A stretch of 64,000 nt of DNA, taken from Gigantopelta aegis (lineage: Eukaryota > Mollusca > Gastropoda > Neomphalida > Peltospiridae). The stretch covers positions 42,183,118 through 42,247,117 of the forward strand of contig NC_054706.1 of the NCBI RefSeq assembly GCF_016097555.1, given 5' to 3'. This document shows positions 1 through 64,000 of this stretch, piece after piece (position 1 is the stretch's first letter; each line of letters opens with the position of its first letter). Under the pieces are notes generated by a model, which saw only the letters and a list, made by a program, of their open reading frames with translations, ran no database searches and had not been told where the DNA came from. Made by a program: the position numbers and the translations under genes.

Positions 1-1360
1 GCAGCTACTGTACAATAAAGTTCCAAAATGTGAATATTCGCAAAAACGCAGCCACGTGCAAACCATGTCACCACTGCACTTGCGTTGTCTGCACGTGCAA
101 CATGAACACCAACAGTATAAAAGTGCAGGGTGTTCGCTTGCCTGGCCTCTGTATCTGGCCGACAGTTGACAATCCAGGACATGCCACGTCTCAGTGAACC
201 GCAGAGAAACAATGCCATCGGCCGACTAGACGCAGGCGAATCCAGAACGGTCGTTGCCAGGGCATTCCATGTGTCCCCAAGCACCATCTCCAGACTGTGG
301 GACCGTTACCAGCAACATGGATCAACACGTGACCTCCCTAGATCCGGTCGACCACGGGTCACTACCCCCGGGCAGGACCGCTTCATCCGGGTACGCCACC
401 TTCGGGAACGATTGACTACTGCCACCTCCACAGCCGCAGCAATACCAGGTTTGCGCAGGATATCCGACCAGACCGTACGGAACCGCCTACGTGAGGTAGG
501 AATTCGTGCCAGACGTCCAGTTCGAGGTGTCATCTTAACACCACAACACCGTCGACTCCGACTGCAGTGGTGCCAGATTCATCGACAATGGCCTCAACTG
601 CGATGGAGACAGGTGTGGTTCAGTGACGAGTCCCGATTTCTGCTCCGACGTCATGATGGAAGATGTCGCGTGTATAGGCGTCGTGGTGAACGTTATGCGG
701 CAAACTGCGTGCAGGAAGTGGATAGATTCGGCGGGGGTAGTGTCATGGTGTGGGCAGCCATCTCACACACTGGCAGAACTGACCTGGTCCACGTGCAGGG
801 CAAGCTGAATGCACAGGGCTACATTGACCAGATCCTCCGGCCACACATCGTTCCAGTTATGGCCAACGCCAACGCAGTGTTCCAACATGACAACGCCAGG
901 TCTCACACAGCACGTCTCACAACGGCTTTCCTACAGAACAACAACATTAATGTCCTTCCTTGGCCATCGATATCACCGGATTTGAACCCAATTGAGCATC
1001 TATGGGACGAGTTGGACCGACGCCTCCGACAGCGACAACCACAGCCCCAGACCCTGCCCGAGCTGGCAGCAGCCTTGCAGGCCGAGTGGGCCACCATCCC
1101 CCGGGACGTCATCCGTACTCTGGTTGCTTCAATGGGCAGGCGGTGCCAGGCAGTTGTCAACACACGCGGAGGCCACACCCGGTATTGACTCCAGATGACC
1201 TTGACCTTGGTGGTGTGTCCTATCACTTACTCACAATGGACTAGAGTGAATTGTGAACAATCCTGCAACATTTGGTAATTATCGGACTCACCATTCAATA
1301 ATTAAATCAATTCTCCAAATGTTACTACAATGTGGTTTTGCGTTTCTTCTTTTGAAGAGT
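1..1360 (+). mobile_element. Tc1/mariner-type DNA transposon, left end outside window
   Basis: The transposase at 181-1188 is followed by about 170 bp of non-coding sequence. This ends near 1360 in a stretch (1335-1360) that looks like the outer part of a Tc1 terminal inverted repeat, followed by TA. No matching inverted copy is visible in the 180 bases before the gene, so the left terminus probably lies just outside the window. The long open frame suggests a young copy. Confidence 0.75.
181..1188 (+). CDS. Tc1-like DD34E transposase
   Basis: Uninterrupted frame of 335 residues from the ATG at 181, a normal length for Tc1 transposases (about 340). The frame is open upstream to about 130, but only through a GTG and without homology, so 181 is the likely start. 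The N-terminal half is a paired-like double helix-turn-helix DNA-binding region, including the linker GRPRVTTPG. The catalytic core follows: first Asp in VWFSDESRF, second Asp in QHDNARSH, and the Glu in SPDLNPIEHLWDEL. Exactly 34 residues separate the second Asp from the Glu, so this is a DD34E enzyme. The family cuts and pastes the element at TA sites. No stop or frameshift is seen, so the protein could be functional, although expression cannot be judged from sequence. Confidence 0.93.
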   Translation: MPRLSEPQRNNAIGRLDAGESRTVVARAFHVSPSTISRLWDRYQQHGSTRDLPRSGRPRVTTPGQDRFIRVRHLRERLTTATSTAAAIPGLRRISDQTVRNRLREVGIRARRPVRGVILTPQHRRLRLQWCQIHRQWPQLRWRQVWFSDESRFLLRRHDGRCRVYRRRGERYAANCVQEVDRFGGGSVMVWAAISHTGRTDLVHVQGKLNAQGYIDQILRPHIVPVMANANAVFQHDNARSHTARLTTAFLQNNNINVLPWPSISPDLNPIEHLWDELDRRLRQRQPQPQTLPELAAALQAEWATIPRDVIRTLVASMGRRCQAVVNTRGGHTRY

Positions 1361-1482
1361 ATATATTTGGTTTAGACACAGAAAGATGGTAAGTAAAGAT
1401 TTCTTTCATTATTGAAAAACATACATGTAAATATATAATGAAACTCCTCTCCGATATCGTAATTATTACACAATGGACGTAA

Positions 1483-1729
1483 TATATATATACTGATGGA
1501 AAGAAATAAGGGAACAAATCGAATTGTAGACCAAATTTAATTCACACCGTAGCGTAGTAATGTCTGTATTTCATACCAAGTTGTAATGTGGCAATGAATG
1601 TCTGTAGTGTTGAATGTGCCGCCTATATGTTCCCAGTCAATTTCTGACAATATGAAATGATTTTTGATGCAGTCATTATTTCTTGTTGCTGTCTGTGTGA
1701 TCCTTTATTTCTTTCCATCAGTATATATA
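1483..1729. mobile_element. Short MITE with about 27-bp terminal inverted repeats
   Basis: The sequence at 1487-1513 (tatatactgatggaaagaaa onward) reappears inverted at 1702-1728 with one or two differences. The ends are TA-rich and there is no coding capacity in the 245 bp. This looks like a non-autonomous Tc1/mariner-type element. Its ends differ from those of the neighbouring Tc1 copy, so a different transposase family would have moved it. Confidence 0.65.
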
Positions 1730-1958
1730 GTGGTACATTTTTTTATCAGGCCCGTTTCGATTCGAAGATTATGGTTTGATAATCTAAAACTTAATAATGT
1801 TTTCTCTGTATAATTGTGAGCTATCTCGAATTCAACAGTATTTTAAAATAAATTATAATTTGGTTCTTTAGATGAGTTATTAGATTTGACATACATAATC
1901 CATTTGTGGTTAAAAACGTTTGTTTCAACATCATTCAGTAATAAGGTGTACACCAATA

Positions 1959-2189
1959 ATGACCAATAATAGTGTACTAATTGTGCGCACCTACTACCTG
2001 ACGTCGGAGCGGAACGGGATGTACCGGCAAGGCTTGCTGAAATCAGACATGGATAATCCAATCGTCCATCGGATTATCAAGCTGATACTTCCGGAAAACT
2101 ACTCAGCAATACTTCGGGGAGAGTGCTACATCGACCTGCCTCACTTCTTCCCGAAGTTCAGAGCCGATCATCCCATCAACTCGCCATGA
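1959..2189 (+). other. Unidentified short open frame, exon-like
   Basis: 76-codon frame from an ATG at 1959 to TGA at 2189. From about 1985 it is clearly richer in G+C than its AT-rich surroundings and has a coding-like residue mix, including LPENYSAILRGECYIDLPHF. It could be the last exon of an unknown gene or a fragment of a mobile element. I do not recognise the protein, and no convincing polypyrimidine-AG acceptor was found just upstream. Confidence 0.22.
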
Positions 2190-2870
2190 GTTCCGCTGCG
2201 CACCCTCTCCTAGGACATGTACTTTCTTTTTCAGGGCTTAGTTGGACTTTAAAAAATTTGGCCGCAGTTCAAAATTGTATGGTTTTGTTTGTTTTGTTTT
2301 GTTTTTGTTTTTTTGTAAACAGTCCGACGCAGTTTAATTTGGCAGCCCGTCTAAATTGCTCAAATCACCTTAAAACCATTTCGGTCGAGCACTCTAATTT
2401 TATTGTTTGGACTTAAATTTTTTGTAGCACATTTTGGTCTTCGGTCTTTGACCTAACTACTAAATTCATATTCCAAATTCCGCCCACCTCAAACTTACCC
2501 CCCCCCCCCCCCCCCCCCGGGCCCGGACAGTATAGATCGGACTTTAAACTTTTAGACCTTCGTTCAAAATTTTATTTTTGGCTTGTAACCTTTTTCTTTC
2601 TAATTTTAATCCTACTAATTTCTTTTACTAATTACTATTTTCAAAATTCTGTCCATTTTCACCCCCCCCCCCCACCCCCAAAATCAGGCGTGTTATCTAT
2701 CTATCTATATAATTTCTTTTTGACCGCCAGATCTAATCTAGCGACCAAATTTAATGAGTAGAATTTTCTTTATTAATTAGAGATGCGCATCAAAATTTTA
2801 AAGGCCCACTATTTAATTTTTGGATGTAAATTTCAAAATTATCCCCTTAATTTTGTTCTGTCCCGGAACA
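2190..2870. other. No gene seen; homopolymer-rich AT sequence
   Basis: Nothing coding is recognised. The stretch holds two long C runs (about 2499-2518 and 2662-2675), T-rich tracts, and a short (CTAT)n run near 2697-2710. Confidence 0.6.
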
Positions 2871-2946
2871 AGTCACTGGCTATCCAGAGACAGGCCCCGG
2901 GACGGACATGCTCGAAACTCTAGTGGCATATGAGCATGTTAAAATT
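2871..2946 (+). repeat. Copy of a short dispersed retroposon-like repeat
   Basis: The block from cactggctatccagagac through catatgagcatg recurs almost unchanged at 58455-58525. It recurs in more diverged, inverted form as the clean 105-bp insertion at 50001-50105. Confidence 0.6.
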
Positions 2947-2976
2947 ATTCGCACTCGCACTCGCACTCGCGCAACG

Positions 2977-3051
2977 GAAGGAAATGGAAGGAAATGTTTT
3001 ATTTAACGACGCACTCAACACATTTTATTTACGGTTATATGGCATCTCGCG
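2977..3051 (-). repeat. SINE 3'-tail fragment
   Basis: Matches the 3' end of the two SINE families described below, inverted: ggaaatgttttatttaacga, then cactcaacacattttattta, then ggttatatggca. The tRNA-like head and body are missing. A nearby duplicated phrase (cgcgcaacggaag at about 2967 and 3047) probably flanks the insertion. Confidence 0.7.
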
Positions 3052-3560
3052 CAACGGAAGTCTTAAATGACTATGGCAGTTGCCAGCGTTTAAATTAATG
3101 CTTTTCTAATTAAATTACCTGCGAGGGTCAATCAGTGGTAGGGACTAATGTTATACCCACTTCACACCGAAGGAAGTTCCCACAGCGTTCTTGAAGTTCT
3201 AAAAAATTGCTAGGATCTTCGAGAAAATTAAACAAAATGTGAAATAATTATTATCCCGTTCATGCTACGTCCGCGCCATGTCCTTGCTAAGTTCCTGTTG
3301 CGTTGGCAGAGTTCCCACTGAGTTCTATGTGCGCGCAGAACATGGTGCGTGCGGCGTCGGAAGGGTTCCCGCTACGTCCTCGCTACGTCCGCGCAGATTG
3401 AGACTCGTTGTAGCTATGTCTATACTGCGTCCCCCCGGGCGTCCGCCACGTGACTATAAACGGTCCTGCAGGTTAACACATTTTTCATTCATTTATTCTC
3501 CAGAAGTAAAACAGCGAACAACACAAGTATTCAACAAGGACCTACACTCTGACCAGCATC

Positions 3561-3893
3561 ATGCCGCCAAAAACAGAGGGCCAAGCAGCAGCAGAAGAAG
3601 GCACCCAAGGGCCGGAGGGGGGGGGGGGGGGAGCTGCAGAAAAGCCGACCCCCATCAGTGAATCCAGTAGCAGTAAACCTGAGGGCCCTGTTCCACCTCC
3701 TCCTCCTTCACCCGAAGAGCCTGTTGAAGATCGTTCTGCTGCAGCTTCTGGCAGTGATGAAGCCTCCGTGGCCTCCGTGACCTCCGGTGCGGGGAAGAAG
3801 AAGTCCTCCAAGTCCAAGGTCTTCACTGACCTCAGCCCTGAACAGGAGGAAGACATGGTGGAGTGGTTGGAGGCCATTACCGTGGGAGTCTGA
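3561..3893 (+). CDS. Harbinger accessory (MADF/Myb-like) protein, C-terminally truncated
   Basis: 110 codons from the ATG at 3561. The first about 80 residues are low complexity (Gly, Pro, Ser, Glu), including a poly-G DNA tract at 3619-3630 that is prone to length change. The end, KVFTDLSPEQEEDMVEWLEA, looks like the opening of the MADF/Myb-like DNA-binding domain of the second Harbinger protein. The frame then runs into non-homologous residues and stops, so nearly all of that domain is gone. In the family this protein helps nuclear import of the transposase and its binding to the ends. This copy is almost certainly inactive. Confidence 0.55.
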   Translation: MPPKTEGQAAAEEGTQGPEGGGGGAAEKPTPISESSSSKPEGPVPPPPPSPEEPVEDRSAAASGSDEASVASVTSGAGKKKSSKSKVFTDLSPEQEEDMVEWLEAITVGV

Positions 3894-3895
3894 TC

Positions 3896-5211
3896 ATTCT
3901 GTCATGACACAGATCCAGCTGGGCTGTTGAAGTATAACTTCAAGTACTCCCTCTGCTTCTTTGCTGCTATGGTGTCTCTGTTTGGTCCTCTCACTACATC
4001 AAGGTCCTGCATGTTGACAGTTTATCTCCACATGCCTGGGATGAGATTATGTTTGTCATCTTCCATGTCAAGTTGGGCATTCTGCGATGCAGGGTATCTT
4101 CTTCTCATGAGATTGTGTCGTCATTGGACAATGATGAGTCTGACTGTATCTGGACCTTGTATCATTGTGGTGAGTAGTTGCTGCCACCGCTGGGCCAGTA
4201 TTCCAAATCCATACTCTACCACTCTCCTCCCTCTGGATATTCTGTAGTTGGCTATCAACTCCTCTTCAGCCAGACCTCTGTGGGAGAATGGCTTCATTAG
4301 GTAGGTTCTCTGGCCAAAGGCATCATCGCTCAACAGGAAATACGGCATGTGTCGATCGTCATTGGGCATGGGATCTAGATCTGGAAAGCCAATAGTTCCA
4401 TCTTCCAAACACTCCTTCAATTCTGAAACGTTGTAAATCTGTGCATAAGACATCGATCCGTGTCGACCAACATCAATTCACACAAACTAGTCGACCAAAG
4501 CCATCATCACTATAGAGAAGAAACCCTTGTAATTAAAATACAAGGAGCCAGAGCCGGGTGGTTTTCTGATAGCAACATGTTTTCCATCAATGGCGGCACT
4601 GGCATTTGGGACATTCCATCTCTTCAGGAATTCATCAGCAAGTGGACGCCATTCATCTGGTGTTACTGGATAGGAGATTACTTCATCTTTCAATACATCA
4701 ACAATGGCCTGGCAGACTTCTGGTATGGAGACGGAACAGGTGTTGCGGGCAACTGAAGTCATACTGGAGGGTTGAATACTTGTCACCAGATGCTAGGCGG
4801 CGTATAGATGCAGCGAGTTTCAGGCCTGGTTCCAATGCTTTCCTGTGGTTGGTGTCATCTTTGGTAATTCTAGGACCAACTCTATTCAGCAGTTCATCAA
4901 ACATATCAGGAGGTATTATAAGGAAATTGAAGAATGACTGTTGATCTTTTATTCTCAGCACAGCCAGGAGTCGGTCATAATGGCCATATAGAAGTCTTCT
5001 TTCGGTATGCAGCTAAGAACGCATCCATCAAGATCTTCATTGCTTTCTTTTCCTCAGTCTTCTCCTTCATTGCCAATTGCTCATCTTGAATCTGTTGATT
5101 CACAGCCATTTGATGGATGGAGGAGAAGCACATTATGTCTATACACATCCATGGCCTGAAGAGAACTGATGCCAGTTGGTAGATGGACCTGGTATTTATA
5201 CTATTTTGCAT
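3896..5211 (-). pseudogene. PIF/Harbinger DDE transposase (HARBI1-like), broken
   Basis: Read right to left, the pieces cover the whole protein: an N-terminal helical part (5211 to about 5000), FFNFLIIPPDMFDELL (about 4925), the first DDE block NASAAIDGKHVAIRKP (about 4590), NYKGFFSIVMMALVD (about 4500), IYNVSELKEC (about 4430), RVVEYGFGILAQRW (about 4190), and the C-terminal NLIPGMWR and [16 protein letters not shown] (about 4050 to 3910). Frameshifts lie near 5000 and 4755. In-frame stops lie at about 4488, 4479, 4125 and 4025, and another at about 3910. At 4479 and 3910 a TGA sits where the family usually has Trp, as expected from TGG decay. This is a dead copy of the domesticated HARBI1 family's relatives. 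Confidence 0.85.
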
Positions 5212-5727
5212 AGACGTGACAAGAACGTAGGTCTGTCGGTGTTTGGACGTAATGTGGGCGTGATATAAACTTCATGATCGTGCCTTGAACTTGCCGTTAA
5301 CGTAGCATTCACTTCATGAAGTCTTCTGTAACGTAGGATGGACGTAGCGCCGTCTTAAAGAGGACGTTGGGACAACCGAATAGGCGTAGTGGCCGCACAG
5401 TAGGCATGGACGGAGTTGTCACCGAGTTGTTGCTACGTTCTAACCCTCAATATGACGTGTCCTCTACGTCTATGCTACCTCAATGGCGCTGTTAGTAGGT
5501 CATAAGAAGGTCCTTACTACTTCCTTTTCAGACCGCGTTGGTACTATGTGGATTTTGAACATGTCCAAAGTCAACGTAGCAGAAAATCGGTCTCCGGATA
5601 CCATGGAGACCATGTTACGTCAATAAAAGTTCTCAGTAGGTTCTAAGAGTTTCCACTGCGTTCTGGCCTTTTTTCATGGACGCAGCGAGATCTTCATTGA
5701 CATAGCTGCAGTGTGATGGGGGTATTA

Positions 5728-6146
5728 GTCAGCAGGATAATGACACAAGGCAAAACATTTTAACTTTAAAGGTCCAGGCTTATCGAAAACATAATTCACT
5801 ATTGTTTGGTATCTACGTATACTTTTTACAATATATACGAAGTATCAATAAAACAAATTTAAAAAATGTACCCGTTTTTAATATATTCATAATAAAAAGT
5901 CGCGTTTCCCCCATCGCTTACCAAAACACTTCTCGACTGCACGAGCTAAGTCACGTGATCATGTGACACGCAATGCGGCATAATATTTGAAAGCGTTATT
6001 GTGCACTGCCTTTCACACCTGACCTGAGCTGACCTTTTCACACACTTGATTTGGAACGCGTTTTTTTTAAACGCGAAAAGTTTATTCTAGTGAATTGAAT
6101 TGTATGAATGGAATATTCTTTTGGAGATAGTTTTCAAATGTGAAAT
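5728..6146. other. No gene seen
   Basis: Between the Harbinger right end and the THAP remnant there is only AT-rich sequence. No ORF or repeat is recognised. Confidence 0.5.
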
Positions 6147-6354
6147 ATGGTGAACCATTGTTTAGAGTTTGGATGTACCAAAACTGCAGGTTTTCCGAAC
6201 TTTAGGCAAACCGACAATCACGGGGTTTGCATGGAAGCGGTTCTTAAACCGAACCCGTGCGGAATGGAAAGGACCATCACGATAGGATAGGATCTGCAGT
6301 GACCACTTCATCCCTGGGGATTACGACAATTATTTGAGATGGTATGACACCTAA
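6147..6354 (+). pseudogene. THAP zinc-finger domain exon, frameshifted
   Basis: From the ATG at 6147 the frame reads MVNHCLEFGCTKTAGFPNFR, the first Cys pair of a C2CH THAP finger. After a one-base shift around 6225 the next frame continues with AWKRFLNRTRAEWKG and then ICSDHFIPGDYDNYLRW, giving the conserved Trp, the final Cys-x2-His, and the tail. One in-frame stop (TAG at about 6286) falls in a short gatag duplication. A GT donor-like site follows at 6341. THAP domains are sequence-specific DNA-binding modules found in host factors and in P-element-type transposases. No further exon was found, so this may be the first exon of a lost gene or a P-type transposon relic. Confidence 0.6.
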
Positions 6355-7140
6355 ACATTTTTTAACATATCTGTTCCAAGTCTGTATCCCCACCGGCACA
6401 TGTTATACGATTGCGTATGATACAGCAAACAAGAAACCACGACGAACAGCAGCTAAACTGGAGCTCAAAAGGGTGATTTACAAGTTACACACACACACAC
6501 ACACACACACACACTCAGAGAGAGAGAGGAGGGGGGGGGGGGGGTACCAGTGCAGGGGCGGCAGACTCTTCATTCAAATTCAGTTGTGAAAGACATTTTC
6601 ACAGATAAAACAAATATAACCCACAAAAGTGCCCCTTTCAAAAGTGGTACGACCATGCGCCGCCCCTGCATTGACGTAGGGAGGGGGCCCATTTGAGCAC
6701 GCCCCACCTCCACCCCATCAAACTTTTTTTTTAAACTACTGTATTAAATTTTATAAAATTATACATATACATCAAACCTTTTGTTTTTTAAAACTATTAA
6801 ATTTTATAAAATCATACATACACATAAATATGTACCACGGCGTTGAAGGGACATACAAAATACGATACCAGTGTTTCATAATTAAATACAAATTGTGTGT
6901 GTGTGTGTGTGCTTTGAACAACGTCTCAGACTTGTAATCCCCCCCCCCCCCCACACACACACACACACAACGTGCGCGAAAATGCAACCCACATTTAGGA
7001 CACTTGAAAATTATATCATTTTCAAAATCAATTAAAGTATGTTTTTTTTTAACGGCACCACTAGAGCACATTGATTATTACTCGTCGGCTAGTGGATGAG
7101 TAATTTGGATTTGGTAATTTTGGCATAATAGTCTTAGAGT
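6355..7140. repeat. Microsatellite-rich stretch without genes
   Basis: Contains (CA)n at 6488-6515 followed by (AG)n and a G run (to 6543), (TG)n at 6896-6911, a C run then (AC)n at 6940-6969, and an imperfect tandem pair of about 62 bp (6722-6784 and 6785-6835). No coding signal. Confidence 0.6.
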
Positions 7141-7338
7141 AAACCTGCTACATTTTTCCATTAGTAGCAAGGGATCTTTTATATGCGCCATCCCAGACAG
7201 GATGCACATACCAAGACCTTTGATATACCAGTCGTGGTGCATTGGCTGGAACGAGAAATAGCCCAATGGGCCAGACGAGAATCGATCCCAAACTGACCAT
7301 GCATCAAGCGAGCGTTTTACCACTGAGCTATGCCCAAC
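7141..7338 (-). repeat. SINE family B copy, 3' end lost
   Basis: Inverted tRNA-derived SINE. The tRNA-like head at about 7270-7338 has a box A-like word tagctcagtggtaaaacg and a box B-like gggatcgattc on the - strand. The family body (dispersed phrase tagcaagggatcttttatatg) follows. It breaks off near 7141 before the usual tail. Confidence 0.75.
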
Positions 7339-7662
7339 TATGTGTTGATCACGTTCAACGACATACAAATTTATCAATTATCTTCTTAGAAACAAAAATA
7401 AATGTAACTATTCATAAATGGACACAAAATCATGTATGTACATATACAATACATGTATCTTTATTAATCATGTAGGTTTCATTGCTTGTTATTTCACTGA
7501 CAAACTGATGCTATCAAATCCAGCAACACTTTCCTCCATCTTGGACTCTTAACATTCCCAGCTTTCTATGTTCCAACTTTAAGCGACCAGACATCGAAGA
7601 AGCCATAGCTACAGACATTTTCCACATTTGCACCTAAAACAGAAAATTGATGTTTGTATTAA
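7339..7662. other. No gene seen
   Basis: AT-rich, no ORF or repeat recognised. Confidence 0.5.
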
Positions 7663-8092
7663 AGCCGCACACCCTAGTTCCATCCAGCGGAAATAAATTA
7701 TAATGTGGTTAATCTACAAACCTGTAACACACTTAGATGACGTTTTTATCAAACGGAGTGAAAAAGCAGGTTTTATATCGATAAATACCATGGGAATCCC
7801 CATGTCCCAATTGCTTGAAATAATTTTGAAAGTTAGTATTCTGATGTCACCGGTAGATATCGCTCGAAGCACAACAATGCCTACGTCACGACACATTTCA
7901 CAGACTTGGGGTGCGTTCGTTTCACCTCACCTGGACATGTTCCAACTGTTCTGTCCTGGTTGTATCCCCTCTCCAGATATCGTAAGACTTAGCAAAATTA
8001 TTGGTTTTAAGTGTTTGTAACGTTTTGTATTGAGACACTTACTTGTCTGAACTTTATTGTTACTGAAAATGTTCACGAACTGTGAAGAAAAA
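7663..8092 (+). mobile_element. TTAA-flanked repeat W, copy 1 (internally deleted, right end lost)
   Basis: Starts with agccgcacaccctagttcc directly after TTAA and matches copy 2 (18550-19935) closely. At about 7953 it jumps straight from gttctgtcctgg to ttgtatcccc, where copy 2 holds about 558 extra bases. It ends at the gtgaagaaaa phrase, so the right terminus is missing. Confidence 0.75.
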
Positions 8093-8692
8093 ATGTTTAT
8101 AGCGCTGAAGATGTTATATAAAAGTCACTCATGTGTCAACAACTAACACACTTGCATGTGTTATCTAAAAAGTTTTTATTAAAATACTAAGTGAAGTAAT
8201 AAGGAATGACTAAATTGGTACATTGTTTAATTCAAGGCTATTAGTGATGTTCCAATGAAGGATTATAATCGAACATTTATCAGTTTGGTTCTACCAATAT
8301 GATAATAGATCATAAAAATCCATAATCAGTTGTGTGGGGAAATGCTAACGGTTAAATGTTTTTCCAATTTAGAAATGATCGAATTAATGTAAATATGTTG
8401 GGGTTGATGTTTGGTTTCATGTGTACATAAAAACAATTTTTAAAATTTAAATAGTTATTAAATGGAAGGATGTAGATCCTGCTGAACACAGTAGGTGTTC
8501 AAATAATTCTAACCGATTATGCCAGTTGTTTGTTTGATAACATGACGAAATTCCACCCCCACCCACCCTCGGACGAAAAATAGAACTGCTTCCGTCCCAG
8601 GCAGTGCCCCATGACAAATTTTCTCTGACTGTCAATACAACCTAATGTTTGACATCCAACAGTGTTCGAAATAAGCACTTGTCCTTTTACCC
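8093..8692. other. No gene seen
   Basis: AT-rich, no feature recognised. Bases 8679-8692 are the left target-site copy of the following SINE. Confidence 0.5.
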
Positions 8693-9051
8693 ACCGGCCT
8701 CGGTGGCGTCGTGTTTAGGCCATCGGTCTACAGGCTGGTAGGTACTGAGTTCGGATCCCAGTCGAGGCATGCATTTTTAATCCAGATACCGACTCCAAAC
8801 CCTGAGTGAGTGCACAGACCAGTGATGCATGACTGGTTCAACAAAGGCCATATTCTGTGCTATCCTGCCTGTGGGAAGCGCAAATAAAAGATCCTTTGCT
8901 GTCTGTCGTAAAAAAAAGTAGCCTATGTGGCGACAGCGGGTTTCCTCTAAAAAAAACAGTCAGAATGACCATATGTTTGACGTCCAATAGCCGATGATAA
9001 GATAAAAAATAAATGTGCTCTAGTGGCGTCGTTAAATAAAACAAACTTATT
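8693..9051 (+). repeat. SINE family A, full length with target duplication
   Basis: Begins with the family A tRNA-like head ccggcctcggtggcgtcgtg and has box B ggttcggatccc (here with one change). The tail ends in taaataaaacaaactta. A perfect 14-bp duplication, ttgtccttttaccc, flanks it at 8679-8692 and 9052-9065, as expected for LINE-driven target-primed insertion. Confidence 0.9.
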
Positions 9052-9065
9052 TTGTCCTTTTACCC

Positions 9066-11634
9066 TGACAAGTGAAAATTCAAGCATGACCAGTTGTTAG
9101 CAACTTATTTCGAGGGCTGTGTGAATGTGTTCTGACAGAATTTACTTCAAATTATGAATTGTTTGGTAACATCTTACCCTATAAAATTGTACATCACGGG
9201 ATGTAGATATTTAAGCTGGAGTTAAATATGCTTGTGCATTCGAGATAAAGATAAAATGGGGAGGTGAAATACATTAGTTTTATAAAGGTACATGGACTCC
9301 GTAACGTGTGACATACTGTAATATATACAGAGTTGATGAACAAAACAAAAATAGTGAGATATGTGGACCTTATAATATCTACCGAAATGTAGGCTTGTTT
9401 GCCTTCACTTCTGGCCCCATGTACGGCTAATTCTGCTAATTCACCAAACTCTGATGACACTGCGGATCCAATAGTGATTACATAGCACACCACTCGAAAC
9501 CAGAAACCCCATTTGATAAACTACATAGATCAGGGTATTCAAAAATAATAGGTGGCAGCCTATCTCCTATTAGGGGGTGGGGTGACTCGTGTGCAAATCT
9601 CAACAGTTTGATTTGACTTTCTCGGCTTCTGCAAGCAATATTCCACAAGAATTGTTGTTAATACCATGTCCATACGAAGTAAGCTATTTAGCAAGTTAAA
9701 TATGGATATGCTTCTTTTTTTTAAAGTGGCCACCATTTATTAATATGATTGTCAAATGTCGTTTTATTTTACGCTATTATACATGCACCCATGCACGTGC
9801 GTACGCGTACACAAAGACACGCACATACCTACGGACACACACATTATGGCAATAACTGTCACATTTAGTTTATGTTTCGGTATATATTTATACAAATCTG
9901 TAAACTAGATATAATTTTAAAATGATTTTGACATGTTTTCAAACTAGTATCCATATTTATCCCTTGAATCAATAATCAAGACATCCTCAGTCAGTCAGGT
10001 ATATGAGGAATCAACAGTGCAACAAACCTACCAAAAGGAAACTGTCACAGGCAATAATCTAGTCATGGAAGACAAGGTGACCGAGACTGTAATTGGAGGG
10101 ACAGTACATGTTATTAGTTCAAAGAGAAAATGCTATTGGAATAGATGAAAACCAGACAGCATACTATCATCAATTATTTACATATTTACCTTACTTTGGC
10201 ACCCAATAGCCGATGTGTTTTTTGTGTGCTGGGTGATATTAAACATTAATTCAGACATATTGTCACAAAATTCACTGGGTGGTGGCATTATATTTGTAGC
10301 CTACTGGAAAGTATTCCCCCAAAAGAAACACAACAAGGCTGGGAAGGGTTCGAGGGTTTATTCTCTCGATCACACCATACGCGTGGTTCTGTAAAAATAA
10401 TTACAAACGATAAATACACTGATAATAACAATAATTAACAACCTCGACTTAATCATAAAAATAAATTACAAATGTCATTACATAGTAATATATATACTCA
10501 TTTAAACCATTATCACACAATTATGCTAAGTTACTGGCATAATACTTTCCTTCAAAAATATACATATACGTTTCGGCGACGTTAGTGCCAAAAACAATCA
10601 TCAAAAATAAGTACATGCATTTAAGATAATTAAATGCGGTTATACAAACAAAAAAATACCACAAAGCAGTAAAGACTTGGCAACATTATTGCCAACGTTA
10701 CTCGATTACAAAATAAACAACTTCCCCATTTCAAATGCTGTCAATATAAAACAATAACGTTCGGGTTTGTATGACAAACATTAAAATAAAGACCATTACA
10801 GAATACAAACTGGAACAATCGATTTAAAAAACAATAATATATATATACATAAAATACTCGGTTACAGCACAGGTGAAACAAGTCACGTACGTTGGTCAAG
10901 ACGCACGTGAAACACCTTCGCTGCAAGAATTGCATGTAATAAAGAAATAGACAATACTACTACTACTACACACCTTCGCTGTGGGCGATGAACCGTATAG
11001 GATGATAACACTATTACATGTGCGTGGGCTTCATCCTGTGAATAAATGGATAACATATAAGCTACCACTCAAATGGATAATAAAACTACAGCAATTAGAC
11101 ATCTCATCCAACACTAATCACTAATTCTGTTTATACAATTAACTTGCGCCTCTATCTATATTTATACGTTTAATAGTATACATCCAACACCTTTACTTTA
11201 TTACTGTTTATAAAGTTAACTCGTCCATATATATATTTATTCGTTTAGTGTGTTTTAGTGAATTCAATATTTAAAACGTATTTACCTAGCCTTAATTATG
11301 GACGTTTAAACACTTTTCCACATTATGTATTACATTTACATATATCTAAAATAATGAGATAAACATTATAACAATTAATACATGCATATTAGTCAAACCT
11401 GTAAGTGCCAAAAGGAAGTCTGAAGATAACGAAAGCTCAGGAAAAGGAAAAGGCAACTGCAAGTCGTAAGTATATAACGTGTTGTGTCACTGTCTACACT
11501 CAGCGCTGCACGGACCTGACTCACGACCACGTGACACCAAATACACATAACCATTGGATAGTATCAACCAATGGCTCGTCCCTAGCCAGTATGGCGAGAA
11601 ACAACCATAAAAGGCTTTGTTTAATGCACCAATA
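9066..11634. other. About 2.6 kb without recognised genes
   Basis: AT-rich. A 64-codon frame ending at about 10148 (QVYEESTVQQTYQKETVTGN) and short frames near 9194-9493 and 11405-11656 have no recognisable homology. There is an ACACAC-rich patch at 9795-9843. Nothing here is supported as a gene. Confidence 0.5.
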
Positions 11635-11662
11635 CGATATTCTCAATGCAGATTGAGAATAT
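11635..11662. other. Perfect 12-bp hairpin
   Basis: gatattctcaat and its exact reverse complement attgagaatatc are separated by 4 bases (gcag). This would form a strong hairpin in single-stranded DNA or RNA. It could be a terminator-like or foldback-element tip. No function is claimed. Confidence 0.7.
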
Positions 11663-11915
11663 CCTATACTAAAATAAATTGAATCCTAAAATAAATATTA
11701 ATAGTAATAGATAAAATATGTTATTTATATACAAACGGCCAAATATTTAGTCCCCGTTACATATTTATCTTAGTCTTTCTATAGATGGCATTTGAAGTCG
11801 AACGTAATGGCACTGTTTTATTGCCCATGGCTTGACATCATTGTCTGTAATATGTACCTGTTTCATTATTGTATGCACAATACCTGAACCTGTGATCATC
11901 TGGTAGTAACCAACT

Positions 11916-12771
11916 TCATTGATGGAGGGTGACACAGGACACTATGGTATTGAACCCACTCCAGTCAAAAACTGTCTGTTGACCAACTTTCATATGACAG
12001 ACCTCGGCTTCGAATAGCTTCATTGGCAGCGTATGCAACAGCGCCCATGCTAAATCGAGGAAAGTGCAACCTGTATACCACTCTTGTTCGACTGTATTCA
12101 GGAAGTGTATAATTGGTGGAGTTTTCCATAGATCCTGCATTCTGTTATGGTTTGGCATACTACTAGAATATCTAATGCACTCTGCTTTCTTGAGTGATCC
12201 ACACACGCCTTTCTTTGTTGTGGACCAAACTTCCCCGCAGATACAGTCTCATGGGTAATCTCTTTGCCATCTAATGTTTCCTCATTGATATTGTTGTATG
12301 CTGCAGTTTGTATGAACACATTTAGCCAAAAAATAAATGGGGTGACAGTACACATTATATAGGACTTGGCGATAACTTTCATAGCCAGACTGGTATTAAC
12401 TGCTTCTATGTCTTCATAGGATGAGTATACCAATAAATTATTTTGATCCAGTCCAGTGGCGCAGTGACATGGTGAGCACAATATGCGTGGGTGTGTTCAC
12501 TCGTCCATGTGAAGCACAGTGCAAGATTGTGTTTTACCCGTCATGACGACATGCCATTGATCTGTTACGTTTTGATTATTCTGAGTATTTTGAATTGAAT
12601 ATGACAATCCAAAACAGGATGTTGTATAGGCTCTCCAGTAGTACCTCCGTGGATCTCGTCAAATTTAGGTTGTGGACACTCAGTTTTGCAAATCTGACCA
12701 AATGATCTCAGCAGCATAGTATACAGTGGAGATTCACTTTGACCGCGTGGTTGGTGAAAAACAACAATCAT
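11916..12771 (-). pseudogene. Decayed unidentified coding stretch
   Basis: Three adjacent or overlapping - strand frames (12771-12565, 12481-12098 and 12206-11916) show protein-like composition and pass into each other by frameshift. The lower one ends with LPMKLFEAEVCHMKVGQQTVFDW. It faintly resembles the helix-turn-helix region before the catalytic core of ISXO2/Merlin-type transposases, but no catalytic residues can be traced. I treat it as an old pseudogene of unknown family. Confidence 0.25.
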
Positions 12772-13289
12772 TGATATGGTTCTAGAGCTTTAGTTCGAGT
12801 CACTGGCTTGTGTACATCTTAGCTGTAGAGACACATATGTTTGTCAGAACACACTTATTTCTTTAGCAAGAAGTCATACGAGCTCATAACAACACACATG
12901 TATTTCATATACTAAATCTCCGTGAGTCAATATCTCAAGGCTTAATATTATCTTGAACTTAGAAATGAATTAATCCATATCTTTATTGCCGAATTCGATA
13001 GAATTTTAACAATTTCAGTTTAGTATTTCGACAATTTGAAACATTCGGAAAATAATGTATTATGTAATATTAAAATTGTTCACTAATTCAGTTCTTACAA
13101 ACACGTACTTAACTGAAATATATGTTATTGTTGAGAAGTAATAGGGTTAACCTTTTATTTTTAAACGGTTTTATTTAACCATATTTGTAAACATCTTTTA
13201 AAATGTGACTTTATCACATTTCTGCACGATTATATACTGAAACATTTCAGCGATTCCAGGGATAAATATGCAAACATGAACAATATATC
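12772..13289. other. No gene seen
   Basis: AT-rich, with nothing recognised. Confidence 0.5.
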
Positions 13290-13850
13290 TTAAGGCCATA
13301 TCCAATTGACACATTGCATAAATATTCTAAATGTGACTATTATTGCCAATAAAGAAAATTACATTTGGCAGCCATATTGATAAATGACAGCCATCTTGAA
13401 AACAATCCACATCCAGATTGAACTAGCTGAACAGCAGCATAAAGGCTTACGTCATAAGGGCTTGTTGTTAAGAACAAATCTTGAGGAATATTGGTAATAG
13501 GAGCCGAAAAATCATTGAGAATTGCACCTAAACCATCCCCACCCCATAGGCTATTTTCTAATGATCTATCACCTATTGTGTTACTGCCATCATATGAAAA
13601 AATCTCTTCAAATCAAATCCAATTAATACATTACATAAGCATAAAACAAACGATATTCTAATCGTGACAGTTATTATCAAAAATATATTGAAGTGCAAAA
13701 TAAAATGATATTTGGCAGTCATATTGATAAATGGCGGCCATTTTGAACTAACTGAACTGCAAAATAAAAGTTTACTTCATATGATATGACATTAGCAACA
13801 CTTTTTGAGGGATATTGGTTGTAAGAGCTGAGAACGTCAAATCAAATTGT
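13290..13850 (+). repeat. Diverged tandem duplication of about 340 bp
   Basis: Two similar blocks occur in a row. The phrases for membership are ccaattgacacattgcataa (13297) against ccaattaatacattacataa (13618), and gcagccatattgataaatga (13369) against gcagtcatattgataaatgg (13714). Each is followed by an aggaatattggt or agggatattggt phrase. It is old and imperfect, with no coding. Confidence 0.55.
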
Positions 13851-13892
13851 CGAAATATGCACCAAAGTCGCCCACTAACCCCAAGAAATGAC

Positions 13893-14095
13893 TCGTTAAA
13901 TATTACGTAACCACTGGCTTGCCAGAGAGCGTATTCAGTTCACTGGGATGGTACAAAATGGCTACGTCTGTTATATATAATAGCCGTGACATTTAACCGT
14001 TTTATTAATTAACTATATGATTATACTTGTTGATATTAAGCAATAATGTGTATAATGCATACCAGTCCAAAAGCCTTGCGCGAGCATCCCTTTAA
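13893..14095 (+). repeat. Dispersed repeat Z, copy 1
   Basis: Runs from tattacgtaaccactggct to agccttgcgcgagcatccct and matches 58916-59121 along its whole length. A truncated inverted copy of its right end lies at 15700-15785. The ends (TTACGTAACCACTGG and the rc of CCTTTAA) have the look of a non-autonomous element. Confidence 0.6.
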
Positions 14096-14891
14096 GACTA
14101 AAAGTGGCTACTAAATATTATATTTGTATTCTTTGACATTTTCAAGAGTAGTTTTTTCAGTAGCAACGAGGAATTAGCAATAATTAAGCAATCATCAACG
14201 AGCAAATAGAAAATTGCAATGAGCATGTCACTGCCAGTATTCCATAAGTCCACAGAATCTATTTTTAGACAAAAACTGTCCACGAAACAAAAGTAAAAAG
14301 GGAAATCACTCTATTTATTTTAACCTCGTGCACTTCCAGTTTCCAATGTCGTGGAAGGAAAATTATGTTAAAGAATGGAATTGACCAAACAGCTGATTTA
14401 ATTTAAGGTAAAATCTCCGACTGGCCCCCCTTTAGGCAAAATCAAATTTCGTATATTAATACATTTTTACAGTATATAATCGTTTTAGTTTGAATAGGCA
14501 TGCAGACTCAAAGAGTAATAAACTAAGGTCTCACTACACAGATGTCATCTGCCATTGAAATCCATGTTAACCTTTAGACTACTGGATTAATTTTTGACAA
14601 AAAACACCTTGAGTGGATACATGTTTATAATTTTTACTGACATGTATTCACTTAAATGTTTTATAAATACATAAAATAAATAGAGATTATTATATGAGCA
14701 TGTGTGTCACACTGATTTTAAAAAATGAGTGTCAGCATTTTTGTATTTCCCAAGCGAAAGCGAGGATAATTAATACATAAATTCTGACACATGTTTCGTA
14801 AAATCAGTACAACTCATATCTTTATTATCCATATTATTATTGTCGTTTTCTTTATGAACAAAACGTTTTAGCCACTAGGAGACAACGAAAT
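14096..14891. other. No gene seen
   Basis: AT-rich, with no ORF or repeat of note. Confidence 0.5.
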
Positions 14892-14958
14892 GAAGGAAGG
14901 AAATGTTTTATTTAACAACGCACTCAACACTTTTCCACTGGGCTATGTCCCGCCCTAG
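14892..14958 (-). repeat. SINE family B reduced to tail plus head
   Basis: The inverted SINE tail (gaaggaaggaaatgttttat then taacaacgcactcaacac) is joined directly to the inverted head (ttttccactgggctatgtcc then cgccc). The whole body of about 250 bp is missing. Confidence 0.6.
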
Positions 14959-15414
14959 GATGAAATGACATCATATTTCAAATGCACAGTCTGAGCTAGG
15001 AATGGAGAAGCAACGTGTCGCTTCCCACAGTTACGTCATTACACTTGTTATTACATATGTGCTTCGTATGATTATTATTAACTCAGTTATATGTTGAACC
15101 ATATGGATAATAAAGTTCATATATGAATCGGAAGGTATTATTTTCGTGGGTTTTGTAATTTTTATGATATTTTAGATAGCTAATGGTGATTAAAATTAGG
15201 CAAAAAGTTATTTTTTATTTATTGTTTTCTACTGGTTTCCAATTAATATCTGCACAACTAAACCCATATAGGATAATAGCGACCATTTCCCCAGTATATC
15301 GAACAGTCTAAAACCATTCTGAATGCCTCGGCCGGTTTTGATTATGTATTCGGAAAACCTCGGCCACGTCCAATGATGTCAACAACAGCTATCATTGCCT
15401 GTGCACGTGTGAGT
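14959..15414. other. No gene seen
   Basis: AT-rich. Nothing recognised. Confidence 0.5.
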
Positions 15415-15423
15415 GTTAAATAG

Positions 15424-15885
15424 GAATGCTGGTCAACTCGCCCCAAAGCCAACTCGCCCGAGTGTTTGGACAACTCTCTCCAAACTTCACTGTCATTAAA
15501 TAATTGTGACAAAATTAAAAATGACGTCTACAACTTTGGTGTCATTTTATTTATTAATATTACAGTGAAACTCCACTATTACGATCACTTATTAAAGGGT
15601 TTTATATTGGGGAGATCTTAATATAGGATAAATAATAATCTATTACAATGAACTGTCAAGCCTAATATAACATTTGTGAGTTTGTCCCTTATTTTCTTAA
15701 AGGAATGATCAGGCAAGGCTTTTGGACTCCGACTGGTGTGCATATTCAACAATATTTAATGCACATTAGCTTAAAATGTTGGTATATTAATTTTTAAAAT
15801 GGTAAAGATATCAGTTGACTAAACAGTGTAGGGTGAGTTGACCAACCGCGTTGGGGCCGCGTTGGGGCCGAGTTGACCTGCTCCC
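15424..15885. mobile_element. MITE with 9-bp target duplication
   Basis: gttaaatag flanks the unit exactly at 15415-15423 and 15886-15894. The termini are inverted: gaatgctggtcaactcgcccc at the left against the rc of the right end, gggagcaggtcaactcggcc. They share the core ggtcaactcg. A 9-bp duplication fits Mutator-like transposition. It carries no ORF. Internally (15700-15785) it holds a fragment of repeat Z. Confidence 0.75.
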
Positions 15886-15894
15886 GTTAAATAG

Positions 15895-16324
15895 TGATAA
15901 TTATTTAACTTGTGTTGTATGTTTATTTCTCTAGCGGATGTGATTATTGTTTGTATAGATTCCTGTCAGGTTAGTAATTTTTTTAATTCCTCATCATATG
16001 GTCATAAAAGCACCTTATTCATTCCAAGACCGAACCTTGGTAAAACATTCCAGCTGTTTGATTGTGTGGGTCCCGTGACAACATAATAATTAGAATTTAA
16101 TTTCAGCAGTTTGTAATAAAACTAAAACAAGTTCTGTTTCCTTCTTTTGTCTTGTTATTATTGTTTGTATGATATGATAACATGTTTTTAGAGTGCAATT
16201 TAAGAAAGTTATTTTTTAAAACGAAATTCGGTCGCGGGCCATTCAAAAGTTGTACAGGTGAGTCAAAGTGTTGCTGTGAGTGGCCCAATTGGCCAGTCAA
16301 AAAAAATCCCAAGTGCATACCCTG

Positions 16325-16358
<34 letters not shown>

Positions 16359-16671
16359 CTTCTCATCAAAGATTTGACATCATCAAAGTAATAATAAACA
16401 TTACAGAAATATGTCTTGACATATATCTTTCTTTTAGACTTCTATAATGTGTACATGACATGGTCACACCCATGTATTATGTACTCCAGAATGCATCTAA
16501 AGACAAATGAATTAAAAAAAAAAAAAAAAATACATGAGAGACTATCCCCAGCATTCTCGTCCCTAAATTATTTTGCCAACTCTGAACTCAAATCATGGGG
16601 GACACATTGCCCAGGTATCCCAGACCCATCACGCTAACATGGCATGGTATAAATGCAATTTTTGTTTTTTG
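15895..16671. other. No gene seen; (TA)n microsatellite
   Basis: (TA)n lies at about 16328-16358 and an A run at 16514-16530. The short frames here cross simple sequence and are not supported. Confidence 0.5.
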
Positions 16672-16681
16672 TGTGTGATAA

Positions 16682-17188
16682 ACCGGCCTCGGTGGCGTCA
16701 TGGCAGGCCATCGGTCTACAGGCTGGTAGGTACTGGGTTCGGATCCCAGTCGAGGCATGGGATTTTTAATCCAGATACCGACTCCAAACCCTGAGTGAGT
16801 GCTCCGCAAGGCTTATGGGTAGGTGTAAACCACTTGCACCGACCAGTGATCCATAACTGGTTCAACAAAGGCCATGGTTTGTGCTATCCTATCTGTGGGA
16901 AGCGCAAATAAAAGATCCCTTGCTGCCTGTATTAAAAGAGTAGCCTATGTGGCGACAGCAGGTTCCTCTAAAAAACAGTGTCAGAATGATCATATGTTTG
17001 ACGTCCAATAACCAATGATAAGATAAAAACAGTGTCAGAATGACCATATGTTTGACGTCCAATAGCCGATGATAAGATAAAAACAGTGTCAGAATGACCA
17101 TATGTATGACGTCCAATAGCCGATGATAAGATGAAAAATCAATGTGCTCTAGCAGCGTCGTTAAATAGAACAAACTTTACTTTACTTT
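16682..17188 (+). repeat. SINE family A with internal triplication
   Basis: Complete family A SINE (head at 16682) flanked by tgtgtgataa at 16672-16681 and 17189-17198. The 3' part contains three tandem copies of a unit of about 57 bp (aacagtgtcagaatgaccat then atgtttgacgtccaatagcc) at about 16972-17134. Other copies have one. Confidence 0.88.
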
Positions 17189-17198
17189 TGTGTGATAA

Positions 17199-18545
17199 TT
17201 GGCGTACTTGTACTACTTGTAAAACATATTGTGAATAAATTGAACAGCGAAGAAATTGAACTGTGGATCAAAAACCAAAAACCAAAAAAAAAAAAAAAAC
17301 GAACTGTCCCATCCCTAGTCTGAAGAACTGGTTCATTAACTGATTCACTCCAGCTGTCTCTTCCGCTATACATCCATGTCCCAAAAAGTCAATGTACAAT
17401 ATTACAAAATAACATGGGTAAAATATAGCCAGAAGGCTTACCATTAAACATACTAGAAGTGAATATGTGAACCACAACATGTCACAGTTAGGAACTATAG
17501 TGGACCGTGATGAACAGTAGTGACCACCAAGCTATAAGGGCCGCAACTCTAAATGCATTTTGTCATTTTGACAAAAACTCAACCCTGAATACCTACAGGT
17601 AGATTCTGGCTGTACGAACATTAACGACTGAATTAATTGTCAGAAATCGGTAGTTTTTGTAAAAAAGGATGATGAATAAATTACTTTACATGACTCTAGT
17701 CCCTTAGATGCAAATCAAAAGTGGTGAAATTATTTTCTCAAATATAGTTTATCAGTTTGTAACCCTTTATCAGCCATTAACACCATTTATGTATATATTT
17801 TATTATGTGCAATATCTTAAAGAACTGATTTATGTCACTAACATAAATTTAACCACCGAAAATAAAGAATTGATTTATTAAAGTAATTATGAATGACTGG
17901 GATTTTTATACCAAGGGACATAACTTTAGAAATTCTTGCCACTAATTCTAAGATTGTTTCTTTCATTTTAAACACAGAATCTCAAACTTGCATACATATT
18001 GCTATTACAAGCAAGACTGATTGTTGTCAAAAATAAAATAAATAAATTGCAAAAAAAGATTTAATAAGCATAAATCATGTTAAGTCTAGATTTTGCTCCA
18101 TATTTGACTAAATACAGTTATGAGCCAAATTTTTCAGTGTTTCAATTGTAAACCAGAAGTATAAATGTAATGCATAATCATGACAATTTGGTATATTTAC
18201 AATAAGAAAATGAAATACAAGTATGTAATTAAGATATACATTAAATAAAGATATTGCAATTTGTTCATATTTATGAATTTATGGATATTTATACTTCACA
18301 TTTATTGACCTATAATTACCAAATTAATTTTCACCAACAGCCCATATGACTCCATACTAACATCTCTTGCTCTAGTTGGTTTGTCAACCACCTAACAAAA
18401 CAGCTTCAAAATATGAATTGATAAGTTAGTTAACAACATTATGTTCAGTTCAGTATATTGTCATAAAAATTAAAATGCTAATACTTTTGGCAGGAACAAC
18501 ATACATGTATGTACTGTGGCCAGTATGAATGATGGTTAATTAGTT
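17199..18545. other. 1.3 kb without recognised genes
   Basis: Very AT-rich, with an A run at 17284-17299. No ORF or known repeat. Confidence 0.5.
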
Positions 18546-18549
18546 TTAA

Positions 18550-19935
<1,386 letters not shown>

Positions 19936-19939
19936 TTAA

Positions 19940-20408
19940 AGCTAATGTCTACAGGGCTTCTAGAATTTTTTATAAAATCCTCTACCCATGGGATCAGTGA
20001 TTTAAAACATTTACTAACCACAATTAAAAATATGCTAGCTCTACTTTACTTTTAAGTTAATACAATTTGACTAAATAATAGTAATAATCAGATATGTCAC
20101 TTAAGTAGGAAGATAGAGCTTAAAAACACAAACATTGGTGGGTTGGGGTGGGGGCAGGATATTCATATTTACAAAATAGACTTAGCTACAACATTTGACA
20201 AATGTTTTTCACTAGCCCGTGCCATCTCTAATTTTCTTCTCTTTTTTTCTTTCTTTTTTTTGTTGGGAGGGGAGTTCAGGGTAAATTAAAAAAACAATTT
20301 TTTTTTACAAATTACCATCAAACTGCATATGTTAAATCTTCTTTTCTGACACAGGTTTTACGATTGATGGGACATCCAAAGTAATATGAACGACAGAATC
20401 GTAATACA
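19940..20408. other. No gene seen
   Basis: AT-rich, with T and C/T tracts around 20240-20265. Nothing coding is recognised. Confidence 0.5.
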
Positions 20409-20419
20409 TTATCAGGGCC

Positions 20420-20649
20420 CTCCAGCCAGTGCACTCTGACTGGTATATATCAAAGGCCGTGGTATGTGCTATCCTGACTGGGATGGTGCATATAAAAGAT
20501 CCCTTGCTACTAATCGAAAAGAGTAGCCTATGAAGTGGCGACAGCGGGTTTCCTCTCTCAATATCTGTGGTCCATAACCATATGTCCATCACCATAGAAC
20601 CGTAAATAAAATGTGTTGAATGCGTCGTTAAATAAAACATTTCCTTCCT
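20420..20649 (+). repeat. SINE 5'-truncated at insertion, with target duplication
   Basis: Body and tail of a SINE without its tRNA head. It starts at ctccagccagtgcactctga and ends aaaacatttccttcctt. It is flanked by ttatcagggcc at 20409-20419 and 20650-20660, so the truncation happened during insertion rather than later. Confidence 0.85.
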
Positions 20650-20825
20650 TTATCAGGGCCGTATCTCAGCACAATGCATAGACGAATGGGCATTTGGCAA
20701 AATAGTGGATCATTCCATGGATCTCGATCTAGTGCCGCGTCTATAAAAGTATAGCCACTTCCGAGGAAATTGTTTACTGGAAATTTGACACCTCTTGCAT
20801 CGCCATAAAGTTTATTTCATCCTTC

Positions 20826-21290
20826 TTGCATCACCACAAAGAGCTAGGACTGCCGCTCACAGACTTCAAAGACAATGCAAGTCAAGTTGTTTTTGTTTTA
20901 CCTTTGGTGTTCTTGCATTTTGTCTTCGCCCCTATATTAAAAATGAGATTTAATCTCTATAATTTAATGGTATTTTTTAAAGAAAAACCCTTTTTATTTA
21001 TACTGAATTTCTTTTTTAAAATATATTATTTGAGTCAGTATAGATTTAAAACTTAATAACATGTTTTTATATAAATTTTAACTTTATTCATTATGAAGTT
21101 AAATACAAATTCATCGCTTATCTGTTGAAGCATATGGACTATATATGGTGAGCACAAGGAACATTATAGTTTCGATTTTGGCTGTGCAGTTAAATTTCAA
21201 TGTGATAATGGAGGGCTAGTTGAATTTGAGAAGGGCCAGTAAGATTTTCCGTGACCTGGTTTTCATGTTAATTTTCAACCCTGATGTATT
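20826..21290 (+). repeat. Dispersed repeat Y, copy 1
   Basis: Shares long stretches with 59200-60600 (inverted) and 60985-61425 (same strand). One is the right end, ttcatgttaattttcaaccc. Another is the phrase tttattcattatgaagtta, which the 63-bp minisatellite near 60 kb also contains inverted. It may be a non-autonomous transposon. Its termini are not defined. Confidence 0.5.
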
Positions 21291-21699
21291 ATTTTGTTTT
21301 GTTTTACCTGTAATATCTTTTCACCAGGACTTCCTTCTTCCTCCATGAATGATTAAATAAAAATAACACTGCATATATTGTAATTATTTTTGTTTTATTC
21401 CAATATATATTCAACATCACTACTGAAGAGTCACTCATATTGTTAGTACTACACATGTTAACAATTCCCGTCCAACACACTAATTATGAAAGAAGGAATG
21501 TATGGCCTTCGTGGATTAGGCCCAGAGTGAGGTTTCCTAAGTAGCATTTGTATTTCAATATGAGTAATGGTACTTCAGGTTAGAGGCCACAACAAATGGT
21601 AAAAGTTATGCAAACACATGTATCTACTATCACCCCAACAAATGGGTTCTCTCAATGCAACCATGTCTGAAATTCTGTATGTTGTGCTCATGCAATGAT
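21291..21699. other. No gene seen
   Basis: AT-rich. Nothing recognised. Confidence 0.45.
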
Positions 21700-22746
21700 T
21701 GCCATCCACATATTCACACACACTTCAGTTGAAAAAGCGTCGTGTTTTAACTAATGTTGAGAAGGGCAATGGAGTAGGTCACATACAGGTTGAACAGAGT
21801 CTACAAGAAGTTGCGAGGCACTTTTTTTTTAGTGTCAGTCAGAGTGATTGGGTGGATGAGGCAGCAACTTCAAATGACTGGATCCATTTCCTATGCACAA
21901 AGACCAGGACCAGCATTAAGCAAAGCAACAACATGACACATTTTCAACTGAAGTGTGCGTGAATAAGTAAGTATGTAGAGTGAGAACACTACCCATATGT
22001 GACAAGATTCTGGAATGTTGTGAAAAGTAGGGGGACTTTTGGTTCAAAACTGTCTTCATGGATGCATTGATGTAGTAGCAGCGAAGGCTATGTATCACGA
22101 CTACTGTTTTTCACGTTTTATACTACACAAAGAGCTCAACGCAACACCAATATCAAAGAAAGCTCAAGGTAGACCCGAAAATCAAAGAATGCTGCAATGT
22201 TTTGAAAGACTGTGTGAATGGCTTGAATCAGAAGCTGATGCTGAATTGTATACGCTTGCAGAATTGTAAGCTAAAATGGTAGAGTTTTCCAGTGATTCTG
22301 ATATTTATACTGTCAAGAGACTGAAAGAAAAGCTGCAGGATTATAAAGAATTAATTTCTTTGCAGAAATTGAGGGGCGCGGTAATGTTCTCTGCTTTTGA
22401 AATATGGCAAAGTATATCATTAATAAAAAATGGTACTTTGACATGAAAGATGAAACAGAATGTATAGTAATTACTGAAGCAAAAATTATTCGATCAGAAA
22501 TCGGAGAAAAAGAATATGATTTGGAATCATACACGACAAAGGAAAACATTTCAGATATTGATCATGGCAAGCAATGGATACCGCGCCACCTTCAAACACT
22601 CTTAAAAATTATTGTTTCATCAGAAATGAAATTAAACAGCATTGGTCGTGCTATTGTACAGTCATCTCGGCCAAAATCAGTTATAACCCCAACCTTATTT
22701 GGCTTAGGTGTTGAGATGGACCATGTATTTGGCTCATAAATGAATT
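21700..22746 (+). pseudogene. CXC-domain multicopy family, N-terminal part (decayed)
   Basis: N-terminal third of a large protein whose remainder lies at 27249-30683 on the other side of an LTR element. Traceable pieces are KKRRVLTNVEKGNG (21732), GRPENQRMLQCFERLCEWLE (about 22170), YTVKRLKEKLQDYKEL (about 22306), and a longer clean stretch MAKYIINKKWYFDMKDET to MDHVFGS (22404-22736). Several frameshifts and stops lie between them. From memory of similar proteins in mollusc and cnidarian genomes, this belongs to large, uncharacterised, often multicopy genes annotated only by a C-terminal Tesmin/TSO1-like CXC domain. The function is unknown and mobility is suspected. Confidence 0.65.
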
Positions 22747-22751
22747 GTCAC

Positions 22752-22897
22752 TGTCACAGGGATCCTATAATACCCGCAACTGAATAAAACTTGATTATTC
22801 AAATATCTCTCCTAACTGTATATCTGTTAGATCTCTCTGTATCGGGCAGTCTAATACCCGAGTGGCTCGGCTCTAGGTATAATCAGAGATAAGATCT

Positions 22898-22931
<34 letters not shown>

Positions 22932-23927
22932 GCACGTTTAGTTCACTAGAAAACACAACAAAACACAATACACTTTGGAATCTATATTAACACTACGCTG
23001 ACAAATGTACTTGCCACAGTAGTTAATTAACAACAACAATATAATAACAACCCAGAACTAATCACTTAATTAGTTAATCACTAGGGGTCTAGTTTACACA
23101 ATATTCTAATCACTTCACCGTGATACAACACGCACATGTGTGATATTTGAGAAACGCTGCCAGGGGAACTTAATTAATAAAGGAATTACAACTCTATTCC
23201 TAGCTGGTTAATTTTTAATTAACCCGTAACTACTCATTCAGTAACCTGTAATACAGAATTAATACTGGTACCTGTCACAATAAAGACAATAACCTACAGT
23301 TTACCTAGGTCCTCTAGGATGACCGGCTAAGCTTTATCTTACCAAATACTCATATAGAAATATTAGAACAGTGAAGCCTACAATTTACTTCGTCAGAACC
23401 GGAGACACTGTCTAACGAATATTGGTATAATACAGTATTAAAATATTTAAAGTCACATCAATCACATCAAGGTTATACAATAGAGCAGAAAAATATATTT
23501 ACCACGTCCGGACTGAACTTATATAGATCGTTCAGTGGACGACGTCCGTTCCCCTGGATACTTCCAATGTTTCTCCCCGATATATCTAAAATCCTATCTA
23601 TTTATTCAAAAATCTCAGAGAGAGCGAATATCGTCTGGGGGCACAACGCGGTACCTCACCTATCATGTGATATTGCCACAGCTCCCAGGGACGGTATTTT
23701 TCCTTAGATGGCCAGACTTACTGTCGCCTAGTTCGCCAGAAACCACGGTCGTAAAACCGCACTACCGGAGATATTACGTAACTACTGGCCACATGGCCTC
23801 CACACCTGGTCTGGGTGTGTAATAGGGGGTACGGTCACGCGGAGGTATTACGTAACCAAGCTGCACATGGCCCTCTAAAACAATTAACATCGCCACAGGC
23901 GAAAAGATAAGACCATGTTCCGTCACA
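22752..23927 (-). repeat. 3' LTR (complete)
   Basis: 1176 bp, reading TGTGACGG to CCTGTGACA on the - strand. It shares long near-identical stretches with the other LTR. A segment of about 40 bp at 23672-23712 is missing from the other copy. It contains an (AT)n tract at 22902-22931. Confidence 0.85.
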
Positions 23928-23945
23928 CACCCCCACCTCAAAAAG
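23928..23945 (-). promoter_or_regulatory. Polypurine tract
   Basis: On the - strand, tttttgaggtgggggtg lies immediately before the 3' LTR start TGTGACGG. This is the expected primer site for plus-strand DNA synthesis in reverse transcription. Confidence 0.75.
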
Positions 23946-24061
23946 GATATTTCCTCTACTCTAGGAATAGGGAAATATACTACATTTAAACAAAACAAAA
24001 TGTGTGTTAACCGACGCATCCGGGCATTTATAACACATAGTAATAAGGTGACTACCAGTAA

Positions 24062-26308
24062 TCACACTGAGTCTTTGAGTCCCTGGTATACAATAGTATA
24101 TATAAAAACAAAAACAGAAATCAAGAATGTCAACACATTATCATAACGTTCAACTTCGGGACATGTGTCCTTGATATGTTCAGTGGTAATTGGGAATTCC
24201 TGCAGAAGAAGACTCCATCTCAAAACTCTCTGGTTGGTGGCTTTCATTCTGTGAATGAAGGTAAGCGGATTATGGTCAGTAAAGACAACCACTTGATGCA
24301 ATGCCGATTTCACGTAGATCTGAAAATGCTTCAGAGCTTGTACCATGGCCAAAGCTTCCTTCTCTGTCGTGGAATAGTTCACCTGGTGTTTGTCAAACGT
24401 TTTGGAGAAGAAACTTACAGGATGGTCCAGTCCATTTTCGTCTTCTTGGAACAGCACAGCTCCAGCTCCCACGTCACTGGCATCCACAGCCAGCTTGAAA
24501 GGCATTCGGTAGTCTGGTGCTGCCATCACGGGAGACGAGGAGAGCATCTGCTTGAGACGGTTGAATGACTTCTCGCATTTGTCTGACCACTGGAACTTCG
24601 ATTCCTTCTTTAGTGCTGCACGTTTTACAGGTTTTACCCGATAGTCATGCTGTCGACTCGGTGTAGCGTTGGGTTCCAAGCGCACATCCTGGATTAAGGT
24701 ATTGGTAACCGTTGGAAAGTCCTGACAAATGGAAACATTTTCTTGTATCAACGTAGTCAGCTCTGCTCGCTGGGGGCTGTCAAGGTGCAAGTCCGGACTC
24801 AAGTCTGCTAGAATCTGGCTGTTGGTTAATTTGATCTCTGCAGTCTTGACATCATCACAGGAAATTGAGTGACTCTCAGTTTGGACAGGTAGCACTGGAA
24901 CTATCGGCAGTCTGTCAAAATAACCTTTTAGCGAATTGATGTGACAATACCTACTTTTCCTAACCCTATCAGGAGTGTTTATCACATACCCTGTCTCATT
25001 AACCTGTTTGTGCACAACATAGGGACCGAAATACCTGTTCTGCAATGAACCCCGTTTAATGGGAAGGTACAGCAGCACCTTATCCCCTGGTACCGGCCTC
25101 GGTGGCGTCGTGGCAGGCCATCGGTCTACAGGCTGGTAGGTACTGGGTTCGGATCCCAGTCGAGGCATGGGATTTTTAATCGAGATACCGACCCCAAACC
25201 CTGAGTGAGTGCTCCGCAAGGCTCAATGGGTAGGTGTAAACCACTTGCACCGACCAGTGATCCATAACTGGTTCAACAAAGGCCATGGTTTGTGCTATCC
25301 TGCCTGTGGGAAGCGCAAATAAAAGATCCCTTGTTGCCAATCGGAAGAGTAGCCCATGTAATGGCGACAGAGGGTTTCCTCTCAAAATCTGTCTGGTCCT
25401 TAACCATATGTCTGATGCCATATAACCGTAAATAAAATGTGTTGAGTGCGTCGTTAAATAAAACATTTCTTTCTTTCTTTATCCCCTGGTTTAAATTCCC
25501 GACTCCTAGCCTTCCTATCAAACACTGATTTTATTTTGCTCTGAGCATAGCTCAGATGCTTCCTAGCTAGTTCGGTCGCCGGCCACCTCCTATCTCTAAC
25601 TCTCTTATTCATTAATACTCCCTTGTCCATATAATAACCTAACATCTGATCCTCCATCTCAACAATGTAGTGCGAGCTGCCAACAAATTTGGATCAGCCC
25701 CCTGCTCTAGGATTAACTCTTGTCTATTACAAGGTAAGTACCCTCTATCAAACACAACTGGTTCATTTACCCTCTGCGGGAGGTCAACAGGTTCCAGCAC
25801 ATTTATTTCCTCAGTTGACTTATCTACCATTTTACTGATAACCTCATCCACTCCAATTTCATGGCTCACACACGTATCAGACAAATCACAATTTTCCTCT
25901 GGGTCTCGTGCTACCCTTCTGGCCATAGCCCTAGTCATTACACACGCAGGATATCAAATCTCATCAACCTCACACTCTTCTCATGGTAAAGGGCTGTCTT
26001 CAATTAACAATTTGTCACCTTGCGGCTGGCAACACTGACTAGTCAAATCGTTACCCAACAAAACTCCTATGTTTTCAACAGGCAAGTCCTTCACAACACC
26101 CATAACGACTGGTCCCGTCACAAACTTCGAACACAAGAAAACGTTATGTAACCGGACAACCATTTTTTCTCCAGTAACCGAGATTACGGCCAAACTACGT
26201 CCTGTATCTGAATTTTCAATACCAGCTAAACACACTGACGTTATAAGCGACTGGCTACACCCTGTATCTCGATAGATTGATATTGCCTTAGGACTCAACT
26301 CTTGTTTC
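24062..26308 (-). pseudogene. Gmr1-type gypsy pol: PR, IN end, RT start, RNase H
   Basis: Right to left: a protease start with the active-site D-T-G in YRDTGCSQS (26260-26268) and a later LLGNDL motif; a linker; then LILEQGADPNLLAARTTLL and a short stretch from the integrase start (25650-25730). The integrase zinc and DDE core are missing. The integrase C-terminal GPY motif, NRYFGPYVV, lies at 25019-25035. It is followed in the same frame by the RT N-terminal region ending YRVKPVKRAALKKE (about 24605). There the RT palm is deleted, and RNase H begins: Asp in AVDASDVGAG (24482-24484), TEKEAL, and TDHNPL (about 24275). RNase H loses homology after about 24150. Integrase before RT marks the Gmr1 order. 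The enzyme is non-functional. Confidence 0.85.
25092..25478 (+). repeat. SINE family A inserted in the gypsy pol region
   Basis: Complete family A SINE, antisense to pol, flanked by ttatcccctggt at 25080-25091 and 25479-25490. It interrupts the integrase C-terminal coding region at FKPGDK. The same SINE-gypsy junction recurs at 37930-37945. Confidence 0.93.
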
Positions 26309-27243
26309 ACACAACAAAACACAATACACTTTGGAATCTGTATTAACACTACGCTGACAAATGTACTTGCCGCAGTAGTTAATTAACAACAACAATATAA
26401 TAACAGCTCAGAACTAATCACTTAATTAGTTAATCACTAGGTGTCTAGTTTACACAATATTCTAATCACTTCACTGTGATACAACACACACACGTGTGAT
26501 ATTTGAGAAACGCTGCCAGGGGAACTTAATTAATAAAGGAATTACAACTCTATTCCTAGCTGGTTAATTTTTAATTAACCCGTAACTACTCATTCAGTAA
26601 CCTGTAATACAGAATTAATACTGGTACCTATCACAATAAAGACAATAACCTACAGTTTACCTAGGTCCTCTAGGATGACCGGCTAAGCTTTATCTTACCA
26701 AATACTCGTATAAAAATATTTGAACAGTGAAGCCTACAATTTACTTCGTCAGAACCGGAGACACTGTCTAACGAATATTGGTATAATACAGTATTAAAAT
26801 ATTTAAAATCACATCAATCACATCAAGGTTATACAACAGAGCAGAAAAATATATTTACCACGTCCGGACTGAACTTATATAGATCGTTCAGTGGACGGCG
26901 TCCGTTCCCCTGGATACTTCCAATGTTTCTCCCCGATATATCTAAAATCCTATCTATTTATTCAAAAATCTCAGAGACAGCGAATATCGCCTGGGGGCAC
27001 AACACGGTACCTTACCTATCATGTGATCCAGACTTACTGTCGCCTAGTTCGCCAGAAACCACGGTCGTAAAACCGCACTACCGGAGTTATTACGTAACTA
27101 CTGGCCACATGGCCTCCACACCTGGTCTGGGTGTGTATTAGGGGGTACGGTCATGCGGAGGTATTACGTAACCAAGCTGCACATGGCCCTGTAAAACAGT
27201 TAACATCGCCACAGGCGAAAAGATAAGAGCATGTTCCGTCACA
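26309..27243 (-). repeat. 5' LTR, truncated by internal deletion
   Basis: Matches 22953-23927 but stops at 26309, where it is fused to protease sequence. The last about 201 bp of the LTR, the primer-binding site and all of gag are gone. The protease frame is open into LTR sequence (to 26349). Confidence 0.85.
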
Positions 27244-27248
27244 GTCAC

Positions 27249-30200
27249 GTTTGGGATTCTCTGTCAGTTAAGATGAAGTGACTAGATACAAACAATCTGT
27301 TATTCAAAGTGAACATCTTGAAAACTTGATCACAGAGTATTTTCCTGGCACATTTACTCGGTGAGTGGCAGATAATGTCGACCACAATGTAGCGACACTA
27401 GATGGACAAGGGACTTTTCACGGTATGGGAATTATAGCTGTATTAACTCCAAAAGATACCCCATTGACCCCAAAGTCGTGACTTATCACCAGACAGCAAT
27501 GTATCAAGGCGAATGAACTGGTGAAAGATAAAGGGGTGAAATATGTCAGTACATAGAGCCACCTGAGAAAGGCCTAGTGTCAGTCTTTTACAAATTCATT
27601 CTTCAGTTGAAAGTACATGTATGTACCACACATGTTACCACCAGAACTAAACTCTGATCTACTTTGGCACTCTGGGTGGATGTTCAGCAAAGCAGCTAGA
27701 CCAAGACCGAATTGGTCAGGATTCATGCAGCACATATTTTCTGATGATCAGCATTCAGTTTAAAAATTTGAAGTTGCGGCTTCTGCCAATCATCGATTTG
27801 AATCCATCTGATGAAACCTGCATTTACTCCACTTTGATGTATATTCAACGTCAAGCTGAGCTACTGAATATACCAACTCTTTGTATAACTTTTGATCAAC
27901 CCTTGTGGCTCAAAGCAGTTGAAATTATCAAATACAGTCTGTAGACTTGACAGCTTTCACACAATGATGAGCTTCTTGGGAAGCATGGGTTCCATGATGA
28001 AAGGCTCAAGCTTAGAGGATGCATTAGAAACGGCATACGGTCCAAATGCGGTTACCCATATGATTTCAGAATAGGCAGTTTCAAGGGCGTTGCTAGGGAT
28101 GTTTTTGGTAGAGGCAGTCTTAGTGAATAAATTAATTATGGTAGTTGCACCATCTCAACCAAATGAAACTGACACATTTAGCTACAATGATTCAAAACAT
28201 TCACTTAAAAGACAAAGTGAAACTGAACAAGCAGACTCTAGAGATATGCAAGTCGATATGGAAATGCCTGTTTGTCATTCATTGGAAACCGCTAGCACCA
28301 ACAAAGAAGCTGCTCCATCTGAGTTTACAGAAATGGAGTCGGGTATTGATTGAAGCATAGATGATAAAGTTGATGCCTCTGTAGTTGACATGATTCATAA
28401 TTTATATGAAGGAATTAAAGACAAATCTGTACCAGTTGCCAGTATTGCTGAATCAAAAGATCTGATAAAATTAGAGGAGTGCTTACTCAAATATAAAACA
28501 TTGCTGGCTGACAAATCGCCAACAGCAAAGCTGTGGTTGAAATATATCGAATATATAAAAACACTCAGGTTATTCATTCAAGCTGAAAGAACAGGAAACT
28601 GGAACTTGCATCTGGTAGCAGTTGGAAAGATGCTGAATCTTTTCGCTGTAACTGGTCGTATCAACTATGCAAAAAATGCAAGACTTTATTTGCAGCTGAT
28701 GCTAGACTTGCCAACTGATCATCCTTGGCTACATCAATGCTTCATGGAACAAGGATTTCATTCAGTCTGCAGAAGCAGTAAATATTGGGCAGGACTGTGG
28801 ACTGACTTAACTATTGAACAAGTCATGATAAGATCATCAAGAATCATGGAGGGTTAACCAGAGGAAGAGGAATGACTGAAACTGTACAACTGCAATGGAT
28901 TTACAGTATGCATAAGTGTGCAAGGATCCATTATGCCATGACAATGATGACATTTGAAACACAATACAGGTGAACAGCACACAAATGTGGGTACTCGAGG
29001 ATCCAACATGATTTCATAGACCTGACTAACATTCAGGAATAGTTCAGTCAACATGAGCCTTTTGATTTAAATGAGCAGAGACTGCATTCTTTGTCATCTG
29101 ATTTAACTGCTACTGATGGTGATGGTGTTAACTATGACAAAAAAAAGCAGGTTGGGATAAAAATCATGAAACATCTCGAGAATGTGAGTATCACAGATGC
29201 ATCAATAAAAAAAAAGTCACCAAGTCACCAAGTCTGATCTTTAGAGCATCTGTATCCAGGGATCAAAGTTAATAAGCAACCAGATCACATTAATCCAATC
29301 CATCTATTTTCGCAGTTGATAGCCATTGTACAAAAAGATGAAGACATGGCCCCTTATTTTGAATATGAGCTTACAACAATCCCAACTTCTCTATTTGAGG
29401 ACATTGCTTTGCACAAACCTACAAAGGCAATAATAGCAAGTGCAACCATGTGAACGAAACAAGCAAGCAATGCATGTACTTGATGGTGGGGCCCTTCTCC
29501 ATAAGGTTAAATGTACAAGGACAACATACAAAGACATAGCCAAGCAGTATGTAAGCTATGTGCAGGTCAAATAAAGACACTGTTGGGTTGTTTTTCATGG
29601 GTATGAACAAGGCATGTCTATACAATTTACGAGCATAAGAGAAGAACTGGAAAAATGTGCAGATATTCAGCTGAATAAATCCATGAAGACTCACAATAAT
29701 CAGCAGACGTTTTTGTTGAATGAGAGAAATAAAATCCAATGCATTTCATTTGCTGAACTACTGCTTAGAAGATGATGGTCAGATTGTATACAGTAGTACT
29801 GGTGATGCTGACACGATGATACTTGCAAATGCTCTTCAATTTGCAAATCGAGAGAGCGAAGTCAATGTAGTACCAGATGACACCAACGTCTTAGTTGTCT
29901 TGATGCATCACTGGAGCCAGAACATGGCAGATGTCTATTTCCAGTCAGAGACAAATAAGTCGCAGAAGAAAAATATGGTATGGAAAATACATGATCTTGT
30001 TAACAAAGTTGGCAACATAGTACCGTAACGTCTCATCTTCTGTTTGTTCATGCCTGGGGTGGTTGCTACACGACGTCTGTGTCATTCGGGCAGGGGAAGA
30101 CCAGTCTGCTGAAGAAAAGAACACAATGTGAAGAAATACAGGACATATTATCATTAATGAGTAACCCTGACGTGACAGCAGAACAGATTGGCAAAGCTGG

Positions 30201-30683
30201 TAACCGATTATTTGTTATCATGTATGATGCAAAGAAAGATGATTCTTTGAACAGGTTGCGTAGAGATGATACCGTCAAACAAAACATCACGCAGTCCGCA
30301 AAAGCTTACACCTACAGAAAGAGCAGCATATTTCCACAGTTTACGGGTGTACCTACAAATCATAATTTTGAGTAAGCTCACAAATAATGACCTGGATTGT
30401 AAACAATTGGGTTGGAAAGTTGAAGATACTGTACTAACACCTATGATGACAGATCTGGATGCAGCACCAGAAGGTTTGCTCAAGTTTGTTTGATGCAAAT
30501 GCAAGCTTTCGTCCAAAAACCCATGTGGAAATAACATAATGATGGTCTTGTTGAAAAAATGGACTGAAATGTGTATCAGCTTGCAGAGATTGCCATGGAG
30601 AAAGTTGTAAGAATACTGAAGAGGTCATTCTTGAAGAAGAAAATGTGGACATGAATGAAGACAACATGTTTCAATATTATTAG
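27249..30683 (+). pseudogene. CXC-domain multicopy family, central and C-terminal part (decayed)
   Basis: Continuation of the pseudogene at 21700-22746. Pieces in order: DLNPSDETCIYSTL (about 27800), FHTMMSFLGSMGSMMKGSSL (about 27956), the best stretch SKDLIKLEECLLKYK to LTIEQVMIRSSRIMEG (28456-28854), LEYELT-like YFEYELTTIPTSLFED (about 29370), an acidic pair GDADTMILAN (about 29805) and DDTNVLVVL (about 29877) reminiscent of PIN/NYN nuclease folds, then FGQGKTSLLKK (about 30085). Last come CKCKLSSKNPCG and KNGLKCVSACRDCHGESCKN (30494-30615), a Tesmin/TSO1-like CXC zinc domain, with a stop at 30681. More than ten frameshifts or stops are present. The nuclease link is my inference from the motif spacing. 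Confidence 0.65.
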
Positions 30684-33141
30684 CAGTCAAATTACTGTAA
30701 AATATATACTGGATCCAACCAGGCAGAGGCGGATCAAAGAGTGGGGCAGGGGACCTATCTTCTCCACCCTAAAATATTAAGTGCCCATTTTTTCATTGGA
30801 ATTCTCTTTTGATGACTTGTTCCATGTGCCCTTTTCTCATTAGTTCCCCCCACCCCTGCAAAATATTTCCTTGATCTGCCCCTGCCAGGTACTGCCTCCC
30901 AACACACTTTGGTGACGAACTGCATCGAAGAAAACATTGTCCCTCAATAATTTGCAGTACCAATATTACAGTCAATGCATTTCCCGGGGCTCCATTCATA
31001 TCCCGACACCCCCTTCACTGCCTCTGATATTAACCAGTACAACATATGGAATAAACTTTTTATATGCATAACAACTATCTTTAGTCATACTCAGTACTTC
31101 CACTTATACACGCCTTGGAATTCCTTTACTATTAAAAGGTGGCATTCTCTGAAATTCGCATGACGTTTGTGTACAGTTTTACTTGTTAATTAGTGCATAA
31201 AATAGCAAAAAACTTAACACACTTCTAAAAAATATTCCCCAAAGCAGATTTTGGATATGTTGTTCTACTTGTGAATATGCTTCTAATGACACCAAAATAA
31301 TTTCTATACCATTTTTTTCTGGGTCCAACCCTTCAATGCCCAGACTATTTGTACAGGCTTGTAGGAACGATATTTGAAGTATGGGTCAGGGGGAGGGTAC
31401 AGTCTCTAGTGAGGGATACAAGCTAGATTTTCATCAGGTAAGGTCAGGTCATAGGGCTTTACGTGCACATTCAGAACAAGCTGCTGTAGCGCACGCCTGT
31501 TGTGGGCATAAGAGCCGGCCTTGGCCGACTCCTCCGTCCATGACAGGAAAGGTTGGGGGAGGGGAGAGGAGGGACCGCCTGCACTGGCAGGTGCAAGGGA
31601 GCACCAGCAGCCCGATCAAATCGGTAGCAGGCGGGTGGGGGTGGTGGTGGTGCTATGGAATTTGAATGGAGCAGTTAAATGCCAAAGAGAAAAGGGTGCG
31701 CAATTTTGATTGAGGGAATTTGGCGCAATTTTGAATGGTCGGTCGAAAGGTAAATGGCCGAGCTAATATAGGTTTTGATATTAGTGAATCGAGAGTAGCT
31801 CGTTAGATTTTCATCTTTATATCATCTTTATATAGAGTGGGGAAAATTTACAATATACATTTTTGTCCTCAAGTGGAGCAGGGAGAACAAACCCCTAGCA
31901 CCACACTGCCCCCCCCATCCCCAGTTCCTATGGGCCTGATGTATTTTATATTAATAAATACAAAGACTACATAATGGTATCGTGATAGGACATATTAGTT
32001 GTAAAGTGATTATCAGTATGTGGCAGCATTATAATATTTTCCAACATTTCTGTGTTTCTGTGCCCGGTTATGGGCAGTTTCGGCAAACGGGTAACATGTT
32101 TGCTTAATGATTAAAAATATATAGTTTACCCAAACACATTAAAACTTGGAGGATAGCTAGTTAAGATAACAAAGAAAATTGTGCTAATTTTTGTTTTTTG
32201 TTAAATTATTGTATCTTGCTTTGGTGAGGAGGAGACGCTTTTTTTCAAATCTGCGAAATTGGCCTTTGGAATATCCACTGATGTGTCATGTTTACATCTA
32301 TGCTGAACAAAATTTATGATGAAATATAACATTTTGAGTATTTTTCTTCTAATTAGGTCCATTTACTTCAGTTTACATTAAAAAAGTCATAAAAATCATG
32401 TTTGAAAAAATTCTTGTTGTATGCTATGGACAGTACGTAGTCCGAACAGACATAGAAAGTAAGAAAAGTATTGACTTAATGTGCACTAATCAGACAGTCA
32501 CTTTTCGCACCCTTGTTTTGGCTTCAAACACAATAAATCAAACATATCCAATGGTATTTTTTTTGATATGATATGATATACTTCACAAAAGGTACTTTTT
32601 ATTTCTTTCATCTTTTAAAACTTAATCTTAATATTTTGTCCAGAATTACGAAAAATAAAACCATACTGAACTGTAAACAGCATTGTCTGCTTGTTATATT
32701 GTTGCATTTTGACCAGGGTTGAGGTTAGTAGACCAGTTTTTATTTGAATGTGGCGAAGCATTGTAATACTATAGCTAATTTTTAATTTAAATGACATCAG
32801 TATTCCAATGATGTCACTTTTCATCTCCTAACAATAACTATAAACTAAATACATGTTGTTTCCATTTTAAGAATGCTGAACAAATTCCAGTGCAAAATTG
32901 CTATTGAATTTTTTTTTTTTGAACATTACAATGACTGTATAATCTCCATCAGGGCTACAGTATTGAAATTTCCAATGCCCCTTAGGTGTGTTCTGTTGTG
33001 TAATTTTACATAAGATCCTTGATAGCAACTGTGAATTACCATTGGAATGTGATATATAGATCTATTAAAATTTCCAACAAAGTCTCTGCTACATGTATAA
33101 ATGACCGAATATACATACATGTATACATGTGTATTTTACAG
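30684..33141. other. Upstream region of SLC25A19; no gene seen
   Basis: A GC-richer patch at 31380-31700 (contains aggtcaggtcatagggcttt) resembles repeat sequence but no coding is recognised. The promoter and any 5' untranslated exon of SLC25A19 may lie here. A pyrimidine-poor but plausible acceptor (ttttacag at 33134-33141) precedes the first coding exon, so a separate non-coding first exon is possible. Confidence 0.4.
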
Positions 33142-33222
33142 GATTTGCATTTAATATCCATGTGGATAAGAAGAAAGTTCAAAGTATGATGCAGACTTCA
33201 TGTCTTGAAGAAGATTAAAAAC

Positions 33223-33351
33223 ATGGTTGGCTATAATCCACAAAATGAAATTCACCTGTCCCATAAAGAGTTTGCTTTTGCTGGGGCTCTCAGTGGTGCC
33301 ATTTCCAGAGTGGTTGCACAACCATTGGATGTTCTGAAGATTAGATTTCAG
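33223..33351 (+). CDS. SLC25A19: Mitochondrial thiamine pyrophosphate carrier, coding exon 1
   Basis: 43 codons from ATG 33223, beginning MVGYNPQNE as carriers of this family do, to the donor cag|gtatta at 33351. It contains the first transmembrane helix (FAFAGALSGAISRVVAQPLD) and the first mitochondrial-carrier signature PLDVLKIRF (Pro-x-Asp/Glu-x2-Lys/Arg). The protein exchanges cytosolic thiamine pyrophosphate across the mitochondrial inner membrane and so supplies pyruvate and oxoglutarate dehydrogenases. A frame extension to 33205 uses only a TTG codon and is not the start. The intron phase is 0. Confidence 0.92.
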
Positions 33352-34829
33352 GTATTACATAATATTGTCACTGCAGACACCTCTCCCATTCACAATGTCA
33401 TGTATGCTATGTACTCGTATGTGTCTCGGAACAAATTCTGTAGCTCAGTGTGTGGATATGCAAGACATGGTCTTGCAAAGAAAACCATGAAATATAGAGC
33501 AGGGCTCGAAATAGGAAGTAAAATATGGCCTGCTATTATTTAAAAAAAAAAATAGTATGTCCAAAGAAATGTGTCATGCAAAGAAGAGAAATATTGGTGA
33601 GGGAAGGGTTTCGAAAAGTGGGAAATGTTATTGGAACCTCTGAGGTGTGTTTTAGAGCATTATGGAATTAAAGTATAAAATCACAAGCTAAATAGCAAAT
33701 GAGATTCTTGTACCTGTACATCTCTTTTGAAAAAGTGACCTGCAATTTTTTCGGTTGTTTTAATAGGTACATTTCTATTTCACCTACTACATTGTAGGTC
33801 TAAAAAATGAATTGCTGTTTTCTTTTTGTACGCTATTATTTCAAGCCTTGTGTAAATCTACAGAACCATAAATTAGTGATATTCGGTGAAATGTCATATT
33901 TTTACTGTATTTTAGAAATAGTGAAAATATAGAAAGCATATATTTTTGTGATTAAGTTTATGCTTCAATTATTGCCCTTTTAAATTATTACAGTTTAATT
34001 ATTAAGGTAAGTAATTGTATGTATAAAAAATGGATATGAAGTGCAATGATGGTAAAATATCTAAAATTGATTGTGTATTTCAGCCAAATAATGGTGACAC
34101 AACGTCCTGTCATTGACTTTAAGTTAACATTTAACTTCAAGTTTGATTCATGTTTTTTTTATTGGTTTTTTAGGTGTGTGTGTGTGTGGGGGGGGGGGGG
34201 GGTTGAGCACTTTGTCAGGAGTATTGTTAAATAGTTATTAATTTAAGTGTCATTAAATAAAAGCTAATTCTGAATCTGATTTCTTTTAAAAAGTCCACAG
34301 TCAGGTAAATTTTCTGCAACAGTTTCAGTGGAACAGACATATTATAGCATCATATATTTTCAATAGGGTAGACAAAGGATATTAATATTTAATAAATAGA
34401 TAATTTCATATTCAATTATATCTTCGAATACGATTTTTATGTCAATTCGCAGTTCGAGAAAATATGGTTGTCACACCACTCATTAACATAAAAACCATAT
34501 TAAAAAACCATCATGAAGTAGCCTCAGTATGTATAACTAATATTGTAAACCAAAGAGCATAACATTTTATACAAATGAAGTTATATATGAATTAAAAACA
34601 TCCTGCATCAGCCTTGTTAGTCAATAAAGTAGAAAACTAAGTGGAAAAGTTTAGGAATGTTTCATATTAACAGCACCCAATATGCATATATTCTTGAAGT
34701 CAAGCTTTAAATGGTGTCTGCCATTATAAGCTGTTTCTAAAACAAGGTCAGTTTATTATACTGGTAGTGGGAAGTTTTTGTTTTTTTTTGTTTTTTTTAA
34801 ATATTGATACATCTAACTCTTTTTGTTTC
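33352..34829 (+). other. Intron 1 of SLC25A19, first part; no feature
   Basis: AT-rich intronic sequence, with a (TG)n-then-G run at 34174-34202. No gene seen. The intron continues to 48187. Confidence 0.6.
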
Positions 34830-34990
34830 AGACTGTGCACCTTAGGTGCTTGAGTCGTAGGATTGAACCCCCATGGTTGACCCATTCTGTAATTGCATGG
34901 GTTTTCCTCAACCCAACCAGTGCTCCACGACTGGCGTATTAAAGGCCTTGATGTGTGCTATCCTGTCTATGGGAATGTGCATATAAAATA
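34830..34990 (+). repeat. Diverged SINE fragment
   Basis: Has a tRNA-like head (box B-like ggattgaacccc at about 34860) and the family body from cagtgctccacgactggcgt to gtgcatataaaa. The tail is missing. It appears to belong to a third, older SINE type with a head unlike A or B. Confidence 0.55.
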
Positions 34991-35465
34991 GTAGAGGCAA
35001 ATTAATACAGCTCTGTGACCAAAGTTTTGAAGGTGTTGGTTTTTTCTTCAAAGCCTCCTTAATAAAAGTAGCAGGGGTGACCCTCTCATAAGTGTGGGCT
35101 AACTCCACCAGGTGGCGAAATCCAAGGTGGCCACCACAATGATGAAAACATGTTTTTCAGCTTCTGTTTATCGTATGAAGATGCTTGTGATGTTCAGATA
35201 TATATTTTAATGGTCAAAGAATTCAATTATATACACTAGAACAGTGTGAGATAATAAATGAAATTATTTCAGATGATAATCCAAAATAGTTGCCAAAATT
35301 CACATTTTGTTTTTCATTTCTATACAACTCATCTGACAATAGGTTTTATGTACAGTTGCTGTGTCATTTGTATTTGCATTTGACCTGATTTGAATACAAG
35401 GGATATGTAATGAAACATATCTAATAAACATATTACTCACCAATAGTCAAATAAGTCATAATGCA
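34991..35465. other. Intron, no feature
   Basis: AT-rich. Nothing recognised. Confidence 0.5.
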
Positions 35466-36100
35466 AGGCCAGGGCAATTGCCGTCGGTAAGATATAAACT
35501 GCCATCAGTCAGGGGCTTTACTGATGGCACTTTTGTGCCGCTGGATAAACATTACTGCCCTCACCGACGGCACAATGTATAAACCTGTATGAACATTATC
35601 TGTCAGTATTTAACACGGTCGTTTGGGTCCTGGTTGGACTTAATGGGTGTTTAGTTAGTACCACTCGATGGACCGAGCCATGCGTGTACCCTGCATTGTC
35701 ATATAATACACGTTCTCACTGCATTTTGCCAACCCGTTTTCATGTTATGCCGTCCCCCTTTCAAGCCTTGAAATAAGCGGCCAGTCATGGTCATTGTCCG
35801 GTACAAATTTGTAACTTGTCAGTAACAATGTCGATTGCGCCGGTCACCATGTCCGAAGCTCGCGTTGTAGTAAAAGCCGGCTGTTTTAGAGTCGAATACA
35901 CTTAATGCACCGATTAAAAAACCCACTGATTACGAATGAAAAAACACAAATGTGTACCAGTGGGATTCGAACCGGTTCGCGGGGCACTTGACAGTCCAAC
36001 ACGAAGTTCATATACAGTCACTGTACCTGTTTAGTAAGATTTTTCATAGTTTTCGTTTAAAGTTTGCAATTGAAATTGCCTCGTGGTTAACAATTAAAGG

Positions 36101-36430
36101 ATGTTGAACAAAATAACTTCAATCTTTGCTATAAAAGAACAGACAGGTACCGATAATGACAAATCAACTGTCCCTGTTCCCAGTATCCGTGGCGGGCAGC
36201 CGCCGATTAAATTGTCCCCAAAAAGTCCCAAAACGAATATCCCGCAGAGTAGTATCTTAAAATCTAGCACTGAATTAAAATGGCAAAAGGAGGATTTAGT
36301 TAATACAAATGCCTCTTTGTGGCTACAGTTTGAAGAAAACACCAAAGGCGAGGTTACACTTATGACGTGCTCATTCTGCAAAACATTTCAAAAAGAAATG
36401 CAGTATAATCACGATTTTTCGGACACATAG
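36101..36430 (+). pseudogene. N-terminal fragment of a hAT-type transposase-like protein
   Basis: 109 codons from ATG 36101 to TAG. After a Ser/Pro-rich start it reads WQKEDLVNTNASLWLQFEEN and MTCSFCKTFQKEM. The WLxFE then CxxC arrangement is seen at the start of zinc-finger (TTF/BED-like) hAT transposases and host proteins derived from them. Downstream frames soon end, with no dimerisation domain or DDE core. It lies inside the hAT-like copy A, which fits. Confidence 0.4.
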
Positions 36431-36606
36431 ATCACAAATCTGCCTGTGTCAAATGCTAACGATCACTCGGCAACCAAAAATATAGACTATTACTACAAAC
36501 AAGACACTGATGACATTGAAAAAAATGGATGAGTCTGAGTCAGATCATCATGAATCTGAAAGTTCAACACAAAGTGATAGTGACGACAGTTTTATGGGTT
36601 TCTTAA

Positions 36607-36818
36607 GCTCTATCCTAACCGGCCGCGAGCGACACGAGCAATGTGAAAGATTATTTTAGAAATCATTGATTTCCATTGCCGCATCCTAACTGTATGTGCG
36701 CGACGCGACAGATTTATATGTCGCGTCGCACTCGTGCGGTTAGGATACGGCAATTGAAATCCATGATTTCTAAAAAATCACTCAAGTAGCTCGCGGCTGG
36801 TTAGTATACAGCTTTACC
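36607..36818. mobile_element. Foldback element with about 90-bp inverted arms
   Basis: The left arm agctctatcctaaccggccg to gccgcatcctaac mirrors the right arm with scattered mismatches. Both contain the cgcgagc and agaaatcat words. The centre holds a second short palindrome (gcgacgcgaca / tgtcgcgtcgc). The outermost AGCT occurs at both ends. Confidence 0.7.
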
Positions 36819-37547
36819 AGAGGACATATATTAATGCATCACAGACTAGTAAGTACGTAACAATAATAAATGTCATCATTTGGTGACTATTGCCTTAATT
36901 GCTGCATTGGTTATTTACTAATTAAATATATCAATTATTAAACGAAATAAAACATAATTTATTTCATTTTTATTTACAATGTTTTGTGACAGGTACAATT
37001 TCTTTTATGTCAGGCACAAATTGATTGTTGCAGGACATTGTGTCAGGTACACCAAAATGTTTTATTTCAAGGCTTGCCTTTATTTTTCCATATCCTACTA
37101 TAATTTACAGCACCCAGCTGTGCTATTTAAAAATGCACAGTTTTTTGTTCACACTAAAAAACATTGACATCAAAGAAAATTAGCTAAAATGTCTATGAAA
37201 ACAACTGACAAAAAGCTTCAGTAGCTTATGACAGTTACCATTATGTAATCTGACAGTATTTTAACAGCCTCCATTGTGTCCCAAACCAGTATCCATTTGT
37301 ATGTTTGAAACACACTATGAGCAATGAAAACATTAAATTTCTTATCATTTCGGCAATCTCCGACTGAACCGCCCCTCAAATTTGTCATGTGATCAGAACG
37401 GTCTTTCTGTCTTTTGAACCAGTGACGCTTGGCTGATATTTTGTCCTCAAGTATAGATTTAATTGTTTGTAACTGATGATTTTTACTTACTGTCATTTGT
37501 TTATTCAGCCATTCCTAATAAAATACAGTTGAGCACCATTGTGTCGA

Positions 37548-38446
37548 CCGGCCTCGGTGGCGTCGTGGCAGGCCATCGGTCTACAGGCTGGTAGGTACTG
37601 GGTTCGGATCCCAGTCGAGGCATGGGATTTTTAATCGAGATACCGACTCCAAACCCTGAGTGAGTGCTCCGCAAGGCTCAATGGGTAGGTGTAAACCACT
37701 TGCACCGACCAGTGATCCATAACTGGTTCAACAAAGGCCATGGTTTATGCTATCCTGCCTGTGGGAAGCGCAAATAAAAGATCCCTTGCTGCCAATCGGA
37801 AGAGTAGCCCATGTAATGGCGACAGCGGGTTTCCTCTCAAAATCTGTCTGGTCCTTAACCATATGTCTGACGCCATATAACCGTAAATAAAATGTGTTGA
37901 GTGCGTCGTTAAATAAAACATTTCTTTCTTTCTTTATCCCCTGGTTTAAATTCCCGACTCCTAGCCTTCCTATCAAACACTGATTTTATTTTGCTCTGAG
38001 CATAACTCAGATGCTTCCTAGCTAGTTCGGTCGCCGGCCACCTCCTATCTCTAACTCTCTTATTCATTAATACTCCCTTGTCCATATAATAACCTAACAT
38101 CTGATCCTGCATCTCACCCTCTGTTAACAATGTAGTGCGAGCTGCCAACAAATCCTATACCTGCACAATATGAGTGCTCCGCAAGGCTCAATGGGTAGGT
38201 GTAACCCACTTGCACCAACCAGTGATCCATAACTGGTTCAACAAAGGCCATGGTTTGTGCTATCCTGCCTGTGGGAAGCGCAAATAAAAGATCCCTTGCT
38301 GCTAATCGGAAAGAGTAGCCCATGTAGTGGCGACAGCGGGTTTCCTCTCAAAATCTGTGTGGTCCTTAACCATATGTCTGACGCCATATAACCGTAAATA
38401 AAATGTGTTGAGTGCATCGTTAAATAAAACATTTCTTTCTTTCTTT
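37548..38446 (+). mobile_element. Composite retroposon: SINE A + gypsy segment + headless SINE
   Basis: A perfect 12-bp target duplication, ccattgtgtcga, flanks the whole unit (37536-37547 and 38447-38458). Inside are a full SINE A (37548-37933); then 37934-38153, which matches 25479-25690 of the gypsy element beginning exactly at the SINE target site; then about 16 unidentified bases; then the body and tail of another SINE A without a head (38170-38446). The layout indicates one insertion of a read-through RNA. Confidence 0.85.
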
Positions 38447-38458
38447 CCATTGTGTCGA

Positions 38459-39101
38459 TATCGTGGGGACCACAAAACATATCGAGTTAACCAAATATCA
38501 ATTCAAACGTTAAGTGAAATATGTAAACAAAAATGTACAAAAAACCCCAACATATATTAAAAAAGAAATAAAAATGTATTTTTATCGCTGTGCACATTCT
38601 GAACAAAGTTAATCATCTTTTAAAAATTTTATAAATTGTAAAATTAAAATCACGTTAGTACAATCTAAATAAATGTTTTTAACAAACATGAATTTATAAG
38701 AAAGTTATAATAACAAAATACAGTTACACCAAATGTTTTGTAGAAGAATAAATACAAATTCCATGCCCAATTCATACAGTGCAGGAATAATGTTTGTCAC
38801 GCATTGGTTCGCGGCATCAAAGCTGCAGAGCTAAAATGTTTACACACTGATGTCTCGTCATTTTCCATGACATTCCTTGCATCAAGTTAAGATACAACAG
38901 TAGTTAACACCGCTTTAACAATGCTGTCGTCTGACATGGGAGCAGAGATGGTAAAGCAGTCGGCTGTCATATTGGCACATGCATATTCCTTCTCATACCC
39001 AAATCTCTTGACTCGGTTGCCATAAGAAAGTCAGCATAGTGGAAACAATGTTGTCATTGAATAAACACCGATATCGCAGCCTTCTTTGTCAATTAACAGC
39101 T
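38459..39101. other. Intron, no feature
   Basis: AT-rich. Nothing recognised. Confidence 0.5.
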
Positions 39102-39115
39102 AGTTAACCTATCAA

Positions 39116-39501
39116 AGAAAGAAGTGTTTTATTTAACGACGCACTCAACACATTTTATTTACGGTTATATGGCGTCAGACATATGGTTAAGGACCACACA
39201 TATTTTTTTAGAGGAAACCCGCTGTCGCCACATAGGCTACTCTTTTACGACAGGCAGCAAGGGATCTTTTATTTGCGCTTCCCACAGGCAGGATAGCACA
39301 AACCATGGCCTTTGTTGAACCAGTTATGGATCACTGGTCGGTGCAAGTGGTTTACACCTACCCATTGAGCCTTGCGGAGCACTCACTCAGGGTTTGGAGT
39401 CGGTATCTGGATTAAAAATCCCATGCCTCGACTGGGATCCGAACCCAGTACCTACCAGCCTGTAGACCGATGGCCTGCCACGACGCCACCGAGGCCGGTT
39501 C
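39116..39501 (-). repeat. SINE family A with target duplication
   Basis: Full-length inverted family A copy flanked by agttaacctatcaa at 39102-39115 and 39502-39515. Confidence 0.93.
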
Positions 39502-39599
39502 AGTTAACCTATCAAGACAAATTAATCCTACTTTTATCAGACCACAGTTTTTCAAAGCCACAAGTCACACGAGTAGTTGCATTCTTGAACAATCGTCAT

Positions 39600-39988
39600 A
39601 CCGGCCTTGGTGGTATCGTGGTTAGGCCATCGGTCTACAGGCTGGTAGGTACTGGGTTCGGATCCCAGTTGAGGCATGGGATTTTTAATCCAGATACCGA
39701 CTCCAAACCCTGAGTGAGTGCTCCTCAAGGCTCAGTGGGTAGGTGTAAACCACTTGCACCGACCAGTGATCCATAAATGGTTCAACAAAGGCCATGGTTT
39801 GTGCTATCCTGCCTGTGGGAAGCGCAAATAAATGATCCCTTGCTGCTAATTGGAAAGAGTAGCCCATGTAGTGGCGACAGCGGGTTTCCTCTCAAAATCT
39901 GTGTGGTCCCTAACCATATGTATGACGCCATATAACCGTAAATAAAATGTGTTGAGTGCATCGTTAAATAAAACATTTCTTTCTTTTT
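39600..39988 (+). repeat. SINE family A with target duplication
   Basis: Full-length copy flanked by aacaatcgtcat at 39588-39599 and 39989-40000. It lies head to head with the preceding - strand copy, about 100 bp away, so the transcript could form a long hairpin of two SINEs. Confidence 0.93.
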
Positions 39989-40000
39989 AACAATCGTCAT

Positions 40001-40446
40001 CTGCTAGCATTTTCTTTTAGGCTCGATAAGACCATTTTAGTATCTTGTTCAATAGTTTATATTAGATAATTTCATTTGTTTATCTTACACGTGAACTGTT
40101 ACAGTAACTACATGTACAAATCATGTGTTTACTGTCAAATGTTGACAACTCTTTTGATAGTTGCTTACATGTTCACAATACTAGTACAGCATTGATTTCA
40201 GATCGTGCAATTCATATGTACCTTTTTAAATATTTGATTTATTTTAACACATAATATTAATATCAACACAGAGATATTTTTCGTATAAAAGTCTATGTTG
40301 GGACCAAAAAATTTATTGACACAAACGTAAGATTGACTCAAACATATCAACTCAGCAGAGGTGAAAATATGATAGTTAATACACGCTTTGGCCGGGACCG
40401 GCCAGTCATGTCTACACAAGCAATGTATCGACTCAAGCAAGTTCAG
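40001..40446. other. Intron, no feature
   Basis: AT-rich, no gene or named repeat. Confidence 0.5.
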
Positions 40447-40572
40447 CACAACGGTACTCAACTGTATTAGAAACTTAATTTAGTTAGGGATATCACCGCT
40501 GATCAAAACAGTGGTACTCGACTGTATTAGAAACTTTTAATATTGTTAGGGATATCACTGCTGATCAAAACA
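40447..40572 (+). repeat. Tandem duplication of about 62 bp
   Basis: Two adjacent copies of a unit running from ggtactcaactgtattagaa to gggatatcaccgctgatcaa, with few differences. Confidence 0.8.
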
Positions 40573-42070
40573 ACGGAAGTGATATAGTGTTCATCATTAA
40601 AATCATTTATCTTGGGTACCAAATAATGTGTGCACTGCCTTTACAAATACAAAACTACCTTTATCAGCTAGTGATAGCATATCAATGGGATCGATTCAAT
40701 CAAAAAAGAAATAAATGAAAAGAACAGAAAAACGTTATCCCATATTGGGGTATCACTTGAATTTTTTAAAATTATTTTTGATATATTAAAATAATATTAA
40801 AACTTTTAATCGGTTCCCCAAAATGAATGCCCATGAATGTCGGACTGACAATATCTCAGTTAAACTACATAAAGATAAGTCAGCTTGTACATCGTACCAT
40901 CATTTTTGTACCAGATACTGGGGCAAAATAAGGGCTAAGTCGACCAACACAATAATATACAGTAACCTAGATTTCCTTTTTTTCTTTTTTCTTTTTTCTT
41001 TTTTGTTTGTTGCTTTTGTCATTTTCTTTTTTAAGGGGGGGGGGGGGGGTGTATTTGTGCAGTCGCCTAATGTATTTAAAATAATCTGCTGCCATTGTAA
41101 CATATTTTTGAGTAACAGAGTAGATGTATTTTTAGCAAATAAAATTAAATATTAAATATATTTTATTGTTTAAAATGTCAGTATTTGCAGTGTTCTCGCT
41201 GCTTCATTTAAGCGGGACGCCCCGCCCCGCTATTCCATTTTTCCGCCCTCCTTTCACGTACCCCGCCCTCCTTTATTTTTGAGCGCCCCTCTTTATTTTC
41301 CAGCACCTATCTCCGCTATTTCCAAATGCACTTTTTTTCCCACACAGAAAACAACGATCAGTCTGCATACTGGACATAAAAGGAAACAAACTGCGTTGTG
41401 TACGAAAGAGCAATTGACGAAACATTTACGACAGTTACCGTAACGTAATTTAACAGTATTTTTAACAGCCTCTATTTTGTCCAATATCTGTATCCATTTG
41501 TATGTTTGATAGACACAATAAAAGTTATATTTTATGTAAGCAATGAAAACATTTTATTTTTTACGGATTCGGCAATCTCCGATTGAAAAAAAACCCACTC
41601 TTATTTGGCGCCAAATTTGTCACGTGATCAGAACGGTCATTCTGTCTTGTTTCTACTAACTATCGTTTGATATTTTGTCCTCTGTTGCAGATATAATTGG
41701 TTGAAACTGATGATTTTTACTTTCTGTTATTCTGTTTATTAAGCAGATCTTTATAAAATATTGTAAACTTTTGATTTTGAGGGGATATGAACGCTTATAA
41801 AAACAACGGAAGTGCTAGTGTTTATCATTAAAATAATTTATCTTGAGTGCCAAATAATGTATATACCGCCTTTACAAAAACGAAACTACTTTTTATCAGC
41901 TGGCGATATTTTATCACAGCGATCGATTCATTCGATGAAGATGTAAATAACAAAAATGTATCTGACATTAGGAGATCACTTTACAAACATCTTTATTGTT
42001 TTTCGTATATCTTGGAATCTTTATTAAAAAACCCCGGAACTGCCCGTGAATGTCAGACCCGATATCATCT

Positions 42071-42532
42071 GGCCTCAGACCACAATTAATTTCACTATGT
42101 ATTCTCATGTAGCCCCAGTGGCTGTAGCACTTTTATTAATTTCACCAGGCCATTAGCATTTCACGGGAAACATTACCTGCTTGGGCCCATTGAACACTCG
42201 AAAGGACGACATCTGTTGTCCAGCTCTTTTCCGCGTTATATCAATGTAAACAAACACACGTGGGCTAAGGGACCGAATCACACCCATTTCTCTGCATTTT
42301 ACACAAATTTTGCATGACTTCAATGTGCTCTGGGGGACATTATGCAGTATCCAGTGTAAACCAAGTGCACATATTCACTAACTGCATCCTCTTACCTGTC
42401 AAACCCAGTGTAAGAATCCAGTATACTAAGCAGCTCCCCAGCCATTAATCACATCACAAGAAAACTATATTTTCTCGCATTAGCTTCCGTATTTTGGACA
42501 ACCAAATGGGTGGATAACTCTAGTCTGAGGCC
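42071..42532 (+). repeat. Direct terminal repeat, left
   Basis: 462 bp, bounded by inverted 12-bp tips (ggcctcagacca / tagtctgaggcc). The same sequence recurs at 46537-46998. The interior contains no ORF. It could equally be a MITE whose two copies bracket the genes. Confidence 0.9.
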
Positions 42533-43253
42533 TATCAGACCAAAATTGTTTTCACCATGACACTCAAACTCACATATGGCATTTAAATACATATGTCAAG
42601 TTGCATACAGGCAATAAAAAGAATATTTGATACCAAATATGGCTATTGGAGCCTGTGAAATGGGGAACTGCCTGTGCCGCAAAAGGCGGCAATCTGCGTC
42701 AAATTATTCCCAATAGTGGACTAGTAATTATGCAATAACTTTAAAAGTTACAGACATTTTTCTGAACAACAAAAAGAAACTTGCTCCTTATTGTGTTCTC
42801 TGCAATTGAAATATAGCAGTTGGCAGGAATATGATTTTTTCCAAAACAAATTCAATTTAATTTAAATTGATACATTTTCAAAAAAAAAATTCCCACAAAG
42901 TTCTCTTTTTAAACAAAATTTAATCGTTAAAACTGTAAAATTTTGGATACTGCACGCAGTCAATATATGCCAATTACAAATTAGGACTGCTCGAGTGTCA
43001 TTCTGGTGAGGGTAATTAGCAAGGTGTCTGCACACCGTAACAGGTCATACCTGAATGCATAGGACAGGGCACCAGTCTGCAAAGATGCAGTACCGAATAC
43101 ACAGTGAACAAAAAAAAGCTGTCAACTGCCACTGCACTGAAATGTTTTAATGCATCAGAACTGAAAGTGACATCACACATGAACATGTATATAAGGGTGG
43201 ACATGCATACCACAATAAGTATTTCACTGTTTTATACACTACGAGTCACATCC

Positions 43254-45252
43254 ATGGAAGGCAATACAAGATGAAAGACACAGTTCAAGAAGGGACATGC
43301 ACCTTGGAATAAGGGTGCAACTCTGCTGCATGAACATGCAAGTCCAGAATCTCACACTGAGAAGTTGCGACCAGTAGTCCGGATGAATATAGACGAGTTT
43401 GCCTTGGTCACGAAGTCAAGTTCCACTTCAGCCACCATATCCACTCCAGATTGCGAAGGTGCGTCACAGCCAGTCCACCTGCTATGTCCCATTACGAGTA
43501 CATGTACTGCGTCTGAAATGAAAGAAGAACAACAGTGTAAAGACAAAGAAGGCATGAGAATAATGGACAATGACAGAATGGTAGATGCATGGAATGCAGC
43601 TTTCAGATACCACTCAACAGCTTCCCCTGAGTGCGACGAGCCTGAAATGCAAATATTAAAAGAGGTTAAGTGGGGTCTTTGTTGGAAAATCACACTACAC
43701 TGTGTGAATTGTGACTTCACTGCTCCTGAAAGCAAATTGTACAATGAGGTGAAGACAAATAAACCTGGCCCAAATGCAGCAAAAACTAATGTGGGTCTTG
43801 CTATCGGTCTCCAAGATACTCCCGTCGGCAATACGAGAGCGAGAGTGCTATTGGCAGGCATGGACATTCCACCGCCGTGTCGGAGCAGCATGCAGAGAAC
43901 ATACAAGGTATCAACGGCTGTAACAGATCTAAAAGAAAAAGATATGGCACAAAAAGTTGAGCTACTGAAAGACATTAACATGAAACGTGGAAATGAACGT
44001 GATGAAATTAACATAGCCATGGATGGGAGATACAACTCCATGACAATAACAAGTCGGAAGAAACCGGGCCAGAATGCATCACAAGCTATAGGACTTGCGT
44101 GTGAAACAATGACTGAAAGAAAATTCATTGTAAGTGCCTGCTTCCAGAATAAACTTTGTTGGACCGGAGCCTGGTTAAGAAACAAAGGTATTCATGTGAC
44201 GTGTCCCGGTGGTCATCCTGACTGCACAGCAAACTTGCCGCCATTTGCTCTGCTGTCGGAATACGAGATGGGAAAAGATATCGGAACAGACTTGGCTCTA
44301 CAAGGTATTCTCATAAAATACGTCACAACAGATGGAGATTCCAGATCATCTGCTGGAGTTGATAGTGCTTTGAAACTTCTACATCCAATGTGGAAAGTGC
44401 AGCGGCTAGCTGATCCAACCCACTTAGGTCAGAGTCAGTTTCGTAAGTGTTACAAAGCTAACTTCAGTCCCGACATGTTTACTGGGTCCACCCGTGAACA
44501 AAAGCGTGAAGCACAGAAGGTATTCAGCCAGGATATGAAAGCAAGGTGCAGTTTAATTCTTAAAGAACTGATGAAACTACACACTGGTAATATCGGTGTA
44601 CTGAAACGAAACTTACCAAAGGTCCTGCAATCGACACTTTCGTGCTACGGTGGTGACTGTTCAAAGTGTTCGCGGTACTCGGTCGTCTGCAGTGGAGGAA
44701 TAACGAACAACTGGTGGCACCGATCCATGTTCCTGGGTACACACAGAATCACAGCTGAATATGAATGAAAATGACAAAATGTTAGTACTGGAACTTCTGA
44801 AGATTAAACTAAGTATTTCAGCTGTAGAGCAAATGAAACTGTATACAGACACACAGAAATGTGAGGCTGCGAACCGTTCTCTCAGTGTTTCCTTACCTAA
44901 GAATGTGAACTATTCACGAACGATGATTGGGAGAGCTGCATCCACCATCCACAGGCTGAACAACGCCCCGGGAACATCGATGATAGAAAAGTGCAAGTAC
45001 TGTGGCATCGAACTGTCAGCTCGGGTGAGGCGTTCACTGCGTCAGATGGACAAAGAGTCGGACTATCAAAAAAGATATCAAAACAATCCACAGGTGATTA
45101 AAAGGCACTTAGTCCAGCAAGGAAGTAAAATTAGAGATCACTTACGATATAAACATTTGCACAGAGATCAACAAGCTGACTACAAGAAAGGATTATTAGA
45201 TATTGACAGTCAAAGAACAGACAACTCCTGTGACCACAGTTATTCAAAGTAA
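43254..45252 (+). CDS. Mutator-like transposase, two frame defects
   Basis: About 665 codons. It starts at ATG 43254, has an in-frame TGA at 43272, then reads KTQFKKGHAPWNKG, an N-terminal lysine-rich PWNKG motif. The frame runs open to 44768 and homology continues in the +1 frame to 45252, so a single frameshift lies near 44750. Core motifs are INIAMDGRYNS (about 44010), KYVTTDGDSRSSAGVDSAL (about 44320), RLADPTHLGQSQFRKCY (about 44404), and a Cys cluster SCYGGDCSKCSRYSVVC (about 44640). Then come DTQKCEAANRSLSVSLPKN (about 44850) and a His/Cys C-terminal end. The set matches the Mutator-like transposase domain proteins that are abundant in mollusc genomes. The first two motifs probably carry catalytic Asp residues (inference). 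Few defects suggest recent activity. Confidence 0.8.
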
Positions 45253-45479
45253 TTTTTGTCACAAACCTTCAAGTGATACATATAATATAGGAACTATCAG
45301 TTTGCATGATAGCATTTCTGCTGTGGATATGAACCCTAGACATTGAAGACTGACTTTAAACAATAAAAAATAGTAATGTGAATAAATGTATGCTTTTGAA
45401 TAAATGTATCATGTGATATTTATATGTGATTTTATGACATAAAATATTTCTTTAAATTAAACTTAATTGTTTTACATTC

Positions 45480-45860
45480 TTATATGTTATGCATTCTGAG
45501 ATGCAAGAGGCAGGGAGGGTATTGTCCATGTCCCTGACAGACATCCCGGTTCACACATTGTATGCGCGAGCTGTTAATTGCATGTGGCTCAGCAGATGAG
45601 TGATCTTTAAACATACAAAGACGGTTATGGCACAGGTGACTGATGTCACTGCCATCTAGGTCCATCTCCTTATTAAAGACCATGAAACTTAATCTGTGAG
45701 CATTTACTGTACGATACTGGCCTGTGATTGGTGATTTGAACTTAATAGCACCATATCCATTTGGTCTGGGAGGCCCATTCCACATTATACATTCACCATT
45801 TGGCCCAGGATCACATTTTGAAAAAATTACCCTCTGGTATTTTTGATAAAAAGCCTCCAT
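45480..45860 (-). CDS. Small His-Cys-box (I-PpoI-like, His-Me finger) endonuclease
   Basis: 126 codons from ATG 45860, intact (a GTG two codons upstream is less likely). Order: GECIMWNG and NGYGAIKF at the start, AHRLSFMVFNKE, then DISHLCHNRLC with the His expected to act as general base, a later HAINSSR whose Asn could be the metal ligand, and the second zinc site CVNRDVCQGHGQYPPC. This is the zinc-binding loop pattern of His-Cys-box homing endonucleases. It lies tail to tail with the transposase gene, 227 bp away. In this family the enzyme makes double-strand cuts at a specific site. Here it may assist mobility. It could also be a co-opted DNA-binding protein. Confidence 0.75.
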   Translation of the reverse strand: MEAFYQKYQRVIFSKCDPGPNGECIMWNGPPRPNGYGAIKFKSPITGQYRTVNAHRLSFMVFNKEMDLDGSDISHLCHNRLCMFKDHSSAEPHAINSSRIQCVNRDVCQGHGQYPPCLLHLRMHNI

Positions 45861-45885
45861 TTTCACTTGTTCAATTAGCTCAATT

Positions 45886-46525
45886 ACTCAAAGTGAGGCC
45901 CTCACAGGGTGCAGGGATACATTCTGATTGAAAAGAATGACCTATGACCTGATAGGGGTACAATGCATGCTGAATTATGTCATAATTTGTGAAATTACAA
46001 ATTTTGAAAATATAAATATAATAAAATTTAATTTAATTTAATTTAAAGAAATAAAATATTCATCACCCAAACTGATAACTTTCAGATTTCCACCTATCTG
46101 CACAATTATCATGTACATTTTGAGTGCTGTAACTGGCATAATTACCTCACAATTTGGTATCAAAGTGTGTCACCCTGTGTCAAACATCATTGAAGAAATC
46201 CTCCATATTGACTTATTTGACCTTAACCTTCAAAGTGAGGCTCTCATAGGGTGTAGGGATACAGCCTGATTGAAAAGAATGACCTATGACCTGATAGGGG
46301 TACAATGCATGCTGAATTATGTCATAATTTGTGAAATTACAAATTTTGAAAATATAAATATAATAAAATTTAATTTAATTAAACAAAATAAAATATTCAC
46401 CACCCAAACTGATTAGTTTCAGATTTCCACCTATCTGGACAATTAGCATGTACATTTTGAGTGCTGTAACTGACATAGTTACCTCACAATTAGGTATCAA
46501 AGTGTGTCACCCTGTGTCAAACATC
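45886..46525 (+). repeat. Tandem duplication of about 345 bp inside the element
   Basis: Two nearly identical blocks start caaagtgaggccctcacagg (45889) and caaagtgaggctctcatagg (46232), and both end near gtgtcaccctgtgtcaaaca. They lie between the endonuclease promoter side and the right terminal repeat. Confidence 0.85.
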
Positions 46526-46536
46526 CTACTATATCA

Positions 46537-46998
46537 GGCCTCGGACCACAATTAATTTCACTATGTATTCTCATGTAGCCCCAGTGGCTGTAGCACTTTT
46601 ATTAATTTCACCAGGCCATTAGCATTTCACGGGAAACATTACCTGCCTGGGCCCATTGAACACTCGAAAGGACGACATCTGTTGTCCAGCTCTTTTCCGC
46701 GTTATATCAATGTAAACAAACACACGTGGGCTAAGGGACCGAATCACACCCATTTCTCTGCATTTTACACAAATTTTGCATGACTTCAATGTGCTCTGGG
46801 GGACATTATGCAGTATCCAGTGTAAACCAAGTGCACATATTCACTAACTGCATCCTCTTACCTGTCAAACCCAGTGTAACAATCCAGTATACTAAGCAGC
46901 TCCCCAGCCATTAATCACATCACAAGAAAACTATATTTTCTCGCATTAGCTTCCGTATTTTGGACAACCAAATGGGTGGATAACTCTAGTCTGAGGCC
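46537..46998 (+). repeat. Direct terminal repeat, right
   Basis: Same length and orientation as 42071-42532. The visible differences are ctcgg for ctcag, tgcctggg for tgcttggg, and gtaacaatcc for gtaagaatcc. Confidence 0.9.
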
Positions 46999-47249
46999 AT
47001 CTTCGGTTCAGTTAAAATACGAGGTTTTTTTTATAAATCCCTTTGCACTTTTTTGTAGGCAAAATAAGGAGTATGTCTTTTCTCAAAGTCTACCAACACA
47101 CAACAATATAATAACCAAACTACTCCCCCCCCCCCCCCCCCCCCCTCCCTTTTTTTTTTTTTGCTCTACGTTTATTGTTTTTTTTGAAGGGTGTGGTGCC
47201 GACCGGCCGCCCTCCTTTAATTTTCACCCAGCGAGAACACTGGTATTTG

Positions 47250-48187
47250 TATACGCAATGTTTTTTATTATTGTAATGTTTGAAAGTAGCCCAAACTATA
47301 TTTTACCTCCAGTAATTTTGTGCATATGAAAACAATTTTTAATTAGGAAGAAAATAAAATTTTATCTACTACAAACATTAGAACTACCAGAAACACATTG
47401 AATATACAGACACTGATATTATAAACAATAAACTATTTAAGATCTTTTTCCCCTGTAAATTGGTCATGGAACTGTATTAATTTGACTATACTAAAAGATC
47501 CCTTGATGTTAAAGGTGACACTCTCATTAGGCAATTTGTCATACCAAATCGTCACATATTGTCAGAACATGAAAATGATAATGCCTTACGTGACAAGTTG
47601 TGTCAAAGTCATAATGATTAGAATATGACCTATTTCTCATGTAAGTACTCAGCCAATCAAATCAGGTTAAAGTTCAATCATCTAGAGATTTGTAACTTCT
47701 AATTTTTTGGTTGCATATGTTTACAAACATGTCAAAATGTCTGGATTTCGTCGATCAGCTCATTTTGAACATTCATATTTTCTTTATTTTAGTGGAATTT
47801 TTATGCACTTGTATTTCCCACTCAAATATGTTTAATGTGGAGAGCTTTGTTAGAATCTTATGACGTAACATCTTTGCACATGATACGTTTTGTGTCGCTA
47901 CAGGAAGTTCTCATTCTGATTTGTTAGAGCCAACAAATCACATGTGACAAGTCGGTGTGACAAATCGTATAGTGAGAACGCCACTGTATGAAAAATATAG
48001 TGGGTTTCCTCCAAGTCCATAATGTCTGAATTATTAGAGGTAATTATCAATGATGAATAAATCAGTGTGCTCTAGTGGGTCATTAAACAAAACAAATTAT
48101 AACTTTTTAAGGTTTTGTTTCTTTTTGAGTAAAATACTGATTGAGGGAATGATTTTAGTAATTTCTCAATGAAATGTCTGTTTTTAG
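47250..48187 (+). other. Intron 1 end; SINE tail remnant
   Basis: AT-rich. 48000-48101 matches the final part of a SINE (gtgggtttcctcc through tcattaaacaaaacaaatt) and is diverged. No gene is seen. The intron ends with the acceptor tttttag at 48187. Confidence 0.6.
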
Positions 48188-48340
48188 CTTCAGGTAGATC
48201 CAATCCAGCAATCTCAGGGGTCACTCTATCAAGGTTTAATCCATGCTGTCAGGAAGATAGCTGTTGAGGAAGGAATATCAGCATTTTGGAAAGGCCATGT
48301 ACCTGCTCAGGCGTTATCCATTTTCTATGGTATAGCTCAG
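48188..48340 (+). CDS. SLC25A19: Mitochondrial thiamine pyrophosphate carrier, coding exon 2
   Basis: 51 codons between acceptor ttttag (48187) and donor cag|gtttgt (48341), both in phase 0. It reads [10 protein letters not shown], then [38 protein letters not shown]. This covers the matrix helix and second membrane helix of carrier repeat 1, with the family-typical EEG...[10 protein letters not shown] second AG six bases on (48193) is an alternative acceptor that would drop LQ. Homologues keep LQ. Confidence 0.93.
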
Positions 48341-48974
48341 GTTTGTAATCACATAACTGTTATTTACTCGAGGATAAACAGGTACTGAGAAAATTTCCGT
48401 CCGGTTTCATTGATACAGTTGACATTAAATAAACATGAGACTGGTTTCGTCCACTGCTCATTTTAAAGGGGTAAGCTATCATGTTAAACATATGAGCCAT
48501 TTCGAAAATTACGGATTTCCTGAGGATGTCAATGTGACATCAGGCTCGCCAGAGTCTATGAATACGAATATGTTTATTTGGATTGCTAATCATTTGACAG
48601 CATGTTCCACACAGACTTATTTTCAGGCTTATTTTAATAAAGATGTTTTGCAGATTTTTAAATGAAAATAATAATATGCCTGTAATAAGAGAAAATATCC
48701 TACTGGTCCAACTGGAGGGTACTAAAGGTTTCATCTCAGTCCTTCAGTCTGTCTGTCTGTCCTACAAACAGTTTTATGGATGTTTTTTTCCCACAATGCC
48801 TCGAGATATTAAGCTGAAATTTTGTGTACATGGCTGTGTATACAGATCAAGTGTGACTTTAATGAGATTTGATACATTTTGACAGTTATGGCCCTTGAAC
48901 TTCGAGGAAAAAAAAGTATTGGACCCTGTAGGGGACATGTATTTCTTTAGTAGTACTCTCAGAGCCGTTCATCG
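48341..48974 (+). other. Intron 2, first part; no gene
   Basis: AT-rich. 48730-48960 (from tctgtctgtctgtcctacaa to ttatggcccttgaacttcga) resembles a dispersed mollusc repeat that I recognise only loosely. Confidence 0.45.
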
Positions 48975-50745
48975 GTCCCGGAGTTGGGAATGTCACACTA
49001 CTCCTCGTAATGAATTTGATCATCAGGATTGCGTGGGTCCCAGAGTTGGGAATGTCGCACTCCTCCTCATAATGAATTTGATCATCAGGATTGCGTGGGT
49101 CCCGGAGTTGGGAATGTCACACTCCTCCTCATAATGAATTTGATCATCAGGATTGCGTGGGTCCCGGAGTTGGGAATGTTAGCACTCCTCCTCATAATGA
49201 ATTTGATCATCAGGATTGTGTGGGTCTGGAGTTGGGAATGTCAGCACTCCTCATAATGAATTTGATCATCAGGATTGCGTGGGTCCCGGAGTTGGGGATG
49301 TCACACTCCTCCTCATAATGAATTTGATCATCAGGATTGCGTGGGTCCTGGAGTTGGGGATGTCACACTCCTCCTCATAATGAATTTGATCATCAGGATT
49401 GCGTGGGTCCCAGAGTTGGGAATGTCACACTCCTCATAATGAATTTGATCATCAGGATTGCGTGGGTCCCTGAGTTGGAAATGTCACACTCCTCCTCATA
49501 ATGAATTTGATCATCAGGATTGTGTGGGTCCCGGAGTTGGGAATGTCAGCACTCCTCATAATGAATTTGATCATCAGGATTGTGTGGGTCCCAGAGTTGG
49601 GAATGTCACACTCCTCCTCATAATGAATTTGATCATCAGGATTGCGTGGGTCCCAGAGTTGGGAATGTCACACTCCTCCTCATAATGAATTTGATCATCA
49701 GGATTGCGTGGGTCCCTGAGTTGGAAATGTCACACTCCTCCTCATAATGAATTTGATCATCAGGATTGTGTGGGTCCTGGAGTTGGGAATGTCACACTCC
49801 TCATAATGAATTTGTTCATCAGGATTGCGTGGGTCCCGGAGTTGGGAATGTCACACTCCTCCCCATAATGAATTTGATCATCAGGATTGTGTGGGTCCCG
49901 GAGTTGGGAATGTCAGCACTCGTCCTCATAATGAATTTGTTCATCAGGATTGTGTGGGTCCTGGAGTTAGGAATGTCAGCACTCCTACCCATATCAATTT
50001 TAGAGAGAGAGAGAGTACCTTTATTATGCCCCTATACCACTAAGGTTTCGGGCATGTCTGTCGCAGGCCAGGTCTCTGTATAGCCAGTGGTCTGGTCTGG
50101 GACAGATATCAATTTGATTGTCAGGATTGCATGGGTCCAGGAGTTGGGAATGTCACACTCCTCCCCATATCAATTTGATCATCAGTATTTCATGGATCCC
50201 ACTCATGTCAGCACTCCTCCTCAATGAATTTGATCATCAGGATTGTGTGGGTCCCGGATTTGGGAATGTCAGCACTCCTCCCCATATCAATTTGATCATC
50301 AGTATTTCATGGATCCCAGAGTTGGGAATGTCAGCACTCCTCCCCATAATGAATTTGATCATCAGGATTTTGTGGGTCCCGGAGTTGGGAATGTCAGCAC
50401 TCCTCCCCATATCAATTTGATCATCAGGATTGTGTGGGTCCCGGAGTTGGGAATGTCAGCACTCCTCCCCATAATGAATTTGATCATCAGGATTGTGTGG
50501 GTCCCGGAGTTGGGAATGTCAGCACTCCTCCCCATATCAATTTGATCATCAGTATTTCATGGATCCCAGAGTTGGGAATGTCAGCACTCCTCCCCATAAT
50601 GAATTTGATCATCAGGATTGTGTGGGTCCCGGAGTTGGGAATGTCAGCACTCCTCCCCATATCAATTTGATCATCAGTATTTCATGGATCCCAGAGTTGG
50701 GAATGTCAGCACTCCTCCTCATATGAATTTGATCATCAGGATTCC
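48975..50745 (+). repeat. Minisatellite, about 62-bp unit, about 28 copies
   Basis: The unit contains gggtcccggagttgggaatg, cacactcctcctcataatga and atttgatcatcaggattg. Copies vary by small indels and by an alternate form (ccatatcaatttgatcatca then tatttcatggatccc) in the right half. Because 62 is not a multiple of three, all three frames stay partly open, producing false proteins rich in GVGNVSTPPHNEFDHQDCVG. Confidence 0.93.
50001..50105 (-). mobile_element. 105-bp short retroposon in the minisatellite
   Basis: Flanked by the 10-bp duplication atatcaattt (49991-50000 and 50106-50115). Read on the - strand it starts ctgtcccagaccagaccact and ends in a (CT)n tail. It is related to 2871-2946 and 58455-58525. 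Confidence 0.75.
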
Positions 50746-51299
50746 ATCGGATTCCGTCAGATCCCGTTGTTTGGACCATCAGCCTGAAGGCAGTACATTG
50801 ATCCAGTTAACGACAGTCGAGTGGCTTGCAATTTGATAACAGATTTCCTTCATGATCAATCTGCTTTGAATGCAGGTGATTCAGACGATGTACACAAGAT
50901 ATCTTTAAGGCTTGGCTGCTGGTTACCTAGTCTTGGACATTGCGCTGCACTTGGATAACACCTTTAAAGTTTGTGTCTGCTGTACAGTTTCTGCATTGGT
51001 TAACCGTATCGTATCTGGTTTTTAACATACAGGCTGGATTATCAATTTAGCTCATAACAAGGTGGTACACTCGTCAGTTAAGACCTTGCAGTTTTTAATT
51101 GCCTTGGAGGCAATGAAAATGAAGGGTAGTTTTCAGCCAGCCATATAGGCAAAAAGGTGGACAAGTCAACAGAATCAGAAACAGTCTCAAGACAGGAGAC
51201 GTTCTGGTTCCGGTAATTTACAGACTGGTCAGCAGTCAAAGCAAAACTGACTTCAACCAGCTGAATCCCATCTTTTCAGACTAACTTAATTTGTGACTC
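50746..51299 (+). other. Probable DIRS element 5' part, no clear ORF
   Basis: Sequence between the minisatellite and the reverse-transcriptase remnant. Short protein-like pieces occur, but no domain can be named. By position it may be the first ORF of the DIRS-like element. Confidence 0.35.
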
Positions 51300-52803
51300 G
51301 GATTTGATGCTTCCAGTGTGTTCAACACCAGTTGAAATAACCAATATCAGAAGCCAACTCAGAAGTATTGAAGAAACTGGGACGTTTTTCCTCGTATTCT
51401 AAGATATGATTATTGGCTGCTGGTGTGTTTTACCCCATCGAAGAGAAGTTCAGCATTCACTGTAACATATTCTAGTAACTAGCTATGGATAAGTTAGTGG
51501 AGAAGGGTTTTAAAGATCTAACTCACGAGTATTATTTGGAAATATTTCTGGTTCCAAAGAAAGATTTGGACGATGCACAATCTTGCATACTTCAACCAGA
51601 ATTATCTACATCATTCACCCAGATTCAAGATGTTGATGGCTCAGAATGTGAAGGCGGTTGTACAGCCTGGAAATTGGCCAACATCTTTAAATCTCAAGAA
51701 CCAGTAATGTTCTGTCATTGGCAGAGTGTTTTGGGTCTACTAACATAGCCGAATCGAACTATAACAGGTTCAAGTCTTCCTGAATCCTTATATACATGTA
51801 GTGTTGGACGATCTTAGCATGATCATCAGTCTCCCAGAAAGCTTAGTGGCCAGTCTTTAGTGGTGGCTTCAATGGAGTCTCTTTGCTACCATTTCAAATG
51901 ACTTGCAATCTTTATGTCTCTTTATGCCATCTTTATGTGCCTCATTGGAAGGCTGGGGAGCACATCTTGATGATCAGACAACATCAGGGAGAAAGTCGGC
52001 TTATACGAGTTGTCATGGTGGAACTCACTCCAGCAGACTACTATGATCTGGTGGATGACATTCCTCTTAAGTTAAGAGCAAGACACATTCCTGGAGTTTC
52101 GAATGTGTTAGCAGACATGTTATCTAGGCTGTCCGCTCCTCAAGCCACGGAGTGGCTGCTACATCCGGAAGCATATCAGTATGTGTCAGAGACTATGGAC
52201 TCGACACATAGATCAGCTAAATCATCAGCTACAGGTTTACATCGCACCAGTACTGGATCCAGAAGCCTTGGATTTAGACACAGTAGCAATAAGCTAGGAA
52301 GCTATAGACACATACACCTTCCCTCTGCCGATACTTCTTCTGAGGGTACTCCAAAGGTTTCAGCAATACTGTTGTCTACTGTTACTCATAGCATCAATGT
52401 GGCTGAATGTGCTATTTGCAACATGGCTCGATGATCAGCTTCAGGTTTACGTTTTGCCGGTTCCAGATCCAGAAGCTCTTGACTTAGATGCTTTAGCCAT
52501 AAGTTGGGAAAATACAGATGCATACACCTTCCCTCCACTGATACACTTTCGTGCTGATGTGTCATTAAACTTTCATTCATTCCACCAATTCTTCTACTGA
52601 GGTTGCTTTAAAACTGTTGTCACTTGTTATTCATAGCGCCAATGTGGCCAAATTGTCAGTGGTATCCAGACCTGCTTCGACTCCCAGATGCATACCTGTT
52701 TCCTTTGCCAGACTGGGTAAAGCTACTACTTCATCCCGCATTGAGAGAGCATCATCTAAATCCATGGTTGTCCCGACTACACATGTAGACCTTATTCCGG
52801 ATT
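51300..52803 (+). pseudogene. DIRS-like retrotransposon RT-RNase H remnant
   Basis: Broken frames of the RT/RNase H ORF. The RT start EYYLEIFLVPKKDLDD lies at 51527. An RNase H-like stretch SLEGWGAHLDDQTTSGRKSAY lies at about 51938 (in a shifted frame). LRARHIPGVSNVLADMLSRL at about 52072 and ATEWLLHPEAYQY follow. Then a segment of type LQVYxxPVxDPEALDLD occurs twice, at about 52220 and 52440, the result of a tandem duplication of about 220 bp. WYPDLLRLPDAYLFPLPDWV ends it at about 52655. These motifs match DIRS/Ngaro-type elements, which insert through a tyrosine recombinase instead of an integrase. The catalytic RT box is lost. Confidence 0.7.
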
Positions 52804-54537
52804 CAGGGCTCGAACTTTAAAGGTGGCAACAACTGCAATTGCCGTCGGTGAGATATAAACTGCCATCGGTTGGGGGCTCCTCACTGATGGCAAAATGTAT
52901 AAACGTGTATGAACATTATCTGCCAGTATTTAACATGGGTGCTTGGATCCTGGTTGGAGTTAATGGGTGTTTAGTTAGTACCACTTGATGCAACTAGTCA
53001 TGTGCGTACCCTGTGTTGTTGTATAATATACGTTCTCACTGCATTTTGCTCGCTTTCAAGTTATGCCGCCCCTTTTCACATTTGGCAGCCCAATTTGTTT
53101 TTCTGTGCCGCTCTTTATTTTTCGGCACTCTGTTATAATTTACAGCACCCAGCTTCGCTATTTCAAAATGCACACTTTTTTTATGCTGAAAAACATTGAT
53201 CAGTTTTCACACTGGACATCAAAGGAAACAAGTTGCGTTGTGTACGAAAGTGCAACTGACGAAAACCTTCAGTAGCTTACAACAGTGACTGCAACGTAAT
53301 TTAACACTATTTGTTAACAGCCTCTGTTGTGTCCCATACCAGTATCCATTTGTATGTTTGATACACACAATAAAAGTTATATTTTATTTTATCAATGAAA
53401 ACATTGTATTTTTATTGTTTCGGCAATCTCCGACTGAAAACCCCCCACTTATTTGGCGCCAAAATTGTCACGTGATCAAAACGGTCATTCTGTTATGTCC
53501 ACTAACTCGTGTATGATATTTTATCCTCAATTGCAAATTTAATTGGTTGTAACTGATGATTTTTACTTACTGTCATTTGTTTATTCAGCAATTCTTTATA
53601 AAATATTAGAAACATTTTTTGGGGTGTGTGTGTGTGAGACATATCACTGCTTATAAAAAGTGGTAGTGTGCAATATTAAAATCATTTATCGTGGGTGCCA
53701 AATAATATATACATTGCCTTTACAAAAACGAAACTACTTTTTATCAGCTGGCAATATCAAATCGATTGATTCATTTGATGAAGATGGAAATAAAAAGAAC
53801 AGAAAAATGTTATCCCACAGTAAGGGATCACTTAAAAAATTTCTTTAGTATTTTTCAGATATCTTAAAATCTTTATTAAAATAGTATTATTAAAACTGAT
53901 TGGTTTAGTGAAACGAATACCCGTGAATGTCAGACCGACACTCCATTTTAGCTGACAGTGCATAAAAGATAAGGCAGCTTGTACATCGTACCAACTTCTG
54001 AATACCAGATACTGAGGGGCAAAATAAGGGATAGGTATTTCCACAAAGTCGAGCAACACACAACGATATACGGTAACCAATCGTTACCTTTTTAAACAAA
54101 TTTTTTTGCTTTTCAGTGTTGTTTTTTTGTTGTTTTTTTAAATGGTGTGGTGGGGTGGTTGCATGACCACCCTGCTTTAATTTTTACGCAGCGAGAACAC
54201 TATACAATTTAAAGTCATCCATGGAATACTTTTCATGTCATATTCACTGAAAACTTGGGCAACTTTGTCTTAGAAACACCAGGTTCCGTTAAATGTTAGC
54301 TTATGCTAGTAACTATAAGTCCATGATTCGATTTATAATAAATTCTTGTTTATTGAAGTTTATTGACATATATTAAAGAAATATGTGTACATGTACATAC
54401 AGAAAAATAATCTTTCAGTCAAGTTTATTTGTTGCAAAAGTCAATTCAATAAAAATGCTGTCGGCATACTCAAAATTGCCATCGGTGGGCCTTTTCACTG
54501 ACAGCTATTTTTTTTTAATTCTTAAGTTCGAACCCTG
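52804..54537 (+). mobile_element. hAT-like element V (CAGGGCTCGAA ends) with X nested, copy C
   Basis: Left end cagggctcgaactttaaagg at 52804. Inverted right end (rc of ttcttaagttcgaaccctg) at 54537. It splits the DIRS coding sequence. X is nested inside from about 53024 to 54201, ending gcagcgagaacacta. There is no coding capacity. V and X join at the same point in copy A (35715), so they probably moved together. Confidence 0.6.
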
Positions 54538-55240
54538 CGGGTTAAAGAGCAAGGGTTTTTCTTCAAATCCACGAAGGCAATTTTGAAAGCTTATGATGTG
54601 TCATTGATTGCTGCCTTTAATATTTGGTGGCTGTGCTTTCACAGATGATGCCTTCAAAATAAGATCAAGCCACAGACAATTCACACTGAATTTACGGAAT
54701 TGCTGGTTATATCTCAGTAATAGCTACAGTTGGGAATACAGCGACTGCCTGAAAGTTAGCCTTGGTTCTGGAGATTCATGCAATGATTAAGGACTTTAAA
54801 ACAGGAGGATCAGATCCATCGTTTCTGATCTCTGAAATGGCACTTGAATCTTGAATGCCTTATGAACCAATGTCCATTGCATCTTTCAAAGCTTTGGCAA
54901 TGAAGACTGTGTTTCTGTTTTTTAACTTCATGCTCTTGATGTGGATATTGTTCTGTTTCGACATGGTGACGTGGTGAATTTTGAACTCTTAATGAATTTT
55001 GTGTCCACGATTGAGATGTCTGATCAGTGTTTTCGGATATATACTTTACAAGCCTTGTCTTTCATCTGGGGTTCACACGATGTCGAGAACTTGTCTTTCA
55101 TCTGGGGTTCACGCGATGTCGAGAACTTGTCTTTCATCTGGGGTTCACGCTATGTCGAGAACTTGTCTTTCATCTGGGGTTCACACGATGTCGAGAACTT
55201 GTCTTTCATCTGGGGTTCACACGATGTCGAGAACTTGTCT
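54538..55240 (+). pseudogene. DIRS-like tyrosine recombinase, N-terminal and central remnant
   Basis: Resumes the DIRS element after insertion V. KGFSSNPRRQF lies at 54550 (similar to the recombinase start). The clearest block is PYEPMSIASFKALAMKTVFL (about 54858-54920), which corresponds to the region just before the catalytic Arg of DIRS recombinases. The Arg itself is not preserved (decayed). The stretch ends in a fivefold 36-bp repeat. Confidence 0.5.
55054..55240 (+). repeat. 36-bp tandem repeat, five copies
   Basis: Unit cttgtctttcatctggggtt cacacgatgtcgagaa, five nearly identical copies. As 36 is a multiple of three, it encodes repeated LSFIWGSHDVEN in frame. It appears to have expanded from recombinase-coding DNA. 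Confidence 0.93.
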
Positions 55241-55253
55241 TTGTGTCTGGTTT

Positions 55254-55576
55254 GAGGGCGGGACGTAGCCCAGTGGTAAAGCATTTGCTTGATACGCGGT
55301 CGGCCTAGGATCGATCCCCATTGGTGGATCCATTGGGCTATTTTTCGTTCCAGCCAGTGCTCCACAACTGGTGTTAGAAAGGCCATGATATGTACTATCC
55401 GTCTGTGGGATGTTGCATATAAAAGATCCATTGCTGCTAATTGAAAAGAGTAGTCCATGAAATGGCAACAGCAGATTTCCTCTCTCAATATCTGTGTGAT
55501 CCTTAACCATGTATTGGATGCCATATAACCATAAATGTGTTGAGTGCATCGTTAAATAAAACATTTTTTTCCTTCC
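55254..55576 (+). repeat. SINE family B, full length
   Basis: Head gagggcgggacgtagcccag with box B-like ggatcgatcccc, shared body and tail. Flanked by ttgtgtctggttt at 55241-55253 and 55577-55589. It splits the DIRS recombinase remnant. Confidence 0.93.
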
Positions 55577-55589
55577 TTGTGTCTGGTTT

Positions 55590-55965
55590 AGGCCCTTAAG
55601 AACTACATATATATTGAGAGAATTTAAACTTTCTAAATTGGTTGGAAAAGACTATTTCAGCATCATTTAACAGACATTTCCATGATCACTCTGTCAATGT
55701 TGATGAGATCAATAATGGTTCATACCTATGAAGATGAAGGTTTGCGTCCTCCTTCAGCCTCTAACCCACACAGGTTACAAGCTCTTGCATCAACAGTGTC
55801 TGCACTGCAATACACCTCTTAACGGGTTGTTTCAGGACCACTGACTCCGTCTTCAAGATGTCTCCACTGAACATGTTGATGGATTCCATCACCTTAGTCC
55901 AGCCTTTGCAGCACATGCTCGGGTGAATATCGGCTGTCCTTGTTGACGATAAAACATCATTGCTG
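55590..55965 (+). pseudogene. DIRS-like tyrosine recombinase, C-terminal remnant
   Basis: Contains EDEGLRPPSASNPHRLQALA (about 55732), resembling the conserved VRPPSAHS...R region near the His-x2-Arg box of DIRS recombinases, with following stops. It continues the element broken at 55241. Confidence 0.45.
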
Positions 55966-56542
55966 GGATCGCTGGACTGTATTCGGAAATGTCATTCTAA
56001 CCGACAGTAGAGACTTATATTGTTTTCTACACTATATTACGTTTTGCACTTATTTAGTGAGGAGTCTTTTGTCAGGTGACATTAACTTTTTTTGCATTTT
56101 GCGTACACTGTTTGTAACCTTGAAGCTGTTTGGTTCATTGTTCTGGCAGATGCTACCATAGTACTTGTTATTATATTAACATTATTGCATGGCCCTTGCA
56201 TCACTGGTGATGGATCAGCTAAGCATATGGCTCAAATCATCTACTGTGTCAGAACTGGTTTATGGGAAGAAGACGATGGCATCTTGAATCACAGAACCAT
56301 GTACCTGCTGTTGAATGCTGCCATTTGTTTGAGGCTAGGCTAATTTGAAACGAAATGAAGAAAATGTTTATAGTTTTCTCTTTCATGAATACTTAGCCTC
56401 ACCGCAAGAGTTTATACCCTTTTTGCCTCCTCGTTTGTGTTTCTCTGTTCGATGCCACTCAGGGGAAAGAAGGAAGTTTCAATCATAAGACCAGAAAAAT
56501 AAGCATTGGCAGATTTTATTGACTGTTAAGATGTATGGACCA
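55966..56542. other. Intron, no gene
   Basis: Moderately AT-rich. Short frames have no homology, and a DIRS 3' end could lie here. Confidence 0.45.
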
Positions 56543-56693
56543 GGGCCCATATTTTTCGAAGCCATCTTAGCCTTATGAAATCGTAAAACCATCGTAGGAT
56601 GTGACGTCACTACAGCACGTGCCATAGTGACATCATAGCTTACGATGGTTTTACAATTTCGTAGGCTAAGATTGTTTCGAAAATACTGGCCCC
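56543..56693. mobile_element. Palindromic MITE, about 70-bp arms
   Basis: gggcccatatttttcgaagc to ggatgtgacgtcact pairs with the inverted right arm ending ttcgaaaatactggcccc. The centre is about 10 bp. It would fold into a long hairpin if transcribed within the SLC25A19 intron. Confidence 0.8.
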
Positions 56694-57239
56694 GTCTATT
56701 AACATAGGGGGAAAATGCCATTTGTTTGAGGTCAGGCTAAGTATTTATGAAGAAAACGATCCAAATTTTCAACAGAAAAGCTGAATATTGCAGTGTTAAG
56801 TATTCCACTTTTTGGAGATGGATTTAAAGGGATAGTAAAGTCAAATATGAGCATTATGTGTTGGAAAGATGCATACCCGTACCATCAACACATACTGACA
56901 CTTTAACAAATGAAAAACGCGTAATTTTAGAGTTAATAGAAAAACATGATTATTCCTGCTAACTGGGTCAGGCATTTTCTTTTGTTTTCGATGCGTCCGG
57001 AATTCTAGCTTGGGTTGAAGTGACATCATCTCCGACCAACTCCTGTATGTCATTTATGACAAGTTGCTACGACAAGGTGCTTCCCTTTGATCAACCTGAC
57101 TTGTAACACAACATAAATGACTTGATAGTATAATAAACTATTTAACTAAATATATTTCAGTTTGCATTAATAGAACAAAATGGGGTTATTGTATTTTTCT
57201 CTCTTAAAAAAATCCAAAGAAAAAATGCATATTATTAGG
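56694..57239. other. Intron, no gene
   Basis: 56829-57060 (aaagggatagtaaagtcaaa to gaccaactcctgtatg) looks like a dispersed repeat but has no second copy here. Otherwise AT-rich. Confidence 0.4.
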
Positions 57240-58245
57240 CCTATTAAAGTACTGTCGGAAATAGAATAAAAATGATTTTCATCGATTATTTCTTACATAT
57301 TAAACTGACAAGTAAATTTTATGTAAATATCTATTTAATGATCGTCTACCTAATTTAGCATTTCCTTGTTTTGACTCTCATTGATGTACAAGGTGATGTT
57401 TACTCTTGAAATTAAAAGAAAGATGTCAGTAAACAGGTGATTGTGCACTTTATAGGAACAGACTATAAAACATTTTGGTCAACATGTGTCAGTTTCATTA
57501 CTGTTACAATACATGTATGTGAGGGACTGTTTCTGATGACAGTTTACCCCAATTCCTCTCCAAAACAAATATTTGTAGACATTTATAAGTAACTTTTGAG
57601 CAAAATTGTCAAAAACCATTTTGTGATCTATTATACTGGTATTAAAGGTGCTATCTCAAAGTTGCATAATGACAGCTATTGCAAATCATGTTTTTATTAA
57701 TTTTTGCTTTAACATTTAAAAACTACACCTTTAATTATGTGCCCATAAATAATTATAGGAAATAATTGTATCTACTAGTAGAAAATAAATTTTTATTGGA
57801 GAATCTTTATCACAAACAGATGCTAACATATAACTTCTAATATAGCACCTTTAAGTAGTTGCAAGACTGTAAATTTCTAATGTACTTTTATTGAATTTAT
57901 ATTCACTAAATATGCTGGTCATAATTAATAATTTATGCTGCAATTCAAAATAATCAGTTAACTTGCAGTTTTAAATTAAAAGTTTGTTTAAGGGTAAATG
58001 AAATTGACATCATCAAAATGTGTTATAGTCTGTTCCAATAAAGATCACAAATCTCCTGTTTACTAACATCTTTATTTAAATTTCAAGAGTAAACACCACC
58101 TTGTACATCAATGAGAGCTCAAACAAGTAAATGCTAAATTAGGTAGAGTATCATTAAATAGATATTTACAAAATATTTACTTGTTAGTTTAATATGAAGT
58201 AAATAATTGAAGAAAATCATTTTTATTCTATTGCCGACACTACTA
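57240..58245. mobile_element. 1-kb foldback element with about 250-bp inverted arms
   Basis: The left arm (57250-57500) and right arm (58005-58243) are inverted copies. They share gaaatagaataaaaatgatt at the tips, catttagcatttacttgttt-like sequence in the middle, and ctcattgatgtacaaggtg. The loop of about 500 bp is AT-rich without an ORF. No target duplication is certain. Confidence 0.8.
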
Positions 58246-58454
58246 TAGTAGGGTACATGGATGAAAAATGACCACGCATGTGATTTTTTTCTTTTCTTTG
58301 GGACTACGTAATTTGTCAGTTTTGTGATTTTACAGAATTATTTACAGTAATAAAGCAGGACTACTGATAATGGCTATTACCATTTTATGGGTAGCCGGTT
58401 ATCCCATAATACCCTGTGATCTTAATAAAACAGGCACACATTTTGTTTGTGTCT

Positions 58455-58526
58455 AGACACTGGCTATCCAGAGAAAAGGCCCCGGGACGGACATGCTCGA
58501 AACTCTAGTGGTATATGAGCATGAGT
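58455..58526 (+). repeat. Copy of the short retroposon-like repeat
   Basis: Near-identical to 2877-2946 (cactggctatccagagaaaa through atatgagcatg). Confidence 0.65.
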
Positions 58527-58914
58527 GAGGACACACGTGTATTTTGTATGCGACTGATGTGGTAAAACTGAGAACACACCATTTGGCATGAAAAAATTAT
58601 TTAAGTCGTCTAGACACCATGACTAGTAACTTTCCAAATATACACCTGCCAATCAGGAACCACAGGTACAGGCCACAGAAAGAAAAGACTAATTAACTGA
58701 GAAAACACTCCGATTATAATTTCAGTATGTGGGTTAATGTATGGACAAAACATAATACAGTTATTTCGACACTTGGATAATTGTATTGAAAAATAATATA
58801 TACTTATTGCTGACTTACTGGGATGGATATTATTACAGAACATTGTGATGCATCTGCAAAAATCAGGTACATTTGTTTCTTCAGTTCTCAGACTAATTCC
58901 TGATGTGACACTTT
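58527..58914. other. Intron, no gene
   Basis: No feature recognised. Confidence 0.45.
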
Positions 58915-59122
58915 AAGTATTACGTAACCACTGGCTCACCAGAGGACATATTCACTGGAATGGTACAAAATGGCTGCACCCATTATATATAATAGCAGTC
59001 ACACTTAACTGTTTTATTAATTAAATATAAGATTATACTTGTTGATATTAAGCAATAATGTGCATTATATATCGTTGAATATGCATACCAGTCCAAAAGC
59101 CTTGCGTGAGCATTCCTTTAAC
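58915..59122 (+). repeat. Dispersed repeat Z, copy 2
   Basis: Matches 13893-14095 throughout, with a short extra segment near 59070. Confidence 0.65.
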
Positions 59123-59403
59123 AAACATTTATAAGCCATCTGTCCCAAGAAGCCAGCTTTCCTTTCTCCTGGTCTGTAAAATAAAGATGCTTCAAAACTA
59201 CATCAGGGTTGTAAATTAACATGAAAACCATGGTCGCCAACAGCGTCAGTTGAAGAAAAATCTTACTGGCCCTGCTCAAATTCAACTCGCCCTCCAATTA
59301 TTACATTGTAATTTAACTGCACAATCAAAATTAAAACTAGAATGTTCTTTGTTGAATATGTACTTTGTGCTCACCGTATATAGTCCGTTTGTGTCAAAAG
59401 GAA

Positions 59404-59728
59404 GGAAGGAAATGTTTTATATAAGGACGCACTCAATACACTTTATTTACGGTTATATGGCATTGAGCATATGGTTAAGGACCACACAGATATTGAAAGA
59501 GGAAACCTGCTGTCGCCACTTCATGGGCTACTCTTTTTGATTAACAGCAAGGTATCTTTTATATGCACCATCCCATAGACAGAATAACACATACCATGGC
59601 CTTTGATGTACCAGTCGTGATGCACTGGCTAGAGCGAGAAATAGTGCAATTGGCCCACTGATGGGGATCGATCCCAAACCAACCGCGCATCAAGCGAGCG
59701 CTTTACCACTGGGCTATGCCTTGCCCCA
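59404..59728 (-). repeat. SINE family B with target duplication
   Basis: Inverted full-length copy flanked by tgtcaaaaggaa at 59392-59403 and 59729-59740. Confidence 0.92.
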
Positions 59729-59744
59729 TGTCAAAAGGAAACCA

Positions 59745-60445
59745 TTAATTGGCATGTAAGTTCATAATGAATAAAGCTAAAATGCATATAACACATGGTA
59801 TTAAGTTTTAATTGGCATGTAAGTTCATAATGAATAAAGCTAAAATGCATATAAAACATGGTATTAAGTTTTAATTGGCATGTAAGTTCATAATGAATAA
59901 AGCTAAAATGCATATAAAACATGGTATTAAGTTTTAAACCTATAGTACTAACTGAACACTCAAATAAAGCTAAAATGCATATAAAACATGGTATTAAGTT
60001 TTAATTGGCATGTAAGTTCATAATGAATAAAGCTAAAATGCATATAAAACATGGTATTAAGTTTTAATTGGCATGTAAGTTCATAATGAATAAAGCTAAA
60101 ATGCATATAACACATGGTATTAAGTTTTAATTGGCATGTAAGTTCATAATGAATAAAGCTAAAATGCATATAAAACATGGTATTAANNNNNNNNNNNNNN
60201 NNNNNNNNNNNNNNNNNNNNNNNNNNNNNNNNNNNNNNNNNNNNNNNNNNNNNNNNNNNNNNNNNNNNNNNNNNNNNNNNNNNNNNNNNNNNNNNNNNNN
60301 NNNNNNNNNNNNNNNNNNNNNNNNNNNNNNNNNNNNNNNNNNNNNNNNNNNNNNNNNNNNNNNNNNNNNNNNNNNNNNNNNNNNNNTCAAATAAAGCTAA
60401 AATGCATATAAAACATGGTATTAAGTTTTAAACCTATAGTACTAA
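59745..60445 (+). repeat. 63-bp minisatellite spanning an assembly gap
   Basis: Unit taattggcatgtaagttcat aatgaataaagctaaaatgc atataaaacatggtattaag ttt. Seven or more visible copies, nearly identical, with a variant linker (aacctatagtactaactgaa) at 59937 and 60430. Because 63 is divisible by three, false repetitive frames appear on both strands. Confidence 0.92.
60187..60386. other. Assembly gap, 200 N
   Basis: Exactly 200 undetermined bases inside the 63-bp minisatellite. The round number suggests an arbitrary gap size, so the true array length is unknown. Confidence 0.98.
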
Positions 60446-61936
60446 CTGAACACTCAAATAAAAAAATTTGAAAAAGAAATCCTGTATAAATAAAAATGTT
60501 TCTTTACAAATTACCATTAAATTATAGAGATTAAATCTTATTTTTAATACAAGGGTGAAGACAAAATGCTAGAACAGTCGAGGTGTGCAGCTTGACTTGC
60601 ATTGTCTCTGAAGTAAAAGATAATCCAGTACAAGAGCAAGAGACTAAACATGGAACTGCACATGCTTTAGTAAACAAGTCTAAGAGTGGCAGTCCTCTTT
60701 GTGGCAATGCAAGAGGGATGAAATCGGCAGTAAAGGGTTTCCTCGGGAAAGGCTGTTCTATAAGCGAGGCACTAGATACAAATACATGAAATTATCCACT
60801 ATTTTGTTAAACGCCCATCCGACTATATACCCTGATCATGTATTACGGTTTTGTCATTCAAATTACCTTGGATGTTCCATCATTTGCCTTAAAACCTGTA
60901 CCAGAAAAGAAGATTTAACACATAATATATATTTTAATTTACACTGAATTGCCCCCCCCCCCAAAAAAAAAACAAAATTCAGATGGTATGGGTTTAAAAC
61001 TTCATAAATTACATTAATGTTTTTATATGAATTTCATCTTCATTCATTATGAAGTTACATGCCAATTCATCGGTTCCCTTTTGACGCAAACGTACAATAG
61101 CCTAAAAATTAATATTAAATTGTTCTGCCTCAGATGTACTTTGTTATCTGTAACCCAGTTTCCTGGCCAATAACTATATGGCGCTGACAAAATATAGAGC
61201 ATGTTCTATGTCTTCTGCTGCCATATTTGTAGTTCGCGCCAGCACAGACTACATTCGATTCAGTTTTGGTGCTTTTCTTTTTTTTAACTGGTATCATACT
61301 CGCCAGACCCTAAAATCGGTGGTCGCCCAATGGACTGTCTTTGTAAAGTTCATAGTCGCTCTTGGCCAATAAATAAAGGTCGCCATGGGTGACCGGGCGA
61401 TTGCTAATTTTCAACCCTGCTACATGGGTATAAATATGTTAGTTAACTATATCCATAACTATATAATTGTTATTACTAAAAGTAATGCTAGTTTTGCATA
61501 TTGTTACCATTGAAGCATATATAGAGGGCATTATCTGATAATATTCAAGCTTCTGGCCAGTCAGTCTAGAATTCAGAATTGACAGCAGATAAAGTGGGAT
61601 ATTAACAAAGGTATAATCAAGGAGCATGGCAATGAAAATACACTCGCTTTCATTTATATCACAGTAAGTGGTGCTTTATAGGCAATTAAATTTCACATTA
61701 AATGCAGAACTTTGATCAGACTACAATTTAATTAATGGTAACTTACTGAAATGTAATAGGCAGTCTGTTTAAGTACATTGTGGGTAACAATGTTAATCAG
61801 TATGTTACCAACTACAAACACGTCTAATATAGATTTATATCTTCAGCAAGAAATCACCTTTTGTTATTCCCATGGGATTAGTATGTATGTGATTCAGTAT
61901 GTATGTGAAAAATATTATTTATTTACTGTATTTCAG
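60446..61936 (+). other. Intron 2 end; no gene
   Basis: A 68-codon frame at 60583-60789 (EVKDNPVQEQETKHGTAHAL) has a protein-like look but no recognised family. 60985-61425 is repeat Y. The remainder is AT-rich up to the acceptor tatttcag at 61936. Confidence 0.5.
60985..61425 (+). repeat. Dispersed repeat Y, copy 3
   Basis: Shares ttcattatgaagtta and the right end attttcaaccctg with copy 1. The middle is diverged. Confidence 0.5.
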
Positions 61937-62116
61937 TATACATTTTTTGAGGCTCTGACTAAAGGATCATGGTACTTGATGCCTGAATCTCTGAATGCTG
62001 AATGGCGTCCAGTTACTCACACTGTGTGTGGAGGCCTGTCGGGCTGTATCTCGACATTTGTTGTACAACCCATTGATGTTATTCGAACTCGATTTGTTGC
62101 ACAAGGAGGAACCAAG
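61937..62116 (+). CDS. SLC25A19: Mitochondrial thiamine pyrophosphate carrier, coding exon 3
   Basis: 60 codons from the acceptor tatttcag (61936) to the donor aag|gttaga (62117), in phase 0 at both sides. It reads [20 protein letters not shown] to RFVAQGGTK. This includes the third membrane helix ([18 protein letters not shown]) and the second carrier signature [14 protein letters not shown]. With exons 1 and 2 this gives 154 residues, about half of a carrier of around 310-320. The remaining exons, with the third carrier repeat, lie beyond the window. The donor is 11 bases from a CA-rich minisatellite. Confidence 0.93.
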
Positions 62117-62127
62117 GTTAGAGGAAA

Positions 62128-62374
62128 CACACACACGCACGCACGCATGCACGCACAGAAACACACGTGAGCTTCACTCACAGACACACACACCCGTGAG
62201 CTTCACACACACACCAGTGAGCTTCACACACACACACACCAGTGAGCATCACACACACACACACACACCAGTGAGCTTCATACACACACACCAGTGAGCT
62301 TCACACACACACACACCAGTGAGCTTCACACACACACACACCAGTGAGCTTCACACACACACACACCAGTGAGC

Positions 62375-62414
<40 letters not shown>

Positions 62415-63634
62415 AGTGAGCTTCACACACACACACCAGTGAGCTTAACACACACACACCAGTGAGCTTCACACACACACACACACACCAGTGAGCTTCA
62501 CACACACACACACACACACCAGTGAGCTTCACACACACACACACACCAGTGAGCTACACACACACACACACCAGTGAGCTACACACACACCAGTGAGCTA
62601 CACACACACCAGTGAGCTACACACACACACACACACCAGTGAGCTTCACACACACACACACACACACCAGTGAGCTACACACACACACACATCAGTGAGC
62701 TACACACACACCAGTGAACTACACACACACACCAGTGAGCTACACACACACACACCAGTGAGCTACACACACACAAACCTGTGAGCTACACACACACACA
62801 CACACCAGTGAGCTTCATACACACACACCCGTGAGCTACACACACACACACACACCAGTGAGCTTCATACACACACATCAGTGAGCTTCACACACACACC
62901 AGTGAGCTTCACGCACACACACACACCAGTGAGCTTCACATACACACACACACCAGTGAGCTACACACACACACACACACACACCAGTGAGCTACACACA
63001 CACACACACACCAGTGAGCTACACACACACACACACCAGTGAGCTACACACACACACACCAGTGAGCTACATACACACACACCAGTGAGCTACACACACA
63101 CACACACACCAGTGAGCTACACACACACACACCAGTGAGCTACACACAAACACACACACACCAGTGAGCTACACACACACACACCAGTGAGCTACACACA
63201 CACACACACCAGTGAGCTACACACACACACACACACCAGTGAGCTACACACACACACCATTGAGCTACACACACACCAGTGAGCTTCACACACACACACA
63301 CACACCCCAGTGAGCTACACACACACAGACACCCCAGTGAGCTACACACACACACACACACCAGTGAGCTACACACACACACACACACCAGTGAGCTACA
63401 CACATCAGTAAGCTACACACACACACACACACACCAGTGAGCTACACACACACACACACCATTGAGCTACACACACACACCAGTGAGCTTCACACACACA
63501 CACACACCAGAGAGCTTCATACACACACATCAGTGAGCTTTACACACACACACCCCAGTGAGCTTAACACACACACCAGTGAGCTACACACACACACACC
63601 AGTGAGCTTCACACACACACACACACCAGTGAGC

Positions 63635-63672
<38 letters not shown>

Positions 63673-63779
63673 AGTGAGCTTCATACACACACATCAGTGA
63701 GCTTCACACACACACACACACCAGTGAGCTTAACACACACACACCAGTGAGCTTCACACACACACACACACCAGTGAGC

Positions 63780-63813
<34 letters not shown>

Positions 63814-64000
63814 AGTGAGCTTCACACACACACACACACACCAGTGAGCTACACACACACACACACACACACACACACCAGTGAGCTACACACACACCAG
63901 TGAGCTACACACACACACACACCAGTGAGCTACACACACACACACACCAGTGAGCTACACACACACACACCAGTGAGCTACACACACACACACATCAGTG
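62128..64000 (+). repeat. CA-rich minisatellite with ccagtgagct spacers, open at window edge
   Basis: Variable (CA)n blocks of about 8-36 bp alternate with ccagtgagcttca or ccagtgagctaca, more than 70 times in 1.87 kb. The left part favours gcttca, the middle gctaca, and the right part mixes both. Frames on both strands across it are artefacts. Confidence 0.95.

Follow-up and report, generated by a model that had tools for sequence, protein, structure and literature searches.

KolobokP transposons, according to the main text of their first report (Kojima & Bao 2022, Mob DNA 13:24, PMC9587614), enclose two genes, one for a transposase and one for a homing-type endonuclease, in long direct repeats, and they are known from molluscs, Gigantopelta aegis among them. 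The long terminal direct repeats (LTDRs) measure ~450 or 660 bp, possess their own inverted tips of up to 18 bp and end in RR..YY. Between them, the interior (INT) encodes a DDD/E transposase with a DxxH signature and two zinc fingers and, downstream on the opposite strand, a His-Me finger (I-PpoI-like) nuclease. The same text describes target duplications of 3–5 bp without strong sequence preference, solo LTDRs and (LTDR-INT)n-LTDR multimers, together with the proposal that the nuclease stimulates LTDR recombination. Pseudo-compound transposons and translocatable units of the IS26 / IS6 family, as presented in PMC7986276, are comparable in that directly repeated modules flank a passenger, arrays form and a one-module circle is a possible intermediate; these systems are bacterial, however, and their transposase gene lies inside the repeated module, whereas here it lies in the passenger.

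Anatomy of the window element

The window (the whole stretch of 64,000 nucleotides that was analysed) contains an element which, judged by its sequence, is a young, frame-broken KolobokP copy in the order LTDR-INT-LTDR. Pairwise repeat comparison and genomic copies defined the left LTDR (42071–42532, plus strand; 462 bp, tips GGCCTCAGACC and AGTCTGAGGCC), and pairwise repeat comparison defined the right LTDR (46537–46998, plus strand; 462 bp). The two differ at 3 positions in 462 bp (7, 111 and 344), and ATCT target duplications lie directly outside both ends (42067–42070 and 46999–47002). The ends of a single LTDR pair as an imperfect 18-nt inverted repeat (83%) and read GG..CC. The preliminary description, which had noted two 462-bp direct repeats with about three differences, inverted tips and ATCT flanks, proved accurate in each of these respects, and also in stating that the interrupted sequence resumes beyond the element. 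The flanks, joined without the element, align to a related repeat in the window at 53352–53881 (78%, left flank) and 54018–54080 (81%, right flank); these matches cover both flanks, so related repeat sequence extends on both sides of the insertion. A second related window repeat (40525–40724, 78%) gave a BLAST match for the left flank only, its right side being recovered via a weaker gapped alignment.

The INT (42533–46536, plus strand; 4004 bp) has TATCA at its start and end. Its left end (42535–42566, plus strand) resembles the left end of the LTDR (42075–42107) over 33 alignment columns (p = 2e-4, the lowest value that 5000 shuffles allow), and a subterminal tandem duplication (342 bp, 1.9 copies) occupies 45888–46525 on the plus strand. 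The first part of the transposase is a 497-aa open frame at 43275–44768 (plus strand; PF20700, E = 7.1e-72) containing DGRYN, a CCHC finger, TDGDS, DPTH and a CYGGDCSKC finger. The frame breaks upstream of the catalytic E, and the C-terminal remainder (182 aa), which includes TQKCEA as its catalytic-E region, lies in another frame at 44704–45252 (plus strand). The DDD/E transposase DxxH signature and both zinc fingers are present in the window copy as well as in homologues, as assigned by eye and by alignment, and catalysis is predicted. Among 68 listed transposase matches, 29 are stop-free across residues 2–663; copies with an uninterrupted transposase frame thus exist in the window's genome.

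The transposase had been described beforehand as nearly intact and Mutator-like. The Pfam match stands and the frame is broken before the catalytic E; 'Mutator' is the name that Pfam gives to PF20700, and the features fit Kolobok. MuDR elements produce target duplications of 8–11 bp, whereas we measured 4 bp at 31 loci. A zinc finger situated after DxxH and before the final catalytic residue is likewise a Kolobok trait, and the 4-bp duplication and GG..CC ends, like the CCHC finger and the endonuclease, agree with the definition of the Kolobok superfamily in PMC9587614.

The predicted His-Cys-box (I-PpoI-like) endonuclease had been called intact, and its 135-aa frame is indeed open (45480–45887, minus strand; PF05551, E = 2.9e-9; five homologues), with residues S97, H98, H110, E114 and N119 spaced as given in PMC9587614. 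Most of the 17 INTs examined keep this frame open, although it is not always of full length. A profile search of the PDB gave no match at E up to 1, and a single-sequence PDB search returned no relevant chain, only designed trefoils at E 0.003 and worse. The structure model was left unused because a mean pLDDT of 36 is uninformative. Palindromes in the LTDR, scanned with 8-base arms, reached at most 6/8 pairs, and therefore we put forward no candidate endonuclease site.

Set against the published definition, the element has LTDRs of the ~450-bp class (462 bp) with short inverted tips (18 nt, 83%) and RR..YY ends (GG..CC), duplications within 3–5 bp, solos and multimeric arrays. It also has the same gene pair, namely a DxxH and two-finger transposase (with the E in another frame in the window copy) and a downstream opposite-strand PF05551 nuclease (PMC9587614). 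It is very probably a KolobokP with synchronised LTDRs. The architecture is already known, KolobokP having been published in 2022 (PMC9587614); the initial remark that no described animal element was known to pair the two enzymes fails on this point, and a new architecture is rejected. Each of the two explanations originally offered is right in part, as the element is a real mobile unit and of composite-like build. Four features distinguish our observations from the main text of PMC9587614, where they are unreported: a preference for ANNT targets, synchrony of LTDR pairs, INT-end bases outside the left LTDR, and the likeness of the INT and LTDR left ends.

Copies in the genome and their target sites

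In the window's 1.15-Gb genome, the best 40 of 671 LTDR candidates listed showed 99–100% identity, and the left LTDR/INT junction had 900 occurrences with 2 or fewer mismatches vs one for the reversed-pattern control, so the element is not a chance arrangement. Right junctions numbered 144 vs the 900 on the left. Five further left-junction loci were older family copies (87–97% in the INT), and one stretch ~4 kb downstream of one such locus contained no family sequence. Three genomic forms have common inner junctions: monomers with 4-bp duplications of their own, solo LTDRs, and head-to-tail arrays sharing LTDRs. Solos made up 15 of the best 40 matches, and 14 of these 15 were flanked by an exact 4-bp duplication. 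The LTDR-INT-LTDR layout recurred at other loci, as the preliminary description had proposed to check, with an exact 4-bp duplication of its own at 17/25 monomers and the exact abutting duplication missing in 8/25 (the tallies 14/15, 17/25, 15 and 25 of 40, and 29/68 were counted by hand). As the sequences of these copies show, the element inserts as a unit, producing a 4-bp target duplication; the LTDR also exists alone with its own duplication, and head-to-tail arrays share LTDRs.

The inner edges were common to 17 aligned INTs; one of these lacks 1 bp close to its left edge, and two (L038 and L043) are ~330 bp shorter. LTDRs standing alone with their own duplications had been anticipated as the mark of a chance bracket of two MITEs. 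This expectation was borne out in part, but does not imply such a bracket, because the 17 INTs have the same edges and 17 of the 25 monomers their own duplication; with inner junctions shared by these INTs and other loci, we reject it.

The pattern ANNT fits 20 of the 31 duplications, whereas PMC9587614 reports no strong preference in its main text. ATATCA, the INT's own right end, terminates 7/58 of the outer left flanks read. The count was 6/41 in the first set, 6/57 over all outer left flanks once L095 was added, and 7/58 with M7, which the script had sorted among interior ends and which was therefore counted by hand. In M7 the match to the INT end extends over 9 bp, and this locus may represent a truncated array. 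The ATATCA ends of these outer left flanks look as if the donor had been a circle or an array.

Synchronised LTDR pairs and their possible origin

We compared the LTDRs of 25 monomers: nine from the best LTDR matches, seven of 20 elements fetched and nine fetched later. The 13 dropped from the 20-element set had an LTDR that was missing from the fetched stretch, cut off or incomplete. The monomers were chosen for LTDR identity or exact junctions and represent young copies, a non-random sample; the right LTDRs of N05, N16 and M7 were partial, and L040 and the arrays were omitted from the pair analysis. Differences per 462 bp amounted to 3.86 within elements and 7.46 between elements (permutation p at most 5e-6), with between-element distances of 7.29 for left-left and 7.61 for right-right comparisons. 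Smaller sets agreed in direction, with 9/9 pairs the same at shared sites and the 16-monomer set likewise. In a tree of 24 of the monomers (M7 excluded), own LTDRs clustered for N02, N16, N19, M12b, M13, M5 and L041, and full support was missing at 37/40 inner branches. Four of the 25 monomers (L038, N04, M12c and M7, the last with 182 bp of right LTDR read) had at least seven foreign right LTDRs closer than their own. Exchange between elements occurs, since L040 holds two LTDR types adjacent and L014 a mixed type. By this comparison, both LTDRs of one element trace to a recent common template; the pairs carry common element- or subfamily-specific changes with no left or right lineages, in the manner of LTRs. 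Presumably the INT-encoded DDD/E transposase acts on the LTDR tips, and the endonuclease stimulates recombination of LTDRs, in line with the proposal in PMC9587614.

Synchrony might arise if the LTDRs are renewed from a single LTDR at insertion, from an LTDR-INT circle or an array-copied unit in a cointegrate-like process, a possibility that we regard as appreciable if somewhat doubtful. A single-repeat circle duplicating its LTDR on insertion would explain both the synchrony and the ATATCA flanks. In its most specific form, which we consider rather unlikely, KolobokP would correspond in eukaryotes to the IS26-type translocatable units: the mover, a circle or an array-copied unit, would comprise one LTDR and one INT, with insertion duplicating the LTDR and the ends rebuilt identical at each move. 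To our knowledge, IS26 / IS6 elements have no His-Cys-box endonuclease.

Somewhat more likely, though just short of an even chance, is that insertion is plain transposition and that conversion or unequal exchange between LTDRs after insertion, driven by the endonuclease or the host, is the sole source of synchrony. Arrays and solos are common, LTDRs are mixed at L040 and L014, and most of the 17 INTs retain an open endonuclease frame, although not always at full length, as expected from a model published in PMC9587614. Recombination alone, however, leaves the INT-end bases outside the left LTDR at 7/58 outer flanks unaccounted for. If monomers formed when an LTDR-INT circle recombined with a solo LTDR already in place (model b1 in PMC9587614), many solos would be available and the outer duplication would persist; the mixed pair at L040 matches this model. 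It nevertheless predicts frequent unlike LTDR pairs, whereas the 25 monomers as a group are closer within than between elements and 9/9 pairs agree at shared sites, which makes it improbable.

We consider very improbable an ordinary cut-and-paste composite, in which the genes lie between two LTDR modules and the monomer moves as a block with its ends unrenewed. The LTDRs' own inverted tips, the 4-bp duplications at 14/15 solos and the outer duplications at 17/25 monomers fit such a composite. It predicts left and right lineages, however, and the left-left (7.29) and right-right (7.61) distances are not below the between-element left-right value of 7.46, with within-element pairs closer (3.86), so block movement without end renewal is contradicted by the LTDR distances of the 25 monomers. 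A non-autonomous LTR retrotransposon that acquired both genes would share the synchronised direct terminal repeats, 4-bp duplications and solos, but is scarcely credible and is rejected on its ends (GG..CC rather than TG..CA, with inverted tips), on ORF content (the INT ORFs of at least 80 aa comprise the endonuclease, the transposase frames and two frames antisense to the latter, and 29/68 listed copies of the DDD/E transposase are still open) and on a Pfam search of three ORFs, which matched no reverse transcriptase.

Significance for KolobokP

As the layout was previously described, the main surprise of the preliminary description is gone; the remaining question, left by the discoverers (PMC9587614), is how the composite layout is maintained. 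The genome copies suggest that both LTDRs are kept in step. Synchronised LTDR pairs, the ANNT target and INT-end bases outside the left LTDR are three testable signs relevant to whether direct repeats can be re-formed by a DNA transposase each time the element moves. If renewal of the LTDRs at insertion is true, a DNA transposase would make direct terminal repeats without reverse transcription.

Structure and identity of the element

The element at 42071–46998 consists of two 462-bp long terminal direct repeats (LTDRs) bracketing a 4004-bp interior (INT); the LTDRs mismatch at positions 7, 111 and 344, in line with the roughly three differences of the preliminary description. Each LTDR ends in an imperfect inverted repeat of 18 nt starting GGCCTCAGACC, and ATCT abuts the element on both outer sides, so the inverted tips and flanking ATCT had been correctly recognised. 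The interrupted sequence does continue beyond the element: a related repeat at 53352–54080 matches its left flank at 78% and its right flank at 81%, with the element absent. Elsewhere in the window, a minisatellite array lies downstream (48974–50743; 62-bp units, ~29 copies), a long AC-rich tandem array (62167–64000) extends to the window end, and a 355-aa open frame (121–1188) was judged by eye to be a putative Tc1/mariner-type transposase.

On its plus strand, INT encodes a transposase matching PF20700 (Pfam, E 7.1e-72), with DGRYN, CPGGHPDC, TDGDS, DPTH and CYGGDCSKC retained in the first of two frames and TQKCEA in the second. It had been called nearly intact, which holds for the domain match and motifs but not for the reading frame, broken in the window copy upstream of the catalytic E. 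The minus strand carries an open frame of 135 aa (PF05551, E 2.9e-9; Pfam), whose S, H, H, E and N are spaced like residues 97, 98, 110, 114 and 119 of I-PpoI (numbering as cited in PMC9587614); the frame of this I-PpoI-like endonuclease is open, in agreement with the preliminary description. A 342-bp tandem duplication sits between its gene and the right LTDR. Two transposase relatives (P0101 and P0104) are recorded under Candidatus Thiodiazotropha metagenome bins, and are probably host DNA binned together with the symbiont.

The preliminary description read the element well and correctly; its proposal of a new architecture does not stand, as the element is of a known kind. The tested features fit KolobokP (Kojima & Bao 2022, PMC9587614), as far as the accessible parts of that paper describe it: LTDRs of ~450 or 660 bp (462 bp here, beside ~450), duplications of 3–5 bp (4 bp here), and solo LTDRs, multimers and both proteins, reported across seven phyla and present in this family. 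The same parts give seven KolobokP families for Gigantopelta aegis; this genome has probably been surveyed before, and the window's family may already be catalogued among them. A full-text literature search for KolobokP returned nothing beyond this paper.

Genomic copies and target sites

We searched the genome (1.149 Gb, 5216 contigs) with the LTDR. The best 40 of 671 candidates comprised 15 solos, 14 of them with exact 4-bp duplications, and 25 LTDRs at 18 loci with INT. Seventeen aligned INTs shared a left edge, TATCAGACC (1-bp deletion in one), and a right edge, CCTACTATATCA. Head-to-tail LTDR-INT arrays were read on three contigs (C1, C4, C8), and regular junction spacing suggests more on small contigs. 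Genome-wide, at ≤2 mismatches, the left LTDR/INT junction occurred 900 times (reversed-pattern control, 1) and outnumbered the right junction, with 144 occurrences (control, 0). A transposase search with a 78%-identical homologue from a protein search listed 68 matches (713 candidates; 67 scored), and 29 of these 68 covered residues 2–663 without a stop. Together with INT divergence of 0.0–1.3% (2.2–2.7% for one copy, L038, against the others), this indicates that the family is young and that uninterrupted frames exist. The layout first described in the window recurs at other loci with common INT edges, alongside arrays and solos.

Among 31 exact duplications, A was first in 26, T last in 25, and both (ANNT) occurred in 20, from 12 of 17 monomers (LTDR-INT-LTDR) and 8 of 14 solos (p ~1e-13, assuming 0.31 for each base); whereas no strong target preference was seen for KolobokP in the available text of its description (PMC9587614).

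LTDR synchrony and flank junctions

We compared LTDRs in 25 monomers with both copies read fully or partly. An element's own pair differed by a mean of 3.86 per 462 bp, against 7.46 for left versus right LTDRs across elements (permutation p ≤5e-6, the smallest value that the test can return). Left LTDRs differed among themselves by 7.29 and right LTDRs by 7.61, both near the between-element value, so separate left and right lineages are not seen; with the within-pair closeness, these sequence distances make the LTDRs appear renewed from a single template at or near each round of movement. Subfamily changes are present in both LTDRs together (in N12 and M8, a set of five sites; in M12a, M12c and M9a, 193T and 208C), LTDR distances among nine elements track those of their INTs (Mantel r 0.62, p 8e-4), and a tree with 3 of 40 inner branches fully supported placed own LTDRs adjacent for N02, N16, N19, M12b, M13, M5 and L041. 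Counter-cases exist: L038, N04, M12c and M7 each have at least seven foreign right LTDRs nearer than their own, L040 pairs two LTDR types, and L014 is of mixed type. The main text of the KolobokP paper (PMC9587614), in its accessible portion, does not contain the terms 'concerted', 'cointegrate' or 'replicative', or any word built on 'homogen'.

Read from sequence, the family inserts as a unit with a 4-bp duplication and has solos, arrays and synchronised ends; the transposase would act on the LTDR tips. Synchrony has close to an even chance of stemming from conversion or unequal exchange between LTDRs, perhaps started by the endonuclease; the discoverers of KolobokP propose endonuclease-begun recombination for multimers, in the part of their paper available (PMC9587614). 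More tentatively, a single LTDR could be duplicated when a circle or array-derived unit inserts, in a manner comparable to the cointegrate route described for IS26.

Of the outer left flanks read, 58 were distinct, and 7 of these (including M7, added by hand) close with ATATCA, the right end of INT, as expected if the incoming DNA had INT joined left of that LTDR, in a circle or array. Such loci (L031, L009, L069, L095, L116, L122 and L049, which forms the 5' terminus of the C8 array) mostly lack an abutting duplication, and ATATCA was outside the left LTDR at 0 of 31 loci with exact abutting duplications. In the C8 array, an ACAT duplication immediately precedes the carried ATCA; at L031, a GTAT duplication is displaced 8 bp outward; and at L035, where the flank ends in TCA only, AGGC is duplicated 3 bp out. 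No displaced duplication was seen at L009, N05 or M9b. Microhomology insertion at a chance ATATCA is another way to such flanks, but likewise requires an INT end joined to an LTDR. The left end of INT also resembles that of the LTDR in an alignment of 33 columns (p 2e-4, the lowest value obtainable from 5000 shuffles), perhaps as a remnant of an ancestral terminus. The interest now left in this family lies in these side results: LTDR synchrony, target preference and flank junctions.
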